35,292 bases of DNA. It comes from a virus. Made by a program: the position numbers and the translations under genes. The stretch lies in the IMG/VR virus record IMGVR_UViG_3300043570_002878, positions 1 through 35,292 of that record; one strand, written 5' to 3'. Each line of letters begins with the position of its first letter. Within the stretch, counting starts at the first letter, position 1. The notes beneath the pieces were generated by a model. It was given only the letters and a program-made list of their open reading frames with translations, did not search any database and was not told where the DNA came from. Of the stretch, positions 1 through 35,292 are shown one piece after another.

Positions 1-9
1 ATATCCCAT
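1..9 (-). CDS. Start of a leftward gene cut by the window edge
   Basis: Only the first three codons (Met-Gly-Tyr) are inside the window. The start is supported by a full copy of the left-arm promoter at 33-54 and by a ribosome-binding block GCGAAAGGAAT just before the ATG. Several other genes in this arm also begin Met-Gly-Tyr or Met-Gly. Nothing can be said about the product. Confidence 0.6.
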
Positions 10-32
10 ATATTCCTTTCGCTAGGACCTTA

Positions 33-54
33 ATTATATAACAGACCACTGACA
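33..54 (-). promoter_or_regulatory. Left-arm promoter, copy 1
   Basis: Reading leftward, a TGTCAG box is followed after exactly 10 bp by TATAAT. It drives the gene truncated at the left edge. It belongs to a family of twelve such sites with identical spacing in this window. Confidence 0.75.
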
Positions 55-280
55 TTGTATATAGAATATAGGTGTGTTTCACACCACATGTCCAAGCTTT
101 GAGATTTCAGGGAAATATATTTGACTGTCGTAAACAACATATGCTACCCTCACCCGTGAGCGCAAAAGAGAAGCCCCCGTGTATGGGATCACGGGGACTA
201 AGATAAATGGCTGCTAGGACCTCAACGAAAGGAAAAACCTGCCTTACTTAGCATCTAGAGGAGATGCACCATTTATATAA

Positions 281-298
281 ATAGGCACAAGGCCTATT
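281..298 (-). terminator. Terminator-like hairpin after the 313-717 gene
   Basis: AATAGGC and GCCTATT can pair around a short loop just downstream of the leftward operon end at 313. Read leftward, the hairpin is followed by an AT-rich stretch. It plausibly ends the 313-1786 operon. Confidence 0.5.
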
Positions 299-312
299 CA
301 AATTATATCACA

Positions 313-717
313 CTAAACGAGTAATCTTTCCAGCGCATACTTCTCACAGAACGCCGATAGGTCCATGGTAAAAATTGCTTCATTCTTCATACCAAGAACT
401 TTGTTTTCAAGGTTTCGGTGATCGTCTTGCTCATGTAGCGAGAACGTTTGATCTTTCCAGTTGATAACAGCAATCTTATGCTCGTTATCTCCAATTGAAT
501 TTACTTGAAGACCCCAGCCTGTTTCCATGTTCCATTGATCTCCGATTAATTGACTGATCGCAATACGTGTAGCATATGATTCATCTGTCCAACGGGGACG
601 GGCAGCAATGACAGCATCCGCCAATTTACCTAACATGTTATATCCAGCCCAATGTCCATACAGACATATAGTGTCGCCTGCTCCGTCTACGAATACGTAG
701 TTTGCTCTATCTCCCAT
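313..717 (-). CDS. Hypothetical phage protein, 134 aa
   Basis: Last gene of a leftward operon. Its ATG shares one base with the stop of the upstream gene (TAATG), so it is probably translationally coupled. The protein is soluble, acidic and rich in Trp and Asn, with no membrane segment, no cysteine pairs and no catalytic motif I recognise. It resembles conserved small hypothetical proteins of actinophages in style only. Function unknown. A terminator-like hairpin follows at 281-298. Confidence 0.8.
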   Translation of the reverse strand: MGDRANYVFVDGAGDTICLYGHWAGYNMLGKLADAVIAARPRWTDESYATRIAISQLIGDQWNMETGWGLQVNSIGDNEHKIAVINWKDQTFSLHEQDDHRNLENKVLGMKNEAIFTMDLSAFCEKYALERLLV

Positions 718-944
718 TATATTTCCGCCTTTTCTAGTTGAGGGACTTTTTCTGTTTTATTTAATTCTACTATTTCTAGTGTTACTTTGTCAAGAGCCTG
801 TTTATTCTTGTTTAAATGGTGGCTACAGAAGCTGAGCTCATTTGATGTAAGCCCTCCCACTGTATCTACATCTGACTTATTAACAAATCTAATTATCCAT
901 TTAGCCTGAGCTGGACAAGAATCGCATTTAATCCATTCGCTCAT
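717..944 (-). CDS. Small zinc-binding protein, DUF7455-like, 75 aa
   Basis: Residues 8-11 carry CDSC and residues about 40-43 carry CSHH, a C-x2-C ... C-x2-H/H pattern expected to bind one zinc ion. The spacing and the words CDSCPAQA and FCSHH match the DUF7455 family, which is common in actinobacteria and their phages and has no settled function. The tail after residue 55 is charged. The start overlaps the upstream stop as ATGA, and the stop overlaps the next gene as TAATG, so it sits inside a coupled operon. Confidence 0.75.
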   Translation of the reverse strand: MSEWIKCDSCPAQAKWIIRFVNKSDVDTVGGLTSNELSFCSHHLNKNKQALDKVTLEIVELNKTEKVPQLEKAEI

Positions 945-1087
945 AGTTTATTACTTTCAATCATGTCTGATAGTCTGTCTAATAACCATGAATCAATGTC
1001 AGCGATATCAATCTCCCGTAACTTCTCAATCATTTCTTCACGGGCAAACTTATAGCCTTCTTGGAATCCATCTTTATAATCAGACAT
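941..1087 (-). CDS. Hypothetical acidic protein, 48 aa
   Basis: A short reading frame begins MSDYKDGFQEGYKFAREE and ends NKL. Its ATG lies inside the last codons of the upstream gene, which overlaps it by 8 bp, and its TGA overlaps the next ATG as ATGA. This tight chaining on both sides is the main reason to accept it. The predicted protein is mostly helical and acidic. Tiny proteins with a DGFQxGY-type start are common in phages. Function unknown. Confidence 0.7.
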   Translation of the reverse strand: MSDYKDGFQEGYKFAREEMIEKLREIDIADIDSWLLDRLSDMIESNKL

Positions 1088-1319
1088 TTAACATCCTATC
1101 ATATCTATATGCCAATTCGTTATCAGCATATTTACTTTCGACTAAAACCTTAAGTTGGTGCTTAGATATTAATCTAGTTACCTTCTCAATGTTACCAGTT
1201 CCTATTTCGAAAGTCAATGTTTCTTTGTTATATGAATCAGGATCTAATCCTCCAACCTCAGCGTCCCATATAGAAAAATGGAACGCCCTGGATGAATCTG
1301 CTTTTAATTTATAAAACAT
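1080..1319 (-). CDS. Hypothetical protein, 79 aa
   Basis: The ATG at 1319 overlaps the upstream stop as TAATG, so I prefer it to the TTG three codons upstream. The product begins MFYKLKADSSRAFHF and looks like a small mixed alpha/beta domain, with basic residues in the middle (KVTRLISKHQLK). The end overlaps the following gene by 8 bp. No motif was recognised and the function is unknown. Confidence 0.75.
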   Translation of the reverse strand: MFYKLKADSSRAFHFSIWDAEVGGLDPDSYNKETLTFEIGTGNIEKVTRLISKHQLKVLVESKYADNELAYRYDRMLNV

Positions 1320-1786
1320 TAGTTCCAATCCACATCTGTGTCTTCAATTGACCAATCATTTACTTCAACATCATTGCCATATGATGTTAATGAAAGTTCA
1401 TCTCCGAGTTTGTAATGAGCGTCAAAGTTATCAATCTCATCAAGTGGGACCTGAACAGTTACTTCAAAGTTAATAGTTCCAGTTACTGTAACTGTCTTTG
1501 ATAATTCAAAGCCAAACAGTTCTGATATTTGTTGAAGCGCTTCTTCTTTTGTATAATTAGGATTATACAATTCAACTAGAAGTTCCTCTAACTCATTAAC
1601 TTTAAGTTTAAGGCCATTGTATAAATCATCAGCACGGCGACCTTGTTCAAGGGCCCATTCGATGTCGACTACCTTCTCTGTCGAGTAAGTTGTCTCCCCG
1701 TTAAAAATCTTCTTGTAAGTTACAAGTAGATTAGAGTTATACTCATTAGGTACTGCAGGTGTTATTGTTGCTCCATATGTTTCCAT
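1319..1786 (-). CDS. Hypothetical protein, 155 aa (short form)
   Basis: The start at 1786 is chosen because a complete left-arm promoter (1812-1833) and an AACGAAAGGAAT block lie just before it. The protein starts METYGATITPAV, has a helical, acidic centre around residues 55-90, and a C-terminal half with alternating beta-type residues (TVTVTGTINFEVTVQV). The same frame stays open upstream to 1951, so a longer product is possible. Function unknown. Confidence 0.8.
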   Translation of the reverse strand: METYGATITPAVPNEYNSNLLVTYKKIFNGETTYSTEKVVDIEWALEQGRRADDLYNGLKLKVNELEELLVELYNPNYTKEEALQQISELFGFELSKTVTVTGTINFEVTVQVPLDEIDNFDAHYKLGDELSLTSYGNDVEVNDWSIEDTDVDWN

Positions 1787-1951
1787 TTTATTCCTTTCGT
1801 TGGTTGGGAGTATTGTAGCATCTTGCACTGACAATAAGGTGGACCGTATCAAACAGTGTGAAATATTTGTAGCTTCCCCTTTTCGTGTTACCTCAATCAA
1901 GGCATCACAATTAGTGCAAAGGTATGTATCCTTAAACCATTTGTCAGTCAT
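1319..1951 (-). CDS. Possible long form with N-terminal zinc-ribbon-like segment, 210 aa
   Basis: The frame of the 155-aa gene continues 55 codons upstream without a stop. It begins at an ATG that overlaps the previous stop as ATGA, a strong sign that translation starts here. The extension carries CTNCDALIEVT, which looks like the first half of a phage zinc-ribbon protein, and a later HC, but the second Cys pair is missing. The promoter for the short form lies inside this extension. Read-through fusion by loss of a stop codon is one explanation. Confidence 0.5.
   Translation of the reverse strand: MTDKWFKDTYLCTNCDALIEVTRKGEATNISHCLIRSTLLSVQDATILPTNERNKMETYGATITPAVPNEYNSNLLVTYKKIFNGETTYSTEKVVDIEWALEQGRRADDLYNGLKLKVNELEELLVELYNPNYTKEEALQQISELFGFELSKTVTVTGTINFEVTVQVPLDEIDNFDAHYKLGDELSLTSYGNDVEVNDWSIEDTDVDWN
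1812..1833 (-). promoter_or_regulatory. Left-arm promoter, copy 2
   Basis: TGTCAG, 10 bp, TACAAT with an upstream TG (TGCTACAAT), reading leftward into the 1319-1786 gene. It lies within the open frame that extends upstream to 1951. Confidence 0.75.
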
Positions 1952-2682
1952 ACTTTAACCTTATGAACACTGCATTCTGCCATGGCCTGTTCATCTTGCC
2001 AAGATCCTTGATTACAAAGTTCACAGAATTCACCGCATCCCTCTTCGCAGTATTCTATTGTATTGTAAGATTGACAGGCATAGCAACGATTTTGATATTC
2101 CATTAATTCGTTAACCTCACCACGGACAATCTCGTATTCTCCGCCCCAACCTGTTTCTTCCTCAAATTCAAGGGTTAGTAAAGAGTTAGGAACAAGATTA
2201 CTTAGTTTAGTTAATATAGTTACAGCAGGTGACCAAGCAGTATTATATTTATATACCAACCAGTTATCATCACCGTCTGATGTGTATTCAAGTAATTCAG
2301 TATCAGGATACTCGTCACCGTCTGATACGGCTACATCCCATTTAGTTCCCCAGTTAGTTGTATTCCATGAATACCAATCTTTCTGAGTCATAGCATGCGC
2401 TACCTCTTTAGCAAACCAATCAGGTGCACTCGTGTCTGTTCCTAGTCGTGTAGGCTGTTGAACATATTCTTGCATTGTAATACCGTCTTGTAGTGGAGAA
2501 TGTATATTCCAAAATGCAAAGACAGGATTAGAGTAAGTTGATTCTGTTATTTCCATTTTCATAGTTTCCATATTCCAACTATCGTGCCATACCATAAATG
2601 GCTCGTTAAGTTTATCTTTGATAAAATCTATCTCAGACTTTGGACCTTGGATTGTTAATGTGTTATACACCCAGTTAGGCAT
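1948..2682 (-). CDS. Api92/YubB-type ferredoxin-fold protein, 244 aa
   Basis: The start MPNWVYNTLTI is the hallmark opening of the Api92-like ferredoxin-fold proteins found in phages and plasmids, whose role is unknown. The start at 2682 follows a promoter at 2708-2729 and an AACGAAAGGAAT block; an ORF extending to 2736 would run through that promoter. The last 45 residues are Cys-rich (CYAC, YCEEGCGEFCELC), suggesting a zinc-binding tail fused to the usual domain. Its stop overlaps the next ATG as ATGA. Confidence 0.8.
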   Translation of the reverse strand: MPNWVYNTLTIQGPKSEIDFIKDKLNEPFMVWHDSWNMETMKMEITESTYSNPVFAFWNIHSPLQDGITMQEYVQQPTRLGTDTSAPDWFAKEVAHAMTQKDWYSWNTTNWGTKWDVAVSDGDEYPDTELLEYTSDGDDNWLVYKYNTAWSPAVTILTKLSNLVPNSLLTLEFEEETGWGGEYEIVRGEVNELMEYQNRCYACQSYNTIEYCEEGCGEFCELCNQGSWQDEQAMAECSVHKVKV

Positions 2683-2707
2683 ATTATTCCTTTCGTTGAA
2701 TAGCGCA

Positions 2708-2729
2708 ATTGTAGCAGAGTCAACTGACA
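2708..2729 (-). promoter_or_regulatory. Left-arm promoter, copy 3
   Basis: TGTCAG, 10 bp, TGCTACAAT, reading leftward into the Api92-like gene. A TTTCAGGG word, repeated in other intergenic gaps of this arm, lies just upstream. Confidence 0.75.
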
Positions 2730-2801
2730 TTATCAAGGATTTCAGGGCTTTTTATACACATGCCGTAAAAAAGAAAAATGGCCTTTACGTCTGGGGGCTT
2801 G

Positions 2802-2875
2802 CGATCCATAACGGACTTGAACCGTCGACCTCTACCGTGACAGGGTAGCGCTCTAACCAACTGAGCTAATGGACC
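2802..2875 (-). tRNA. tRNA-Asp (anticodon GTC)
   Basis: On the minus strand a 7-bp acceptor stem (GGTCCAT with ATGGATC) encloses a D arm with AGCTCAGTTGGTTAGAGC, an anticodon arm CTACC-CTGTCAC-GGTAG reading GTC, and a T arm containing GGTTCAAGTCC. The discriminator is G and no CCA is encoded. It lies between the DUF932 gene and the Api92-like gene on the same strand. Phage tRNAs often offset codon-use differences with the host. Confidence 0.93.
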
Positions 2876-2881
2876 TAGATG

Positions 2882-2901
2882 TGGGGCCCTTTCGGGCCCC
2901 A
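2882..2901 (-). terminator. GC-rich hairpin between the DUF932 gene and tRNA-Asp
   Basis: GGGGCCC and GGGCCCC pair around a tetraloop that reads GAAA on the minus strand. It sits right after the stop of the 2907-3914 gene and just before the tRNA. No T-run follows, so it may be a terminator, an RNA end-protecting hairpin or a processing site. Confidence 0.6.
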
Positions 2902-2906
2902 GTTGA

Positions 2907-3914
2907 TTAGGCTAACGCCTTAACCGCTTTGAGAATTTTATTCTTCTCTGCGGTAATGATTGGATCGAAACCACTTGCACCAGCATTTAGCGATTCGGTG
3001 TTACCAGTACGGGCGGTACGGTAATAATCTAAACGCTCAGTCAATGCATTAAACGCACCCCAAGCAGTGCCTTTAATTGTGTTATTAGTTGGTGAGTTAT
3101 GATAAAGGTCATCAATTAAAACAACCTTATTCTCCCACTTCTTTAATGCGCCTTTAACATCTGCTTCAGGCTTTGGGTATAGATTGCGAATCAAATCCGA
3201 GAATTGCTTATCGGTAATTGATTGCTTGAATAATTCGTCCGCTTCCTTTTGAAATGCATCTGCGTATGCAAATGTTAATCCCAATGCTTGACGGGCTTGC
3301 ACAATTCTACCTTCGGCAGTTTGTGTATGACGAATCTTGAATGATTGCTTAGCGCCCTTCATTGCAAGATTAAGAGTGTTTTGGCATACAACACGAACGG
3401 GTGTAATTGCTGCTTGAACCGCAACTGAACCGTCGTGAGATGTCCATACAATTAAATATAACTTAGTTTTATCGTTAATACCTTGTGGGTCTAATACGAT
3501 CTCTCTAGGTATATCTAATGAGCCAAATACAACTTTGCCCTTTTTAATTGAGCCAGCAGATTCCCATTTAGCAGAATCGTTATCTAATACATTATCAGCA
3601 AATGCGAATAACTCTTCATTCTGAACAGTTTTGTATCGCTTGCCAACTACTGATAAAACATCAGTGCCTTGGTCAAATGGATTATCACGAATGACAAAGA
3701 AATTGTCTGATGTATTTCTCCATGTGTTTGGGATATGATCTGCAACATCTGACAAGCGGACATTCCAGTTATTCAACTTTGCTTCTTCAAGCATTGTTGC
3801 GGTAGTTACATTTTCATCTTGAGCGAAAATGCGATTTGCAAGATTATGCCAAGCAGGTGCACCACGCAATGCAAATGCTACTTGACCATCTTGCTCTTCG
3901 AGATTATGAGCCAT
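2907..3914 (-). CDS. DUF932 / TIGR03299-type phage-plasmid protein, 335 aa
   Basis: The start MAHNLEEQDGQVAFALRGAPAWH is typical of the DUF932 (TIGR03299, phage/plasmid-like) family. The length of 335 aa matches the usual 300-350 aa. Family members occur on phages, plasmids and integrative elements; their biochemical role is not established. The protein has a conserved central region with VVCQNTLNLA and RHTQ and a charged helical C-terminal part. It is transcribed alone from its own promoter at 3942-3963 and is followed by a strong hairpin, so it is monocistronic. Confidence 0.88.
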   Translation of the reverse strand: MAHNLEEQDGQVAFALRGAPAWHNLANRIFAQDENVTTATMLEEAKLNNWNVRLSDVADHIPNTWRNTSDNFFVIRDNPFDQGTDVLSVVGKRYKTVQNEELFAFADNVLDNDSAKWESAGSIKKGKVVFGSLDIPREIVLDPQGINDKTKLYLIVWTSHDGSVAVQAAITPVRVVCQNTLNLAMKGAKQSFKIRHTQTAEGRIVQARQALGLTFAYADAFQKEADELFKQSITDKQFSDLIRNLYPKPEADVKGALKKWENKVVLIDDLYHNSPTNNTIKGTAWGAFNALTERLDYYRTARTGNTESLNAGASGFDPIITAEKNKILKAVKALA

Positions 3915-3941
3915 TTTATCCTTTCGTTTGGTTGAATGCTT

Positions 3942-3963
3942 ATTCTAACATACACGACTGACA
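3942..3963 (-). promoter_or_regulatory. Left-arm promoter, copy 4
   Basis: TGTCAG, 10 bp, TGTTAGAAT, reading leftward into the DUF932 gene. An AACGAAAGGATAAA ribosome-binding block follows. Confidence 0.75.
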
Positions 3964-3996
3964 TTGTCTATCTTATTTGACATGAATTTGCGGGGG

Positions 3997-4028
3997 TTTT
4001 CCACAGGGTGCCGTAAGGCTGTGGATAA
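3997..4028. other. Inverted pair of DnaA-box-like sites
   Basis: TTTTCCACA (3997-4005) faces an exact reverse-orientation TTATCCACA (4020-4028) across a 14-bp gap. The arms CCACAG and CTGTGG could also form a hairpin. A third exact TTATCCACA lies at 7760-7768. Such boxes bind DnaA in bacteria; use by this phage is inference. Confidence 0.35.
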
Positions 4029-4056
4029 GTCCCCAGCTATTGAGGGCAGGGGAAAT

Positions 4057-4079
4057 GGGCCAGGGGACTAGGCTGGCCC
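4057..4079 (-). terminator. Terminator-like hairpin after the 4087-4299 gene
   Basis: GGGCCAG and CTGGCCC pair over a 9-base loop directly downstream of the 70-aa gene. The run that follows leftward is not T-rich, so it may be only weakly intrinsic. Confidence 0.5.
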
Positions 4080-4086
4080 AAGTTTA

Positions 4087-4299
4087 TTAGATTAAGTTAT
4101 GAATCTCTTCTGGAAAGAATGCTGCGAATACTTTTTTGTTTTCTTGTGTATCAACAACATATGCTTTAACATTGCCTTGGAATTTTTTTAAATTACTTTT
4201 AACTAACTTAGTTAATGCATCACGATTATAACTATTTGCAGACCATAACGTTAGATCATGAGCTTTGTTAGCATCATAGATTTCTACTCTATACCGCAT
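4087..4299 (-). CDS. Hypothetical protein, 70 aa
   Basis: Small basic protein beginning MRYRVEIYDANKAHDL, with a beta-alpha-beta-like pattern and no Cys, membrane segment or known motif. The ribosome-binding block is AAAAGGAAAC, without the AACG seen at other genes. It lies between two hairpins (4057-4079 and 4339-4361). I see no TGTCRG promoter in front; a TTAAAAT stretch near 4325-4333 may serve. Function unknown. Confidence 0.75.
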   Translation of the reverse strand: MRYRVEIYDANKAHDLTLWSANSYNRDALTKLVKSNLKKFQGNVKAYVVDTQENKKVFAAFFPEEIHNLI

Positions 4300-4338
4300 T
4301 TGTTTCCTTTTGTAGTAGGGACAACTATTTTAACATAA

Positions 4339-4361
4339 GGGGCTAGAGTTTGTCTAGCCCC
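4339..4361 (-). terminator. Strong hairpin after the 4370-4792 gene
   Basis: GGGGCTAG and CTAGCCCC form an 8-bp perfect stem with a 7-base loop. Reading leftward it is followed by TTATGTTAAAAT. It plausibly separates the 4370-4792 gene from the 70-aa gene. Confidence 0.65.
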
Positions 4362-4369
4362 CATTATTA

Positions 4370-4792
4370 TTACAAGTATCTTGCGATAGCGTTGTAGGTG
4401 CTTGTGCTTACTGTATCCTCATCGGTCATTTTGAGAATACGGATAGCGTTTTCCATTTCCTCTCTCATCTCATTGTAAGAGTGGCGGTGGATTTCCTCGT
4501 AGTCCTTTTCAGGTTCAGCAGGGAAGTCTTTGCTATCGCAAATTAAATCAAAATCTACATTTAGAGTTTTGTTCCAAGCACGATAGTTGGTGCGTAGGTT
4601 TTCTGCTTTAGCAATTTTGCTAACTGCCCATGCCCCAATTTCTTTTTGCCATTTTTCCTGAGCCTTACGATACTTTGCTTCGTTTTCGTCTTGCTTCTTA
4701 AAGTCAGCCTCTAATTTGGCTAACCTAGTTTCTAAGGCTTTAATAACCTTAGTTGTAGCGATTTTTACGCTGATGGGTTTGCTTCTTGCCAT
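4370..4792 (-). CDS. Coiled-coil-type hypothetical protein, 140 aa
   Basis: The first 75 residues are highly charged with a heptad-like pattern (VIKALETRLAKLEADFKK then an E/K-rich stretch), predicting a coiled coil. The C-terminal half is acidic. The start MARSKPISVKIATTKVIKAL is familiar from actinophage hypothetical proteins, but no function is known. It follows the 46-aa gene in the same operon and uses an AACGAAAGGCA ribosome-binding block. Confidence 0.82.
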   Translation of the reverse strand: MARSKPISVKIATTKVIKALETRLAKLEADFKKQDENEAKYRKAQEKWQKEIGAWAVSKIAKAENLRTNYRAWNKTLNVDFDLICDSKDFPAEPEKDYEEIHRHSYNEMREEMENAIRILKMTDEDTVSTSTYNAIARYL

Positions 4793-4824
4793 TTGTATTG
4801 CCTTTCGTTAGGTGGGTTGGTTTG

Positions 4825-4965
4825 TTATGCTTTAACGCTTGTCCAGCGGTCTGTTCCATTTACATCAAGCAGAATACGATTAACTCCGCTTGGGTGGTTA
4901 TCTATTGCTTTGATAACTCCAGTAATACCACTTTGGGTGGTTGTGTATGTTGTTCCGATTTCCAT
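4825..4965 (-). CDS. Hypothetical protein, 46 aa
   Basis: Begins MEIGTTYTTTQSGITGV and ends TSVKA. It has a promoter (4989-5010) and the block AACGAAAGGAAACAA directly before the ATG, as good a start as any gene here. The product looks like a single small beta-rich domain. Very small proteins of this type occur in actinophages. Function unknown. It is the first gene of an operon with the coiled-coil gene. Confidence 0.8.
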   Translation of the reverse strand: MEIGTTYTTTQSGITGVIKAIDNHPSGVNRILLDVNGTDRWTSVKA

Positions 4966-4988
4966 TTGTTTCCTTTCGTTGAGGTTGT

Positions 4989-5010
4989 ATTATAGCACCA
5001 GCCACCGACA
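4989..5010 (-). promoter_or_regulatory. Left-arm promoter, copy 5
   Basis: TGTCGG, 10 bp, TGCTATAAT, reading leftward into the 46-aa gene. The TGTCGG box is also one arm of a CCGAC/GTCGG inverted repeat overlapping the stop of the 5012-5281 gene, which may give a combined terminator and promoter. Confidence 0.8.
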
Positions 5011-5011
5011 A

Positions 5012-5281
5012 TTAGTAGTCGGTTTCAGGTAGCCACGCTTGTAGGTGATGAGCCTCTATAATCGCATAGGCAGGGGCTTCAGGTTTGCCTTTCCAATATA
5101 CGCCTTCAGGCAGTTTGATTAACTGATTAAGTTCATCAGCATAATAAGCATCAATAGCATCAATACATGGTGCTACCATAGATGATGGAACGGGTGGATA
5201 ATGATTACTTTGTAAGTGGATTAGAATTGCTTGGTCTAAGTCAAAACTCTCCGCTAAGTCCGTTGCTGTGTTGTATCCCAT
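5012..5281 (-). CDS. Conserved actinophage-type hypothetical protein, 89 aa
   Basis: Begins MGYNTATDLAESFDLDQA and contains HLQSNHYPPVPSSMV followed by an acidic helical stretch. The SNHYPPVP segment is a recognisable feature of small actinophage proteins of unknown function. The start is fixed by a promoter (5305-5326) and an AACGAAAGGAAACAA block. It forms a single-gene unit, since a promoter for the next gene overlaps its end. Confidence 0.82.
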   Translation of the reverse strand: MGYNTATDLAESFDLDQAILIHLQSNHYPPVPSSMVAPCIDAIDAYYADELNQLIKLPEGVYWKGKPEAPAYAIIEAHHLQAWLPETDY

Positions 5282-5304
5282 TTGTTTCCTTTCGTTAGAT
5301 TGGA

Positions 5305-5326
5305 ATTATAGCAGACTTAACTGACA
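5305..5326 (-). promoter_or_regulatory. Left-arm promoter, copy 6
   Basis: TGTCAG, 10 bp, TGCTATAAT, reading leftward into the 89-aa gene. Confidence 0.8.
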
Positions 5327-5412
5327 TTTTTTAAGACACGCCCATATTTTTCAGGGTGATTTATACCACACCCTTAACGACACGCCCGACCCCGCAGCTA
5401 TGTGGGCGCCTT
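5327..5412. repeat. Intergenic repeat module 1
   Basis: Contains a partial GACACGCCC (5335-5343), a GGGTG/CACCC hairpin (5354-5373), one full CGACACGCCCGA (5378-5389) and a CCCCGC...GTGGGCGCC hairpin-like segment. About 51 bp starting at TTTTCAGGGTG match module 2 (6455-6577) with only about six differences. Confidence 0.7.
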
Positions 5413-5541
5413 TTATCCGCTAAGCCCGTCTTGATCTGTATCAGGTTTAGAATATAGCAAAACAAAAAGAAAAATAATAAATGGAGCAATTATTGCAATT
5501 GATAAAATTGCTCCAATTATTTCACCTAACAAAAAATCCAT
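5413..5541 (-). CDS. Single-pass membrane microprotein, 42 aa
   Basis: The ATG follows the stop of the GP88 gene by 6 bp; the ribosome-binding sequence AAATAAGGG overlaps that stop. The sequence starts MDFLLGEII and contains one long hydrophobic segment (residues about 4-30), followed by a short polar tail ending GLSG. It could be a membrane-anchored effector or a holin-like peptide; nothing decides this. It closes the 5413-6404 operon. Confidence 0.7.
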   Translation of the reverse strand: MDFLLGEIIGAILSIAIIAPFIIFLFVLLYSKPDTDQDGLSG

Positions 5542-5547
5542 GGGCCC

Positions 5548-6297
5548 TTATTTCTTAGTAGCAGAAAATCTTATATCTGCTTTACCATAAACACATAAGC
5601 CGCATGACACACATGCGCTGCCGCTAGTAGAAATTAGCGGAATGCTTTTATTATTTTCAGGGCATTTAGCGCCAGGTTTACCAATTAATTCTTTCATAGT
5701 ACTTTCTGTAACGCCGAAAGTTTTACCTAAGTATGCTAATCTAATTTTATTACCAGTCTTACGTAGATCATGCGCTATATCTTTATTCTCATCATCCGTT
5801 GAATAATAAAGAGATAAGTTTTCGATACCGTCTAAGATAAGAGCAGCAGACTTAACTCGTGTATACACCCAGAATTGAATATCGGTATTAGTTAAAATAA
5901 CGTATTGCCATGCACGTGCATAAGTATCATTAAAAAAATCGCCATCCCAGTGGATACGGAACAATAATTTAGCATTTTTCTTTTCACAATCTTTTCTAAA
6001 ATCATTAATCATATTTTCTAATAAATCCACCATAGTAGGCTCGTCGGCGTCCTTAAGTAAATTCCAATTGTGAATGAGCACGTCTCTAACGCCCTTATAT
6101 ACTTTTTCTAATTTACCCGCATAACATACGCTTTCGCATATGCTAGTAGCGCCAGGGCATGAGAATTCCTTTCCCGCAGGCAGGCCGAAAGTATTAGCAA
6201 TGGCAGAAGTCTTGCCATTTTTAGATACAAGATTAGTAACCTTGCGATCATTAGATCTTTTTAACATGGGAGCAATTATAGCAGCGGGAACCGACAT
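5548..6297 (-). CDS. GP88-family protein, 249 aa
   Basis: Matches the phage GP88 (gene product 88) family by layout: an N-terminal KTSAIANTFGLPAGKEFSCPG segment, a CESVCYA motif, a core with FRIHWDGDFFND, and a C-terminal Cys cluster (CPENN, CVSCGLCVYG). The Cys pattern suggests a metal or iron-sulfur centre; the family's activity is unknown. The ATG at 6297 overlaps the upstream stop as TAATG. A second in-frame ATG at 6267 lies 7 bp after a TATAAT box, so a 239-aa leaderless product is also possible. Confidence 0.85.
   Translation of the reverse strand: MSVPAAIIAPMLKRSNDRKVTNLVSKNGKTSAIANTFGLPAGKEFSCPGATSICESVCYAGKLEKVYKGVRDVLIHNWNLLKDADEPTMVDLLENMINDFRKDCEKKNAKLLFRIHWDGDFFNDTYARAWQYVILTNTDIQFWVYTRVKSAALILDGIENLSLYYSTDDENKDIAHDLRKTGNKIRLAYLGKTFGVTESTMKELIGKPGAKCPENNKSIPLISTSGSACVSCGLCVYGKADIRFSATKK
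6275..6296 (-). promoter_or_regulatory. Left-arm promoter, copy 7, inside the GP88 start region
   Basis: TGTCGG, 10 bp, TGCTATAAT. It lies within the first codons of the 249-aa form of GP88 and only 7 bp before the in-frame ATG at 6267. Confidence 0.75.
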
Positions 6298-6404
6298 TAC
6301 AAATCCCCCATTTCTGCATCGGCCATTCTTGACATAGCCCAATCTTGAGCTAAATCCCGATCATAGACAACGCTACAATCTAAATCAAAATCAAATTCGT
6401 CCAT
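6297..6404 (-). CDS. Acidic microprotein, 35 aa
   Basis: Begins MDEFDFDLDCSVVYDRDL and ends MGDL. It has its own promoter (6433-6454) and the block AACGAAAGGTAAACTA, and its TAA overlaps the GP88 ATG as TAATG. Strongly acidic, no membrane segment. It may serve mainly as a leader that couples GP88 translation, or be a small DNA-mimic-like protein. Function unknown. Confidence 0.72.
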   Translation of the reverse strand: MDEFDFDLDCSVVYDRDLAQDWAMSRMADAEMGDL

Positions 6405-6432
6405 TAGTTTACCTTTCGTTGGGTGAATTGAT

Positions 6433-6454
6433 ATTATACCTAATACGGCTGACA
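6433..6454 (-). promoter_or_regulatory. Left-arm promoter, copy 8
   Basis: TGTCAG, 10 bp, TATAAT, reading leftward into the 35-aa gene and GP88. Confidence 0.78.
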
Positions 6455-6577
6455 TTTATTTGAAAACACCCAGTTTTTCAGGGTGTTTTTAGTCACACTC
6501 TTAACGACACGCCCGACCCCGCAGCCCTGGGGGCGCCGACACGCCCGACTGCGTTGTAAGCTGCGACACGCCCGAAA
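6455..6577. repeat. Intergenic repeat module 2
   Basis: Holds three exact CGACACGCCCGA copies (6505-6516, 6537-6548, 6564-6575), the terminator at 6463-6489 and a CCCCGCAGCCCTGGGG hairpin. It shares about 51 bp with module 1. The copies are GC-rich islands in an AT-rich genome. Confidence 0.75.
6463..6489 (-). terminator. Intrinsic terminator inside repeat module 2
   Basis: AAAACACCC and GGGTGTTTT form a 9-bp stem with a 9-base loop and flanking A/T runs on both sides, so it could work in both directions. It separates the 6578-7203 operon from the promoter at 6433-6454. Confidence 0.7.
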
Positions 6578-6709
6578 TTATATTAAATCAGATTTTTTAT
6601 ATTTAATTTTGCGTGTGTATTTTTTTTTATTGCGAATAGGTTGCGCCGCATTACTACGGCGCAACTCTTGTATTCGTTTTACTTTATCTAGAATTAAATT
6701 GGGGAACAT
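6578..6709 (-). CDS. Basic microprotein, 43 aa
   Basis: Begins MFPNLILDKVKRIQELRRSNAAQPI and ends in a very basic tail rich in Lys, Arg and Tyr. It overlaps the upstream gene by about 26 bp in another frame. An alternative ATG at 6727 would add six residues. The RRSNAAQP word reminds me of small actinophage proteins, and the basic tail suggests nucleic-acid binding. Function unknown; the start is uncertain. Confidence 0.5.
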   Translation of the reverse strand: MFPNLILDKVKRIQELRRSNAAQPIRNKKKYTRKIKYKKSDLI

Positions 6710-6875
6710 GATAACCGCTTGCTTCATAAAATTTGTTTGCGTCAAATTTAGGATTATCTTTAGCAAACATTAAAGCAAAATCCACAATTACTTTAGAAAA
6801 TAAAGCAGGGTGAGTTTTATCTGAAATATATTTCATAATTTCAGCAGTAGCAATATAATCTTTACGGGTCATCAT
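6684..6875 (-). CDS. Conserved actinophage-type hypothetical protein, 63 aa
   Basis: Begins MMTRKDYIATAEIMKYI and contains FAKDNPKFDANKFYEASG. This combination is common in small actinophage proteins of unknown function. The ATG overlaps the upstream TGA (AATGATG), so it is coupled to the 66-aa gene. Mostly helical; no catalytic motif seen. Confidence 0.82.
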   Translation of the reverse strand: MMTRKDYIATAEIMKYISDKTHPALFSKVIVDFALMFAKDNPKFDANKFYEASGYHVPQFNSR

Positions 6876-7072
6876 TTCTGCGACACCAATCCAATCCGAT
6901 TAAAGTTTTTAGTATACATTTTGCCATTAGGCATAGATAAATTATATGTTGCTAATTCATCAGCAAAGCCGACATCATAACATTTCGCAAACGCTTCAAA
7001 CGCTTGTAATGCGTCAGCAAATTGGTATGTGTATTCTAATTTGCCGTCATAGTAAGTATCTAGTCTATACAT
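6872..7072 (-). CDS. Hypothetical protein, 66 aa
   Basis: The ATG at 7072 overlaps the upstream stop as TAATG, so I take MYRLDTYYDGKLEY as the start rather than a GTG four codons earlier. The product looks like a small mixed fold with an N-terminal strand pair and a helix (FADALQAFEAFAKC). Function unknown. It is the second gene of the 6578-7203 operon. Confidence 0.8.
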   Translation of the reverse strand: MYRLDTYYDGKLEYTYQFADALQAFEAFAKCYDVGFADELATYNLSMPNGKMYTKNFNRIGLVSQK

Positions 7073-7203
7073 TAGATACCCCACACATCTTTAACACAAT
7101 CGCAACTTTCCACATCATAGTTTTTTTCATCGCCCCAAAATATGAAGCCAGCACCGCCACACTCATCGCAAGCGACCCCGATTATTTCTGCTAGATTTCC
7201 CAT
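7072..7203 (-). CDS. Small zinc-binding protein, 43 aa
   Basis: Begins MGNLAEIIGVACDECGGAGF and later has CDC. The CDECGGAG word is like one half of a DnaJ-type zinc motif (CxxCxGxG), and the CxC could supply the other ligands. Promoter at 7235-7256 and the block AACGAAAGGAAAAC define the start. First gene of its operon; its stop overlaps the next ATG. Probably a zinc-stabilised adaptor; target unknown. Confidence 0.75.
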   Translation of the reverse strand: MGNLAEIIGVACDECGGAGFIFWGDEKNYDVESCDCVKDVWGI

Positions 7204-7234
7204 TTATAGTTTTCCTTTCGTTGTTGTTAATGTA

Positions 7235-7256
7235 ATTATAGCCTAAGCCACCGACA
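7235..7256 (-). promoter_or_regulatory. Left-arm promoter, copy 9
   Basis: TGTCGG, 10 bp, TATAAT, reading leftward into the 43-aa zinc protein operon. A partial iteron GACACGCCC (7267-7275) lies just upstream. Confidence 0.8.
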
Positions 7257-7274
7257 AAGTGGGAAGGACACGCC

Positions 7275-7397
7275 CTAAAGCGCACCCTCATTAAATAACC
7301 CGATTTCTAAATCTAGTAATTCATCAGGGGTGGCTTCGGATAAATCTACCCAGCCAGCACCCTCATCATCTAAGCGAAATATTTCTATGTATCCCAT
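7275..7397 (-). CDS. Acidic microprotein, 40 aa
   Basis: The ATG directly follows the TAA of the upstream gene with no gap, and the upstream codons GTAGGTGAG could serve as ribosome-binding site. It begins MGYIEIFRLDDEGAGWV and is rich in Asp, Glu and Leu. The stop lies inside a partial CGACACGCCC repeat. Function unknown. Confidence 0.68.
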   Translation of the reverse strand: MGYIEIFRLDDEGAGWVDLSEATPDELLDLEIGLFNEGAL

Positions 7398-7589
7398 TTA
7401 CTCACCTACCTTAACCGCTATATTTCGGTAAGTATATTTACCAGTATCAGATTTAACCTGAACCAAATATCCTTCAGCATTTTCATAAAAAATATCTGAT
7501 TTATCTGCTGAGATAATTTCTCCACGCAGAGTTTTTGAGTTATAGATTTTACCAATTAGTAAATCTTGTATTGTGTATAAGTTAGCCAT
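7398..7589 (-). CDS. Hypothetical protein, 63 aa
   Basis: Begins MANLYTIQDLLIGKIYNS and has a strand-rich pattern (GEIISADKSDIFYENAEGYLVQVK) suggesting a small SH3-like beta barrel. Driven by the promoter at 7626-7647 with the block AACGAAAGGAAGT. The spacing from AAGGAA to ATG is about 10 bases, somewhat long. First gene of a two-gene operon with the 40-aa protein. Function unknown. Confidence 0.8.
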   Translation of the reverse strand: MANLYTIQDLLIGKIYNSKTLRGEIISADKSDIFYENAEGYLVQVKSDTGKYTYRNIAVKVGE

Positions 7590-7625
7590 TGTTAGCCACT
7601 TCCTTTCGTTTTGTTATATGCCGAT

Positions 7626-7647
7626 ATTATACTCTAACCCACCGACA
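7626..7647 (-). promoter_or_regulatory. Left-arm promoter, copy 10
   Basis: TGTCGG, 10 bp, TATAAT, reading leftward into the 63-aa gene. Confidence 0.8.
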
Positions 7648-7861
7648 ATTTGCATATTACTTGTGAGTAATCCCATATTTTGAGACGCTCAACTTATGTG
7701 TTCTTAATCACATTTAGCCTGTGGACGACACGCCCGACACGCCACGACACGCCCGAAAGTTATCCACAGATTTCAGGGCTTTTTTTTAATGTGTCTTAAA
7801 TCACATTTTGCCCCCACAGCTTTTGTGGGCGCTTCCGCCTTTTGTCAAGGCGACACGCCGT
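7648..7861. repeat. Intergenic repeat module 3 with iterons, palindromes and a DnaA-like box
   Basis: Contains two exact CGACACGCCCGA copies (7726-7737, 7745-7756) with a partial one between them and another partial at 7851-7860. An exact TTATCCACA lies at 7760-7768. Two ATGTG-N8-CACAT palindromes sit at 7696-7713 and 7789-7806, each followed by TTT and a GC-rich word. Hairpins near the right end probably terminate the operon from 8747. The best candidate in the window for a replication or control locus. Confidence 0.6.
7813..7852 (-). terminator. Double hairpin after the six-gene operon
   Basis: CGCCTT/AAGGCG (7836-7852) and CCCACA/TGTGGG (7813-7829) are two adjacent stems just past the stop at 7862. 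They probably end the leftward operon that begins at 8747. Confidence 0.5.
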
Positions 7862-8059
7862 TTAGTCTATGTGACCTTCCTCACGCATATATTCCTCATG
7901 CTCAATTAAACCAATAGAGAACGCAATCGGATCGCAACACTCTAAGATTTCGCTGGCGGTGAATGTTGATACTCCGATTTTATAAGTAGGATAAATCTCA
8001 TCTAACATCTGGCAGAAACTTTCCTTTAATTCTAAATCCTTTTCAAATTGTGATTTCAT
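7862..8059 (-). CDS. Hypothetical acidic protein, 65 aa
   Basis: Begins MKSQFEKDLELKESFCQML and contains ASEILECCDPIAFSIGLIEHEEYMREEGHID. The short helical pattern with a CCDP turn is seen in small actinophage proteins of unknown function. Its ATG overlaps the upstream TGA as ATGA. Last gene of the six-gene operon 7862-8747. Confidence 0.8.
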   Translation of the reverse strand: MKSQFEKDLELKESFCQMLDEIYPTYKIGVSTFTASEILECCDPIAFSIGLIEHEEYMREEGHID

Positions 8060-8208
8060 TTATCTCTCCTAAGTAATACGATAGAATAAACAAAAGCAAT
8101 AGAGCCAACTAGTAGCCATGTTGGAATATCTATACCGACACCATTAGGCCATAGCCCGTTAATATATAGCGAAAAGTATTCGCTATCTATAAATAATTCT
8201 AAGTTCAT
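8056..8208 (-). CDS. Membrane microprotein, 50 aa
   Basis: Begins MNLELFIDSEYFSLYING, then IPTWLLVGSIAFVYSIVLL forms one membrane segment (residues about 29-47), ending in RRDK. The positive tail suggests the C-terminus stays in the cytoplasm, with the N-terminal half outside or at the membrane face. TAATG overlap at its start and ATGA overlap at its end chain it firmly into the operon. Function unknown. Confidence 0.78.
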   Translation of the reverse strand: MNLELFIDSEYFSLYINGLWPNGVGIDIPTWLLVGSIAFVYSIVLLRRDK

Positions 8209-8381
8209 TATTCGTATTCCTCCCAATCTAGTGTTAAGCCTTTTTCGATTACCTCGTCCATGCTAATCATGTCCTCATCAAATAGACTTTCCTCGTTATG
8301 TTTGTCTAACTTTTCGGCCTCATCTAAGTAGGCATAAGCGTCTGCTATGTCCGCTTGAATAGTGTCCCATTTAGTCATCAT
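8208..8381 (-). CDS. Acidic helical protein, 57 aa
   Basis: Starts MMTKWDTIQADIADAYAYL and is dominated by Asp and Glu, ending LDWEEYE. Strong TAATG overlaps on both sides. Highly acidic small phage proteins sometimes mimic DNA or bind host polymerase, but nothing here proves that. The second Met is an equally good start. Confidence 0.75.
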   Translation of the reverse strand: MMTKWDTIQADIADAYAYLDEAEKLDKHNEESLFDEDMISMDEVIEKGLTLDWEEYE

Positions 8382-8542
8382 TAGTTATTCACCTGCTCTA
8401 TCTTATGTATTAGGTATTCGAATTTTAGCGGAGGGTTTGCCTCGTTTAATTCATTAACTAGAGCGATAATTTCTTTAATGCTCTTAGCGGTTAGTGTGCC
8501 TTTTTGTAAAGAGCCTTGCCAAATTGAGTAGGTTAGTTTCAT
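8381..8542 (-). CDS. Hypothetical protein, 53 aa
   Basis: Begins MKLTYSIWQGSLQKGTLTA and continues with an amphipathic helix (KEIIALVNELNEA). Both ends overlap neighbours as TAATG, which is strong evidence of translation. The GGTAATAACTA context provides the ribosome-binding site. No known family recognised. Confidence 0.78.
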   Translation of the reverse strand: MKLTYSIWQGSLQKGTLTAKSIKEIIALVNELNEANPPLKFEYLIHKIEQVNN

Positions 8543-8655
8543 TAGTTATTACCTCCACTAACAATAGCGCCGACAATAGCAATTAGAGTTATCGTGCCTA
8601 ACACGATAGGCAAAACAATATGAGGATAATCCTCTACCCAATCAAAAAATAACAT
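8542..8655 (-). CDS. Membrane microprotein, 37 aa
   Basis: Begins MLFFDWVEDYPHIVLPIVL and continues TITLIAIVGAIV, giving one membrane segment (residues about 13-32) and a short Gly/Asn tail. TAATG overlaps tie it to both neighbours. It could be a holin-type or membrane-signal peptide; no family match recognised. Confidence 0.75.
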   Translation of the reverse strand: MLFFDWVEDYPHIVLPIVLGTITLIAIVGAIVSGGNN

Positions 8656-8747
8656 TAGTTAGCCTCGCTCTCATCTATGTCGAACATTTCAGCAAACACT
8701 CTGTTTGCTTGTTGTAAGGCCTCTAGTGCCTCGTTTAGTTTATCCAT
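8655..8747 (-). CDS. Helical microprotein, 30 aa
   Basis: Begins MDKLNEALEALQQANRVF and ends in an acidic tail. Start chosen at 8747, right after AACGAAAGAAGGACAGAAA, the operon's only strong ribosome-binding site; a longer frame reaches upstream into the promoter but lacks such a site. First gene of the six-gene operon driven by 8785-8806. Probably one amphipathic helix. Function unknown. Confidence 0.72.
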   Translation of the reverse strand: MDKLNEALEALQQANRVFAEMFDIDESEAN

Positions 8748-8784
8748 TTTCTGTCCTTCTTTCGTTAGGTTGTTCATTAAGGTA

Positions 8785-8806
8785 AGACTATCATTACTGA
8801 CCGACA
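8785..8806 (-). promoter_or_regulatory. Left-arm promoter, copy 11
   Basis: TGTCGG, 10 bp, TAGTCT, reading leftward into the six-gene operon. The -10 is the weakest in the family. Confidence 0.6.
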
Positions 8807-8818
8807 ATATCAACACGA

Positions 8819-8833
8819 CACGCTTAGAGCGTG
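8819..8833 (-). terminator. Terminator-like hairpin after the 60-aa gene
   Basis: CACGCT and AGCGTG pair around a 3-base loop at the very end of the 8824-9006 gene. It overlaps a partial CGACACGC repeat and lies upstream of the next promoter. Confidence 0.5.
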
Positions 8834-9006
8834 GCGTGAGATACCTCACACTCCTCAGAGCAGCGTGGCGTTTCCGCCATGATTAAGGTCATCAGACCTA
8901 CACGCTCAGACTTAGTAAGTCTAAGACGGCTAACAGTATCGGACTTGATACCGCCATGATTATATTCGAACAAAAGTTCGGTATAGATGTCATTTAGTTT
9001 ATTCAT
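8824..9006 (-). CDS. Hypothetical protein, 60 aa
   Basis: Begins MNKLNDIYTELLFEYNHGGI and contains RLRLTKSERVGLMTLI, then a Cys-containing tail (CSEECEVSHATL). The helical pattern is compatible with a small DNA-binding or adaptor protein, but there is no clear motif. The ribosome-binding site is AGAAAGGATAAC. It is the first leftward gene after the divergent control region and has a leader of about 110 bases with direct repeats. Confidence 0.72.
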   Translation of the reverse strand: MNKLNDIYTELLFEYNHGGIKSDTVSRLRLTKSERVGLMTLIMAETPRCSEECEVSHATL

Positions 9007-9045
9007 TTTAAGTTATCCTTTCTAAGATACTTTCTTGGAGAGCGG

Positions 9046-9089
9046 TTATTTGCTAGGCTCACCCTTTTGGGATTATTTGCTAGGCTCAC
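9046..9089 (-). repeat. Leader with two 17-bp direct repeats
   Basis: TTATTTGCTAGGCTCAC occurs at 9046-9062 and again at 9073-9089. AGAGCG (9039-9044) and CGCTCT (9089-9094) flank the pair and can form a closing stem. The element lies in the untranslated leader of the 60-aa gene, so it may act in the RNA or as an operator. Confidence 0.65.
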
Positions 9090-9122
9090 GCTCTAATTCT
9101 TTATTTAATTTGTTATACTATA

Positions 9123-9144
9123 ATCCTAACAGGGGGGACTGACA
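9123..9144 (-). promoter_or_regulatory. Left-arm promoter, copy 12
   Basis: TGTCAG, 10 bp, TAGGAT, reading leftward. It is the rightmost member of the family and starts the leftward gene arm. A TATAGT alternative lies a few bases further on. Confidence 0.65.
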
Positions 9145-9313
9145 TTTTGCCTATCACAAATCGGACATGTCGGACATTTCAAAATAAATCTTAGAATAAT
9201 CGTGTGATGTGCCTCACATATGGTCGCTCTATCTGGACAAATCGGACATTTTAAATACGTGGATCATACAAATAAAATCTATATTAACATTTTGGTAGAT
9301 ATGAATATTATAG

Positions 9314-9341
9314 TCGACTAGGATTATATGTAGTATATAAT
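9314..9341 (+). promoter_or_regulatory. Promoter of the 9348 gene, leaderless type
   Basis: TCGACT, 16 bp, TATAAT; the -10 ends 6 bp before the ATG, so the transcript should begin at or next to the start codon. Confidence 0.65.
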
Positions 9342-9347
9342 TAGAAC

Positions 9348-9968
9348 ATGATCCCTAAAATAATATGGCAAACTCATGAGTGGGAATTAGAGGATCTTCC
9401 AGATACTTTTAAGAAAAGTGTAGATAGCTGGAAAAATATGAATCCTACATGGGATTATAGATACACTAGTGCTAGAAAAAGATTAGAGCATATTAGAGAT
9501 TATGGCGGGGAAGAATTTTTAAAATTTTATAAAGACTGTAACAGACTTACTCAAGCAGATTTATGGAGATATGTAGTTTTATATAAATTTGGCGGGGTGT
9601 ACTCAGATCTAGATTGGGAATGTATTCGTCCTTTAGACGATATAATAGAAATAGAAAATGAAAAAAATCCAATAATTATTCATACATATATGGAAGATCA
9701 AAAAGATCCTTATAACAATAGTCTTATAGGGTCAGATGCTGGTCAACTAGTATTTAAAAAATTAATAGATGATGCTATAGGTAAGTTTAGATCTACCCCA
9801 GAAGCTAGAATTAACGAATTTTGTGGCTATAACTGTTGTCATAATAATGATAGAGAATGTAATGGTAGAAATGATTATCATTTAGGATATGAGTATTTTT
9901 CTAGACATTTAGAAGAGTATGCTTCTTTTATACTACCAAAACTTTGTTTAATTGCTAAGAGATGTTAG
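9348..9968 (+). CDS. Glycosyltransferase with DXD motif (OCH1 / Gly_transf_sug type), 206 aa
   Basis: Begins MIPKIIWQTHE, the standard opening of the DXD-sugar glycosyltransferase family. ADLWRYVVLYKFGGVYSDLD around residues 90-109 carries the acidic DLD that holds the metal and sugar nucleotide. Members transfer a sugar, often mannose- or galactose-like, from a nucleotide donor. The C-terminal part contains several Cys and His residues (CGYNCCHNND). Length is a little under the usual 230-250 aa, but the fold core is present. Probably glycosylates a surface component or virion protein. No ribosome-binding site; leaderless start. Confidence 0.82.
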   Translation: MIPKIIWQTHEWELEDLPDTFKKSVDSWKNMNPTWDYRYTSARKRLEHIRDYGGEEFLKFYKDCNRLTQADLWRYVVLYKFGGVYSDLDWECIRPLDDIIEIENEKNPIIIHTYMEDQKDPYNNSLIGSDAGQLVFKKLIDDAIGKFRSTPEARINEFCGYNCCHNNDRECNGRNDYHLGYEYFSRHLEEYASFILPKLCLIAKRC

Positions 9969-10016
9969 TATATTGGGTATAAAATACTCTCTTATTTCCG
10001 CCGACGCACTTTTACT

Positions 10017-10844
10017 TTAAATATAAAACTTTTTGTACTCATCTGGGACTATTCCACCTTCTATGCTAGCTCCAGGGTTAACTATCTTTAATTCATACTC
10101 TGTAAACTTAGTTCCGTCGTCTTTAATATACGGGTCGTTTACAAAGTTTGTAGAAGTGCCTTCTTCTACTTGCCAGTGACCTTTAATTAAATACTTGTCC
10201 CCATTTCTAACTTCATATGCCGTATGTGGATAAATATGTGGCTTAAGTGGTGGGAATATAAGTACGCTAAATGCTTTTGGCTTTAACCAAAACGAAACCA
10301 GGTCTTTATTTTTTTCATGATCTGGCGGATACAAGCCATTTGGGCCTACCTCAAGATTTCCATTTACTACTTCAATTTTTTTGTCTGGATCTGGTAGACT
10401 AAAAGAAATTTCTCCACCTTCGTAGTCGTCGTTTAGGTAAAAGAGAATAGAGTAGCTTTCTAAATCTACTGGAGCGGTGTCTATGTGTGTCCCGTAAACG
10501 GTACCAGGACAGTGCTTGTCTATATGACTAAACTCATTGAACGGTTTAACATTATCTAATTTTTTTTCTTTTGCATAATGTTCTGCTGCTACATAAAATG
10601 CTTTGCTTATTATTTTATTAACTTCTGGATATTTTTTTTCATTAAATTCTTTTCTAAAAGCTATCATTCCGCTTTGGTTTGCTTTTATCTCTGGGTCACG
10701 GTTTGGGTTGTATACCCAACCTTTGTTATAAATTTGAACCCAATCTTCTGGTTGTTTTAATATAGATAAAACATATTCAGATTCCTCTTTAGGAATTAAG
10801 TCAGTGTAATAATAACAATTTTCATCTAATTTCTCAACATTCAT
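10017..10844 (-). CDS. 2-oxoglutarate/Fe(II) dioxygenase, prolyl-4-hydroxylase-like, 275 aa
   Basis: The C-terminal 160 residues show the P4H-type jelly-roll pattern: HID (iron-binding HxD) in YGTHIDTAP, then FYLNDDYEGGEISF, a VLIFPP strand, the distal His in PHIYPHTAYEV and a 2OG-binding Lys near KYLIKGHW. It hydroxylates an unknown substrate. The YLNDDYEGGE word recurs in most oxygenases of this window. The TATAAT box ends 6 bp before the ATG, so the mRNA is probably leaderless. Transcribed alone, divergently from tRNA-Asn. Confidence 0.88.
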   Translation of the reverse strand: MNVEKLDENCYYYTDLIPKEESEYVLSILKQPEDWVQIYNKGWVYNPNRDPEIKANQSGMIAFRKEFNEKKYPEVNKIISKAFYVAAEHYAKEKKLDNVKPFNEFSHIDKHCPGTVYGTHIDTAPVDLESYSILFYLNDDYEGGEISFSLPDPDKKIEVVNGNLEVGPNGLYPPDHEKNKDLVSFWLKPKAFSVLIFPPLKPHIYPHTAYEVRNGDKYLIKGHWQVEEGTSTNFVNDPYIKDDGTKFTEYELKIVNPGASIEGGIVPDEYKKFYI

Positions 10845-10850
10845 TTACTA

Positions 10851-10859
10851 ATTATAGCA
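10851..10859 (-). promoter_or_regulatory. Extended -10 promoter of the 10844 gene, leaderless type
   Basis: TGCTATAAT reading leftward; TATAAT ends 6 bp before the ATG at 10844. No good -35 box is seen. Confidence 0.65.
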
Positions 10860-10881
10860 AATATAGTATACTGAACCGAAT

Positions 10882-10954
10882 TGGTCCATAGCTCAGCTGG
10901 CAGAGCGCAGAGCTGTTAACTCTGATGTCCCAGGTTCGAGCCCTGGTGGACCAG
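10882..10954 (+). tRNA. tRNA-Asn (anticodon GTT)
   Basis: Acceptor stem TGGTCCA/TGGACCA, D arm AGCTCAGCTGGCAGAGC, anticodon arm CAGAG-CTGTTAA-CTCTG reading GTT, and T arm with GGTTCGAGCCC. Discriminator G, no encoded CCA. AAT and AAC are frequent in the Asn-rich fibre and oxygenase genes nearby. Confidence 0.95.
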
Positions 10955-10976
10955 CATATATTACAAGGAGGTAATT

Positions 10977-11069
10977 ATGGAGCATAATAAATTAACACCA
11001 GAAGGCGCAATGGCAATTGGCGCATTTGTGACAGTAATAGTTATTCTTTCTATTGTTATAGCATCTTAG
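10977..11069 (+). CDS. Membrane micropeptide, 30 aa
   Basis: A textbook ribosome-binding site (AAGGAGGT) precedes the ATG, in contrast to the leaderless neighbours. The peptide starts MEHNKLTPEGAMAIGAF and continues as VTVIVILSIVIAS, a single membrane helix. It sits between tRNA-Asn and tRNA-Glu, so it may be co-transcribed with them. Function unknown. Confidence 0.65.
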   Translation: MEHNKLTPEGAMAIGAFVTVIVILSIVIAS

Positions 11070-11073
11070 TTTT

Positions 11074-11145
11074 GGCTTCATCGTCTATCGGTTAGGACAT
11101 CGCCCTTTCACGGCGGAAAGACGGGTTCGATTCCCGTTGGAGCTA
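11074..11145 (+). tRNA. tRNA-Glu (anticodon TTC)
   Basis: Acceptor GGCTTCA/TGGAGCT, D arm GTCTATCGGTTAGGAC, anticodon arm TCGCC-CTTTCAC-GGCGG reading TTC, and T arm with GGTTCGATTCC. Discriminator A, no encoded CCA. It lies only 4 bp after the stop of the micropeptide gene. Confidence 0.95.
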
Positions 11146-11152
11146 CATTTGG

Positions 11153-11158
11153 TATAAT
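11153..11158 (+). promoter_or_regulatory. -10 box of the 11165 gene, leaderless type
   Basis: TATAAT preceded by TTTGG, ending 6 bp before the ATG at 11165. It lies 7 bp after the end of tRNA-Glu. Confidence 0.6.
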
Positions 11159-11164
11159 GTCAAT

Positions 11165-11944
11165 ATGAAACTTTCTATATTGCATCCAGACATTTGGTAT
11201 TTTGAAAACGCTATTCCAGAAGCAGAAAAATTTCTTTCTTTATTAGAGGACAATAAAAATATTACAAGCGTTATACCAGATTGGTCCGAATGGCGTGATA
11301 CTTATGCTAGAGGAGCAGATGAAGTAATTATCGATAAGCCCCTATCTGCTGGTGAAGGAGGGGCCCCCATGGGTGTAGATAAGTTTGTTGACTGGGATAT
11401 GTCAATAAATGATTATGGTAGAATTTGGCCAAGAATAGTACCAGATTCAGAAACCCACAATAAGGCATATCAAATATTAAAATTAATAGATTTACCATTT
11501 AAAAAAGTTTTAGATTATTATTGGTCACAAAATCCAGATTTTCCTAAACTTCAATACATTAGCAAAAACTATCCTATAAGAAAATATTCACCTGGAACAG
11601 CTATGCCAGTTCACGTAGACGCAACTGGTCTAGCTGGTACTACAGAGGATGATAAAATATCTATGGATTTAGCTGCTTTAATTTATTTAAATGACAAATA
11701 TACTGGCGGAGAACTTAATTTTGTTAATCTTGGAATTAGGTTTAAACCTTCTGCTGGAAGTATTGTTATTTTTGATGGAATAAAACATCAACACGAATCT
11801 ACTCTTATTGAATCTGGAAATAAAATATATATTCCTTTTTACATTCATACAAAATTTGGCTGGATTTCTTGTTTTAGAGAACCCGTAGAGGCTGGCGGTA
11901 GTCAAAATTTGTATCTTAATAAAGCACCTAGGTTGACAGACTAA
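11165..11944 (+). CDS. 2-oxoglutarate/Fe(II) dioxygenase, 259 aa
   Basis: Residues around 150 give MPVHVDATG with the iron-binding HVD, followed by IYLNDKYTGGELNF, a VIFDG strand, the distal His in KHQHEST and a Lys ten residues later for 2OG. The N-terminal 100 residues (IWYFENAIPEAEKFL, then a Trp-rich DWSEWRD) are shared in pattern with the truncated oxygenase at 35112, suggesting a sub-family. Leaderless start. Substrate unknown. Confidence 0.85.
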   Translation: MKLSILHPDIWYFENAIPEAEKFLSLLEDNKNITSVIPDWSEWRDTYARGADEVIIDKPLSAGEGGAPMGVDKFVDWDMSINDYGRIWPRIVPDSETHNKAYQILKLIDLPFKKVLDYYWSQNPDFPKLQYISKNYPIRKYSPGTAMPVHVDATGLAGTTEDDKISMDLAALIYLNDKYTGGELNFVNLGIRFKPSAGSIVIFDGIKHQHESTLIESGNKIYIPFYIHTKFGWISCFREPVEAGGSQNLYLNKAPRLTD

Positions 11945-11962
11945 TTTTTTAAATGCTACAAT
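11933..11962 (+). promoter_or_regulatory. Strong promoter reading into the gene-free stretch 11969-12217
   Basis: TTGACA (11933-11938), 18 bp, TACAAT (11957-11962) with an upstream TG. The -35 lies in the last codons of the oxygenase gene. No start codon follows soon, so the product may be a non-coding RNA. Confidence 0.55.
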
Positions 11963-12217
11963 CTTAGCCTTGGACAGTTTTCGGAGATAATATCAAGGGG
12001 TTAAACTCCAAGTGCGACAATGACGGAAGTTATTAGTCTGATGATCTAATCCATAGATTATTCAACCGATGAATTGCAGGCTTACAACCTTAAAAGACAA
12101 TTTCGGGGTCCTTTTACAAAAAAAGGGGTGTAGGGGTTGTATGCTCCAAATCTGGAAGTATCCAATTAAAAGAACATAATATAATAGATTATAATAATAT
12201 AAAGATATACTTAAGTT
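11945..12217 (+). other. Gene-free stretch, candidate structured RNA
   Basis: No reading frame convinces. After the promoter the sequence offers several stems: CTTGG with CCAAG, a GGGG/CTCC hairpin near 11998-12010, and CCTTTT/AAAAGG near 12111-12127. A small HNH nuclease gene follows, so a remnant of a mobile intron is conceivable, but I could not find group I core motifs. Confidence 0.35.
12206..12211 (+). promoter_or_regulatory. -10 box of the HNH gene, leaderless type
   Basis: TATACT ending 6 bp before the ATG at 12218; other TATAAT-like sequences lie just upstream. Confidence 0.5.
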
Positions 12218-12502
12218 ATGAAGTCGGAGAAGACGACTGATCGTAAACATAAAGCTTTTTTGATAGAATATATCCAAAAGCTAAAGTCTTCTACTCCTTG
12301 TATGGATTGTAAAATTTCTTATCCATACTACGTTATGGATTTTGATCATGTCCGTGGGCGTAAGCAAAAAAATGTAATGGAACTCATCCCTACATTATCT
12401 AAAAAGAAAATAGATGAGGAAATAGCAAAATGCGAGATAGTGTGTTCAAATTGCCACAGAATCAGAACTCATCGAAGGATAGTAAAAAAAGCGGGGAAAT
12501 AA
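12218..12502 (+). CDS. Small HNH endonuclease, 94 aa
   Basis: Contains CMDC, then VMDFDHVRGRK and CEIVCSNCHRIRTHRR, which is a standard HNH layout: a zinc-binding pair of CxxC motifs around a metal- and DNA-cutting DH...H site. Size fits free-standing phage HNH enzymes, which act as homing nucleases or DNA-nicking enzymes. No ribosome-binding site. A run of seven A residues near its end could allow a -1 shift into the 12430-12633 frame. Confidence 0.85.
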   Translation: MKSEKTTDRKHKAFLIEYIQKLKSSTPCMDCKISYPYYVMDFDHVRGRKQKNVMELIPTLSKKKIDEEIAKCEIVCSNCHRIRTHRRIVKKAGK

Positions 12503-12633
12503 GAATTTGGGACTTTGATCTTAGACCAATACCAGTAGATCATGAGACTGATTGGGAATACATCAATAGATGCCATAAGGTCCATACATACGTAGTTGGT
12601 CCTAATCCTCCAGCTATATGGTGGTCTATATAA
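12430..12633 (+). CDS. Open frame overlapping the HNH gene end; possible frameshifted extension
   Basis: From about 12490 onward this frame encodes a plausible protein segment containing IWDFDLRPIPVDHETDWEY and ending PPAIWWSI, clearly not a random shadow. No good start codon lies near its unique part, and the first 60 bp overlap the HNH gene. It may be expressed by -1 frameshifting at A7 (12484-12490), giving a 138-aa HNH fusion, from a weak start inside HNH, or be a relic of an indel. Function unknown. Confidence 0.45.
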   Translation: MRDSVFKLPQNQNSSKDSKKSGEIRIWDFDLRPIPVDHETDWEYINRCHKVHTYVVGPNPPAIWWSI

Positions 12634-12651
12634 TCTACATATATATTCTAG

Positions 12652-12680
12652 TTGACTAAGATATATATCAGATATATAAT
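12652..12680 (+). promoter_or_regulatory. Promoter of the 27-aa micropeptide, leaderless type
   Basis: TTGACT, 17 bp, TATAAT, with the -10 ending 6 bp before the ATG at 12687. One of the best sigma70-like sites in the window. Confidence 0.75.
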
Positions 12681-12686
12681 ACATAT

Positions 12687-12770
12687 ATGAGATCTATTTA
12701 TCAGAAATTAGTAGCAAGTGCTTTAATTATTATGATGGCATATATAGCATTTGCCTACATCTTAGCATAA
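12687..12770 (+). CDS. Membrane micropeptide, 27 aa
   Basis: Begins MRSIYQKLVASALIIMMA and ends AYILA. A basic N-terminus followed by one hydrophobic helix is typical of tiny membrane peptides that insert with the N-terminus in the cytoplasm. No ribosome-binding site, but a strong promoter places the transcript start at the ATG. Function unknown. Confidence 0.6.
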   Translation: MRSIYQKLVASALIIMMAYIAFAYILA

Positions 12771-12914
12771 ATTTAAAATAGCCTTTAAAAGCCTTCTAAG
12801 GCCTATATCCCAATTTTCTGGGTATATAGCTAGGGGTAAGTATGGGTTCTCTACTTTCGACGCACTGAAATTTTTGCAATTGCACTTATTGAGAGGATTT
12901 AGTATCCTATAACT
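12771..12914. other. Short gene-free gap with two hairpins
   Basis: GCCTT/AAGGC near 12790-12801 and CTATATCCC/GGGTATATAG (12803-12829, one bulge) can fold and may end the micropeptide transcript. The -10 of the next gene lies at its right end. Confidence 0.4.
12903..12908 (+). promoter_or_regulatory. Likely -10 box of the 12915 gene, leaderless type
   Basis: TATCCT ending 6 bp before the ATG; an overlapping TATAAC is an alternative. No ribosome-binding site at the usual distance. Confidence 0.45.
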
Positions 12915-13424
12915 ATGGAAGATCAATACATGACAAAAATTATGCAGGGCCCGTTTTTATGGGAATATCTAAATAAGACTCCTTATACTATTAGACAAAG
13001 AATGGCTGAGTATTTTTTAGCAGACGAACCCTTGGTAGTAGATGTGGGTACCTATAAAGTTCCACTTAAAGTTAATGGAGAACTAATATCTATAGATCCC
13101 CTTAATACATTTGAAGGCGGATATAATAAAGATGTTAAGATATTTTTGGAACAAGTTAACCCAATTAATTTTTCATTATCATGTCTAGGTCTAGCAATAC
13201 AAGGACCAGAAGAACAATGGGACGCATTTTTAGAGTTATTTAAAAGATCTAAAATAGCAGTTATAGAGTATTCTAGAGATGCTCATAATCATTCTGCTTT
13301 TGATAAGATAGAAGAGTTGTGTAAAATAAAAGACGTTTATTTCAAAGCTTACATGGATATGCCAGATATAGAATCTGAAGGCATTCCCCCATACCCTAAA
13401 AGAAAATTTTTAGTTTTTAAATAG
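12915..13424 (+). CDS. Possible methyltransferase-fold protein, 169 aa
   Basis: Around residue 40 the words LVVDVGTYKVPL and, 20 residues later, LISIDPLN look like the first two motifs of a class I methyltransferase (glycine-rich loop then an acidic residue). The later part (SCLGLAIQG, KIAVIEYSRD) fits alternating strands and helices. Motifs are imperfect, so it may be a degenerate or non-catalytic member. Leaderless start. Convergent with the 13410 gene, overlapping it by 15 bp. Confidence 0.5.
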   Translation: MEDQYMTKIMQGPFLWEYLNKTPYTIRQRMAEYFLADEPLVVDVGTYKVPLKVNGELISIDPLNTFEGGYNKDVKIFLEQVNPINFSLSCLGLAIQGPEEQWDAFLELFKRSKIAVIEYSRDAHNHSAFDKIEELCKIKDVYFKAYMDMPDIESEGIPPYPKRKFLVFK

Positions 13425-13559
13425 TTTACCCCAGAAAAATATTTTTTTAAGAAAGGCTTCAAATTTATTTTGCATTCTAAGCTCATTACTTTCATTCCTA
13501 TAATGCTCTGATTGAAAATAAGGACTAAACATTTGCTTAGAAAAGTGTCTTGGACTCAT
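13410..13559 (-). CDS. Basic microprotein, 49 aa
   Basis: Begins MSPRHFSKQMFSPYFQSEHY and ends KIFFWGKLFKN. The ATG overlaps the upstream stop as ATGA, and a TATAAT box inside the upstream gene ends exactly 6 bp before it, so it could be made either by coupling or from its own leaderless mRNA. Amphipathic, basic C-terminus. Function unknown. Its 3' end overlaps the convergent 12915-13424 gene. Confidence 0.65.
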   Translation of the reverse strand: MSPRHFSKQMFSPYFQSEHYRNESNELRMQNKFEAFLKKIFFWGKLFKN

Positions 13560-14398
13560 GACTCTATTATACCCTCATTTGGTTTAAAAGGTTCATTATA
13601 GCTGTAGTCTTTATTGGTTTGATCTTTATCGTATTTTAAATCATGTAAGTTTTCTAAGTTAGTCCAGAAATCCTCTTTTTTATCAGAATTTTTTTCTCTA
13701 TATCTACCCTTTACTAAATGATCATCGCACACAGTAACAGTTTTAAATTCAGGAAGATTTATATCCCTAGACTCTCCTGGATTTAAAGGTTCCCACGGAG
13801 CACCAATTATTATCCAGCGAACGGCATTTTTTTCACAAAAATGACATTTAATGCTATTTAACTCATTTAAAGTTATAGACCAAGCCTTGCTAGATTCATT
13901 TTTTAACATTGGCTCATTTATATAATAAGAAGATTTTGATCTATCAGATTTATTTAAATGATGAAATGGTGCATTTTCATGAGTTAATGAATAGGTATAA
14001 TCAAATACTCCTGGGCCATCAAATGGAATTGCTGGGGCACAAAGATGATCTATCAATAGTTCGGCGTCAACTAAAGGTTCAGTCAAAAACAAATCAAACC
14101 TAATTTCAGCAGGATAAACGCTATCTAATATTTTCATAACAAAATATCCGTTTGTCATATATTGAGTAGCAATAAAACCTTCATTTCCAGGCTCTTCTAT
14201 TTTAACAATATAGGGAAGTCCAATTTGTTTGCCTAAATAATTCAAATGCATTTTGCCTCTACCGTAATCACATAAGTGATTATCTGAGTACGTAAAAAGG
14301 CCACACAGCATGTTGTTTAGCCATTGAATATCTTTAATTGGATTTATTGTGTATCCATGCAAATTAAATCTACTGCAATATTTTAAATTTTTATCCAT
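13556..14398 (-). CDS. Hypothetical protein with C-terminal zinc knuckle, 280 aa
   Basis: Begins MDKNLKYCSRFNLHGYTIN. The first 170 residues are mixed alpha/beta with no motif I recognise. CHFCEKNAVRWIII and, about 40 residues later, CDDHL form a C-x2-C ... C-x2-H zinc site much like that of the small DUF7455-like protein at 717-944. Extended -10 TGCTAGAAT ends 6 bp before the ATG. Terminator hairpin 14415-14448 lies just upstream. Function unknown. Confidence 0.72.
   Translation of the reverse strand: MDKNLKYCSRFNLHGYTINPIKDIQWLNNMLCGLFTYSDNHLCDYGRGKMHLNYLGKQIGLPYIVKIEEPGNEGFIATQYMTNGYFVMKILDSVYPAEIRFDLFLTEPLVDAELLIDHLCAPAIPFDGPGVFDYTYSLTHENAPFHHLNKSDRSKSSYYINEPMLKNESSKAWSITLNELNSIKCHFCEKNAVRWIIIGAPWEPLNPGESRDINLPEFKTVTVCDDHLVKGRYREKNSDKKEDFWTNLENLHDLKYDKDQTNKDYSYNEPFKPNEGIIES
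13566..13571 (-). promoter_or_regulatory. -10 box of the 13559 gene, leaderless type
   Basis: TATAAT within the last codons of the 13556-14398 gene, 6 bp before the ATG. Confidence 0.55.
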
Positions 14399-14404
14399 TA
14401 GTAT

Positions 14405-14413
14405 ATTCTAGCA
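14405..14413 (-). promoter_or_regulatory. Extended -10 promoter of the 14398 gene, leaderless type
   Basis: TGCTAGAAT reading leftward; the -10 ends 6 bp before the ATG at 14398. Confidence 0.65.
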
Positions 14414-14414
14414 G

Positions 14415-14448
14415 AAAACCCAATCAGAGGCGGATCCGATTGGGTTTT
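14415..14448 (-). terminator. Bidirectional intrinsic terminator
   Basis: AAAACCCAATC pairs with GATTGGGTTTT (11 bp) around a 12-base loop, giving A-tract/T-tract flanks in both directions. It ends the leftward operon 14509-16567. Confidence 0.85.
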
Positions 14449-14508
14449 GCTACTTATTGTAGCTACGTAAGGAGCCTAAGCTCGACTTACAAAATAAGTA
14501 TATAATTA

Positions 14509-15339
14509 TTATTTTTCTAAGTCAATAATATTATTTTTTTTATTTAACATTTTTTCATTTATTATTTTTGTTTTTTCTTCTATCATTTCAGCAAACTGAG
14601 GGTTAGCTCTTAATGGAGAATTCCATTCATTTAATTGGTCTTCTGTAGGATTTTCATATTTTCCTATTTGTTCATACCATTCAGGAGTTTTATAATTATA
14701 AAATGTGCCTGGGTTATCTTCTGCTAATAATGCAAAACAGGAAAATGCAAATCTAACTCCAGATTCAGTTTCTCTTGTTCCATGATCATATGGAGAACAT
14801 GCCCCATGCAAAACTATATCTCCTGGTTCAGGCTGGACTTCAAAACAAGGCTCTTCTAATCTTTCTTTGCTAATCTCTAAACCTTCTTTTACACTACCGT
14901 CTGGATTTATATTCGGATAAAATAATTTTCCACCAGTAAATTCTCCAAAATATGCAATCATTCCATATTCTAATTCACAACAAGTGGTCCATTGATCAAT
15001 TTCTAATAACATGTGGCAGTTGCCTTTTCCTGGGCTATCCGAATGAACAAACATTCCTTCATCTCCAGGCATTGCCATCATAAAGTTTGTAACTGGGTGT
15101 ATAACAATTTCTGGATGAATTAATTCTGACATAAATTTCCAAAGCGGGAAGCTGCTTGGAAAAGAATGAGTCATTTTATCTTGATACCAGTCTCTAACAC
15201 TCCAGTCATTGTCATTTGATCCTCTAACAAAAGTATTTAAATCTTTAGTAATTGTTTCTGACATTTCTTTAGGAATAATATTTTTAAATATATAAATTCT
15301 GTCAGCTAATTTTATACATTGTGGATGATCATAAAACAT
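14509..15339 (-). CDS. 2-oxoglutarate/Fe(II) dioxygenase, 276 aa
   Basis: MFVHSDSPG near residue 95 supplies the HxD pair; GDIVLHGACSPYDHGTRETESGVRFAFS gives the distal His (YDH) and the 2OG-binding Arg. Overall like prolyl-4-hydroxylase-type enzymes, but it lacks the YLNDDYEGGE word (AYFGEFTGGKLFY instead), so it belongs to another branch. The last 50 residues are charged. Ribosome-binding site AGAGGAAAT; an internal TATAAT at 15373-15378 may add transcription. Last gene before the terminator. Confidence 0.85.
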   Translation of the reverse strand: MFYDHPQCIKLADRIYIFKNIIPKEMSETITKDLNTFVRGSNDNDWSVRDWYQDKMTHSFPSSFPLWKFMSELIHPEIVIHPVTNFMMAMPGDEGMFVHSDSPGKGNCHMLLEIDQWTTCCELEYGMIAYFGEFTGGKLFYPNINPDGSVKEGLEISKERLEEPCFEVQPEPGDIVLHGACSPYDHGTRETESGVRFAFSCFALLAEDNPGTFYNYKTPEWYEQIGKYENPTEDQLNEWNSPLRANPQFAEMIEEKTKIINEKMLNKKNNIIDLEK

Positions 15340-15372
15340 AATATTTCCTCTTTTCTAAAAGTCATATATTAC

Positions 15373-15378
15373 ATTATA
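15373..15378 (-). promoter_or_regulatory. Possible promoter -10 before the 15339 oxygenase
   Basis: TATAAT reading leftward within a very AT-rich 50-bp gap. No clear -35. Confidence 0.35.
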
Positions 15379-15389
15379 TCACTTAATAA

Positions 15390-15578
15390 TTATAAATTAA
15401 TAATTGATTTTTCTACTAATCTATCATACATACTTAAGGATATTGCTTCAAAAGAAGGTTTCCCTTGTTCTATGTGCTGCTCAGATTCCTCATCAGAAAT
15501 TCCAGCATTAGAATATATCAATCTCATATCTTCAATAAAGCCATCAACCATTATTTTTACTACTTCTTCTTTATTCAT
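15390..15578 (-). CDS. Hypothetical acidic protein, 62 aa
   Basis: Start taken as MNKEEVVKIMVDGFIEDM, whose ATG overlaps the upstream stop (ATGAATAA); a GTG four codons upstream is less likely. The protein is helical and acidic, with no motif recognised. Member of the 14509-16567 operon. Confidence 0.75.
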   Translation of the reverse strand: MNKEEVVKIMVDGFIEDMRLIYSNAGISDEESEQHIEQGKPSFEAISLSMYDRLVEKSIINL

Positions 15579-15792
15579 TTGAGTCTCCACCTTCTGTTGT
15601 AAATGCAGGGGCTGGGCCTAATAAAAATCCCTTTTCATGATACTCTATCAATTTAGCCACTTCATCCCCATCATCCTTTGATGAGTATTTTGCCAATAAC
15701 GTTAAAACATCATATATTCTATGTAGCATTATATAATTTACCATAGGCAAATTATCTTCAAGATTTTTGGCTTGCTTGTTATCGTCAGACAT
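15571..15792 (-). CDS. Hypothetical protein, 73 aa
   Basis: The ATG at 15792 (MSDDNKQAKNLEDNL) overlaps the end of the upstream gene by 8 bp. The central segment VNYIMLHRIYDVLTLLA is an amphipathic helix, and the tail is acidic and Gly-rich (GPAPAFTTEGGDSNE). Function unknown. The longer frame from 15801 adds three residues without a better start site. Confidence 0.75.
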   Translation of the reverse strand: MSDDNKQAKNLEDNLPMVNYIMLHRIYDVLTLLAKYSSKDDGDEVAKLIEYHEKGFLLGPAPAFTTEGGDSNE

Positions 15793-15997
15793 TTTTACCA
15801 ACTCTTTCTTTCATGTCGCTATACAATTTTTCTCCAATAAATTTTTTATAGGAGCATGATAAACAATATAAGTATATATTGTCTTCCAAATCTAAATTAG
15901 ATTGAAGAAGGCCTTGGTCCATTGGGCACTCAAGCCTAGGCACAAGACCATCTTCTGATAAAGCTATATATTGAGATACATATTGTATCCGTCGCAA
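15785..15997 (-). CDS. Zinc-ribbon protein, 70 aa, TTG start
   Basis: The core LECPMDQG, DNIYLYCLSCSYK has CPxD and CxxC spaced about 25 residues apart, a compact treble-clef or zinc-ribbon pattern common in small phage proteins. AAGGAG lies 7 bases before a TTG that I take as start; no ATG is better placed. It directly follows the lysozyme-like gene and overlaps the next gene by 8 bp. It may bind nucleic acid or another protein. Confidence 0.75.
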   Translation of the reverse strand: MRRIQYVSQYIALSEDGLVPRLECPMDQGLLQSNLDLEDNIYLYCLSCSYKKFIGEKLYSDMKERVGKNV

Positions 15998-16006
15998 AAT
16001 TGCTCC

Positions 16007-16567
16007 TTAAGCTTTAGGGAATTGATTAATCAACTCCTTGGCCTTTCCTATTGAGTTAGGCCATGATGACCAATCTTTTCCGCCCTTGGTCATATAATAC
16101 GTTATCTCTGCGTTTGTTACTGGGTCAAATAATTCCTTATTTGAAACTAAATTAAATTTTTCTAATCTATCTATGCCTAGTTCCCCAAGCATATTAATTT
16201 GAAAAATCCCGTAAGATTTATCGCCAGTTGATTTGTTGTCGTTTAGAGCAAGCGGTCTCCCGTTAGACTCTACCCTAGCAACAGCCCAAGCTGTTTTTAA
16301 AGCAATTCCTTCAAATCCTACAGCCCATAATAAATCTTTTAAATCTTCGGCTGCAAGCATTTCAGAATGCTTATAAGTTTCATTGCTGAACTTATTTATT
16401 ATTTCTCTCTTTAGTTGTTTTTCGGTTTTTTGTACCTTCTCAGGCGCAGTTGTTAAAGCTTGACTGATTGTAGGACCAGGCTGGACTGTAAATAAAAATA
16501 ATGTTATCATTATAATAACAGTCCAATTATGAACTACATCGCTCAAACTTTGTTTGATTCTCTCCAT
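16007..16567 (-). CDS. Lysozyme / transglycosylase-like protein with N-terminal membrane anchor, 186 aa
   Basis: Residues about 16-32 (WTVIIMITLFLFTVQPG) form a signal-anchor. The domain from about residue 70 has TAWAVARVESNGRP with the probable catalytic Glu, SYGIFQINM and NAEITYYM...GGKDWSSWP, the order found in SLT/lysozyme-type folds. It should cleave peptidoglycan glycan strands. The second ATG (16567) is chosen because AGGAGG sits 7 bases before it; the first is too close. Likely an endolysin, here controlled by its own promoter. Confidence 0.82.
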   Translation of the reverse strand: MERIKQSLSDVVHNWTVIIMITLFLFTVQPGPTISQALTTAPEKVQKTEKQLKREIINKFSNETYKHSEMLAAEDLKDLLWAVGFEGIALKTAWAVARVESNGRPLALNDNKSTGDKSYGIFQINMLGELGIDRLEKFNLVSNKELFDPVTNAEITYYMTKGGKDWSSWPNSIGKAKELINQFPKA

Positions 16568-16595
16568 TGGCATTCCTCCTTTAGAGATAACGAAC

Positions 16596-16601
16596 TATAA
16601 T
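16596..16601 (+). promoter_or_regulatory. Possible rightward -10 for the 16652 glycosyltransferase
   Basis: TATAAT on the plus strand overlaps the leftward -10, so the two divergent promoters would compete. No clear -35. Confidence 0.35.
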
Positions 16602-16629
16602 AGTAGCATTGATTACTTAAGCGTGTCAA
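16600..16629 (-). promoter_or_regulatory. Promoter of the lysozyme-like operon
   Basis: TTGACA (16629-16624), 18 bp, TACTAT (16605-16600), followed by an AAAGGAGG ribosome-binding site. A conventional sigma70 promoter, unlike the left-arm type. Confidence 0.7.
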
Positions 16630-16651
16630 CCCAGTTGACCAGAAAGAATTT

Positions 16652-17641
16652 ATGAATATTTCATTTTCTACGCCTATTGTTAACCTGAGAACTAATAATG
16701 GATACGGATATGCAAGTAAAAATATAATAAAATCTTTAAATAACTTAGGACACTTTACTCCATTTCAAGATCCAAAATCTAAATTACAATTAAATTTTTC
16801 ACAACCATCACATTTTAAATTACATAAAAATCAATATCAAATTAGTTATACACCATGGGAATCTACTGTAATTCCAAAAGATTGGAAATATTATATGGAT
16901 GCATGCGACGAAGTTTGGGTAACTTCAGATTGGTGTGCAAATGTATTTGAAGATAATGGTTTTAAGGTTTCTAATGTATACCCACACGGCATTGATCCTA
17001 TGTGGATACCAAATAGAAGAAAAGAAGAGGGTGTAATTAAATTTTTGCATATAGGAGAACCAGCACCAAGAAAAGCTGGACAAATGGTACTAGATGCATT
17101 CGGCAGCTTGTTTGGAAATAAAGAAGGATATTCATTAACCATTAAAGCAGATCAAATAAATACAACTAGAGTATATAACAATTATCTAGATAAAAATATT
17201 TTAGGTGTTCCAGATAAATATTACAACAATGTGTCTGTAATTACAGATGTTTTAAATGACGAAGAACTTGTAAACCTGTATCAGTCTCATGATGTTTTAG
17301 TATATCCAAGCTATGGAGAAGGATTTGGATTTATTCCACTGCAAGCACTAGCAACTGGCATGCCAACAATTTGTACAAGCGGCTGGGCGCATTACGAAAA
17401 ATATTTAGGTCCATTAAAATTAAAATCAGAACTAATAGATTCACCTTGGCCATTCCCACACGAAGGAAAAGTTTTTGAGCCAAACTATCAACACCTACTT
17501 GAACTTATGAGAGACGTTTCAATAAACTTTAATGCATATTCAGGATATTATTTTGCTCAGTCAACTAAAATACATAAAGATTATAATTGGAAACAGTTGA
17601 CTAAGAATTCATTTGATAAAATTTTAAAAAAACTTAATTAA
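16652..17641 (+). CDS. GT4-type glycosyltransferase (GT-B fold), 329 aa
   Basis: N-terminal GYGYASKNII is the usual glycine-rich start for this group. FLHIGEPAPRKAGQMVLDAF opens the C-terminal domain, and VYPSYGEGFGFIPLQALATG carries the conserved Glu pair that binds the nucleotide sugar. This is the family 1 / GT4 layout of bacterial glycosyltransferases. It probably adds a sugar to a cell-surface glycan or virion protein. The start lacks a strong ribosome-binding site (AGAAAGAATTT). Lies between the lysozyme-like gene and the reductase. Confidence 0.87.
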   Translation: MNISFSTPIVNLRTNNGYGYASKNIIKSLNNLGHFTPFQDPKSKLQLNFSQPSHFKLHKNQYQISYTPWESTVIPKDWKYYMDACDEVWVTSDWCANVFEDNGFKVSNVYPHGIDPMWIPNRRKEEGVIKFLHIGEPAPRKAGQMVLDAFGSLFGNKEGYSLTIKADQINTTRVYNNYLDKNILGVPDKYYNNVSVITDVLNDEELVNLYQSHDVLVYPSYGEGFGFIPLQALATGMPTICTSGWAHYEKYLGPLKLKSELIDSPWPFPHEGKVFEPNYQHLLELMRDVSINFNAYSGYYFAQSTKIHKDYNWKQLTKNSFDKILKKLN

Positions 17642-17665
17642 AACCTAGACCAATAAAATAAAGTT

Positions 17666-17674
17666 TGGTACACT
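17666..17674 (+). promoter_or_regulatory. Possible extended -10 for the reductase gene
   Basis: TTTGGTACACT: TG, one base, TACACT, about 50 bases before the ATG at 17728. Confidence 0.35.
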
Positions 17675-17727
17675 TAGACTTCAATCAAATTTTAAAACTG
17701 CGTTGGCGGAGAAAAGGTCGTATATAA

Positions 17728-19662
17728 ATGTCATTTACAATTGAAAACCCATATGAAAATTTTATTGCATTATCTAGATATGCAAAGTGGGTTCCAGAAG
17801 AAAACCGCAGAGAAAATTGGCAAGAAACTGTAGATAGATATTTTTCTTTTATGCTAGATCATTTATTTAAAGAATACTCATACGAACCTTCAGCAAAATT
17901 AATATCAGAATTAAAACAAGCAGTTTTAGACAGAAACGTTATGCCATCAATGAGAGCAGTAATGACTTCTGGTCCAGCATTAGAAAGAGATCATGTTGCT
18001 GGATACAATTGTTCATTTGTTCCAGTTGACTCACCACGTTCATTTGATGAAACAATGTACATTCTTATGTGTGGCACTGGCGTAGGGTTTTCTGTTGAGT
18101 ATAAATATATTAATAAACTTCCTGCCGTCCCAGAATCTTTGGAAAAATCAACTACAGTAATTACAGTAGAAGATTCAAAACAAGGTTGGGCAAAAGCATA
18201 TCGTGAACTATTAGCATTGCTTTGGTCTGGACAGATTCCAGCAGTTGATGTAACTAAACTTAGACCCGCAGGCGCAAGACTTAAAACTATGGGCGGAAGA
18301 TCTTCAGGACCACAGCCATTGGTCAATCTTTTTGATTTTACAATTAAGATATTTAAAAATGCAGTTGGAAGAAACTTAAAGCCAATTGAGTGTCATGACC
18401 TTATGTGTAAAATTGGAGAAGTTGTTGTAGTTGGTGGCGTTCGTAGATCTGCAATGATATCTCTTTCTAATATTAATGATATTGAAATGGCAGCAGCCAA
18501 GTCAGGTAATTGGTGGGAGAATAGTCCACAAAGAGCATTGTCAAATAACTCAGTTGCTTATTCTAGAAAACCAGAAATGGCACAATTTATAGCAGAATGG
18601 AAAAATCTTTATGACTCAAAATCTGGAGAACGTGGAATTTATAATGTTGCCGCTGCACAAGCACAAGCAGCTAGATATGGAAGGCGGGATCCTGAAATAC
18701 ACTATGGGACAAACCCTTGCTCAGAAATTATTTTGCGTCCTTATCAGTTTTGTAACCTTTCAGAAGTCGTATTACGTGAAAAGGATACAGTTGATGATGT
18801 TAAGAATAAAGTAAGACTTGCCACTATTTTAGGAACGTGGCAATCTACATTAACAGACTTTAAATATTTGCGTAAAATTTGGAAAGATAATACAGAAGAA
18901 GAAAGACTGCTTGGCGTATCTTTAACAGGACAATTTGGACATAAATTCTTTTCTGGACAAGAAGGTTTAGACAAACTAGAGCAAACTCTTGTATCTCTTC
19001 GTGAATCAGCAAGAAAGGTAAATGCTGAAGAGGCTAAAAAAATTGGAATTCAAGAGTCAGCAGCAATTACTTGCGTTAAGCCATCAGGTACAGTCTCGCA
19101 GCTAGTCGGCGTTTCTTCTGGAATGCATCCGTGGCACTCTAAATATTATATTAGAACAGTTCGTGGATCAAAGACAGACCCAATCTCTGTTTTCTTAAAA
19201 GAAGTGGGCATACCAGTCGAAGATGACGTTATGAAACCAACAGAAACATATGTATTTTCTTTTCCAATAAAATCTCCAGACGATGCAATTGTTAGAAACG
19301 ATTTAACCGCTATAGATCATTTAAACACATGGCTTGTTTATCAAAGAGCATGGTGTGAACATAAGCCTTCAATTACTGTGTCAGTAAAAGAAGACGAATG
19401 GATGGAAGTTGGCGCCTGGGTATACAAAAACTTTGATGAAGTTTCTGGAATCTCATTCTTGCCTTCTTCTGATCATTCATACAAGCAAGCACCATATCAA
19501 GAAATAACAAAAAAAGAATACGAAGACTTGTTGTCTAAGATGCCAAAGTCTATTCGTTGGGAAGATTTATCTTTTTATGAAACAGAAGATGGAACTTCTA
19601 CAAACGCCACGCTTGCATGTACGTCTGACGGAAATTGTGAACTTGTAGATATCTCTGCATAG
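17728..19662 (+). CDS. nrdJ: Adenosylcobalamin-dependent ribonucleoside-triphosphate reductase (class II), 644 aa
   Basis: Converts ribonucleoside triphosphates to deoxyribonucleotides using coenzyme B12. Seen: PSMRAVMTSGPAL and VAGYNCSF (first redox Cys), NPCSEI (radical-forming Cys and catalytic Glu), FCNLSEV (second redox Cys), a PSGTVSQLVGVSSG loop, and C-terminal CTSDGNCELVD supplying the thiol pair for re-reduction. All residues needed for activity appear present. At 644 aa it is shorter than the 739-aa Lactobacillus enzyme, as usual for viral forms. Ribosome-binding site is GAGAAAAGG. It supports phage DNA synthesis but depends on host or environmental B12. Confidence 0.93.
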   Translation: MSFTIENPYENFIALSRYAKWVPEENRRENWQETVDRYFSFMLDHLFKEYSYEPSAKLISELKQAVLDRNVMPSMRAVMTSGPALERDHVAGYNCSFVPVDSPRSFDETMYILMCGTGVGFSVEYKYINKLPAVPESLEKSTTVITVEDSKQGWAKAYRELLALLWSGQIPAVDVTKLRPAGARLKTMGGRSSGPQPLVNLFDFTIKIFKNAVGRNLKPIECHDLMCKIGEVVVVGGVRRSAMISLSNINDIEMAAAKSGNWWENSPQRALSNNSVAYSRKPEMAQFIAEWKNLYDSKSGERGIYNVAAAQAQAARYGRRDPEIHYGTNPCSEIILRPYQFCNLSEVVLREKDTVDDVKNKVRLATILGTWQSTLTDFKYLRKIWKDNTEEERLLGVSLTGQFGHKFFSGQEGLDKLEQTLVSLRESARKVNAEEAKKIGIQESAAITCVKPSGTVSQLVGVSSGMHPWHSKYYIRTVRGSKTDPISVFLKEVGIPVEDDVMKPTETYVFSFPIKSPDDAIVRNDLTAIDHLNTWLVYQRAWCEHKPSITVSVKEDEWMEVGAWVYKNFDEVSGISFLPSSDHSYKQAPYQEITKKEYEDLLSKMPKSIRWEDLSFYETEDGTSTNATLACTSDGNCELVDISA

Positions 19663-19671
19663 TGGTATTAT
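19663..19671 (+). promoter_or_regulatory. Possible extended -10 for the holin-like gene
   Basis: TGGTATTAT (TG, one base, TATTAT) directly after the reductase stop, about 60 bases before the next ATG. Confidence 0.35.
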
Positions 19672-19731
19672 ATTAGTATTGGGTAACCCCCAAAATTCCT
19701 GGGCACAAGGCTCAGAAATAGGAGGATCTTA

Positions 19732-19959
19732 ATGAAAAAAGATCTAAATAACGATGGAGTAATAACAATGACAGAACAAATCTTAGCAGCGGTTGGAACG
19801 TATTCTCGTGCATTCCTTTCAGCAGCAATAGCTTTGTACATGACTGGTAATACAAATCCAAGGGACCTTTTGATGGGTGGAATTGCAGCAGTAGCCCCAG
19901 TAATTTTAAAGGCTCTTTCACCAAGCAATCAAGAGTTTGGTTTCAAGTCAGCTAAGTAA
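19732..19959 (+). CDS. Holin-like membrane protein with EF-hand-type loop, 75 aa
   Basis: Residues 4-15 read DLNNDGVITMTE, a full 12-residue calcium-loop pattern (D-x-N-x-D-G-x-I-x-x-x-E). Residues about 27-42 (RAFLSAAIALYMTG) and 47-62 (LMGGIAAVAPVILKAL) form two hydrophobic segments. Size and layout suit a small holin or tail-tip membrane protein. AGGAGG precedes the ATG. Sits between the reductase and the fibre genes; a terminator follows. Confidence 0.65.
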   Translation: MKKDLNNDGVITMTEQILAAVGTYSRAFLSAAIALYMTGNTNPRDLLMGGIAAVAPVILKALSPSNQEFGFKSAK

Positions 19960-19982
19960 TTTAGTAAACTGAATTAAGAAGG

Positions 19983-20012
19983 CTCCTGTGCTAAAATAAG
20001 CATAGGAGTTTT
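19983..20012 (+). terminator. Intrinsic terminator after the holin-like gene
   Basis: CTCCTGTGCT and AGCATAGGAG pair (one mismatch) around a 6-base loop, followed by TTTT. Ends the reductase/holin transcript before the fibre genes. Confidence 0.75.
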
Positions 20013-20034
20013 CCTATTTTAGGAGATTTTGAAA

Positions 20035-20385
20035 ATGGCAGTACAAAAGAATTTTGAAGTAGATCAAAATGCTACATTCACCTTTGAGGTTCAATACACC
20101 TTAGAGGATGAAGTCACACCAATAAGTTTAGTAAATGCAACTGCAAAGATGCAAGTACGTGATACTAAAGGTGGATCCAAACTAGCATTTACACTAACAT
20201 CACCCTCTGGTGGTATAACAATTAATGGCGCAACTGGAACACTAACCGTTAAAATGACACCTACCCAGACAAATAAACTCTTTTATCCAAAATCTTCTTA
20301 TGACATTATGGTTGTCGATTCTAACGGGAATAAAATAAAACTCCTTGAAGGGTTTTTAACTCTCAGTAGATCGGTAACTATATAA
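20035..20385 (+). CDS. Baseplate or tail accessory protein, 116 aa
   Basis: Starts MAVQKNFEVDQNATFTFEVQY; the ATG at 20035 follows TAGGAGA, so a TTG two codons upstream is rejected. It contains AKMQVRDTKGGSKLAFTLTSPSGGITI, the immunoglobulin-like beta pattern of phage BppU-type or minor tail proteins. The stop overlaps the next ATG as TAATG, so the two proteins are coupled and probably assemble together. Confidence 0.75.
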   Translation: MAVQKNFEVDQNATFTFEVQYTLEDEVTPISLVNATAKMQVRDTKGGSKLAFTLTSPSGGITINGATGTLTVKMTPTQTNKLFYPKSSYDIMVVDSNGNKIKLLEGFLTLSRSVTI

Positions 20386-20840
20386 TGTCAACAGAAAAAG
20401 TAATAGTAACAGAAGTAAAAAATAAAGTAATTATAAAATCACCAGGACCACAAGGTCCTGCTGGAAGAACTATATTAAATGGAAACTCTGCCCCATCAAA
20501 CAATCTTGGGGTCACAGGAGATTTTTATGTTAATAATACTACACATGAATTCTATGGACCAAAACTTACAGACACATCTTGGACTAACGCAAACATAATT
20601 CAATTGGCTGTAGAAGGTGCAGATTTTGCATTTTCTCAATCATGGGAAATAGCTCAAGTAACTGGACCAGTTAGCAACGTATATTCAGTATCAATAACAC
20701 ATAATTTAGGATTTTTTCCAAACGTAACAACAAAAGATAGTTCAGGTGAAACAGTTGAAACTGGACTAGAATATGTTAATGCAAACACGATTAAACTGAC
20801 AATGGCTCAACCATTTTCAGGGACAGCATACCTGTCATAA
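20385..20840 (+). CDS. Tail-fibre protein with short collagen-like segment, 151 aa
   Basis: After a 17-residue beta-rich start the segment SPGPQGPAGR (about residues 19-28) gives three Gly-X-Y triplets, enough to nucleate a trimer. The C-terminal domain (VYSVSITHNLGFFPNV then a beta-rich end) shares its THNLG pattern with the C-terminus of the next gene. Probably a short receptor-binding or fibre-tip subunit at the tail. The prolines in the triplets are possible targets of the oxygenases encoded elsewhere in the window. Confidence 0.75.
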   Translation: MSTEKVIVTEVKNKVIIKSPGPQGPAGRTILNGNSAPSNNLGVTGDFYVNNTTHEFYGPKLTDTSWTNANIIQLAVEGADFAFSQSWEIAQVTGPVSNVYSVSITHNLGFFPNVTTKDSSGETVETGLEYVNANTIKLTMAQPFSGTAYLS

Positions 20841-20852
20841 AGGAGAAGTAAA

Positions 20853-22133
20853 ATGGCAAGAAAATTTTTAGTTAGCTTAGACCTTAACAAAAATGAATTA
20901 CAAAATGCTCGAATTCAAAACCTTAGTACTGCGCCCTCAAGCCCAGTAGACGGTCAAATATATTTCAATACAGTAGATAAAATTGTATACTTTTATGACG
21001 GAACAAACTGGATTTCTACATCTGGATCCCTAGAAGTAATTCAAGATGCTATTGGAGCATACGTTTCTGGTGGCACTGGACTAACAGCAACATATAGCGA
21101 TTCAACAGGCACTACAACAATTGATTTAGACAACACAGCAGTAACAGCTGGATCATACGGATCTACAACAGCAATTCCTACATTTACAGTAGATGCTCAA
21201 GGTCGTTTGACTGCGGCAGGAACAGTAAACGTAGCAACCAATCTTTCAATTGCTGGAGACACTGGAACAGACACAGTTGATTTATTAACCGATACATTAA
21301 CCGTTGCAGGTGGAGAAGGAATTGACGTTGCCGTAACAAACAACACAATTACCGTATCAGCAGAAGATGCAACATACACAAATAAAGGTGTTGCCTCATT
21401 TAGCTCAACAGATTTTACAGTAACAGCAGGCGCAGTATCTCTTAATAAAGATCCAGTAATTACACTTTCAGGAGATGTAACTGGCACTGCAACAATGACA
21501 AATCTTGGCGATGTAACAATCACCACAACAATAGAACCAAACTCTGTAACACTTGGAACAGATACAACTGGTAACTATATTGCAACAATTGCTGGAACAG
21601 CTAATGAAATTGAAGTTTCTGGCTCTGGATCTGAAAATTCAGCAGTAACAATTGGACTTCCAGATAGCGTAACAATTACCAGCGACTTAACAGTTGGTGG
21701 AAATTTAACAGTTAATGGAACATTAACTTCTTTAAATACTGAACAAGTAACAATTGAAGATAACGTAGTTGTTTTAAATAGCAACGTTACAGGTTCCCCA
21801 TTAGCAAACGCTGGAATTGAAGTAGAGCGTGGAACTTCTACAAATACATCAATTATTTGGAATGAAACAGATGACAAGTGGACACTTACAAATAACGGTG
21901 CCGACTATCATGCTATTACTAGGAAGTATGTAGAAACCCTTTCAACCTCTGCAACTTCTTATACAGTAACTCACAATTTAGGATCTACTGATGTATTAGT
22001 TCAGGTTTCAGAAGTAGCCTCTCCATATGCTAAGGTTGAAACAGATGTAGAACTTACATCCGATTCAGCGGTAACAATTAAATTTGCAACCGCACCATCA
22101 TCTGGAGCATACAAAGTAGTAGTTATAGGATAA
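20853..22133 (+). CDS. Long tail-fibre protein, 426 aa
   Basis: N-terminal 50 residues (KFLVSLDLNKNELQNARIQNL, then DGQIYFNT...YFYDGTNW) are a typical virion-attachment module. The middle is Thr/Gly-rich beta-repeat (TVTAGAVSL, VTGTATM). LTVGGNLTVNGTLTSLN marks a beta-helix type segment. The end YTVTHNLGSTDVLVQV matches the C-terminal domain of the 20385 gene. AAGGAGAA precedes the start. Likely trimeric receptor-binding fibre. Confidence 0.82.
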   Translation: MARKFLVSLDLNKNELQNARIQNLSTAPSSPVDGQIYFNTVDKIVYFYDGTNWISTSGSLEVIQDAIGAYVSGGTGLTATYSDSTGTTTIDLDNTAVTAGSYGSTTAIPTFTVDAQGRLTAAGTVNVATNLSIAGDTGTDTVDLLTDTLTVAGGEGIDVAVTNNTITVSAEDATYTNKGVASFSSTDFTVTAGAVSLNKDPVITLSGDVTGTATMTNLGDVTITTTIEPNSVTLGTDTTGNYIATIAGTANEIEVSGSGSENSAVTIGLPDSVTITSDLTVGGNLTVNGTLTSLNTEQVTIEDNVVVLNSNVTGSPLANAGIEVERGTSTNTSIIWNETDDKWTLTNNGADYHAITRKYVETLSTSATSYTVTHNLGSTDVLVQVSEVASPYAKVETDVELTSDSAVTIKFATAPSSGAYKVVVIG

Positions 22134-22137
22134 CAAA

Positions 22138-22494
22138 TTGAAACTAAAGTCTTTATTAAATTTAGCAACATTAGCATCCGACCCTGCGGGGTCGGAAGGC
22201 GATGTCTTTTTTAATACAACAGAAAAGGCTTTAAAGATTCATAACGGAGCAATATGGGTAACAATAGCAAGTAATACAGACCCAGCACCATTTTATTTAC
22301 ACACTCATACATACGATGGAGCAATACATACAATTGATATTGAAAACCCAATAACATTTAAAGAGATAAATAATGTCGCAAGTGTTTTAGAAAATATTCC
22401 TAAGATAACAGGATTTGATGGAGGCCAACCTTCAGATATTGTTGAAGATCCTAGCTTCTTAGAACTATCACTGTTAGATGGCGGAAAAGCTTAA
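22138..22494 (+). CDS. Small tail-fibre-associated protein, 118 aa, TTG start
   Basis: Begins MKLKSLLNLATLASDPAG from a TTG 4 bases after the previous stop. DPAGSEGDVFFNTTEKALKIHNGAIWV is the same fibre-attachment module as in the 20853 protein (SPVDGQIYFNT...). The rest is His- and Asp-rich (LHTHTYDGAIHTID), a pattern that may bind metal. Probably a short fibre or a fibre chaperone. Confidence 0.7.
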   Translation: MKLKSLLNLATLASDPAGSEGDVFFNTTEKALKIHNGAIWVTIASNTDPAPFYLHTHTYDGAIHTIDIENPITFKEINNVASVLENIPKITGFDGGQPSDIVEDPSFLELSLLDGGKA

Positions 22495-22520
22495 TATTTT
22501 AGGCAATTATAAATATCAGA

Positions 22521-22529
22521 TGATATAAT
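22521..22529 (+). promoter_or_regulatory. Extended -10 before the 22558 gene
   Basis: TGATATAAT (TG, one base, TATAAT), about 28 bases before the ATG, followed by the ribosome-binding site AAGAGGT. Confidence 0.5.
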
Positions 22530-22557
22530 TATCTTAAGTCATAATTAAGAGGTAAAC

Positions 22558-23115
22558 ATGGCAACAAACTTTCCAAACTCATTAGATACATTGGTAAATC
22601 CTAATTCAACGGATCCATTATCTAGTCCGTCGCACTCTGAACAGCATATAAATCTTAATGATGCTGTTGAAGCAATAGAAACAAAAATTGGAGCAAATGG
22701 CTCTAATGATTCAAATTCTATTCAATACAAGATTGCAGCAATACAAACAACTTTAACTGACATAGAAAACAGCACCTCAGTAGCAGAACTTTTGTTAGGT
22801 CTTGAAGGAAATAATGATTTAACAATAAGTGGAATAGAGAACAAAACAACAGTAGACAGTTTTGCTAAATCTCTATATTCAACAATAAGATATACACTAC
22901 AAATCAAAAAAGACAACTTGTTTGTTTCTGATCAACTAGATATAGTTAATGATGGAACAGACTTACATATGAATAGATATGAAATATCATCAAACACAAA
23001 TACTTCTCTTTATACTGTGCAATTAGAAGAAAATTCAGGTATAATTAGTTTGAAAGTAACACCGACAAGTGGATCTATAACCGCTAGATATTATAGAACC
23101 GCCTTAAAATTTTAA
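22558..23115 (+). CDS. Tail-fibre or tail-spike protein, 185 aa
   Basis: Starts MATNFPNSLDTLVNPNSTD followed by HSEQHINLNDAVEAIETKIG, a well known phage structural opening in which a coiled coil (NDAVEAIETKIGA) trimerises the protein. The C-terminal half is beta-rich. Function in the virion is inferred from this pattern and from the surrounding fibre genes. Confidence 0.75.
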   Translation: MATNFPNSLDTLVNPNSTDPLSSPSHSEQHINLNDAVEAIETKIGANGSNDSNSIQYKIAAIQTTLTDIENSTSVAELLLGLEGNNDLTISGIENKTTVDSFAKSLYSTIRYTLQIKKDNLFVSDQLDIVNDGTDLHMNRYEISSNTNTSLYTVQLEENSGIISLKVTPTSGSITARYYRTALKF

Positions 23116-23136
23116 GGCGTAAGGGGAAACAAAAAA

Positions 23137-24744
23137 ATGGCAACAGTAGATAAAAACTTTAGAATTAAGAATGGTTTAGTTGTTGAGGGATCAACAGCTA
23201 CAGTAAATGGATCTAATATCCTTACTGAAAACTCACTAGAATTTATTCAAGATACCGTAGCGGCACAACTTGTAGACGGAACACATACAAATATTTCAGT
23301 AAGTTATAATGACACTACTGGAACAATTAGTTTAACTGGCGCAGTAACATACACAGACGAGCAAGCACAAGATGCCGTCGGTAATGCAGTCGGAACTGGA
23401 CTTTCATACAACGATACAACAGGTGCAATATCTGTTGACACATCCACAATTCAGGCTCGTGTCGCAGATGTATCTGACACTGAAATTGGATACCTTAATG
23501 GCGTAACATCTTCAATTCAGACACAATTAGACGATAAGTCAACTGCAAGCAAAACCGAAACATTAACAAATAAGACTTTAACATTACCAAACATAAATGA
23601 AAGCGTAGCCCTTACAGCAACCGCTACAGAACTTAACATTCTTGATGGTGCAACACTTTCTACAACAGAACTTAACTATGTAGATGGCGTAACCTCTTCA
23701 ATTCAAACACAATTAAACAATAAATTTGATTCAGCAAATGCTTCAACAACAAATATTTCAGAAGGCACAAACCTTTACTTTACAGACGAAAGAGCACAAG
23801 ATGCTGTAGGAAACTCTGTAGGCAATGGTCTTGATTATGATGATGCAACAGGAGCAATTTCTGTAGACCCTTCAGAGTTTACATTAAACTCTATCGGCGC
23901 ACCATCTGCAGCAGTAGCTTTAAACAATCAAAAGATTACTGGCCTTTTAACACCAACAGATTCAACAGATGCATCAACTAAAGGCTATGTTGACGGAGTA
24001 ATTTCAACAGAGGTATCAAATCGTAATACTGCAATTTCAACAGCAGTTAGCAATTTAGTAGACGGCGCACCAGACCTTCTTAATACTCTTAATGAATTAG
24101 CAGCAGCAATTAATGATGACGCTAACTACACAACAACTATTACGACAGCTCTAGGAACAAAAGCTCCTTTAGCATCACCAGCATTAACTGGAGTACCTAC
24201 TGCCCCAACAGCAGCAGCAGACACAAATACTACTCAAATAGCTACAACAGCTTTTGCTAAAGCAGAAGCAGACGCAGCACAGTCAGCAGCGGAAGCCACA
24301 GCATCAGGAGATGCAACATCAAAGGCTAACGCCGCTCAAGCAGCAGCAGAAGCCACAGCATCATCTGCTCTTTCTGGAGTAACTGCAGGAACCACAGCGT
24401 TTACAGCAGTAAATGTTAACTCAGTAGCTAAGCAAATTGCTGCAACCACAGGTAATATTGTTACCGCAGCCGCAACCACAGCTTATGCATGGGCAAAGGC
24501 TTCATACCGAAGCGGAGAATTCCTTGTTAAGTCAAAAAATGGAAATCACACAGAAGTTGCAAAAATTATGGTAACTCTAGACTCTTCAGATAACGTCTAT
24601 ATCACAGAATATGGAATGTCATCAACAAGTGGAGTTGCACTTCAAACAGTTTCAGCAGATGTAAGCGGAACAGATGTAAGAATTCGTGTAACACCTGCAA
24701 ATAACAATACCGAAGTATTAATCACTGGTACACTGTTAGTATAA
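23137..24744 (+). CDS. Long tail-fibre protein with repeats, 535 aa
   Basis: The start MATVDKNFRIKNGLVVEG is shared with the 24813 gene and is probably the attachment domain. Repeated segments follow: DAVGNAVGTGLSYND and DAVGNSVGNGLDYDD; ATELNILDGATL and TTELNYVDGVTS. An APLASPALTGVPTAP cassette, also present in the 25212 gene, leads to an Ala-rich coiled coil (AEADAAQSAAEATA). The last 90 residues form a compact beta domain that could bind the receptor. Confidence 0.82.
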   Translation: MATVDKNFRIKNGLVVEGSTATVNGSNILTENSLEFIQDTVAAQLVDGTHTNISVSYNDTTGTISLTGAVTYTDEQAQDAVGNAVGTGLSYNDTTGAISVDTSTIQARVADVSDTEIGYLNGVTSSIQTQLDDKSTASKTETLTNKTLTLPNINESVALTATATELNILDGATLSTTELNYVDGVTSSIQTQLNNKFDSANASTTNISEGTNLYFTDERAQDAVGNSVGNGLDYDDATGAISVDPSEFTLNSIGAPSAAVALNNQKITGLLTPTDSTDASTKGYVDGVISTEVSNRNTAISTAVSNLVDGAPDLLNTLNELAAAINDDANYTTTITTALGTKAPLASPALTGVPTAPTAAADTNTTQIATTAFAKAEADAAQSAAEATASGDATSKANAAQAAAEATASSALSGVTAGTTAFTAVNVNSVAKQIAATTGNIVTAAATTAYAWAKASYRSGEFLVKSKNGNHTEVAKIMVTLDSSDNVYITEYGMSSTSGVALQTVSADVSGTDVRIRVTPANNNTEVLITGTLLV

Positions 24745-24759
24745 TTAAATAAAAGGCTA

Positions 24760-24780
24760 GGGGAGAGCCTGAATCTCCCC
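24760..24780 (+). terminator. Hairpin between two fibre genes
   Basis: GGGGAGA and TCTCCCC pair around a 7-base loop, followed by ACAAAAAAC rather than a T-run. It may attenuate or protect the transcript. Confidence 0.45.
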
Positions 24781-24812
24781 ACAAAAAACAATTAGGGGAT
24801 ATGTGAACTTAA

Positions 24813-25169
24813 ATGGCAACATTAGATAAAAACTTTAAAGTTAAGAATGGAATAAATGTCGCAGGAGATGCCACATTTGATTCTAACGTCGTATTAGGTT
24901 CAACCCCCCTTAGATTTGACACAACAACAAACAAACTACAGATCCAATTAAATGGAACCTGGAGTCCAATTGCATTTGTGGCAGATATTCCAGATATGGC
25001 AACAGAAATAGGCTTTATGGATGTTGGTCTGGCTATTGATTACAATGGTCTTCCAATCTATACAGTTCAGGCAAACGGAGTAAGTACAACAGCAACTAAA
25101 TTCGCAGACGGTGGAAACCCATCAACTTCAACATATGGGTTAACATTCGATTCTGGAGTTATAGTCTAA
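24813..25169 (+). CDS. Short fibre paralogue, 118 aa
   Basis: MATLDKNFKVKNGINVAG is nearly the same opening as in the 535-aa fibre, so it likely binds the same site on the virion. The rest is a small beta-rich domain (LQIQLNGTWSPIAF; an Asp-rich turn; TYGLTFDSGVIV). It may be a cap or a variant fibre tip. AGGGG lies about 15 bases before the ATG, a loose fit. A hairpin precedes the gene. Confidence 0.72.
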   Translation: MATLDKNFKVKNGINVAGDATFDSNVVLGSTPLRFDTTTNKLQIQLNGTWSPIAFVADIPDMATEIGFMDVGLAIDYNGLPIYTVQANGVSTTATKFADGGNPSTSTYGLTFDSGVIV

Positions 25170-25180
25170 TAAAAAATAAA

Positions 25181-25189
25181 TGCTATAAT
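25181..25189 (+). promoter_or_regulatory. Extended -10 before the 25212 gene
   Basis: TGCTATAAT followed by an AAGGGGT ribosome-binding site; about 22 bases to the ATG. Same extended -10 word as in the left arm, but without a TGTCRG box. Confidence 0.55.
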
Positions 25190-25211
25190 TAGCAAATAAG
25201 GGGTAATAAAT

Positions 25212-27692
25212 ATGTCAACAGTAAGAATTCAAGTAAGACGAGGAACAGCATCAGAATGGACCTCAGCAAATCCTACATTAGCCGCAGGTGAACTAGGTGT
25301 TGAAACAGACACCAGAAAAATTAAGGTCGGATCTGGAAGCACAGCATGGACCAGCCTTTCATACATTGCAGCAGACTCACCATCAATTTCAGAAATTGCA
25401 CAAGATGCAATTAATGATGCCCTTTCAATGGGGTCAGGTCTTACAAAATCTTACAACGATGGCACAAACACAATTTCTCTTAATATTGATTCATCAGTTG
25501 TTGCACTTAGATCTTATGTCGATGATGAAGTAAATGGACTAACAAATACAGTACAATCAGATTACGTTTTGTTGTCAGACGTTGGCAATGCAGGTGGACC
25601 AGCAAAATTAGATGTCGATGGCAATTTATTAATTCCAAAATCAAGTATTATTCTTGAGGGCTCATCTGCAGACGCATATGAAACAACTCTAACAGTAACA
25701 AATCCTACAGCAGATAGAACAATTACATTTCCAAATGCTACAGGAACAGTAGCACTTATAACAGATATTGAAGAACTTGCACAGGATGCAGTAAATTCAG
25801 CTTTTACAACTGGAAGTGGTATTACTAAAGTTTATGACGATGGTGCAAATACAATAACAATTGGTATAGATACAGGATATATTGCAACAACAGAAGCATT
25901 AAGATCAGTATTATCATCATTAAATTACCACCAAGCAGTAGAAGTTGCAACAACAGCAAGTTTAAATGCAACTTATGCAGCAGGATCAGCAGATCAAGCA
26001 GGTGGAACTGGTATTGGCGCAACTTTAACTATGAATGCAAATGGTGCTATATCTATAGACGGAGTTGCATTAGATTTAAATTCAAGAGTATTAGTTAAAG
26101 ATCAAGCTAATCAATTACACAACGGTATATATACAGTAACAACTGTAGGTGGACCAAGCGCAGCCGCTGTTTTAACAAGAGCTCTAGACTACAATAATTC
26201 AGAAGAAAAAACACCAGCAGATGTTGCACAAGGTGACGTAGTTTTTGTAATAACTGGTTCAACAAATCTTTTAAAACAATTTTCACAAATTTATGAAGGA
26301 ACTAATGCCGATAAATCAGTAAGAATTGGAACAGACAATATTGATTTTACACAAATTTCAGGAACCGCAACTATTACAGCTGGTGACGGAATTATTAAAA
26401 CTGGAGATGAATTACGTGTAGATCAAGACATGTTTTTAACACTATCTGTTGCTGCTAGTACATATTTATCATCAGCAAATGCAGCAAGTACTTATTTAAC
26501 ACAAACAGATGCAGGTACAACTTATTTAACACAGGCAAACGCAGGTACAACCTATTTAACCCAAGCAAATGCTGGCACAACATATTTAACTCAAGCAAAT
26601 GCAACAAGTACTTATTTTGCAAAAAATACAACTGAAATTGGCAATGCAAATATTTCTTCTGGTGCAGCAATTGATAAAACTAAAATATCAGGAACTGCCG
26701 TAACTCAGGGAGATACTGCCACAGTAACAAATGCAATGCTTTCTGGATCAATTGCTAATGATAAGCTTTCTAATTCAACAATTTCAGGAAAAGCACTTGG
26801 AACTAATTTAGACACATTAACAATTGGAACTGGTTTAACTGGTACATCTTATAATGGTGGAGCAGCAACAACAGTTGCAATAGATTCAACAGTTGCCACT
26901 TTAACTGGAACACAAACTTTAACTAACAAGACTTTAACTTCACCAGTAATTAATACACCTATTGGACTTACAAGTGGAGATGTTGGATTAGCAAACGTTG
27001 ATAATACGTCAGATGCTAATAAGCCAGTATCATCAGCAACACAGACAGCTCTTGACCTTAAGGCCCCATTGGCCTCACCAGCACTTACTGGAGTCCCAAC
27101 AGCGCCTACTGCAGCAGCAGCAACTAATACCACACAAATTGCTACTACAGAGTTTGTTCGTGCAGAAGTTGCAGCACTTGTAAATAGTGCAGGTTCAACA
27201 CTTGATACTCTTGGAGAAATTGCAACCGCTCTTGGAAATGATGCAAACTTAAGCACAACACTTACAAACAGCATTGCATTAAAAGCCCCACTTGATTCAC
27301 CAACATTTACTGGAACAGTAACAGTTGCAGCAGCAGGTGTAGCATTTACAGATGGAACTCAAACTAAAGAAGGCGTTCCTTCAAGAACTCCAATTATTTC
27401 AAAAACTGCAAACTACACATTGTCTGCAGCATCTGAAAGAGACTCATTAATAGAGGTAGATTCTACAAGCCCAGTAACAATAACAATCCCAACTAACTCA
27501 GCAGTTGCTTATCCAATTGGAACAACTCTAGATATACTTGGTACAAATACTGGCTTAATTACAATTGCAGGAGATACAGGCGTAACAGTAAATGCTACTC
27601 CTGGATTAAAACTACGGACACAATGGTCATCCGCAACACTATTTAAGAGAGCAGAAAACTCTTGGGTAGTATACGGCGACCTGAAGTCATAA
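25212..27692 (+). CDS. Very long tail fibre with Mtd-type N-terminus, 826 aa
   Basis: The N-terminal 50 residues (VRIQVRRGTASEWTSANP, LAAGELGVETDTRKIKVG) match the N-terminal domain of major-tropism-determinant-type fibres, which binds the virion. Two DAINDALSMGSGL-like modules, a coiled region, and four tandem TTYLTQANAG repeats (about residues 417-470) follow. The APLASPALTGVPTAP cassette is shared with the 535-aa fibre. A compact C-terminal beta domain follows. Probably the main receptor-binding fibre. AAGGGG precedes the start. Confidence 0.83.
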   Translation: MSTVRIQVRRGTASEWTSANPTLAAGELGVETDTRKIKVGSGSTAWTSLSYIAADSPSISEIAQDAINDALSMGSGLTKSYNDGTNTISLNIDSSVVALRSYVDDEVNGLTNTVQSDYVLLSDVGNAGGPAKLDVDGNLLIPKSSIILEGSSADAYETTLTVTNPTADRTITFPNATGTVALITDIEELAQDAVNSAFTTGSGITKVYDDGANTITIGIDTGYIATTEALRSVLSSLNYHQAVEVATTASLNATYAAGSADQAGGTGIGATLTMNANGAISIDGVALDLNSRVLVKDQANQLHNGIYTVTTVGGPSAAAVLTRALDYNNSEEKTPADVAQGDVVFVITGSTNLLKQFSQIYEGTNADKSVRIGTDNIDFTQISGTATITAGDGIIKTGDELRVDQDMFLTLSVAASTYLSSANAASTYLTQTDAGTTYLTQANAGTTYLTQANAGTTYLTQANATSTYFAKNTTEIGNANISSGAAIDKTKISGTAVTQGDTATVTNAMLSGSIANDKLSNSTISGKALGTNLDTLTIGTGLTGTSYNGGAATTVAIDSTVATLTGTQTLTNKTLTSPVINTPIGLTSGDVGLANVDNTSDANKPVSSATQTALDLKAPLASPALTGVPTAPTAAAATNTTQIATTEFVRAEVAALVNSAGSTLDTLGEIATALGNDANLSTTLTNSIALKAPLDSPTFTGTVTVAAAGVAFTDGTQTKEGVPSRTPIISKTANYTLSAASERDSLIEVDSTSPVTITIPTNSAVAYPIGTTLDILGTNTGLITIAGDTGVTVNATPGLKLRTQWSSATLFKRAENSWVVYGDLKS
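26455..26628 (+). repeat. Tandem repeat coding for TYLTQANAG units
   Basis: About 30-bp units encode TYLTQANAGT and close variants, with silent changes between copies. Such repeats can expand or shrink by recombination and set fibre length. Confidence 0.75.
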
Positions 27693-27704
27693 GGAGAATT
27701 ATAA

Positions 27705-29036
27705 ATGAGTAAAAGATCTGGTAGAAAATCCCAAGCAGCAAACGATTTCTTAGAGCCAAAACCTGTAGAAAGCTTAACCGCTACAGATGTAGGAACATCT
27801 AGGACATTTAATAACGGAGCAGCAAATTTATCATGGTCTCTACCAGCTGGCTCACCAGAAGCTACAAGTTATACAATAACAACAACTCCATCATCAACAA
27901 CTGAAACTACATCTAATACATCTTTTCAGTTTACAGGACTATCTTCAAATACATCATATACATTTTCAGTAGTTGGAAGCAATGCAGCAGGATCTTCTGC
28001 TGCAACAGAGTCTAGCTCTGTATTAATTACTACTGTGCCAGCAAAGCCAGTTTCTGTAAGCGCAGCATCACCAAGCGCTGATCAAGACGTAGTATCCTGG
28101 TCAGCAGGAGCAACTGGAGGTAAAGCAATTACTAGCTTTACAGTTGTTTCATCAGATGGACCTTCATATCCAAACTCTACGTCACCAAAAACTATTTCAG
28201 AAACAGCAAATACATCACAAACATATACTATTTATGCAATTAATGATAATGGAACATCACAAGGAGAAACTACTAATTCAGTTACAACAACAGCACCTTA
28301 CTTCCCACCGTTCTTCCCTTACTTCCCACCGTTCTTCCCGTTCTTCCCGTTCTTCCCACCTTACTTCCCACCGTTCTTCCCGTTCTTCCCGTTCTTCCCA
28401 CCATACTTCCCACCGTTCTTCCCGTTCTTCCCGTTCTTCCCACCGTTCTTCCCACCGTTCTTCCCACCAAGATTCGGTCCTTACTTCCCACCGTTCTTCC
28501 CACCAAGATTCGGTCCTTACTTCCCAGCATGTGTTGATGGAGATACTTTAATATTAACTAGCGAAGGCCCAAAGCCAGCAAGAAAAATTAAAGTTGGAGA
28601 TAAATTGTTAACAGTTGATGCTCTAGGTTTAATAAATCAACCTAACTCAACTCCTCTTGAAATAAACGTTCAAGACTTAATAATAACCAACCTAGCACAC
28701 ACAGAGGTTACAAATGTGATAGTCTCAGACAAGCAAGACAGAGTTTACTTCAATGGAAACAGCGAAGCTCAATTCACAGAGACTCACCCAATATTTGTAA
28801 AGCGTAATAACGAATATCGTGTAGTCGAGGCAGGTACAGTTCAAGAGGGAGATATATTAATAAATATCTCAGTAGACAACTTATCTGAATCACTAGATAT
28901 GAGTAAGATTATCTCAGAAGTTGAAGTATCTAAAGTAGATAAAATAACTTTAGAATTAGCAAAAGATGTTTATACATTTAGTTGCAGCCCACATAACTGG
29001 TACTTTGCAGGAGATATATTAACTCACAATAAGTAA
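27705..29036 (+). CDS. Fn3 - Phe/Pro/Tyr repeat - Hint domain protein, 443 aa
   Basis: Three parts are visible. Residues about 20-110 and 112-196 are two fibronectin-III-like domains (NLSWSLPAGS...SYTFSVVGSNAAG; DVVSWSAG...TYTIYAINDNG). Residues 198-274 are almost only Phe, Pro and Tyr, built from YFPPFFPFFPFFPP units plus two RFG interruptions. Residues 276-443 are a Hint domain: catalytic Cys in CVDGDTLIL, block B TETHPIFV, and the end YFAGDILTHNK with the His-Asn pair. The protein ends one residue after HN, so there is no C-extein. The Hint part may self-cleave or attach the rest to a nucleophile. Last gene before the oxygenase operon. Confidence 0.85.
   Translation: MSKRSGRKSQAANDFLEPKPVESLTATDVGTSRTFNNGAANLSWSLPAGSPEATSYTITTTPSSTTETTSNTSFQFTGLSSNTSYTFSVVGSNAAGSSAATESSSVLITTVPAKPVSVSAASPSADQDVVSWSAGATGGKAITSFTVVSSDGPSYPNSTSPKTISETANTSQTYTIYAINDNGTSQGETTNSVTTTAPYFPPFFPYFPPFFPFFPFFPPYFPPFFPFFPFFPPYFPPFFPFFPFFPPFFPPFFPPRFGPYFPPFFPPRFGPYFPACVDGDTLILTSEGPKPARKIKVGDKLLTVDALGLINQPNSTPLEINVQDLIITNLAHTEVTNVIVSDKQDRVYFNGNSEAQFTETHPIFVKRNNEYRVVEAGTVQEGDILINISVDNLSESLDMSKIISEVEVSKVDKITLELAKDVYTFSCSPHNWYFAGDILTHNK
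28296..28528 (+). repeat. Tandem repeat coding for the Phe/Pro/Tyr tract
   Basis: About 230 bp of 9-bp and 42-bp units using only TTC, CCA/CCG/CCT/CCC and TAC codons, so the plus strand is strongly pyrimidine-rich. Almost no synonymous drift in Phe (TTC) and Tyr (TAC) suggests recent expansion or selection on the DNA. Confidence 0.85.
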
Positions 29037-29049
29037 TAGATTAATAATC

Positions 29050-29073
29050 AAAACCCCCCAAAAGGGGGTTTTG
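29050..29073 (+). terminator. Intrinsic terminator after the Hint gene
   Basis: AAAACCCCC and GGGGGTTTT pair around a short loop, followed by T-rich sequence. Ends the fibre transcript right before the oxygenase promoter. Confidence 0.88.
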
Positions 29074-29079
29074 GTATTC

Positions 29080-29108
29080 TTGACAATATATATATAATTA
29101 TATATAAT
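29080..29108 (+). promoter_or_regulatory. Perfect consensus promoter of the oxygenase operon
   Basis: TTGACA (29080-29085), 17 bp, TATAAT (29103-29108). Matches sigma70/SigA consensus at all 12 positions with ideal spacing, the strongest promoter in the window. Confidence 0.9.
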
Positions 29109-29131
29109 ATATTTCTAGCAGAAAGAATAAA

Positions 29132-29851
29132 ATGTCAGATATTTATGATATAGACAGCAATCCTTGGTTTACAAAAGATAGGTCAGAATCAACTTCCTTT
29201 AGAGTAGAAAGATCTTTTGAAAATATTAAAGTTTTAAATCCAGGAATTGGATTAAATATCTATCAGTCAGCTATCACAGATGATGTTTGTAAAAAATCAA
29301 TTAAAATATTAGAAGATAAATTAACTAATGGTAAAATTTATAAATGGTCAGAAGCACAAGTTACAACTTCCGACAAACCAGTAAAATCTGCAAGAGACTG
29401 TGTTGATTTTAAATTTAAGCCAGAAAACCTTGGACAAAGAAATGAAAACAATTCAGAACTTTTAGATATGCATCAATCAATATATGATGTATTAAAAAAA
29501 TGTATAGATGATTATTGTAAATATTGGGGAATTAATGTAATATACTATGAAGCATTTAACTTTGTAAAATACACAAGCCCAGGACAACATTTTAGGGTTC
29601 ATGCAGATCATGGACCGCATTATAATTGTACAGTATCTGCTGTAATTTATTTAAACGATGATTACGAAGGCGGAGAAATAGCGTTTCCAAGATTAGACAA
29701 ATTAGTATACAAGCCAAAACGTGGCGATGTAGTAATATTCCCATCAAACTATATATACGAGCACTCTTCAGAACCAATGATTTCTGGAGACAAGTACTCA
29801 GTTGTAGTTATGATGGATATTAACCTATTAGGACATAAGGAGAACAAATAA
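29132..29851 (+). CDS. 2-oxoglutarate/Fe(II) dioxygenase, 239 aa
   Basis: First gene of the operon. HFRVHADHGPHYN gives the HxD iron ligands, then VIYLNDDYEGGEIAF, VVIFPSNYIYEHSSEP with the distal His, and a Lys near DKYSVVVM for 2OG. Very similar in layout to the next gene, so the pair arose by duplication. Prolyl-4-hydroxylase-like; substrate unknown. Unlike many genes here it has a real leader of about 17 bases. TAATG overlap with the next gene. Confidence 0.88.
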   Translation: MSDIYDIDSNPWFTKDRSESTSFRVERSFENIKVLNPGIGLNIYQSAITDDVCKKSIKILEDKLTNGKIYKWSEAQVTTSDKPVKSARDCVDFKFKPENLGQRNENNSELLDMHQSIYDVLKKCIDDYCKYWGINVIYYEAFNFVKYTSPGQHFRVHADHGPHYNCTVSAVIYLNDDYEGGEIAFPRLDKLVYKPKRGDVVIFPSNYIYEHSSEPMISGDKYSVVVMMDINLLGHKENK

Positions 29852-30507
29852 TGAATAAACAAACTTGGTCAAGCGCAGAAGATTTAGGATCAGGAATTTG
29901 GGTATATAGAGATGTTTTAACAAAAGACCTAGACATTATTAATAGACTAGAGTCAAATTTAGATGGCAATACTCCAGGATGGACATGGCAGCCAGCCTAT
30001 GTAGGATATCAAGAAAGAATGCCAGAATACAGAGAATGCGTTGATTTTAAATTTAAAAAATCAGATATAGCTAATGACAAATCTCCTATATCATTAAAAA
30101 TGCAAGAATTGTGGCAAGATTGCTATGACAGACAAGCACCAGCAGTAGATGACTATTGCAAAAAACATAATATACATAGACTACAATATTGGGAAGCTTT
30201 TAATTTTATTAAATATGTTCCTGGTCATCATTTCATGGAGCACCATGATCATGGATTTTCATATAACTGCACAGTCTCTTTGGTAGGTTATATTAACGAT
30301 GATTACGAGGGCGGAGAATTATATTTTAGACTACAAGATTTAAATATTAAACCAAGGGCTGGCGACTTATATATATTCCCTTCAACATACATGTACCCCC
30401 ATCAGGCTAAAGTAGTTAAGTCTGGAACTAAATATTCTTTGGTTACAATGCTAGATTACAGCGCAAAGTTTCATACACCAGCAATGTATGAAGACACTGG
30501 TGACTAA
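29851..30507 (+). CDS. 2-oxoglutarate/Fe(II) dioxygenase, 218 aa
   Basis: HHFMEHHDHGFSYNC supplies HxD, then VGYINDDYEGGELYF, LYIFPSTYMYPHQAK with the distal His, and a Lys in TKYSLVTM. Shares CVDFKFK and the EAFNFIKY region with the preceding protein, showing recent duplication. The start overlaps the upstream stop as TAATG, and its stop overlaps the following start likewise. Confidence 0.88.
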   Translation: MNKQTWSSAEDLGSGIWVYRDVLTKDLDIINRLESNLDGNTPGWTWQPAYVGYQERMPEYRECVDFKFKKSDIANDKSPISLKMQELWQDCYDRQAPAVDDYCKKHNIHRLQYWEAFNFIKYVPGHHFMEHHDHGFSYNCTVSLVGYINDDYEGGELYFRLQDLNIKPRAGDLYIFPSTYMYPHQAKVVKSGTKYSLVTMLDYSAKFHTPAMYEDTGD

Positions 30508-31226
30508 TGCCGATATTAAAAGCATATAAAACAAACCCAAATTCATTTATATTGGATCCAATTTCAGTAAAAAGAGACTGGATGGATGAAACTCCTGACG
30601 GACACGCATATAGGTGTTTCCCAGTAACTATGGCCAATACTATAGGCTGGACGCTGTCCTGTCCAGTAGACGTTTCATTTATATGGGATGGGAAAATAGA
30701 CACAACCCCAGACAGAGTTAAAATTTTGTCAGGAGAGCAATATTGCTATACTGGAAGAGGGCAGGGCTCAGTAAGTTTTAATACAGGACTTATATTAAAA
30801 TCAGAAAAAAATATAAGCGTACTAAGCATTACTCCACAAAATTATTTTTATGAAGATTTTGAGGTAATGTCATCTTTAATAAGTACATCTTTTTTTAATG
30901 TAGATTTTCCATTAGCAATTAAAGTTAAAATTCCAAACAAAGAAATTACTATAAAAGCTGGAACACCAATTGCTACAATTATTCCAATTTCTCTTACTTC
31001 TTTAAAAGATGAATCTATAGAAATAAATAATTTTATATCTACTGATGAATATAGAGATAAATTAAAAAAATATGGAGACGCAGCACAAGTAATAAATCAA
31101 AGTGGAAATTGGACAGATTGGTACAGAGATGCTATTGACGAAACTGGTAATTCTATTGGTGAGCACGAAGTTAAGTCTTTAAAGCTTAAAGTAATAGATA
31201 ATACAAAAGAACAAAACAATGCTTAA
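30507..31226 (+). CDS. DUF6065-like protein, 239 aa
   Basis: The N-terminal half has KRDWMDETPDGHAYRCFPVTMANTIGW, close to the DUF6065 pattern (W-M-D-x-T-P, then Y-R-C-x-P, then A-N-x-x-G-W). The C-terminal half is beta-rich (IPNKEITIKAGTPIATIIPI). The family is uncharacterised; a double-stranded beta barrel is likely. TAATG overlap at the start puts it inside the oxygenase operon, suggesting it helps bind or present the substrate. A second relative follows. Confidence 0.7.
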   Translation: MPILKAYKTNPNSFILDPISVKRDWMDETPDGHAYRCFPVTMANTIGWTLSCPVDVSFIWDGKIDTTPDRVKILSGEQYCYTGRGQGSVSFNTGLILKSEKNISVLSITPQNYFYEDFEVMSSLISTSFFNVDFPLAIKVKIPNKEITIKAGTPIATIIPISLTSLKDESIEINNFISTDEYRDKLKKYGDAAQVINQSGNWTDWYRDAIDETGNSIGEHEVKSLKLKVIDNTKEQNNA

Positions 31227-31947
31227 TAAAATCAAATTTGTTTCTAACAGGCCGTGGTTAAATAAAAATAGTGTATCTAAGCCAATGCCTGCAATTAAAG
31301 AAATTCCAGATTGGTTTAGAAAAGCAGATAGGTTTGCAATTAACCCAATTACAAAAGATTATTGGCAAGGACCAGACGGGGGAAAAATTCCTACGTGGAA
31401 AGCTTGCCCAGCAATATTTGATATATTAGGTACAGGGTATGTTTTAAAAACGCCATGTGATATTAAATTTTATTTAAAAAATAATAAAATGTCTGTTGAA
31501 ATTAAAGAACCTAAATTTAAAGATTTTTGTTCTGAAAGACAACCAATGCCACAATTCGTACACCCACAAGGATACTACAAAGAACATTTTGCCTGGTATC
31601 CAGATTGGGCAATAGAACTACCAGAAGGATATAGCGCTTTATACACAACACCATTTAATAGATTTGATTTACCATTTTTAATGACAACTGGAATTGTAGA
31701 TAACGATAAAATTAATTTGCCAGGAACTATGCCATTTTTTATTGTTAAAGGGTTTGAAGGCGTAATTCCAGCAGGAACACCATACGCACAAATAATTCCA
31801 TTTAAAAGAGAAGACTGGGATTCAGACATTATAATAGAAAACCCAAATAACTTGCATAAAAAAAATCAAGAAAATAGCAATAAATATAGAGTTAAAGATG
31901 GTGGAGTATATAAAAATGAAGTTTGGTCTAAAAGAGTTTACGAATAG
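31219..31947 (+). CDS. Second DUF6065-like protein, 242 aa
   Basis: Starts MLNKIKFVSNRPWLNKN. It shares the end pattern VIPAGTPYAQIIPF and the placement of Cys-Pro (WKACPAIFDIL) with the preceding protein, so I see it as a distant paralogue; the family assignment is less certain. The middle (DWAIELPEGYSALYTTPFNRFDLPF) is rich in aromatic residues, as in ligand-binding barrels. Overlaps the previous gene by 8 bp. No catalytic motif seen. Confidence 0.6.
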   Translation: MLNKIKFVSNRPWLNKNSVSKPMPAIKEIPDWFRKADRFAINPITKDYWQGPDGGKIPTWKACPAIFDILGTGYVLKTPCDIKFYLKNNKMSVEIKEPKFKDFCSERQPMPQFVHPQGYYKEHFAWYPDWAIELPEGYSALYTTPFNRFDLPFLMTTGIVDNDKINLPGTMPFFIVKGFEGVIPAGTPYAQIIPFKREDWDSDIIIENPNNLHKKNQENSNKYRVKDGGVYKNEVWSKRVYE

Positions 31948-31952
31948 AATGG

Positions 31953-31958
31953 TATAAT
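31953..31958 (+). promoter_or_regulatory. Internal -10 box in the oxygenase operon, leaderless type
   Basis: GGTATAAT, with TATAAT ending 6 bp before the ATG at 31965, directly after the stop of the upstream gene. Same arrangement as at 11153-11165. Confidence 0.6.
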
Positions 31959-31964
31959 GAATAT

Positions 31965-32636
31965 ATGGATAAAGAATTAGCAAACGGTGCACATAATTGG
32001 GAAAATAGAGTATCAATAACCCCTCCAGGATTTTTTGGGACTTCTGCAGATCAAATACAATCAAGAGAAAATTTTATGACAGAAGAAGAAAAAATATTTT
32101 TGCTAAATGCAGCAAAATCAATTAATGAATGGGACAAGACAGAAACTCATTACAATGATAATGGAATTGTAATATATGATTCATCTTATTGGGACAATAG
32201 AGTTGCATCAAGACCAATTTTAGATTCAATAGATCCAGAAATTTCTATTGTTATTGAAAACCTTGTAAAAAGACTTAAAGTAGAAGTTGATAATTTTTTT
32301 AATGTCGATGCAAAACCCACTAGTCCAGCTATAGTAAGATGGATGCCTGGATATAAACAGGAACCGCATGCAGATAAACAATTACAAAATGGAGAGCCAA
32401 ATGATTTTCCTTGGTACGATTTAGCTGGATTATTTTACCTTAATGATGACTACGAAGGCGGAGAACTATATTTTTTAAATCAAGGAGTAGAGTTTAAACC
32501 AAAACCAGGGGCAGCTTATTTTTTCCCAGGAGATGTTGGATATAGTCATGGAGTTAAAGAAATTACAAGTGGAATTAGATATGTAATTCCATTTTTTTGG
32601 ACAATATTAGAGCACACTGGAGATAAAAAACCATGA
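31965..32636 (+). CDS. 2-oxoglutarate/Fe(II) dioxygenase, 223 aa
   Basis: QEPHADKQ gives HxD; LFYLNDDYEGGELYF, FKPKPGAAYFFPG, YSHGVKEI with the distal His, and GIRYVIPFFW with the 2OG-binding Arg complete the pattern. Most like the 33442 protein, with which it shares the GEPNDF/GEPNAF region. No ribosome-binding site; the TATAAT box at 31953-31958 suggests a leaderless mRNA in addition to read-through. Stop overlaps the next start. Confidence 0.88.
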   Translation: MDKELANGAHNWENRVSITPPGFFGTSADQIQSRENFMTEEEKIFLLNAAKSINEWDKTETHYNDNGIVIYDSSYWDNRVASRPILDSIDPEISIVIENLVKRLKVEVDNFFNVDAKPTSPAIVRWMPGYKQEPHADKQLQNGEPNDFPWYDLAGLFYLNDDYEGGELYFLNQGVEFKPKPGAAYFFPGDVGYSHGVKEITSGIRYVIPFFWTILEHTGDKKP

Positions 32637-33445
32637 ATAAAGAATTAGAAATTATAAAGATTTATCCAAAAATACATATATATAGAAATGTTTTTAATGA
32701 TGTAGATTTATTTTTGGAAAAAGCAAAAAAATGTGTTGTTTGGGAAGAGTGGTATACGTTTGGGACGATGCTGCCTCTTCAAGAAGCGCCAATTAGATTT
32801 ACATCATTTCCAACAAGAGAAGAATATATAAATTCTAGACGTTGGCAAGTAGAAACCGACAACGATGTTTTAAGGGCGGATTTAACAAAAGAATTAGGAG
32901 AAATCTTTTATGACGTAACTAGTAATTTTTTAAATTCTTATACAGACATATCTTTTAATAATTGGGTAAAATACCCAGCATCAATAAATAAATATTTTGA
33001 AGGTGCGGGAATAACAGATAATTATGCTATGAACTACCATACAGATTTTGTACAATTAGAAAAAGATGCACCAGGAATTAAATTTGGAATTACTACAACA
33101 TTTTATTTAAATGATGACTATGAAAATGGGGAAATTTGTTTTAAAGTTGGTGATGATATATTGTCTCACAAACCTAAAAAAGGAGACGTAATAGTATTTC
33201 CTTCCTCACCACCATACTATCATGCAGTTAGAAGAGCAGACGGCACAGATAGGTATATGATTAGATCATTTTGGCAATTTGATTACGAAGGATCACCAGA
33301 ATGGATAGAAAATGAAAATAAATATGGTAAAGAAATTTGGGATAAAATGGAAAAAGACAGAATTAAAGAAAATAGAAATGTAGGTCAAATTAATGCTGAA
33401 GAATTACATAAATTGTTTGGCAAAAATAATGGATTGCATTTATGA
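32633..33445 (+). CDS. 2-oxoglutarate/Fe(II) dioxygenase, 270 aa
   Basis: MNYHTDFVQ (HxD), TFYLNDDYENGEICF, VIVFPSSPPYYHAVRR with the distal His, and RYMIRSFWQ with the Arg. The C-terminal 45 residues are a charged helix. Paralogue of the 34277 gene, sharing YPKIHIYRN-like and YHTDF segments. ATGA overlap with the previous gene and with the next. Substrate unknown. Confidence 0.88.
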   Translation: MNKELEIIKIYPKIHIYRNVFNDVDLFLEKAKKCVVWEEWYTFGTMLPLQEAPIRFTSFPTREEYINSRRWQVETDNDVLRADLTKELGEIFYDVTSNFLNSYTDISFNNWVKYPASINKYFEGAGITDNYAMNYHTDFVQLEKDAPGIKFGITTTFYLNDDYENGEICFKVGDDILSHKPKKGDVIVFPSSPPYYHAVRRADGTDRYMIRSFWQFDYEGSPEWIENENKYGKEIWDKMEKDRIKENRNVGQINAEELHKLFGKNNGLHL

Positions 33446-34284
33446 AGCAATGTACTTGTGGAAGATCAAAAGCTTACCCATATTGTGACGGAACACATAA
33501 AAAGAAAAAGGAGTCATTAATGAAAAACGGAATGATAGATGTTTTAGATAGTAGCAAATTTATTATTTTACAAGATGAAGAAATTCCAGAAAGTAAAGCT
33601 GGAGTACTTGGAGTATATACTAATAAAATTGTAGAAATACCTAATTTTATAGACCCAGAAATTGTTCCAAAAATGATTAATTTTTTTGAAAATTGTAATG
33701 TTGATTGGGGAGATATTGCGTTTTATGGTTCCTCTGGAAAAGGAATTATGACAGATTCTGAGACAATGAAAAAATTTGAATTACCAGATGGATTTTTTGA
33801 TAAGTTAAAAAATAAATATCAAGAAACAGTAGAATTAGTATTTGGTAGAGAAGTTAGAGCAAATACCTCTCATGCACAAAAATGGGATGTTGGAGGGTTT
33901 GCAAGCCCACATTCAGATAATTCAGATAATAAAGGAGAGCCTAATGCTTTTGCAATAAATAAATATGTAGGAATACTTTATCTTAATGATGATTACGAAG
34001 GCGGAGAATTGTATTTTTGTGACAAAGATAACGAAATGAAAACCTATTTATCTTTTAAGCCAAACGTTTATTCTTATTATGTTTTCCCTGGAGGATATGA
34101 AAATATTCACGGTGTCTCAGAAATAACCAAAGGTACAAGATACACCATGGTTTCATTTTGGGATTACGCAGATTCAGTTTACGATCAAGAAACATTAGAT
34201 AGATGGGAAGAAGAAGAAAAGCAAGTTAGAATTGAACAGGCAAAGCAAAAAGAAGAATGGAATAAAGGAAACAAATATGCTTGA
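33442..34284 (+). CDS. 2-oxoglutarate/Fe(II) dioxygenase with N-terminal CDGSH iron-sulfur motif, 280 aa
   Basis: Residues 4-19 read CTCGRSKAYPYCDGTH, which fits the CDGSH [2Fe-2S] motif exactly (C-x-C-x2-S-x3-P-x-C-D-G-T-H). A Lys-rich linker follows. The oxygenase part has SPHSDNSD (HxD), LYLNDDYEGGELYF, IHGVSEI with the distal His and TRYTMVSFW with the Arg. An in-frame ATG at 33520 with AAGGAGT in front could yield the oxygenase alone (254 aa). ATGA overlap at the start. The iron-sulfur part might donate an electron to keep iron reduced. Confidence 0.85.
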   Translation: MKQCTCGRSKAYPYCDGTHKKKKESLMKNGMIDVLDSSKFIILQDEEIPESKAGVLGVYTNKIVEIPNFIDPEIVPKMINFFENCNVDWGDIAFYGSSGKGIMTDSETMKKFELPDGFFDKLKNKYQETVELVFGREVRANTSHAQKWDVGGFASPHSDNSDNKGEPNAFAINKYVGILYLNDDYEGGELYFCDKDNEMKTYLSFKPNVYSYYVFPGGYENIHGVSEITKGTRYTMVSFWDYADSVYDQETLDRWEEEEKQVRIEQAKQKEEWNKGNKYA

Positions 34285-35128
34285 GGGTACAGATTTTTAT
34301 AAAATAGCTCCAAAGATTATTGTTTACAAAAATGTCTTCAATAATGATTATTTTATGGAATGTTTTGAACACATTAAGTCTATTGATAATATGTGGGTAG
34401 ACTGGTACATATATGGCAAGCAGACAAACTTTCCAGTTAAAGATACTAGACCACACAATGTTCCAGGAGTTTTGCCCTATAATGAATTTAAACAAGATAT
34501 TAATTTTGACGAAGTCACAGATGAAAAGCTTAAATTTTTCTATAACTACATAGAAGATGTTTTTTATAATACGACCAAGCACTATTTTGAGCTTACTGGA
34601 GAGACTCCACCAGAAGGCTCTCCGATAAGCCACTTTACCGCAACCCTACTTAAGTATATACCTCATGAGAGTTTTGAACCAGCTGGATCAGTAATGGGAT
34701 ACCACACAGATTTTCAGCAAGAAAAAACCGAAGAGCCAGGCTTTAAATTTTTTGTAACATGCTGCATGTATTTAAATCATGATTATGATGGAGGACAAGT
34801 ATCCTTTAAGATATTTCAAGATGAATCAAATGATCCAAATGCAGAGTATGTAAAACATATGTACCAACCAGAATTTGGCGATGTAACAATTTTTCCATCA
34901 AGAGCACCATACTATCACGGAGTAAAGACTGTAACAAATGGAATAAAGTATTTTATTAGAAGTTTTTATATGTATAGCTATCCAGGCTCGGAAGCATGGC
35001 ATGCAAACAAAGATAAATATGGCGAAGAGCTATGGAAACAGATGGATAGAGAAAGACAGATAGCTGATCTAAAATCTGGTAAAAATGAAAGAAAAGATGC
35101 AGACGAAAAAAATGGAAGAAATGGATAG
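34277..35128 (+). CDS. 2-oxoglutarate/Fe(II) dioxygenase, 283 aa
   Basis: The start MLEGTDFYKIAPKIIVYKN at 34277 is chosen because AAAGGAAAC lies before it and it overlaps the upstream stop by 8 bp; a longer frame from 34232 lies within the previous gene. MGYHTDFQQ (HxD), CMYLNHDYDGGQVSF, VTIFPSRAPYYHGVKT with the distal His, and KYFIRSFY. Paralogue of the 32633 gene, with a larger insert. Charged C-terminal helix. Confidence 0.87.
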   Translation: MLEGTDFYKIAPKIIVYKNVFNNDYFMECFEHIKSIDNMWVDWYIYGKQTNFPVKDTRPHNVPGVLPYNEFKQDINFDEVTDEKLKFFYNYIEDVFYNTTKHYFELTGETPPEGSPISHFTATLLKYIPHESFEPAGSVMGYHTDFQQEKTEEPGFKFFVTCCMYLNHDYDGGQVSFKIFQDESNDPNAEYVKHMYQPEFGDVTIFPSRAPYYHGVKTVTNGIKYFIRSFYMYSYPGSEAWHANKDKYGEELWKQMDRERQIADLKSGKNERKDADEKNGRNG

Positions 35129-35292
35129 CGTAAATCTAATCCAATACGGTAAGATACATTACTATGAAAATGTTATTACTGATCCCGACTACTTAATTAA
35201 TTTAATAGAGCTTTCTGACGGAGGCTTAAATGAAAACACCAGTATCCCTGCGTGGAAAGAATGGGCGGCAAGCGGAGATACAGAGTATGTAT
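35112..35292 (+). CDS. N-terminus of a further 2OG/Fe(II) oxygenase, cut by the window edge
   Basis: About 60 codons are present, starting MEEMDSVNLIQYGKIHYYEN (a second Met at 35121 is also possible). YGKIHYYENVITDPDYLINLI followed by a Trp-rich IPAWKEWAASGD matches the N-terminal part of the 11165 oxygenase (IWYFENAIPEAEKFL, IPDWSEWRD). The catalytic half lies beyond the window. Overlaps the upstream gene end by 17 bp. Confidence 0.65.
   Translation, partial: MEEMDSVNLIQYGKIHYYENVITDPDYLINLIELSDGGLNENTSIPAWKEWAASGDTEYV

Follow-up and report, generated by a model that had tools for sequence, protein, structure and literature searches.

Hydroxylation makes the Pro- and Tyr-rich repeats of mussel foot proteins and plant extensins adhesive or rigid, and in hedgehog proteins a sterol-recognition region behind the Hint domain is a defining feature. 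The residue roles in Hint domains, comprising Cys1, the block B Thr and His, and the C-terminal His-Asn, are set out in the excerpt of PMC4031507 used here, and class 3 inteins are described, in an excerpt of PMC7664689, as having no Cys or Ser at position 1 and carrying a WCT motif. Dioxygenases are common in cyanophages, and the excerpt of PMC3037559 used here records proposed roles in the 2OG pool and in DNA repair. We describe here a phage gene that joins a pair of Fn3 domains, an aromatic-proline tract and a C-terminal Hint domain, and a cassette of 2OG-Fe(II) dioxygenases that follows it and whose presence varies with the proline content of the tract. The gene lies in the window, by which we mean the whole stretch of viral DNA analyzed, 35,292 nucleotides in length (Table 1).

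Table 1. Features of the fibre-gene and dioxygenase region, in window positions.
Feature	Position	Strand	Basis or remark
Tail-fibre-like gene	23137-24744	+	upstream context
Small ORF between the tail-fibre-like genes	24813-25169	+	
Tail-fibre-like gene, with Mtd_N	25212-27692	+	upstream context
Fn3-Fn3 / aromatic-proline tract / Hint gene	27705..29036	+	ATG start, 443 aa
Two Fn3 domains, residues ~20-196	27762..28292	+	Pfam, AF2, structure matches, family alignment
Phe/Pro/Tyr tract, 77 residues (198-274)	28296..28526	+	grammar (xF-P1-2)n
Predicted Hint domain, BIL type A-like	28530..29030	+	profile, AF2, residue set
Putative Hint catalytic site, Cys276	28530	+	
Putative Hint catalytic site, Thr358/His361	28776-28787	+	
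Putative Hint catalytic site, His441-Asn442	29025-29030	+	
Lys443, one-residue C-extein	29031..29033	+	
Terminator-like hairpin	29049-29073	+	between fibre gene and O1
Perfect TTGACA-17-TATAAT	29080-29108	+	before dioxygenase cassette
O1, 2OG-Fe(II) dioxygenase (PF13640), core	29132..29851	+	Pfam 5e-13
O2, 2OG-Fe(II) dioxygenase (PF13640)	29851..30507	+	Pfam 9.5e-12
D1, DUF6065 protein	30507..31226	+	Pfam 1.2e-31
D2, phrog_7084 protein, DUF6065 relative	31219..31947	+	
O3, 2OG-Fe(II) dioxygenase	31965..32636	+	
O4, 2OG-Fe(II) dioxygenase	32633..33445	+	
O5, 2OG-Fe(II) dioxygenase	33442..34284	+	N-terminal CDGSH-type stretch
O6, 2OG-Fe(II) dioxygenase	34232..35128	+	
Start of a further ORF	35085..35292	+	cut by window end

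The first-pass annotation, made from the sequence alone, proposed an adhesin in which two Fn3-like domains are joined to a Hint domain by a tract of almost nothing except Phe, Pro and Tyr, unlike collagen, and this architecture is borne out. Pfam fn3 matches residues 37-104 (E=1.2e-9), and an AF2 model built with 16 family members contains two beta-sandwiches over residues ~20-196 (pLDDT mostly ~86-97) that tandem Fn3 structures in the PDB, titin included, match at Z 14-15; the profile covers the first domain, and membership of the pair rests on the predicted structure. A conserved segment precedes the pair in the family alignment. The tract is unstructured in the model, with pLDDT below 50 over most of residues 209-273, and the Hint domain is confident from about residue 275 (pLDDT mostly ~90).

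Within the tract, 73 of the 77 residues are Phe, Pro or Tyr (34 F, 33 P and 6 Y), the remainder being two Arg and two Gly, and with two Gly in 77 residues there is no Gly-X-Y pattern. Given the amino-acid make-up of the window, the binomial probability of such a density is ~2e-59 per start, and none of the other window ORFs of at least 40 aa approaches it. The DNA of the tract consists of tandem 42-bp repeats (97% matches), and this repetition, together with a family of at least 114 non-redundant proteins, argues that the tract did not arise by chance. Across the family the FFP-type tracts keep to a strict pattern of residue pairs with F in second place (FF 1228, YF 198, HF 58 and SF 26), set apart by one (843) or two (961) Pro, or by more in three instances. 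A second tract chemistry occupies the same place, with motifs such as FTPFGF, SFTPYSFTP or FSPFRVFGF, as seen in those Fn3 and PASTA members compared that score zero with the FFP detector (L144 is an exception), and in Fn3 members these tracts contain 10-18% proline. Codon usage within the window tract is distinctive, with TTC at 34/34 Phe codons as against 14/157 in 12 other window genes, and CCG at 13/33 Pro codons as against 5/183 in other window genes. A similar bias is seen across 71 family proteins, where TTC accounts for 2292/2695 Phe codons in tracts and 195/687 outside; avoidance of T runs, translation and repeat homogenization are candidate causes.

Scans of IMG/VR, with the best 80 matches at most taken from each Fn3 or Hint scan, recovered at least 170 viral loci, which yield at least 114 proteins after clustering at 95%. 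By Pfam, the Fn3 pair occurs in most of them and a PASTA domain in a minority; PASTA is also found in another gene that these phages carry behind the dioxygenase array. Neither the Fn3 part nor the Pro-poor-type Hint has a match in named phages at the thresholds used, and named phages contribute distant Hints alone, in Erwinia and Dickeya phages. One of these, Dickeya phage AD1, is a jumbo phage whose gp108 (L326:1520-2956) has a collagen-like repeat and a near-C-terminal Hint (THEH, HN-T). The FFP pattern was found in none of the four genomes searched. A cellular origin was considered and rejected, since a genome-collection scan gave one full-length match and the other 77 loci match the Fn3 part and are tract-free by the tract detector; the full-length match is a 3.2-kb contig in a Chitinophagaceae MAG (L173), most likely a viral contig that was mis-binned. 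The window has a GC content of 35.6%, and its ribonucleotide reductase is closest to those of Streptomyces phages (65%), which together with the PASTA domains suggests that the host may be actinobacterial.

Of the seven 2OG-Fe(II) dioxygenases that the window encodes, six lie 3' of the tract gene, and the second and third of these six are separated by two genes of the DUF6065 type. All seven score above the profile cut-off and the HxD...H motif is invariant (7/7), and as enzymes O1-O6 are unremarkable representatives of an established superfamily. Among PDB entries, the joint profile of the seven matches prolyl 3-hydroxylase 1 best (1.8e-12), followed by PKHD-type enzymes, prolyl 4-hydroxylases and the lysyl hydroxylase LH3. 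The ORF cut by the window end has a longer counterpart in L001 (17381-18019) that matches an HMM derived from the window dioxygenases. We also note that O5 opens with a CDGSH-type iron-binding stretch (PF09360, 5.1e-7), an unusual fusion, and that genes of the phrog_7084/DUF6065 type to which D2 belongs usually lie near dioxygenases; a dUTPase is the best fold match of D2, with a Z of 9.5 that is too weak to name a function. Upstream are the seventh dioxygenase (11165-11944) and two glycosyltransferase-like genes (9348-9968 and 16652-17641), and glycosylation of hydroxylated residues by the latter is conceivable. The hairpin and promoter between the fibre gene and O1, which are found in 6 of 10 relatives compared, the six closest, indicate that the cassette is probably its own transcription unit. 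The position of the cassette behind a terminator and with its own promoter speaks against simple co-transcription in an operon with the fibre gene, and would fit a catalytic cassette serving a structural gene.

Linkage between the cassette and the tract gene is evident in both directions. Among the 81 Fn3 groups, 66 had at least 5 kb of downstream sequence, and in 46 of these at least three dioxygenases lie within 8 kb downstream; at least three lie upstream in 1 of the 46 with at least 5 kb available on that side (these counts omit loci with short flanks and fragments that have the Fn3 part alone). The 26 groups with a full 8 kb to either side average 0.0 dioxygenases upstream and 5.0 downstream. 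The array, defined as three or more dioxygenases, accompanies 46/51 tracts with at least 20% Pro and 1/15 with less (66 groups with at least 6 kb), and an earlier cut on FP dipeptides gave 42/46 and 5/20. An orthologue of O1 or O2 (at least 44% identity) is downstream of 48/50 Pro-rich and 0/15 Pro-poor tract genes (65 groups with at least 7 kb); both the 20% and the 44% cut-offs were chosen after seeing the data. Scanning in reverse from O1, using the best 80 of at least 578 relatives, places a tract upstream in 49/51 loci with at least 3 kb of upstream sequence, or 33/34 after 95% clustering, and the tract detector fires in 1 of the 78 genome-collection loci, L173.

The departures from this pattern are few. 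Among Pro-rich members without the array, L036, L038 and L050 have O1/O2 all the same, L140 has D1-D2-O3 with further dioxygenases upstream instead, and L048_1182 is a second gene, the main gene of that phage being the one with the cassette; L100 has four dioxygenases beside a Pro-poor tract. Dioxygenases located elsewhere in the phages of this family, the Pro-poor ones included, number 0-5 per record. Mapped on a tree built from the Fn3 part, tract type switches 7 times and array presence 8 times, and the Pro-poor pair L155/L161 is nested among Pro-rich relatives. Supported branches provide three independent contrasts, of which on average 1.8 agree, 0 oppose and 1.1 show no difference; with so few contrasts the test cannot reach significance, and relatedness may explain much of the association. 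Against the linkage, the O1 orthologue of L316/L317 (66% identity) lacks a same-strand tract upstream. Behind some Pro-poor tract genes there are tandem HKFF...LDNDL paralogues with invariant His and Arg (L121:3379-5371, L152:3795-5083, L164:14354-16538 and L124:10535-11826) that look dioxygenase-like by eye, and for which no relative was found by profiles against PDB, Pfam, PHROGs and O1. The notion that Pro-poor phages have a dioxygenase array of their own was not borne out by these profiles.

The C-terminal domain has the predicted fold that the first reading assigned to it. Structure prediction gives Z scores of 17.8 with T. thermophila BIL2, 17.5 with C. thermocellum BIL (27% identity in the structure comparison) and 17.1 with hedgehog, and a profile of 25 family Hints has C. 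thermocellum BIL (2lwy) as its best PDB match (E=1.8e-11); the Pfam Intein_splicing match at residues 308-442 is sub-threshold. The window copy has every one of the expected key residues (Cys276, T358-E-T-H361 and H441-N442). The earlier statement that there is no C-extein was nearly right and needs amending by one residue, as Lys443 follows Asn442. By each feature tested the predicted domain is BIL type A-like, having the Hint fold, Cys1, block B Thr/His and His-Asn, with no Cys, Ser or Thr at +1, which is occupied by Lys443 and followed by a stop. An intein was rejected because the +1 residue is Lys and the protein ends there, leaving neither a second extein nor a +1 nucleophile, and a class 3 intein because Cys1 is present and Ile occupies the place of the Trp (block B counted from TETHPIF); the Cys of block F and the Thr preceding His-Asn, also part of the class 3 comparison, are both present. 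A hedgehog protein was rejected because the sterol-recognition region is missing and the protein stops one residue past the Hint, and a polymorphic toxin, or toxin delivery by a pretoxin Hint, because only Lys443 lies beyond the domain; the PT-HINT matches seen in 10/25 members reflect the fold.

An alignment of the 70 complete Hints shows Cys (59) or Ser (11) at position 1 and His (36), Gln (24) or Glu (10) at block B position 10, with Lys directly behind the last pair in 44. The full catalytic set is present in 25/70; 24 have Cys1 and His-Asn without the block B His, 10 have Cys1 and neither the block B His nor His-Asn, and 11 have neither Cys1 nor His-Asn, such that Cys1 and/or His-Asn is gone in 21. 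The fold is kept in the 45 with an incomplete set, and the most conserved columns, N75, D108 and D24, include no catalytic position. Of the 49 Hints that keep both Cys1 and His-Asn, 41 have a C-extein of one residue. In the window's clade the catalytic residues are invariant (19/19), which is weak evidence, as 60/168 columns are equally invariant. Orthologues of O1 are 46-95% identical to the window O1, and the Hints 24-89% to the window Hint. Hint dN/dS is 0.08-0.43 and mostly below 0.2 in close relatives, indicating purifying selection. A Hint is present in 70 of the 99 complete proteins; of the 29 without one, 18 carry at least four Cys within their final 60 residues, while 71/75 Fn3 members are Cys-free over residues 1-190; L165:6165-7025, with an FCP/FFP tract and no Hint, has ten Cys in its last 60. 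The DNA of L093 and L006 is 94-100% identical to the window up to ~28200, 67-79% identical across most of the Hint and 89-97% identical again past ~29080, a module swap that marks the Hint as an exchangeable tip. No support was found for conversion of the main gene by its PASTA paralogue or the reverse, as Hints on the same contig are no more alike than those on different contigs. The dioxygenase cassette, which the first-pass annotation did not include, is a more consistent companion of the tract than the Hint is.

The proposal that the C-terminal end cleaves itself and passes the N-terminal part to a nucleophile stands as a possibility for the window copy, with its BIL/hedgehog-type fold, full residue set, purifying selection in close relatives and phage tail-region setting, but does not extend to the family as a general mechanism, given the incomplete sets, the Hint-less members and the exchange between near-identical phages. 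Taken as a covalent anchor, Cys276 would form a thioester from which a host or virion nucleophile, or the Lys amine following Asn cyclization, takes the Fn3-tract arm and the Hint is freed. Retention of the complete set in the window copy and in 25/70 Hints, the BIL as best profile match and the prevalence of the one-residue C-extein favor such an anchor, but the 45 Hints without part of the set and the 29 members without a Hint oppose it and no partner nucleophile is known, and we consider it possible, with the chances falling short of even. The Hint could instead be a structural tip or receptor-binding module with vestigial catalysis, its exchange reflecting host-range diversification. Its replacement in L093 and L006 and the non-catalytic nature of the best conserved columns agree with this, but Cys1 persists in 59/70 and Cys1 with His-Asn in 49/70, and the catalytic residues are invariant in the window's clade, albeit in company with many other columns; on balance we think this somewhat unlikely.

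Similar caution applies to the enzymes, which could act elsewhere, on the 2OG pool, nucleotides, sugars or other proteins, with the link to the tract being conserved gene order. The proposed cyanophage roles (in the excerpt of PMC3037559), the separate promoter and the small number of independent contrasts are all compatible with other substrates, although the nearest matches of the enzyme profile are protein hydroxylases, with prolyl 3-hydroxylase 1 first, and the presence of the array follows tract proline content inside one protein family, including at the nested L155/L161 pair; we would not be greatly surprised if the substrates were others, without regarding it as the probable outcome. 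The tract might also be kept mainly as DNA, as a repetitive joint for swapping C-terminal modules, for which its departure from the codon use of the rest of the window, the 42-bp tandem repeats and the left edge of the Hint swap within or near the tract could be cited. However, the same amino-acid grammar persists despite mixed codons in the family (403 TTT and 2292 TTC), and Y, H or S is also met at position 1, both of which point to selection on the protein, and we judge this explanation improbable.

The reading that we prefer, to which we would give an even chance, is that the gene encodes a tail-region fibre with a phage-hydroxylated proline arm and an exchangeable Hint tip that is able to form a thioester in the window copy. 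In an actinophage-like freshwater phage, the Fn3 pair would form the base, facing the tail, the (xF-P or xF-PP)n repeat an extended arm, and the BIL type A-like Hint the exchangeable C-terminal tip. Placement in the virion, and with it this polarity, is a guess from the tail-fibre-like neighbors, as no cultured phage in the collection searched has the Fn3 part. The cassette core O1-O2-D1-D2-O3 would hydroxylate the prolines of the arm during infection, by which a very hydrophobic repeat could become a usable extended arm that is stiffer, more soluble or sticky in water. The window Hint would probably form a thioester at Cys276, releasing or transferring the arm, and in many relatives this chemistry would have been lost, with the tip being structural or replaced by a Cys-rich tail. 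Of this reading, the architecture, the repeat pattern, the two-way linkage, the tie to proline content and the module exchange are observed, and hydroxylation, orientation on the virion and cleavage are predicted.

A more ambitious version, which we find unlikely as a whole, is that these phages encode a full hydroxylated-polymer pathway, made up of the (xF-P1-2)n repeat, a dedicated set of dioxygenases acting at multiple distinct prolines, and a thioester-forming Hint or a Cys-rich end, that yields covalently joinable fibres. The core O1, O2 and O3 would be assisted by two DUF6065-type helpers and variable extra dioxygenases, and the fibres would be joined to the host envelope, to the virion or to each other, with the ends traded between phages; viruses would then have their own equivalent of the wet adhesives that are rich in hydroxyproline.

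We found no description of the protein family, of DUF6065 or of an FFP-repeat phage protein in the open PMC literature, and as far as that literature was searched three things are new: the repeat of aromatic residues and proline, the association of this repeat with a conserved core of dioxygenases, and C-terminal ends that are either a Hint or Cys-rich. If the tract is the substrate, it provides a concrete target for the dioxygenases of many uncultured freshwater phages, and the abundance of 2OG dioxygenases in aquatic phages might perhaps be explained by the phages' own proteins and not by host metabolism; it would also constitute a phage protein-modification pathway for fibre making, built on a repeat unlike that of collagen and with potential as a material. 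Whether thioester chemistry operates on a phage fibre tip is a question now testable on one small protein.

The Hint resembles BIL type A domains (2lwy; 6y75/6tmm) in fold, Cys1, block B Thr/His and His-Asn, but is found at the extreme C-terminus with one residue behind it, on an aromatic-proline tract and in a phage, and it shares with the hedgehog Hog domain (1at0) a C-terminal Hint (Z 17.1) with Cys1 and block B Thr/His. AD1 gp108 and the proteins of the Erwinia SNUABM phages, which are annotated as 'virion structural protein', likewise have a fibrous repeat and a near-C-terminal Hint (27% identity over the Hint), whereas AD1 gp108 has a Gly-X-Y repeat, another N-terminal part and, in the AD1 sequence, a longer C-extein starting with Thr; it is a parallel showing that a fibrous repeat and a Hint have been combined more than once. 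Cyanophage 2OG-Fe(II) oxygenases belong to the same superfamily and also occur several to a genome, with at most ~30% identity to O1 among the matches listed. Phe dominates here in a way that sets the tract apart from mussel foot proteins and extensins, to which we claim no sequence relation. As in collagen with P3H1 and P4H, a proline-rich repeat protein is accompanied by 2OG-Fe(II) hydroxylases of the same superfamily, although here hydroxylation is predicted, Gly-X-Y is replaced by aromatic residues and several enzymes stand in tandem. By analogy, the likeness to hydroxyproline-rich adhesive and collagen chemistry is a mechanical one and not one of descent.

Follow-up and report, generated by a model that had tools for sequence, protein, structure and literature searches.

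A fibre protein with a Phe-Pro repeat and a linked bank of prolyl-hydroxylase-like oxygenases in a probable actinobacteriophage

The window analyzed here is a 35,292-nucleotide stretch of viral DNA (IMG/VR record IMGVR_UViG_3300043570_002878, positions 1 to 35,292); its features lie on the plus strand unless otherwise stated. Its distal part encodes a fibre or spike protein (27705..29036; Pfam fn3, 1e-9; Intein_splicing, 3e-5), the proposed substrate of the enzymes encoded downstream, in which fn3 domains are followed by a 77-amino-acid Phe/Pro/Tyr repeat (PYFPPFFPYFPPFFPFFP...) and a C-terminal Hint domain. The repeat, of the form (FFPP/FFP)n and delimited by composition and codons (28302..28532, approximate by a few codons), comprises 34 Phe, 33 Pro, 6 Tyr, 2 Arg, and 2 Gly residues. 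All 34 Phe codons are TTC; among 170 related proteins, TTC accounts for 86% of the Phe codons in the repeat, as against 16% in the 2-oxoglutarate (2OG) oxygenase genes. Proline makes up 45% of the residues across 171 repeat stretches.

The Hint domain, of the hedgehog/intein autoprocessing type (28533..29036, start approximate), opens with CVDGDT, carries TETH mid-domain, and ends with LTHNK, and the window copy thus has both the C1 residue and the block-B TxxH of Hint autoprocessing. Among 37 distinct Hint tails, a C1-like start and TxxH were each present in 28, and a terminal HN in 26. Most copies therefore share C1, TxxH, and the terminal HN with known Hint and bacterial intein-like (BIL) domains, from which the window domain differs in lying at the C-terminus of a repeat fibre. 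It also departs from a self-splicing intein: C1, TETH, and HN are present, but Lys and then a stop codon follow, with no +1 Cys, Ser, or Thr. Since Lys takes the place of a Cys/Ser/Thr extein residue, cleavage or transfer would be expected rather than splicing. Other phages of the group have a Cys-rich tip in place of Hint. The fibre gene is kept upstream of the enzyme run in relatives; among phage isolates, BLAST with the repeat masked returned fibre homologues limited to weak Hint matches in Erwinia and Dickeya phages.

The fibre gene is separated from the operon by a terminator-like hairpin (29049..29073) and a predicted sigma-70 promoter (29080..29108; TTGACA-17-TATAAT), and both elements recur in six near relatives (L015, L018, L023, L057, L059, and L060). 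The stem letters of the hairpin vary among near relatives while the pairing is preserved, as judged by eye, whereas the promoter matches the consensus at 12 of 12 positions in the window and in all six. The genes that follow are, in order, the 2OG oxygenases of slot A (29132..29851; PF13640, 5e-13; H157, D159, H211, and K221 invariant in 35 sequences) and slot B (29851..30507; 1e-11), its sister in the tree, both P4H-like; the cluster-conserved, non-oxygenase gene D1 (30507..31226; DUF6065, PF19541, 1e-31) and the DUF6065-like D2 (31219..31947; phrog_7084, 4e-37); and the oxygenases of slot C (31965..32636; PF13640, 1e-8), the faster evolving slot D (32633..33445; 3e-8), slot E (33442..34284; 6e-9, with zf-CDGSH at 5e-7), an extra slot-D-type copy (34277..35128; 2e-8), and slot F (35112..35292; 2e-14), which is cut by the window end. 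Neighbouring genes mostly overlap by 1–17 bp, and a single operon is therefore likely, as the initial annotation had proposed; its run of seven oxygenases is, however, interrupted by the two DUF6065 genes, a family that no paper found in our literature search names. In the subgroup to which slot E belongs, the N-terminus carries an iron-sulfur motif of the CDGSH type (CTCGRSKAYPYCDGTH), and the same fusion occurs in 24 related loci, several of which are overlapping copies.

Three further oxygenases stand alone: a distant one on the minus strand (10017..10844), one on the plus strand (11165..11944) that matches PF13640 and, below threshold, Tet_JBP, and a very distant one on the minus strand (14509..15339). 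All ten claimed oxygenases proved genuine, with open reading frames at the annotated coordinates. Slots A to E, the extra copy, and the gene at 11165 passed the Pfam cut-off for PF13640. The genes at 10017 and 14509 fell below Pfam detection and were recovered (6e-35 and 2e-19, respectively) by an HMM seeded from the run genes and then iterated across related loci; HxD...H and the K/R residue are intact in both, as K in the former and R in the latter. The slot F gene is complete on an overlapping contig, L037 (6341-6979, 212 amino acids), which is 100% identical to the window over 6.5 kb. None of the nine complete copies in the window has lost the HxD/E...H iron triad or the 2OG-binding residue. 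Likewise, 935 of 935 related sequences covering all four positions retain H, D/E, H, and K/R, the last being the 2OG-carboxylate Lys/Arg about 10 residues past the second His. The degradation of HxD...H in most copies that the initial annotation had named as evidence against itself is thus not seen, and the hypothesis of degenerate copies is ruled out.

The unusual scale of the cluster was also borne out. Each of 15 related contigs has 6–12 PF13640 matches, whereas among 44 control virus contigs of 30–200 kb only 8 had any match and none had more than 3; the 2OG count in this cluster is not due to chance. Marine T4-like cyanophages have up to 5 2OG oxygenase genes each in a published table (PMC3037559), as compared with ten in the window. 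Their genes (phrog_61 and others) belong to the same superfamily, and slot A is up to about 30% identical to the genes of isolates.

The duplication pairs suggested from the sequence were mostly supported by the tree. The genes at 29132 and 29851 form sister clades (SH-aLRT 92), those at 31965 and 33442 share one group (88), as do those at 32633 and 34277 (94), and those at 11165 and 35112 fall with 10017 into one broader group (94). For most copies, however, the duplications are ancient rather than recent: most are orthologous slots common to diverged phages, with slot-A proteins 50–95% identical to that of the window, and the tree rules out recent tandem expansion for most slots. The dN/dS ratio is approximately 0.03–0.2 in four slots, indicating strong purifying selection, and approximately 0.2–0.4 for 32633. 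An ortholog of 34277 was absent from all seven near relatives tested, and this is the sole copy that looks newly gained or lost. Because most copies sit in shared orthologous slots under purifying selection, the rapid diversification entertained earlier is unsupported, except for 32633, which is fast, and 34277, which is variable.

By sequence, the run enzymes are placed nearer to prolyl hydroxylases than to AlkB, TET, or PhyH. Profiles of five groups (A+B, C, D, E, and F) searched against the PDB gave P4H and/or prolyl 3-hydroxylase 1 (P3H1) at or near the top, with best E-values ranging from 2e-10 to 0.009 and slots D and F weak. The nearest solved relatives were Bacillus anthracis P4H, algal P4H, P3H1, and LH3, all prolyl or lysyl hydroxylases: slot E (2e-10) and slot C (2e-6) were nearest to P3H1, slot D matched P3H1 and algal P4H, and slot A also matched LH3. 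Slot A, the only slot modelled (AlphaFold2, pLDDT 86), adopts a predicted double-stranded beta-helix fold that Foldseek matched to P4H/PHD2 structures at an E-value of 1e-11, with moderate TM-scores to P4Hs of about 0.6. Its best matches were to Chlamydomonas P4H-1 (2jig and 3gze), one of these top structures holding a (Ser-Pro)5 peptide.

We then related the repeat to the enzymes by scanning IMG/VR for the repeat alone, without enzyme information, and looking for 2OG genes on the same strand within 3 kb. A 2OG gene lay downstream of the repeat in 61 of 74 cases and upstream in 2 of 50; after clustering, the counts were 33 of 41 lineages downstream and 2 of 34 upstream (Fisher p 3e-11), with a median gap of 535 bp. 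Eight of the 41 lineages had no 2OG gene within 3 kb, many of these contigs having one elsewhere. Generic linkage of 2OG genes to any repeat fibre is ruled out by collagen-repeat genes: only 1 of 58 (GPP)4 genes had a 2OG gene downstream. In the enzyme-first search, a repeat ORF lay beside the run in 58 of 65 loci. Of the seven exceptions, three have the repeat in a shifted frame (L077, L079, and L080), one has it at the locus start (L112), and three have a weaker copy on the opposite strand (L088, L089, and L093). A scan of genome contigs for the repeat gave 17 matches, with a repeat ORF in five MAG contigs, three of them with a 2OG gene; these five are taken to be binned phage contigs.

The likeliest meaning of the run follows from the Phe-Pro/Hint protein, the DUF6065 genes, and the promoter, all absent from the initial annotation. 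Its suggestion of a multi-step oxidative tailoring pathway survives best as tailoring of a virion protein, for which genome linkage and conserved slots are the evidence. We consider it reasonably probable that the substrate of the P4H- and P3H-like enzymes is the Phe-Pro repeat in the fibre or spike that the phage itself encodes, with the Hint domain processing the end of that protein. Slots A, B, and F (P4H-like) and C and E (P3H-like), with D mixed, would hydroxylate repeat prolines before or during virion assembly, perhaps with 4-hydroxylation first and 3-hydroxylation then following on the adjacent Pro of PP doublets, as in collagen maturation. Hydroxylation could make this highly hydrophobic repeat a soluble, stiff, or glycosylatable rod, and Hint might cut at the repeat end, either removing itself or handing the C-terminus to an acceptor.

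Repeat linkage does not by itself prove the substrate, because a collagen-like fibre gene also adjoins the cluster beyond the window (L037, 6987-8108), between slot F and a second Phe-Pro protein. The enzymes could thus act chiefly on other virion fibres, with the Phe-Pro protein a mere neighbour, much as for the chlorovirus P4H; the known viral P4Hs cited in PMC9301287 have collagen-like or proline-rich peptides as substrates. We regard this as unlikely, since (GPP)4 genes are unlinked to 2OG genes while the Phe-Pro repeat is closely linked, and prolines are sparse in the L037 fibre, where most occupy the X position of GXY.

DNA or nucleotide modification, with oxygenases resembling TET/JBP or AlkB and with DUF6065 as a dUTPase-like partner, would fit the D2 model (pLDDT 90.5), which weakly resembles dUTPase/dCTP-deaminase folds (top Foldseek matches, dUTPases, at about 1e-3), the location of DUF6065 genes near thymidylate synthase and DNA polymerase in haloviruses and near ribonucleotide reductase in S-RIM4, and the sub-threshold Tet_JBP match of 11165. 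The run, however, follows tail-fibre genes and shows linkage to a fibre protein, neither Pfam nor the PDB profiles placed TET/JBP or AlkB nearest to the run genes, whose closest solved relatives are protein hydroxylases and none DNA-acting, and the candidate dUTPase motif-3 Asp occurs in just 24 of 45 DUF6065 sequences. This makes such a role very unlikely. We give equally little weight to hydroxylation of a host protein for cell takeover, such as EF-Tu by the Pseudomonas P4H: the Pseudomonas putida P4H–EF-Tu complex is among the slot-A structural matches and the operon promoter is of host-type consensus, but this explanation leaves the many diverged slots and the tight fibre-gene linkage unaccounted for. 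A metabolic role in 2OG drawdown or in small-molecule or sugar modification is the least credible, despite the same suggestion for cyanophage enzymes, proposed as N-stress or DNA-repair factors (PMC3037559), and the glycosyltransferase-like genes elsewhere in the window, as one enzyme suffices as a 2OG sink, whereas here seven conserved, specialized slots lie beside a fibre gene.

Fibre hydroxylation, the reading that we favour, has partial counterparts in known systems. PBCV-1 vCPH (5c5t), among the slot-A Foldseek matches, and other viral P4Hs share the virus-coded Fe/2OG prolyl hydroxylase fold and a likely viral structural substrate, but there one enzyme acts on collagen-like or proline-rich peptides, whereas here at least seven diverged enzymes in one operon adjoin a Phe-Pro repeat; linkage to a (GPP)n substrate gene, as expected of a viral collagen system, is not seen in IMG/VR, with the one case in 58. 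Chlamydomonas P4H-1, whose substrates are eukaryotic wall proteins, offers a polyproline-type repeat substrate (Ser-Pro/extensin-like), unlike here without a Phe-rich repeat or an operon. The animal collagen set (P4H, P3H1, and LH3) likewise applies several distinct 2OG hydroxylases to one repetitive fibre, but the similarity of slots C and E to P3H1 is distant and 3-hydroxyproline here is putative.

2OG oxygenases are frequent phage genes, commonly classed as auxiliary metabolic and of unclear use. Here a conserved bank of such enzymes is paired with a candidate substrate that is linked, repetitive, and dense in proline, so that the role of phage prolyl hydroxylases becomes directly testable. 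If our reading is correct, tailed phages run a multi-enzyme, post-translational fibre maturation line, with possible effects on the host attachment of actinobacterial phages and a new hydroxylated repeat material. More tentatively, the locus may represent an undescribed, widespread phage material, an FFPP/FFP shaft matured by a P4H/P3H bank that oxidizes Pro and possibly Phe or Tyr, with a Hint-ligated or disulfide-tip cap and, in some lineages, a linked cytochrome P450 or CDGSH-fused hydroxylase; bacterial viruses would then have their own equivalent of collagen or extensin maturation. Our literature search on phage polyproline hydroxylation and FFPP found no relevant paper.

The virus is probably a tailed phage of an actinobacterium, judging from its genes and those of its relatives. 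WhiB, an actinobacterial marker, is encoded in 7 of the 15 related contigs, including that of the close relative L023, and points to an actinobacterial host. A T4-like cyanophage origin is ruled out by a ribonucleotide reductase about 65% identical to those of Streptomyces phages, and the presence of GP88 and DUF7455 is further evidence against it.

All ten 2OG/Fe(II) oxygenase genes claimed by the initial annotation are present in the window, a virus contig of 35.3 kb from IMG/VR: a run of seven, of prolyl-hydroxylase type, at 29132–35292, and three more at 10017, 11165 and 14509. Six run genes and 11165 passed the Pfam cut-off; 10017, 14509 and the cut gene 35112 were picked up by a run-derived HMM after iteration across related loci. 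Degraded HxD...H motifs in most copies, which the annotation had named as counting against its reading, were not borne out: the catalytic residues are intact in 935 of 935 sequences. Tail-fibre genes occupy ~20.4–27.7 kb, followed by the fibre/2OG region, where the run genes mostly overlap or abut; two genes inside the run, 30507 and 31219, encode DUF6065 proteins, not oxygenases. The overlapping contig L037 matches the window without a difference for 6,548 bp and then extends further. On it 35112 is whole, and the next genes encode a collagen-like fibre and then another Phe-Pro repeat protein; the relative of this second repeat protein on locus L009 has an N-terminal PASTA domain. The longest runs hold 11 oxygenases (locus L165).

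Directly upstream of the run, a gene at 27705–29036 encodes fn3, a Phe-Pro repeat ((FFPP/FFP)n) and a Hint domain. With 80 loci found through the enzymes as starting points, 65 of which had enough sequence, a repeat ORF lay by the first oxygenase in 58 of the 65; the seven exceptions also contain the repeat, but in a different frame, at the edge of the locus or in weaker form. We also used the FFPPFFPPFFP DNA pattern alone as query: among the matches listed, 61 of 74 repeat ORFs were followed on their own strand by a 2OG gene within 3 kb, and 2 of 50 had one upstream. Joining loci with at least 80% nucleotide identity gave, among the matches listed, 33 of 41 downstream versus 2 of 34 upstream (Fisher p 3e-11), with a median repeat-to-2OG gap of 535 bp. 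Collagen repeats, as a control, had a linked 2OG gene in 1 of 58. At the level of whole contigs, 27 repeat contigs were compared with 44 controls, most of the 27 having been selected for showing few or no 2OG genes near the repeat. PF13640 matches were present in 19 of the 27, often 6–11 each, and in 8 of the 44 controls, none of which had more than 3. Phe-Pro, 2OG and DUF6065 genes also occur together on two MAG contigs labelled Verrucomicrobiales (L237) and Chitinophagaceae (L249), which are probably binned phage contigs.

The window repeat stretch comprises 77 residues (34 Phe, 33 Pro, 6 Tyr and four others), and the Hint domain of the protein has C1, TETH and a terminal HN, then Lys-stop. 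Over 171 distinct stretches, Phe and Pro make up 93% of residues, the commonest words being PFFP, PPFF and FFPP. Behind the repeat, 37 distinct tails are of the Hint type, 41 are Cys-rich, 32 are short and 17 are of other kinds. All 34 of 34 Phe codons in the window repeat (28302–28532) are TTC, versus 149 TTT and 14 TTC in twelve other window genes; over 170 proteins, the TTC share is 86% in the repeat versus 16% in 2OG genes. T-run avoidance, translation speed or repeat copying may be the cause, but the variety of Pro codons speaks against simple copying alone. In five loci (L076, L077, L080, L097 and L110; for example, L077 ~3357–3700), fn3 and repeat lie in separate frames, joined at ...TGLTN then GTAYTF (AAT C GGA). 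Both parts diverge from contig to contig, and a programmed +1 frameshift or else an inherited break is a candidate explanation.

A sigma-70 promoter (29080–29108; 12/12 consensus bases, 17-bp spacer) ends 23 bp before 29132, with a hairpin (29049–29073) in front. Both are conserved in 6 of 6 near relatives inspected (L015, L018, L023, L057, L059 and L060), among which spacer and stem sequences differ; shuffles of the same stretches scored at best 11/12. More distant relatives lack the perfect 12/12 match.

We assigned the run genes to slots: A (29132), B (29851), C (31965), D (32633, with an extra copy of this type at 34277), E (33442) and F (35112). Profiles of A+B, C, D, E and F, searched against PDB sequences, matched Bacillus anthracis prolyl 4-hydroxylase (P4H), algal P4H, the prolyl 3-hydroxylase P3H1 and LH3, P3H1 being the top match for E (2e-10), for C (2e-6) and for D (0.002). 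Matches of C to designed proteins were taken as chance. The slot A predicted model (pLDDT 86) matches Chlamydomonas P4H-1, PHD2, Pseudomonas putida P4H and PBCV-1 vCPH. Slot E carries an N-terminal CDGSH iron-sulfur motif (33442–33492) found only in this subgroup; 25 of 25 CDGSH ORFs in the loci are such oxygenase fusions, several of the loci being overlapping copies of one phage.

We placed the run genes in a 130-sequence oxygenase tree, made by quick search and with SH-aLRT as its only support measure. They fall in clades with roughly a single member per phage: the clades of 29132, 29851 and 31965 have 17 rows, the group of 33442 also has 17, and 35112 sits with its near orthologs. The pairs that the annotation had read as duplications match sister relations in this tree, which predate the phages compared. 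By Nei-Gojobori, with dS near saturation in some comparisons and the most distant comparison left out for pairing non-orthologs in two slots, dN/dS was ~0.03–0.2 in most comparisons for slots A, B, C and E and both DUF6065 genes, and ~0.2–0.4 for 32633. Gene 34277 is missing from relatives 98% identical to the window.

The genomes show that repeat and enzymes are linked, that the operon is conserved, that active sites are intact and what class the enzymes belong to. On balance, we favor the Phe-Pro repeat as a main substrate of these enzymes. They would hydroxylate it, perhaps at the 4- and 3-positions in an order, and the modification may serve stiffness, solubility or later glycosylation; Hint would cleave or transfer at the C-terminus. 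We found no account of such an enzyme-bank/Phe-Pro system in the literature searched, which was covered in part. Two glycosyltransferase-like genes in the window (9348–9968, PF04488; 16652–17641, PF00534) might act on hydroxylated residues.

WhiB in 7 of 15 related contigs, a ribonucleotide reductase nearest to Streptomyces phages and the presence of DUF7455/GP88 point to Actinobacteria as the probable host. The predicted structure of DUF6065 (pLDDT 90.5) bears a weak resemblance to the dUTPase fold (E ~1e-3, TM-score to query ~0.3), but no catalytic Asp is conserved in DUF6065. Relatives of the window's DUF6065 genes (30507–31947) lie close to thymidylate synthase and DNA polymerase genes in haloviruses, and one lies near ribonucleotide reductase in S-RIM4. 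Elsewhere, the Phe-Pro gene and the 2OG run flank a cytochrome P450 gene (L077:4763–5893, PF00067 3e-22; L080:7142–8272), and a phage-borne glutathione peroxidase gene (L088:9035–9658, minus strand; PF00255 9e-27) adjoins 2OG genes.

Follow-up and report, generated by a model that had tools for sequence, protein, structure and literature searches.

A possible portable iron accessory: a CDGSH mini-unit recurrently fused to, or neighbouring, the iron-dependent oxygenases of freshwater phages

Introduction

According to Lin et al. (2011), the CDGSH fold combines an N-strand, a P motif and a beta-sandwich dimer with nine positions that are universal, G15 among them, and with a residue 1 that is hydrophobic in the solved proteins; the N-strand, the P motif and the beta-sandwich were considered necessary for the fold (PMC3174974). 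The fusion partners given in the literature include glutamate synthase and DUF1271 (types 5 and 7; PMC3174974), together with Cyt-b5, thioredoxin, Fer4_19, Rieske and ferritin-like domains (PMC5859297). On the enzyme side, the phage 2OG-Fe(II) oxygenases of phrog_61, which are common accessory genes in cyanophages and others, belong to the same superfamily as the enzyme studied here. A further short cysteine motif of similar size, the SEC-C motif of SecA, has the consensus C-x-C-x8-C-(C/H), with its fourth ligand at C+1.

We have analysed a 35,292-nucleotide stretch of viral DNA (IMG/VR record IMGVR_UViG_3300043570_002878; the window) in which a CDGSH unit is joined in frame to a 2OG oxygenase, a partner that sets it apart from the CDGSH fusions just named. 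The initial annotation knew of no established family with this architecture. We too found none in print, at the level of titles and abstracts in mostly open-access sources.

Results

The fused open reading frame occupies positions 33442-34284 on the plus strand, encodes 280 amino acids and ends with a stop codon at 34282-34284. From the ATG at 33442 its N-terminus reads MKQCTCGRSKAYPYCDGTHKKKKESL, followed by a methionine at 33520. Residues 1-19 (MKQCTCGRSKAYPYCDGTH; 33442..33498, plus strand) constitute the mini-unit, with C4, C6, C15 and H19 as candidate ligands, and are an exact fit to C-x-C-x2-(S/T)-x3-P-x-C-D-G-(S/A/T)-H. A Lys-rich linker of seven codons follows (33499..33519, plus strand) and includes the Shine-Dalgarno sequence AAGGAG (33508-33513) that serves the internal start; the CDGSH segment originally drawn at 33442-33519 is thus sound for 19 of its 26 codons, the other 7 being linker with a ribosome-binding site. 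The Pfam model zf-CDGSH (PF09360; curated cut-off 29.5 bits) scores 30.3 bits in the whole ORF (residues 4-20) and 34.8 bits with residues 1-26 alone. This match spans only model positions 32-48 of 48, and it is the single zf-CDGSH match in the whole viral record. With the consensus matched, both Pfam cut-offs passed and the fusion recurring in homologues, an exact CDGSH signature in frame with a 2OG oxygenase, as first annotated, is borne out.

All nine of the cluster-binding and loop positions given for CISD types 1-7 (mitoNEET, CISD2, CISD3) in PMC3174974 are present in the window unit, and its best matches among solved structures are CDGSH proteins (3tbn and CISD1-3). Unlike the CISD proteins, it lacks the N-strand, the hydrophobic residue 1, the P motif and a second copy; its residue 1 is Gln, preceded by Met-Lys only. 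Judged by sequence, the unit is a stripped CDGSH variant that keeps every cluster-binding position, not a canonical member, and it is among the smallest CDGSH units, as had been proposed.

Its small size (19-26 amino acids), the missing CDGSH beta-sandwich elements and the Lys-rich flank would also suit a zinc knuckle that folds around Zn2+ and, much as SecA uses its SEC-C end, serves as a tag for docking, holding the oxygenases of the operon together or onto their protein substrate. The C-x-C-x8-C spacing is the same, and phmmer gives a weak match to the SecA peptide 1ozb (E 0.27). However, the CDGSH loop retains its Ser7, Pro11, Asp14 and His17, and the third Cys is followed by Asp, with the fourth ligand, His, at C+4 and not at C+1, so that the window unit departs from the SEC-C consensus. 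We regard the zinc knuckle as unlikely, although it carries real weight.

The unit is conserved in close homologues. There are eight distinct fused C sequences, the window included, that are 84-100% identical, and across them pN/pS is 0.12 for motif codons 2-19 (pS 0.68, pN 0.083) and 0.13 over the first 240 oxygenase codons, with small indels left unaligned. As read from these codons, purifying selection on the motif is as strong as on the enzyme, a measure that is blind to the identity of the metal. With so short a unit in DNA of 64% A+T, a chance motif, a frame error or an assembly artefact might be suspected. Seven further contigs with 100% identity in the best segment, seven divergent fused forms, the low pN/pS and the Pfam score refute this explanation and leave it a negligible probability. 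The conservation of the N-terminal segment leaves the fusion claim intact.

From its internal ATG, 2OG-Fe(II) oxygenase C (33520..34284, plus strand) is a protein of 254 amino acids with a prolyl/lysyl-hydroxylase-like fold. Pfam 2OG-FeII_Oxy_3 matches residues 148-239 of the fused ORF with 37.1 bits (cut-off 27), and the HxD...H iron triad and the 2OG-binding Arg (H157, D159, H223 and R233 in fused-form numbering) are invariant in 47 aligned sequences. In AlphaFold models the oxygenase has a pLDDT of 88.5 and the CDGSH unit about 54 (about 46-50 in a B fusion); the unit, whose beta-sandwich strands are missing, was modelled as a monomer at low confidence. Its modelled placement against the enzyme was discarded because its pLDDT is too low to trust. 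Fold comparison by VIA-align, on a span without unit residues 1-24, returned P3H1 (Z 18.0, rmsd 3.0, 192 aligned), OGFOD1 (Z 17.6, rmsd 2.9, 190 aligned), an algal P4H with a Ser-Pro peptide (Z 17.2, rmsd 3.3, 177 aligned), PHD2 (Z 17.1, rmsd 3.3, 195 aligned) and LH3 (Z 17.0, rmsd 2.6, 169 aligned). Rows within 1 Z count as tied, so these matches point to a protein-hydroxylase-like fold and cannot tell the type of target residue. With these enzymes and mimivirus L230 the window enzyme shares HxD...H...R, a fold Z of 16-18 and a score above the Pfam cut-off, but it is only 14-20% identical to them and it carries the CDGSH unit.

The fused ORF begins in an ATGA overlap with the stop codon of oxygenase B (33442..33445, plus strand). 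Its upstream start has a duplex energy of -3.1 kcal/mol, weaker than the -8.2 kcal/mol of AAGGAG at the internal ATG. That ATG and an SD-like sequence (AAGGAG, AGGGA, AAGGA or AAGGTGG) are kept in 8/8 distinct fused C forms, and the ATG lines up with the point at which the unfused gene of the sister arrangement begins; L014 has an extra, earlier Met in the linker, and the homologous Met follows AAAAGGAAAAAT (aligned by eye). The background rate of SD-like sequences is 9.5% for 326 other ATGs inside 14 window genes and 6% for the 64 in-frame ones. The eight forms are related and are not eight independent draws, although their SD letters do differ. The retained start nevertheless supports two products from fused C, which gives comparative backing to the earlier suggestion that both forms are made. 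No Met lies near the junction in the B-type fusions or in L029, L030 and L049 (C'-type), so that for these enzymes the fused form seems to be the only product.

We kept 80 of 211 relatives as related loci, none of them found via the motif, and scored the unit with one change allowed in seven key positions; gene maps were drawn for representatives, and the others were placed by motif position and sequence. The unit is fused to C in 20/80 loci (L002-L021), to B in 14/80 (L027, L032, L039-L048, L055, L062) and to a C-like extra oxygenase in 5/80 (L029-L031, L049, L081). It is free just before C in 12/80 (L022-L026, L028, L033-L038), as a 39-amino-acid gene in L022, and free elsewhere after A in 9/80 (L052, L053, L054, L057, L058, L059, L060, L061, L066). 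The unit was not found in the DNA of 20/80 loci, three of which are short or cut (L050, L051, L056) and 17 of which are more distant relatives (L063-L065, L067-L080); it is dispensable in some lineages. The CDGSH-oxygenase fusion of the initial annotation is therefore real and conserved, but its limitation to oxygenase C is rejected.

None of the 80 loci has two units. Among 30 whole records, a zf-CDGSH match (E 0.1 or better) is present in 18, with exactly one in 17 and a second weak hit in the other; none was found in the remaining 12, the sample having been chosen to include unit-less operons. Mapped onto a maximum-likelihood tree built from 40 oxygenase A proteins, the six arrangements call for no fewer than 10 changes, where 5 is the minimum possible and shuffling gives a mean of 25.2; recombination between neighbouring genes could inflate this count. 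A partner that varies, a unit that is often a separate gene and operons that lack it fit a portable accessory of oxygenase operons better than a domain of this one enzyme.

Alternatively, the unit could be a small protein in its own right with some other role, its gene lying in the oxygenase operon by coincidence, and fusion an occasional loss of a stop codon that has little effect. Free unit genes of 36-43 amino acids are common, split and fused arrangements are intermingled on the oxygenase A tree, and the internal start and SD of every C fusion still allow the enzyme to be produced by itself. Against this stand the B-type and C'-type fusions that seem to be made only as such, and the appearance of fusion in at least six kinds of oxygenase but, among the matches listed, in no other protein of at least 150 amino acids. 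We consider a separate protein of this kind improbable.

Those fusion counts come from motif scans of viral contigs. A CDG-motif scan gave at least 119 loci, with ORFs recovered in 118/119 and forming 67 clusters, and a CDN-motif scan gave 80 loci, with ORFs in 80/80 and 31 clusters; the scans fixed the ligand residues and required Tyr or Phe before the third Cys, and conservation within the hits is thus partly built in. Among the matches listed, CDGSH ORFs of at least 150 amino acids contained an oxygenase in 30/30 clusters (9 CDG and 21 CDN), called by an HMM from six window oxygenases in 28, by Pfam in one JmjC case and by shared sequence in one C-terminal-type case. N-terminal, C-terminal and JmjC fusions occur among these listed ORFs. 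The JmjC domain scores 29.8 bits in Pfam (cut-off 22), and the unit fused to JmjC_2 is seen at L245:7073-7873 and L249:3621-4421. The C-terminal type (L222 and its kin) reaches E 0.03-0.08 with 2OG Pfam families in 3/4 tested and has no such match in L228; it keeps HxD...H...R, and over 58 columns its profile can be aligned to the window family with a probability of 94.8%.

Units of the 'CGRS..[YF]P' type were fused to, or no more than 100 nt from, a 2OG gene in 24/27 CDG-scan clusters among the matches listed, and those of the 'other' motif type in 2/36. A 2OG gene was not found within 1500 nt in 38/67 CDG-scan clusters among the matches listed and in 8/31 CDN-scan clusters, some of them cut by contig ends; 9/20 records with free mini-units, picked for a second look, were without a 2OG-FeII_Oxy_3 match. 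Residue 1 is polar (Q, K, D or R) in 48/50 oxygenase-linked clusters listed, and the P motif (GP-hydrophobic-x-hydrophobic) with its lid proline was not found in the window protein or in 49/50 of these clusters; in the 48 unlinked clusters listed, residue 1 is of mixed character and a P-like motif is present in 10. G15 is replaced by Asn in the CDN-scan clusters and by Glu in L018, and such CDN/CDE relatives depart from the consensus.

Free CDGSH proteins of 31-38 amino acids with another motif type are encoded in records without a 2OG-FeII_Oxy_3 match (L084, L088, L117, L156, L182, L193). Viral CDGSH proteins of 71-72 amino acids lie near 2OG genes (L128:1134-1349, L123, L132, L133), and the one tested, that of L128, has a sub-threshold KOW motif.

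The occurrence of free, N-terminal and C-terminal forms would again suit the docking tag of the zinc knuckle, but there would be little reason for a tag of that sort to turn up exclusively with iron oxygenases, the JmjC type included. What the partners have in common is an iron/2OG active site and hardly anything more, which points to an iron-related role; together with the loop residues that are kept, this inclines us to iron over zinc.

By tblastn, none of 50,697 phage records covers 80% of the fused protein, and the 30 matches obtained begin at residue 34 or later, so that none includes the CDGSH unit. In cultured phages the 39-amino-acid unit has one weak match (E 7), the L087 fusion has 9 partial oxygenase matches and the L231 fusion 174 partial matches, 0 of them covering 80%; no match was found there for the C-terminal-fusion protein L222 or the L128 CDGSH protein.

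The oxygenase operon of the window, all on the plus strand, consists of 2OG oxygenases p1 (29132..29851) and p2 (29851..30507), a DUF6065 protein that also has a weaker phrog_7084 match (30507..31226), a phrog_7084 family protein that is second of the tandem pair (31219..31947), 2OG oxygenases A (31965..32636) and B (32633..33445), fused C, and 2OG oxygenase D (34277..35128), which overlaps the end of C by 8 nt. The CDGSH slot follows A in mapped loci of this operon type, and orthologues of B are N-terminally CDGSH-tagged in other phages (L027, L032, L039, L040 and others). The DUF6065/phrog_7084 tandem (30507-31226, 31219-31947) is kept in most related loci mapped. Outside the operon (11165-11944) there is one more 2OG oxygenase, which matches Tet_JBP below threshold. 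The window ribonucleotide reductase is 64-65% identical to those of Yaboi, Daubenski and similar Streptomyces phages, and a second window protein is 53-55% identical to proteins of the same phages; these identities suggest that the host is probably an actinobacterium.

The ORF just upstream of p1 (27705..29036, plus strand) combines an FN3 domain with many (Y/F)FPPFFP repeats and ends in an intein/Hint-like domain, the last a sub-threshold Pfam match with 27-28% identity to structural proteins from the virions of Erwinia and Dickeya phages. It is a candidate for a hydroxylated, self-processed virion protein. For 36 distinct p1 orthologues (97 ORFs, with 19 dropped for having less than 600 nt upstream and duplicates merged), an aromatic-Pro repeat ORF lies within 150 nt upstream in 29/36 and within 3 kb in a further 4, and 3 have none. 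The repeat ORF is seen in loci with and without the CDGSH unit, so the protein may be a substrate for the operon's enzymes but is not tied to the unit. Prolyl hydroxylation by oxygenase C is only suggested, by the fold and by this adjacent protein.

ORFs with the FN3, (Y/F)FPPFFP and intein/Hint-like combination also occur in L002, L009, L018, L039, L063, L076 and others, and PPYFPPFFPP-like repeat ORFs in contigs with other 2OG genes (L206-L219). L003 (7904-8869), L009 (7886-8827) and L022 (7867-8482) have another aromatic-Pro repeat ORF, which lies downstream of their oxygenase cluster. A collagen-like G-x-y substrate in the tail genes was rejected, with a run of 3 triplets only, in 1/10 ORFs examined.

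Discussion

To our knowledge, how bacterial and viral 2OG oxygenases stay ferrous without ascorbate is little understood, and the role of CDGSH proteins in prokaryotes is largely unknown. The unit described here is conserved, is fused to oxygenases at varying positions, is present in one copy per operon and goes with a retained internal start, all features of the DNA and its translations. We propose, with a probability of roughly 0.4, that it is a stripped, iron-holding CDGSH unit that serves as a portable accessory keeping phage Fe(II)/2OG protein hydroxylases active.

The unit would hold iron, most likely as a labile [2Fe-2S] cluster, and would pack against an oxygenase or another copy of itself in place of its own beta-sandwich. 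During infection it could keep the oxygenases of the operon active, either as a source of iron or by re-reducing their iron centre once turnover has become uncoupled, and it may act on the whole oxygenase set; if it does, one copy per operon would be enough and the identity of the carrier enzyme would matter little. Termination and reinitiation at ATGA would give the tagged form and the internal start the untagged form. As for the enzymes, their target is probably the virion-like protein whose gene lies immediately upstream, with its aromatic-proline repeats as the sites of hydroxylation. A more detailed proposal is doubtful but worth stating: a [2Fe-2S] module of about 20 residues, without a beta-sandwich of its own, might be a swappable iron or electron donor for prolyl-hydroxylase-like and JmjC enzymes, acquired repeatedly for the hydroxylation of virion proteins, in hosts that perhaps reactivate such enzymes poorly.

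Fused, split and unit-free orthologues occur naturally, which allows the same oxygenase to be compared with and without its unit. Should a cluster be bound, the unit would be among the smallest CDGSH modules, and it would contradict the view, expressed in PMC3174974, that the beta-sandwich is required.
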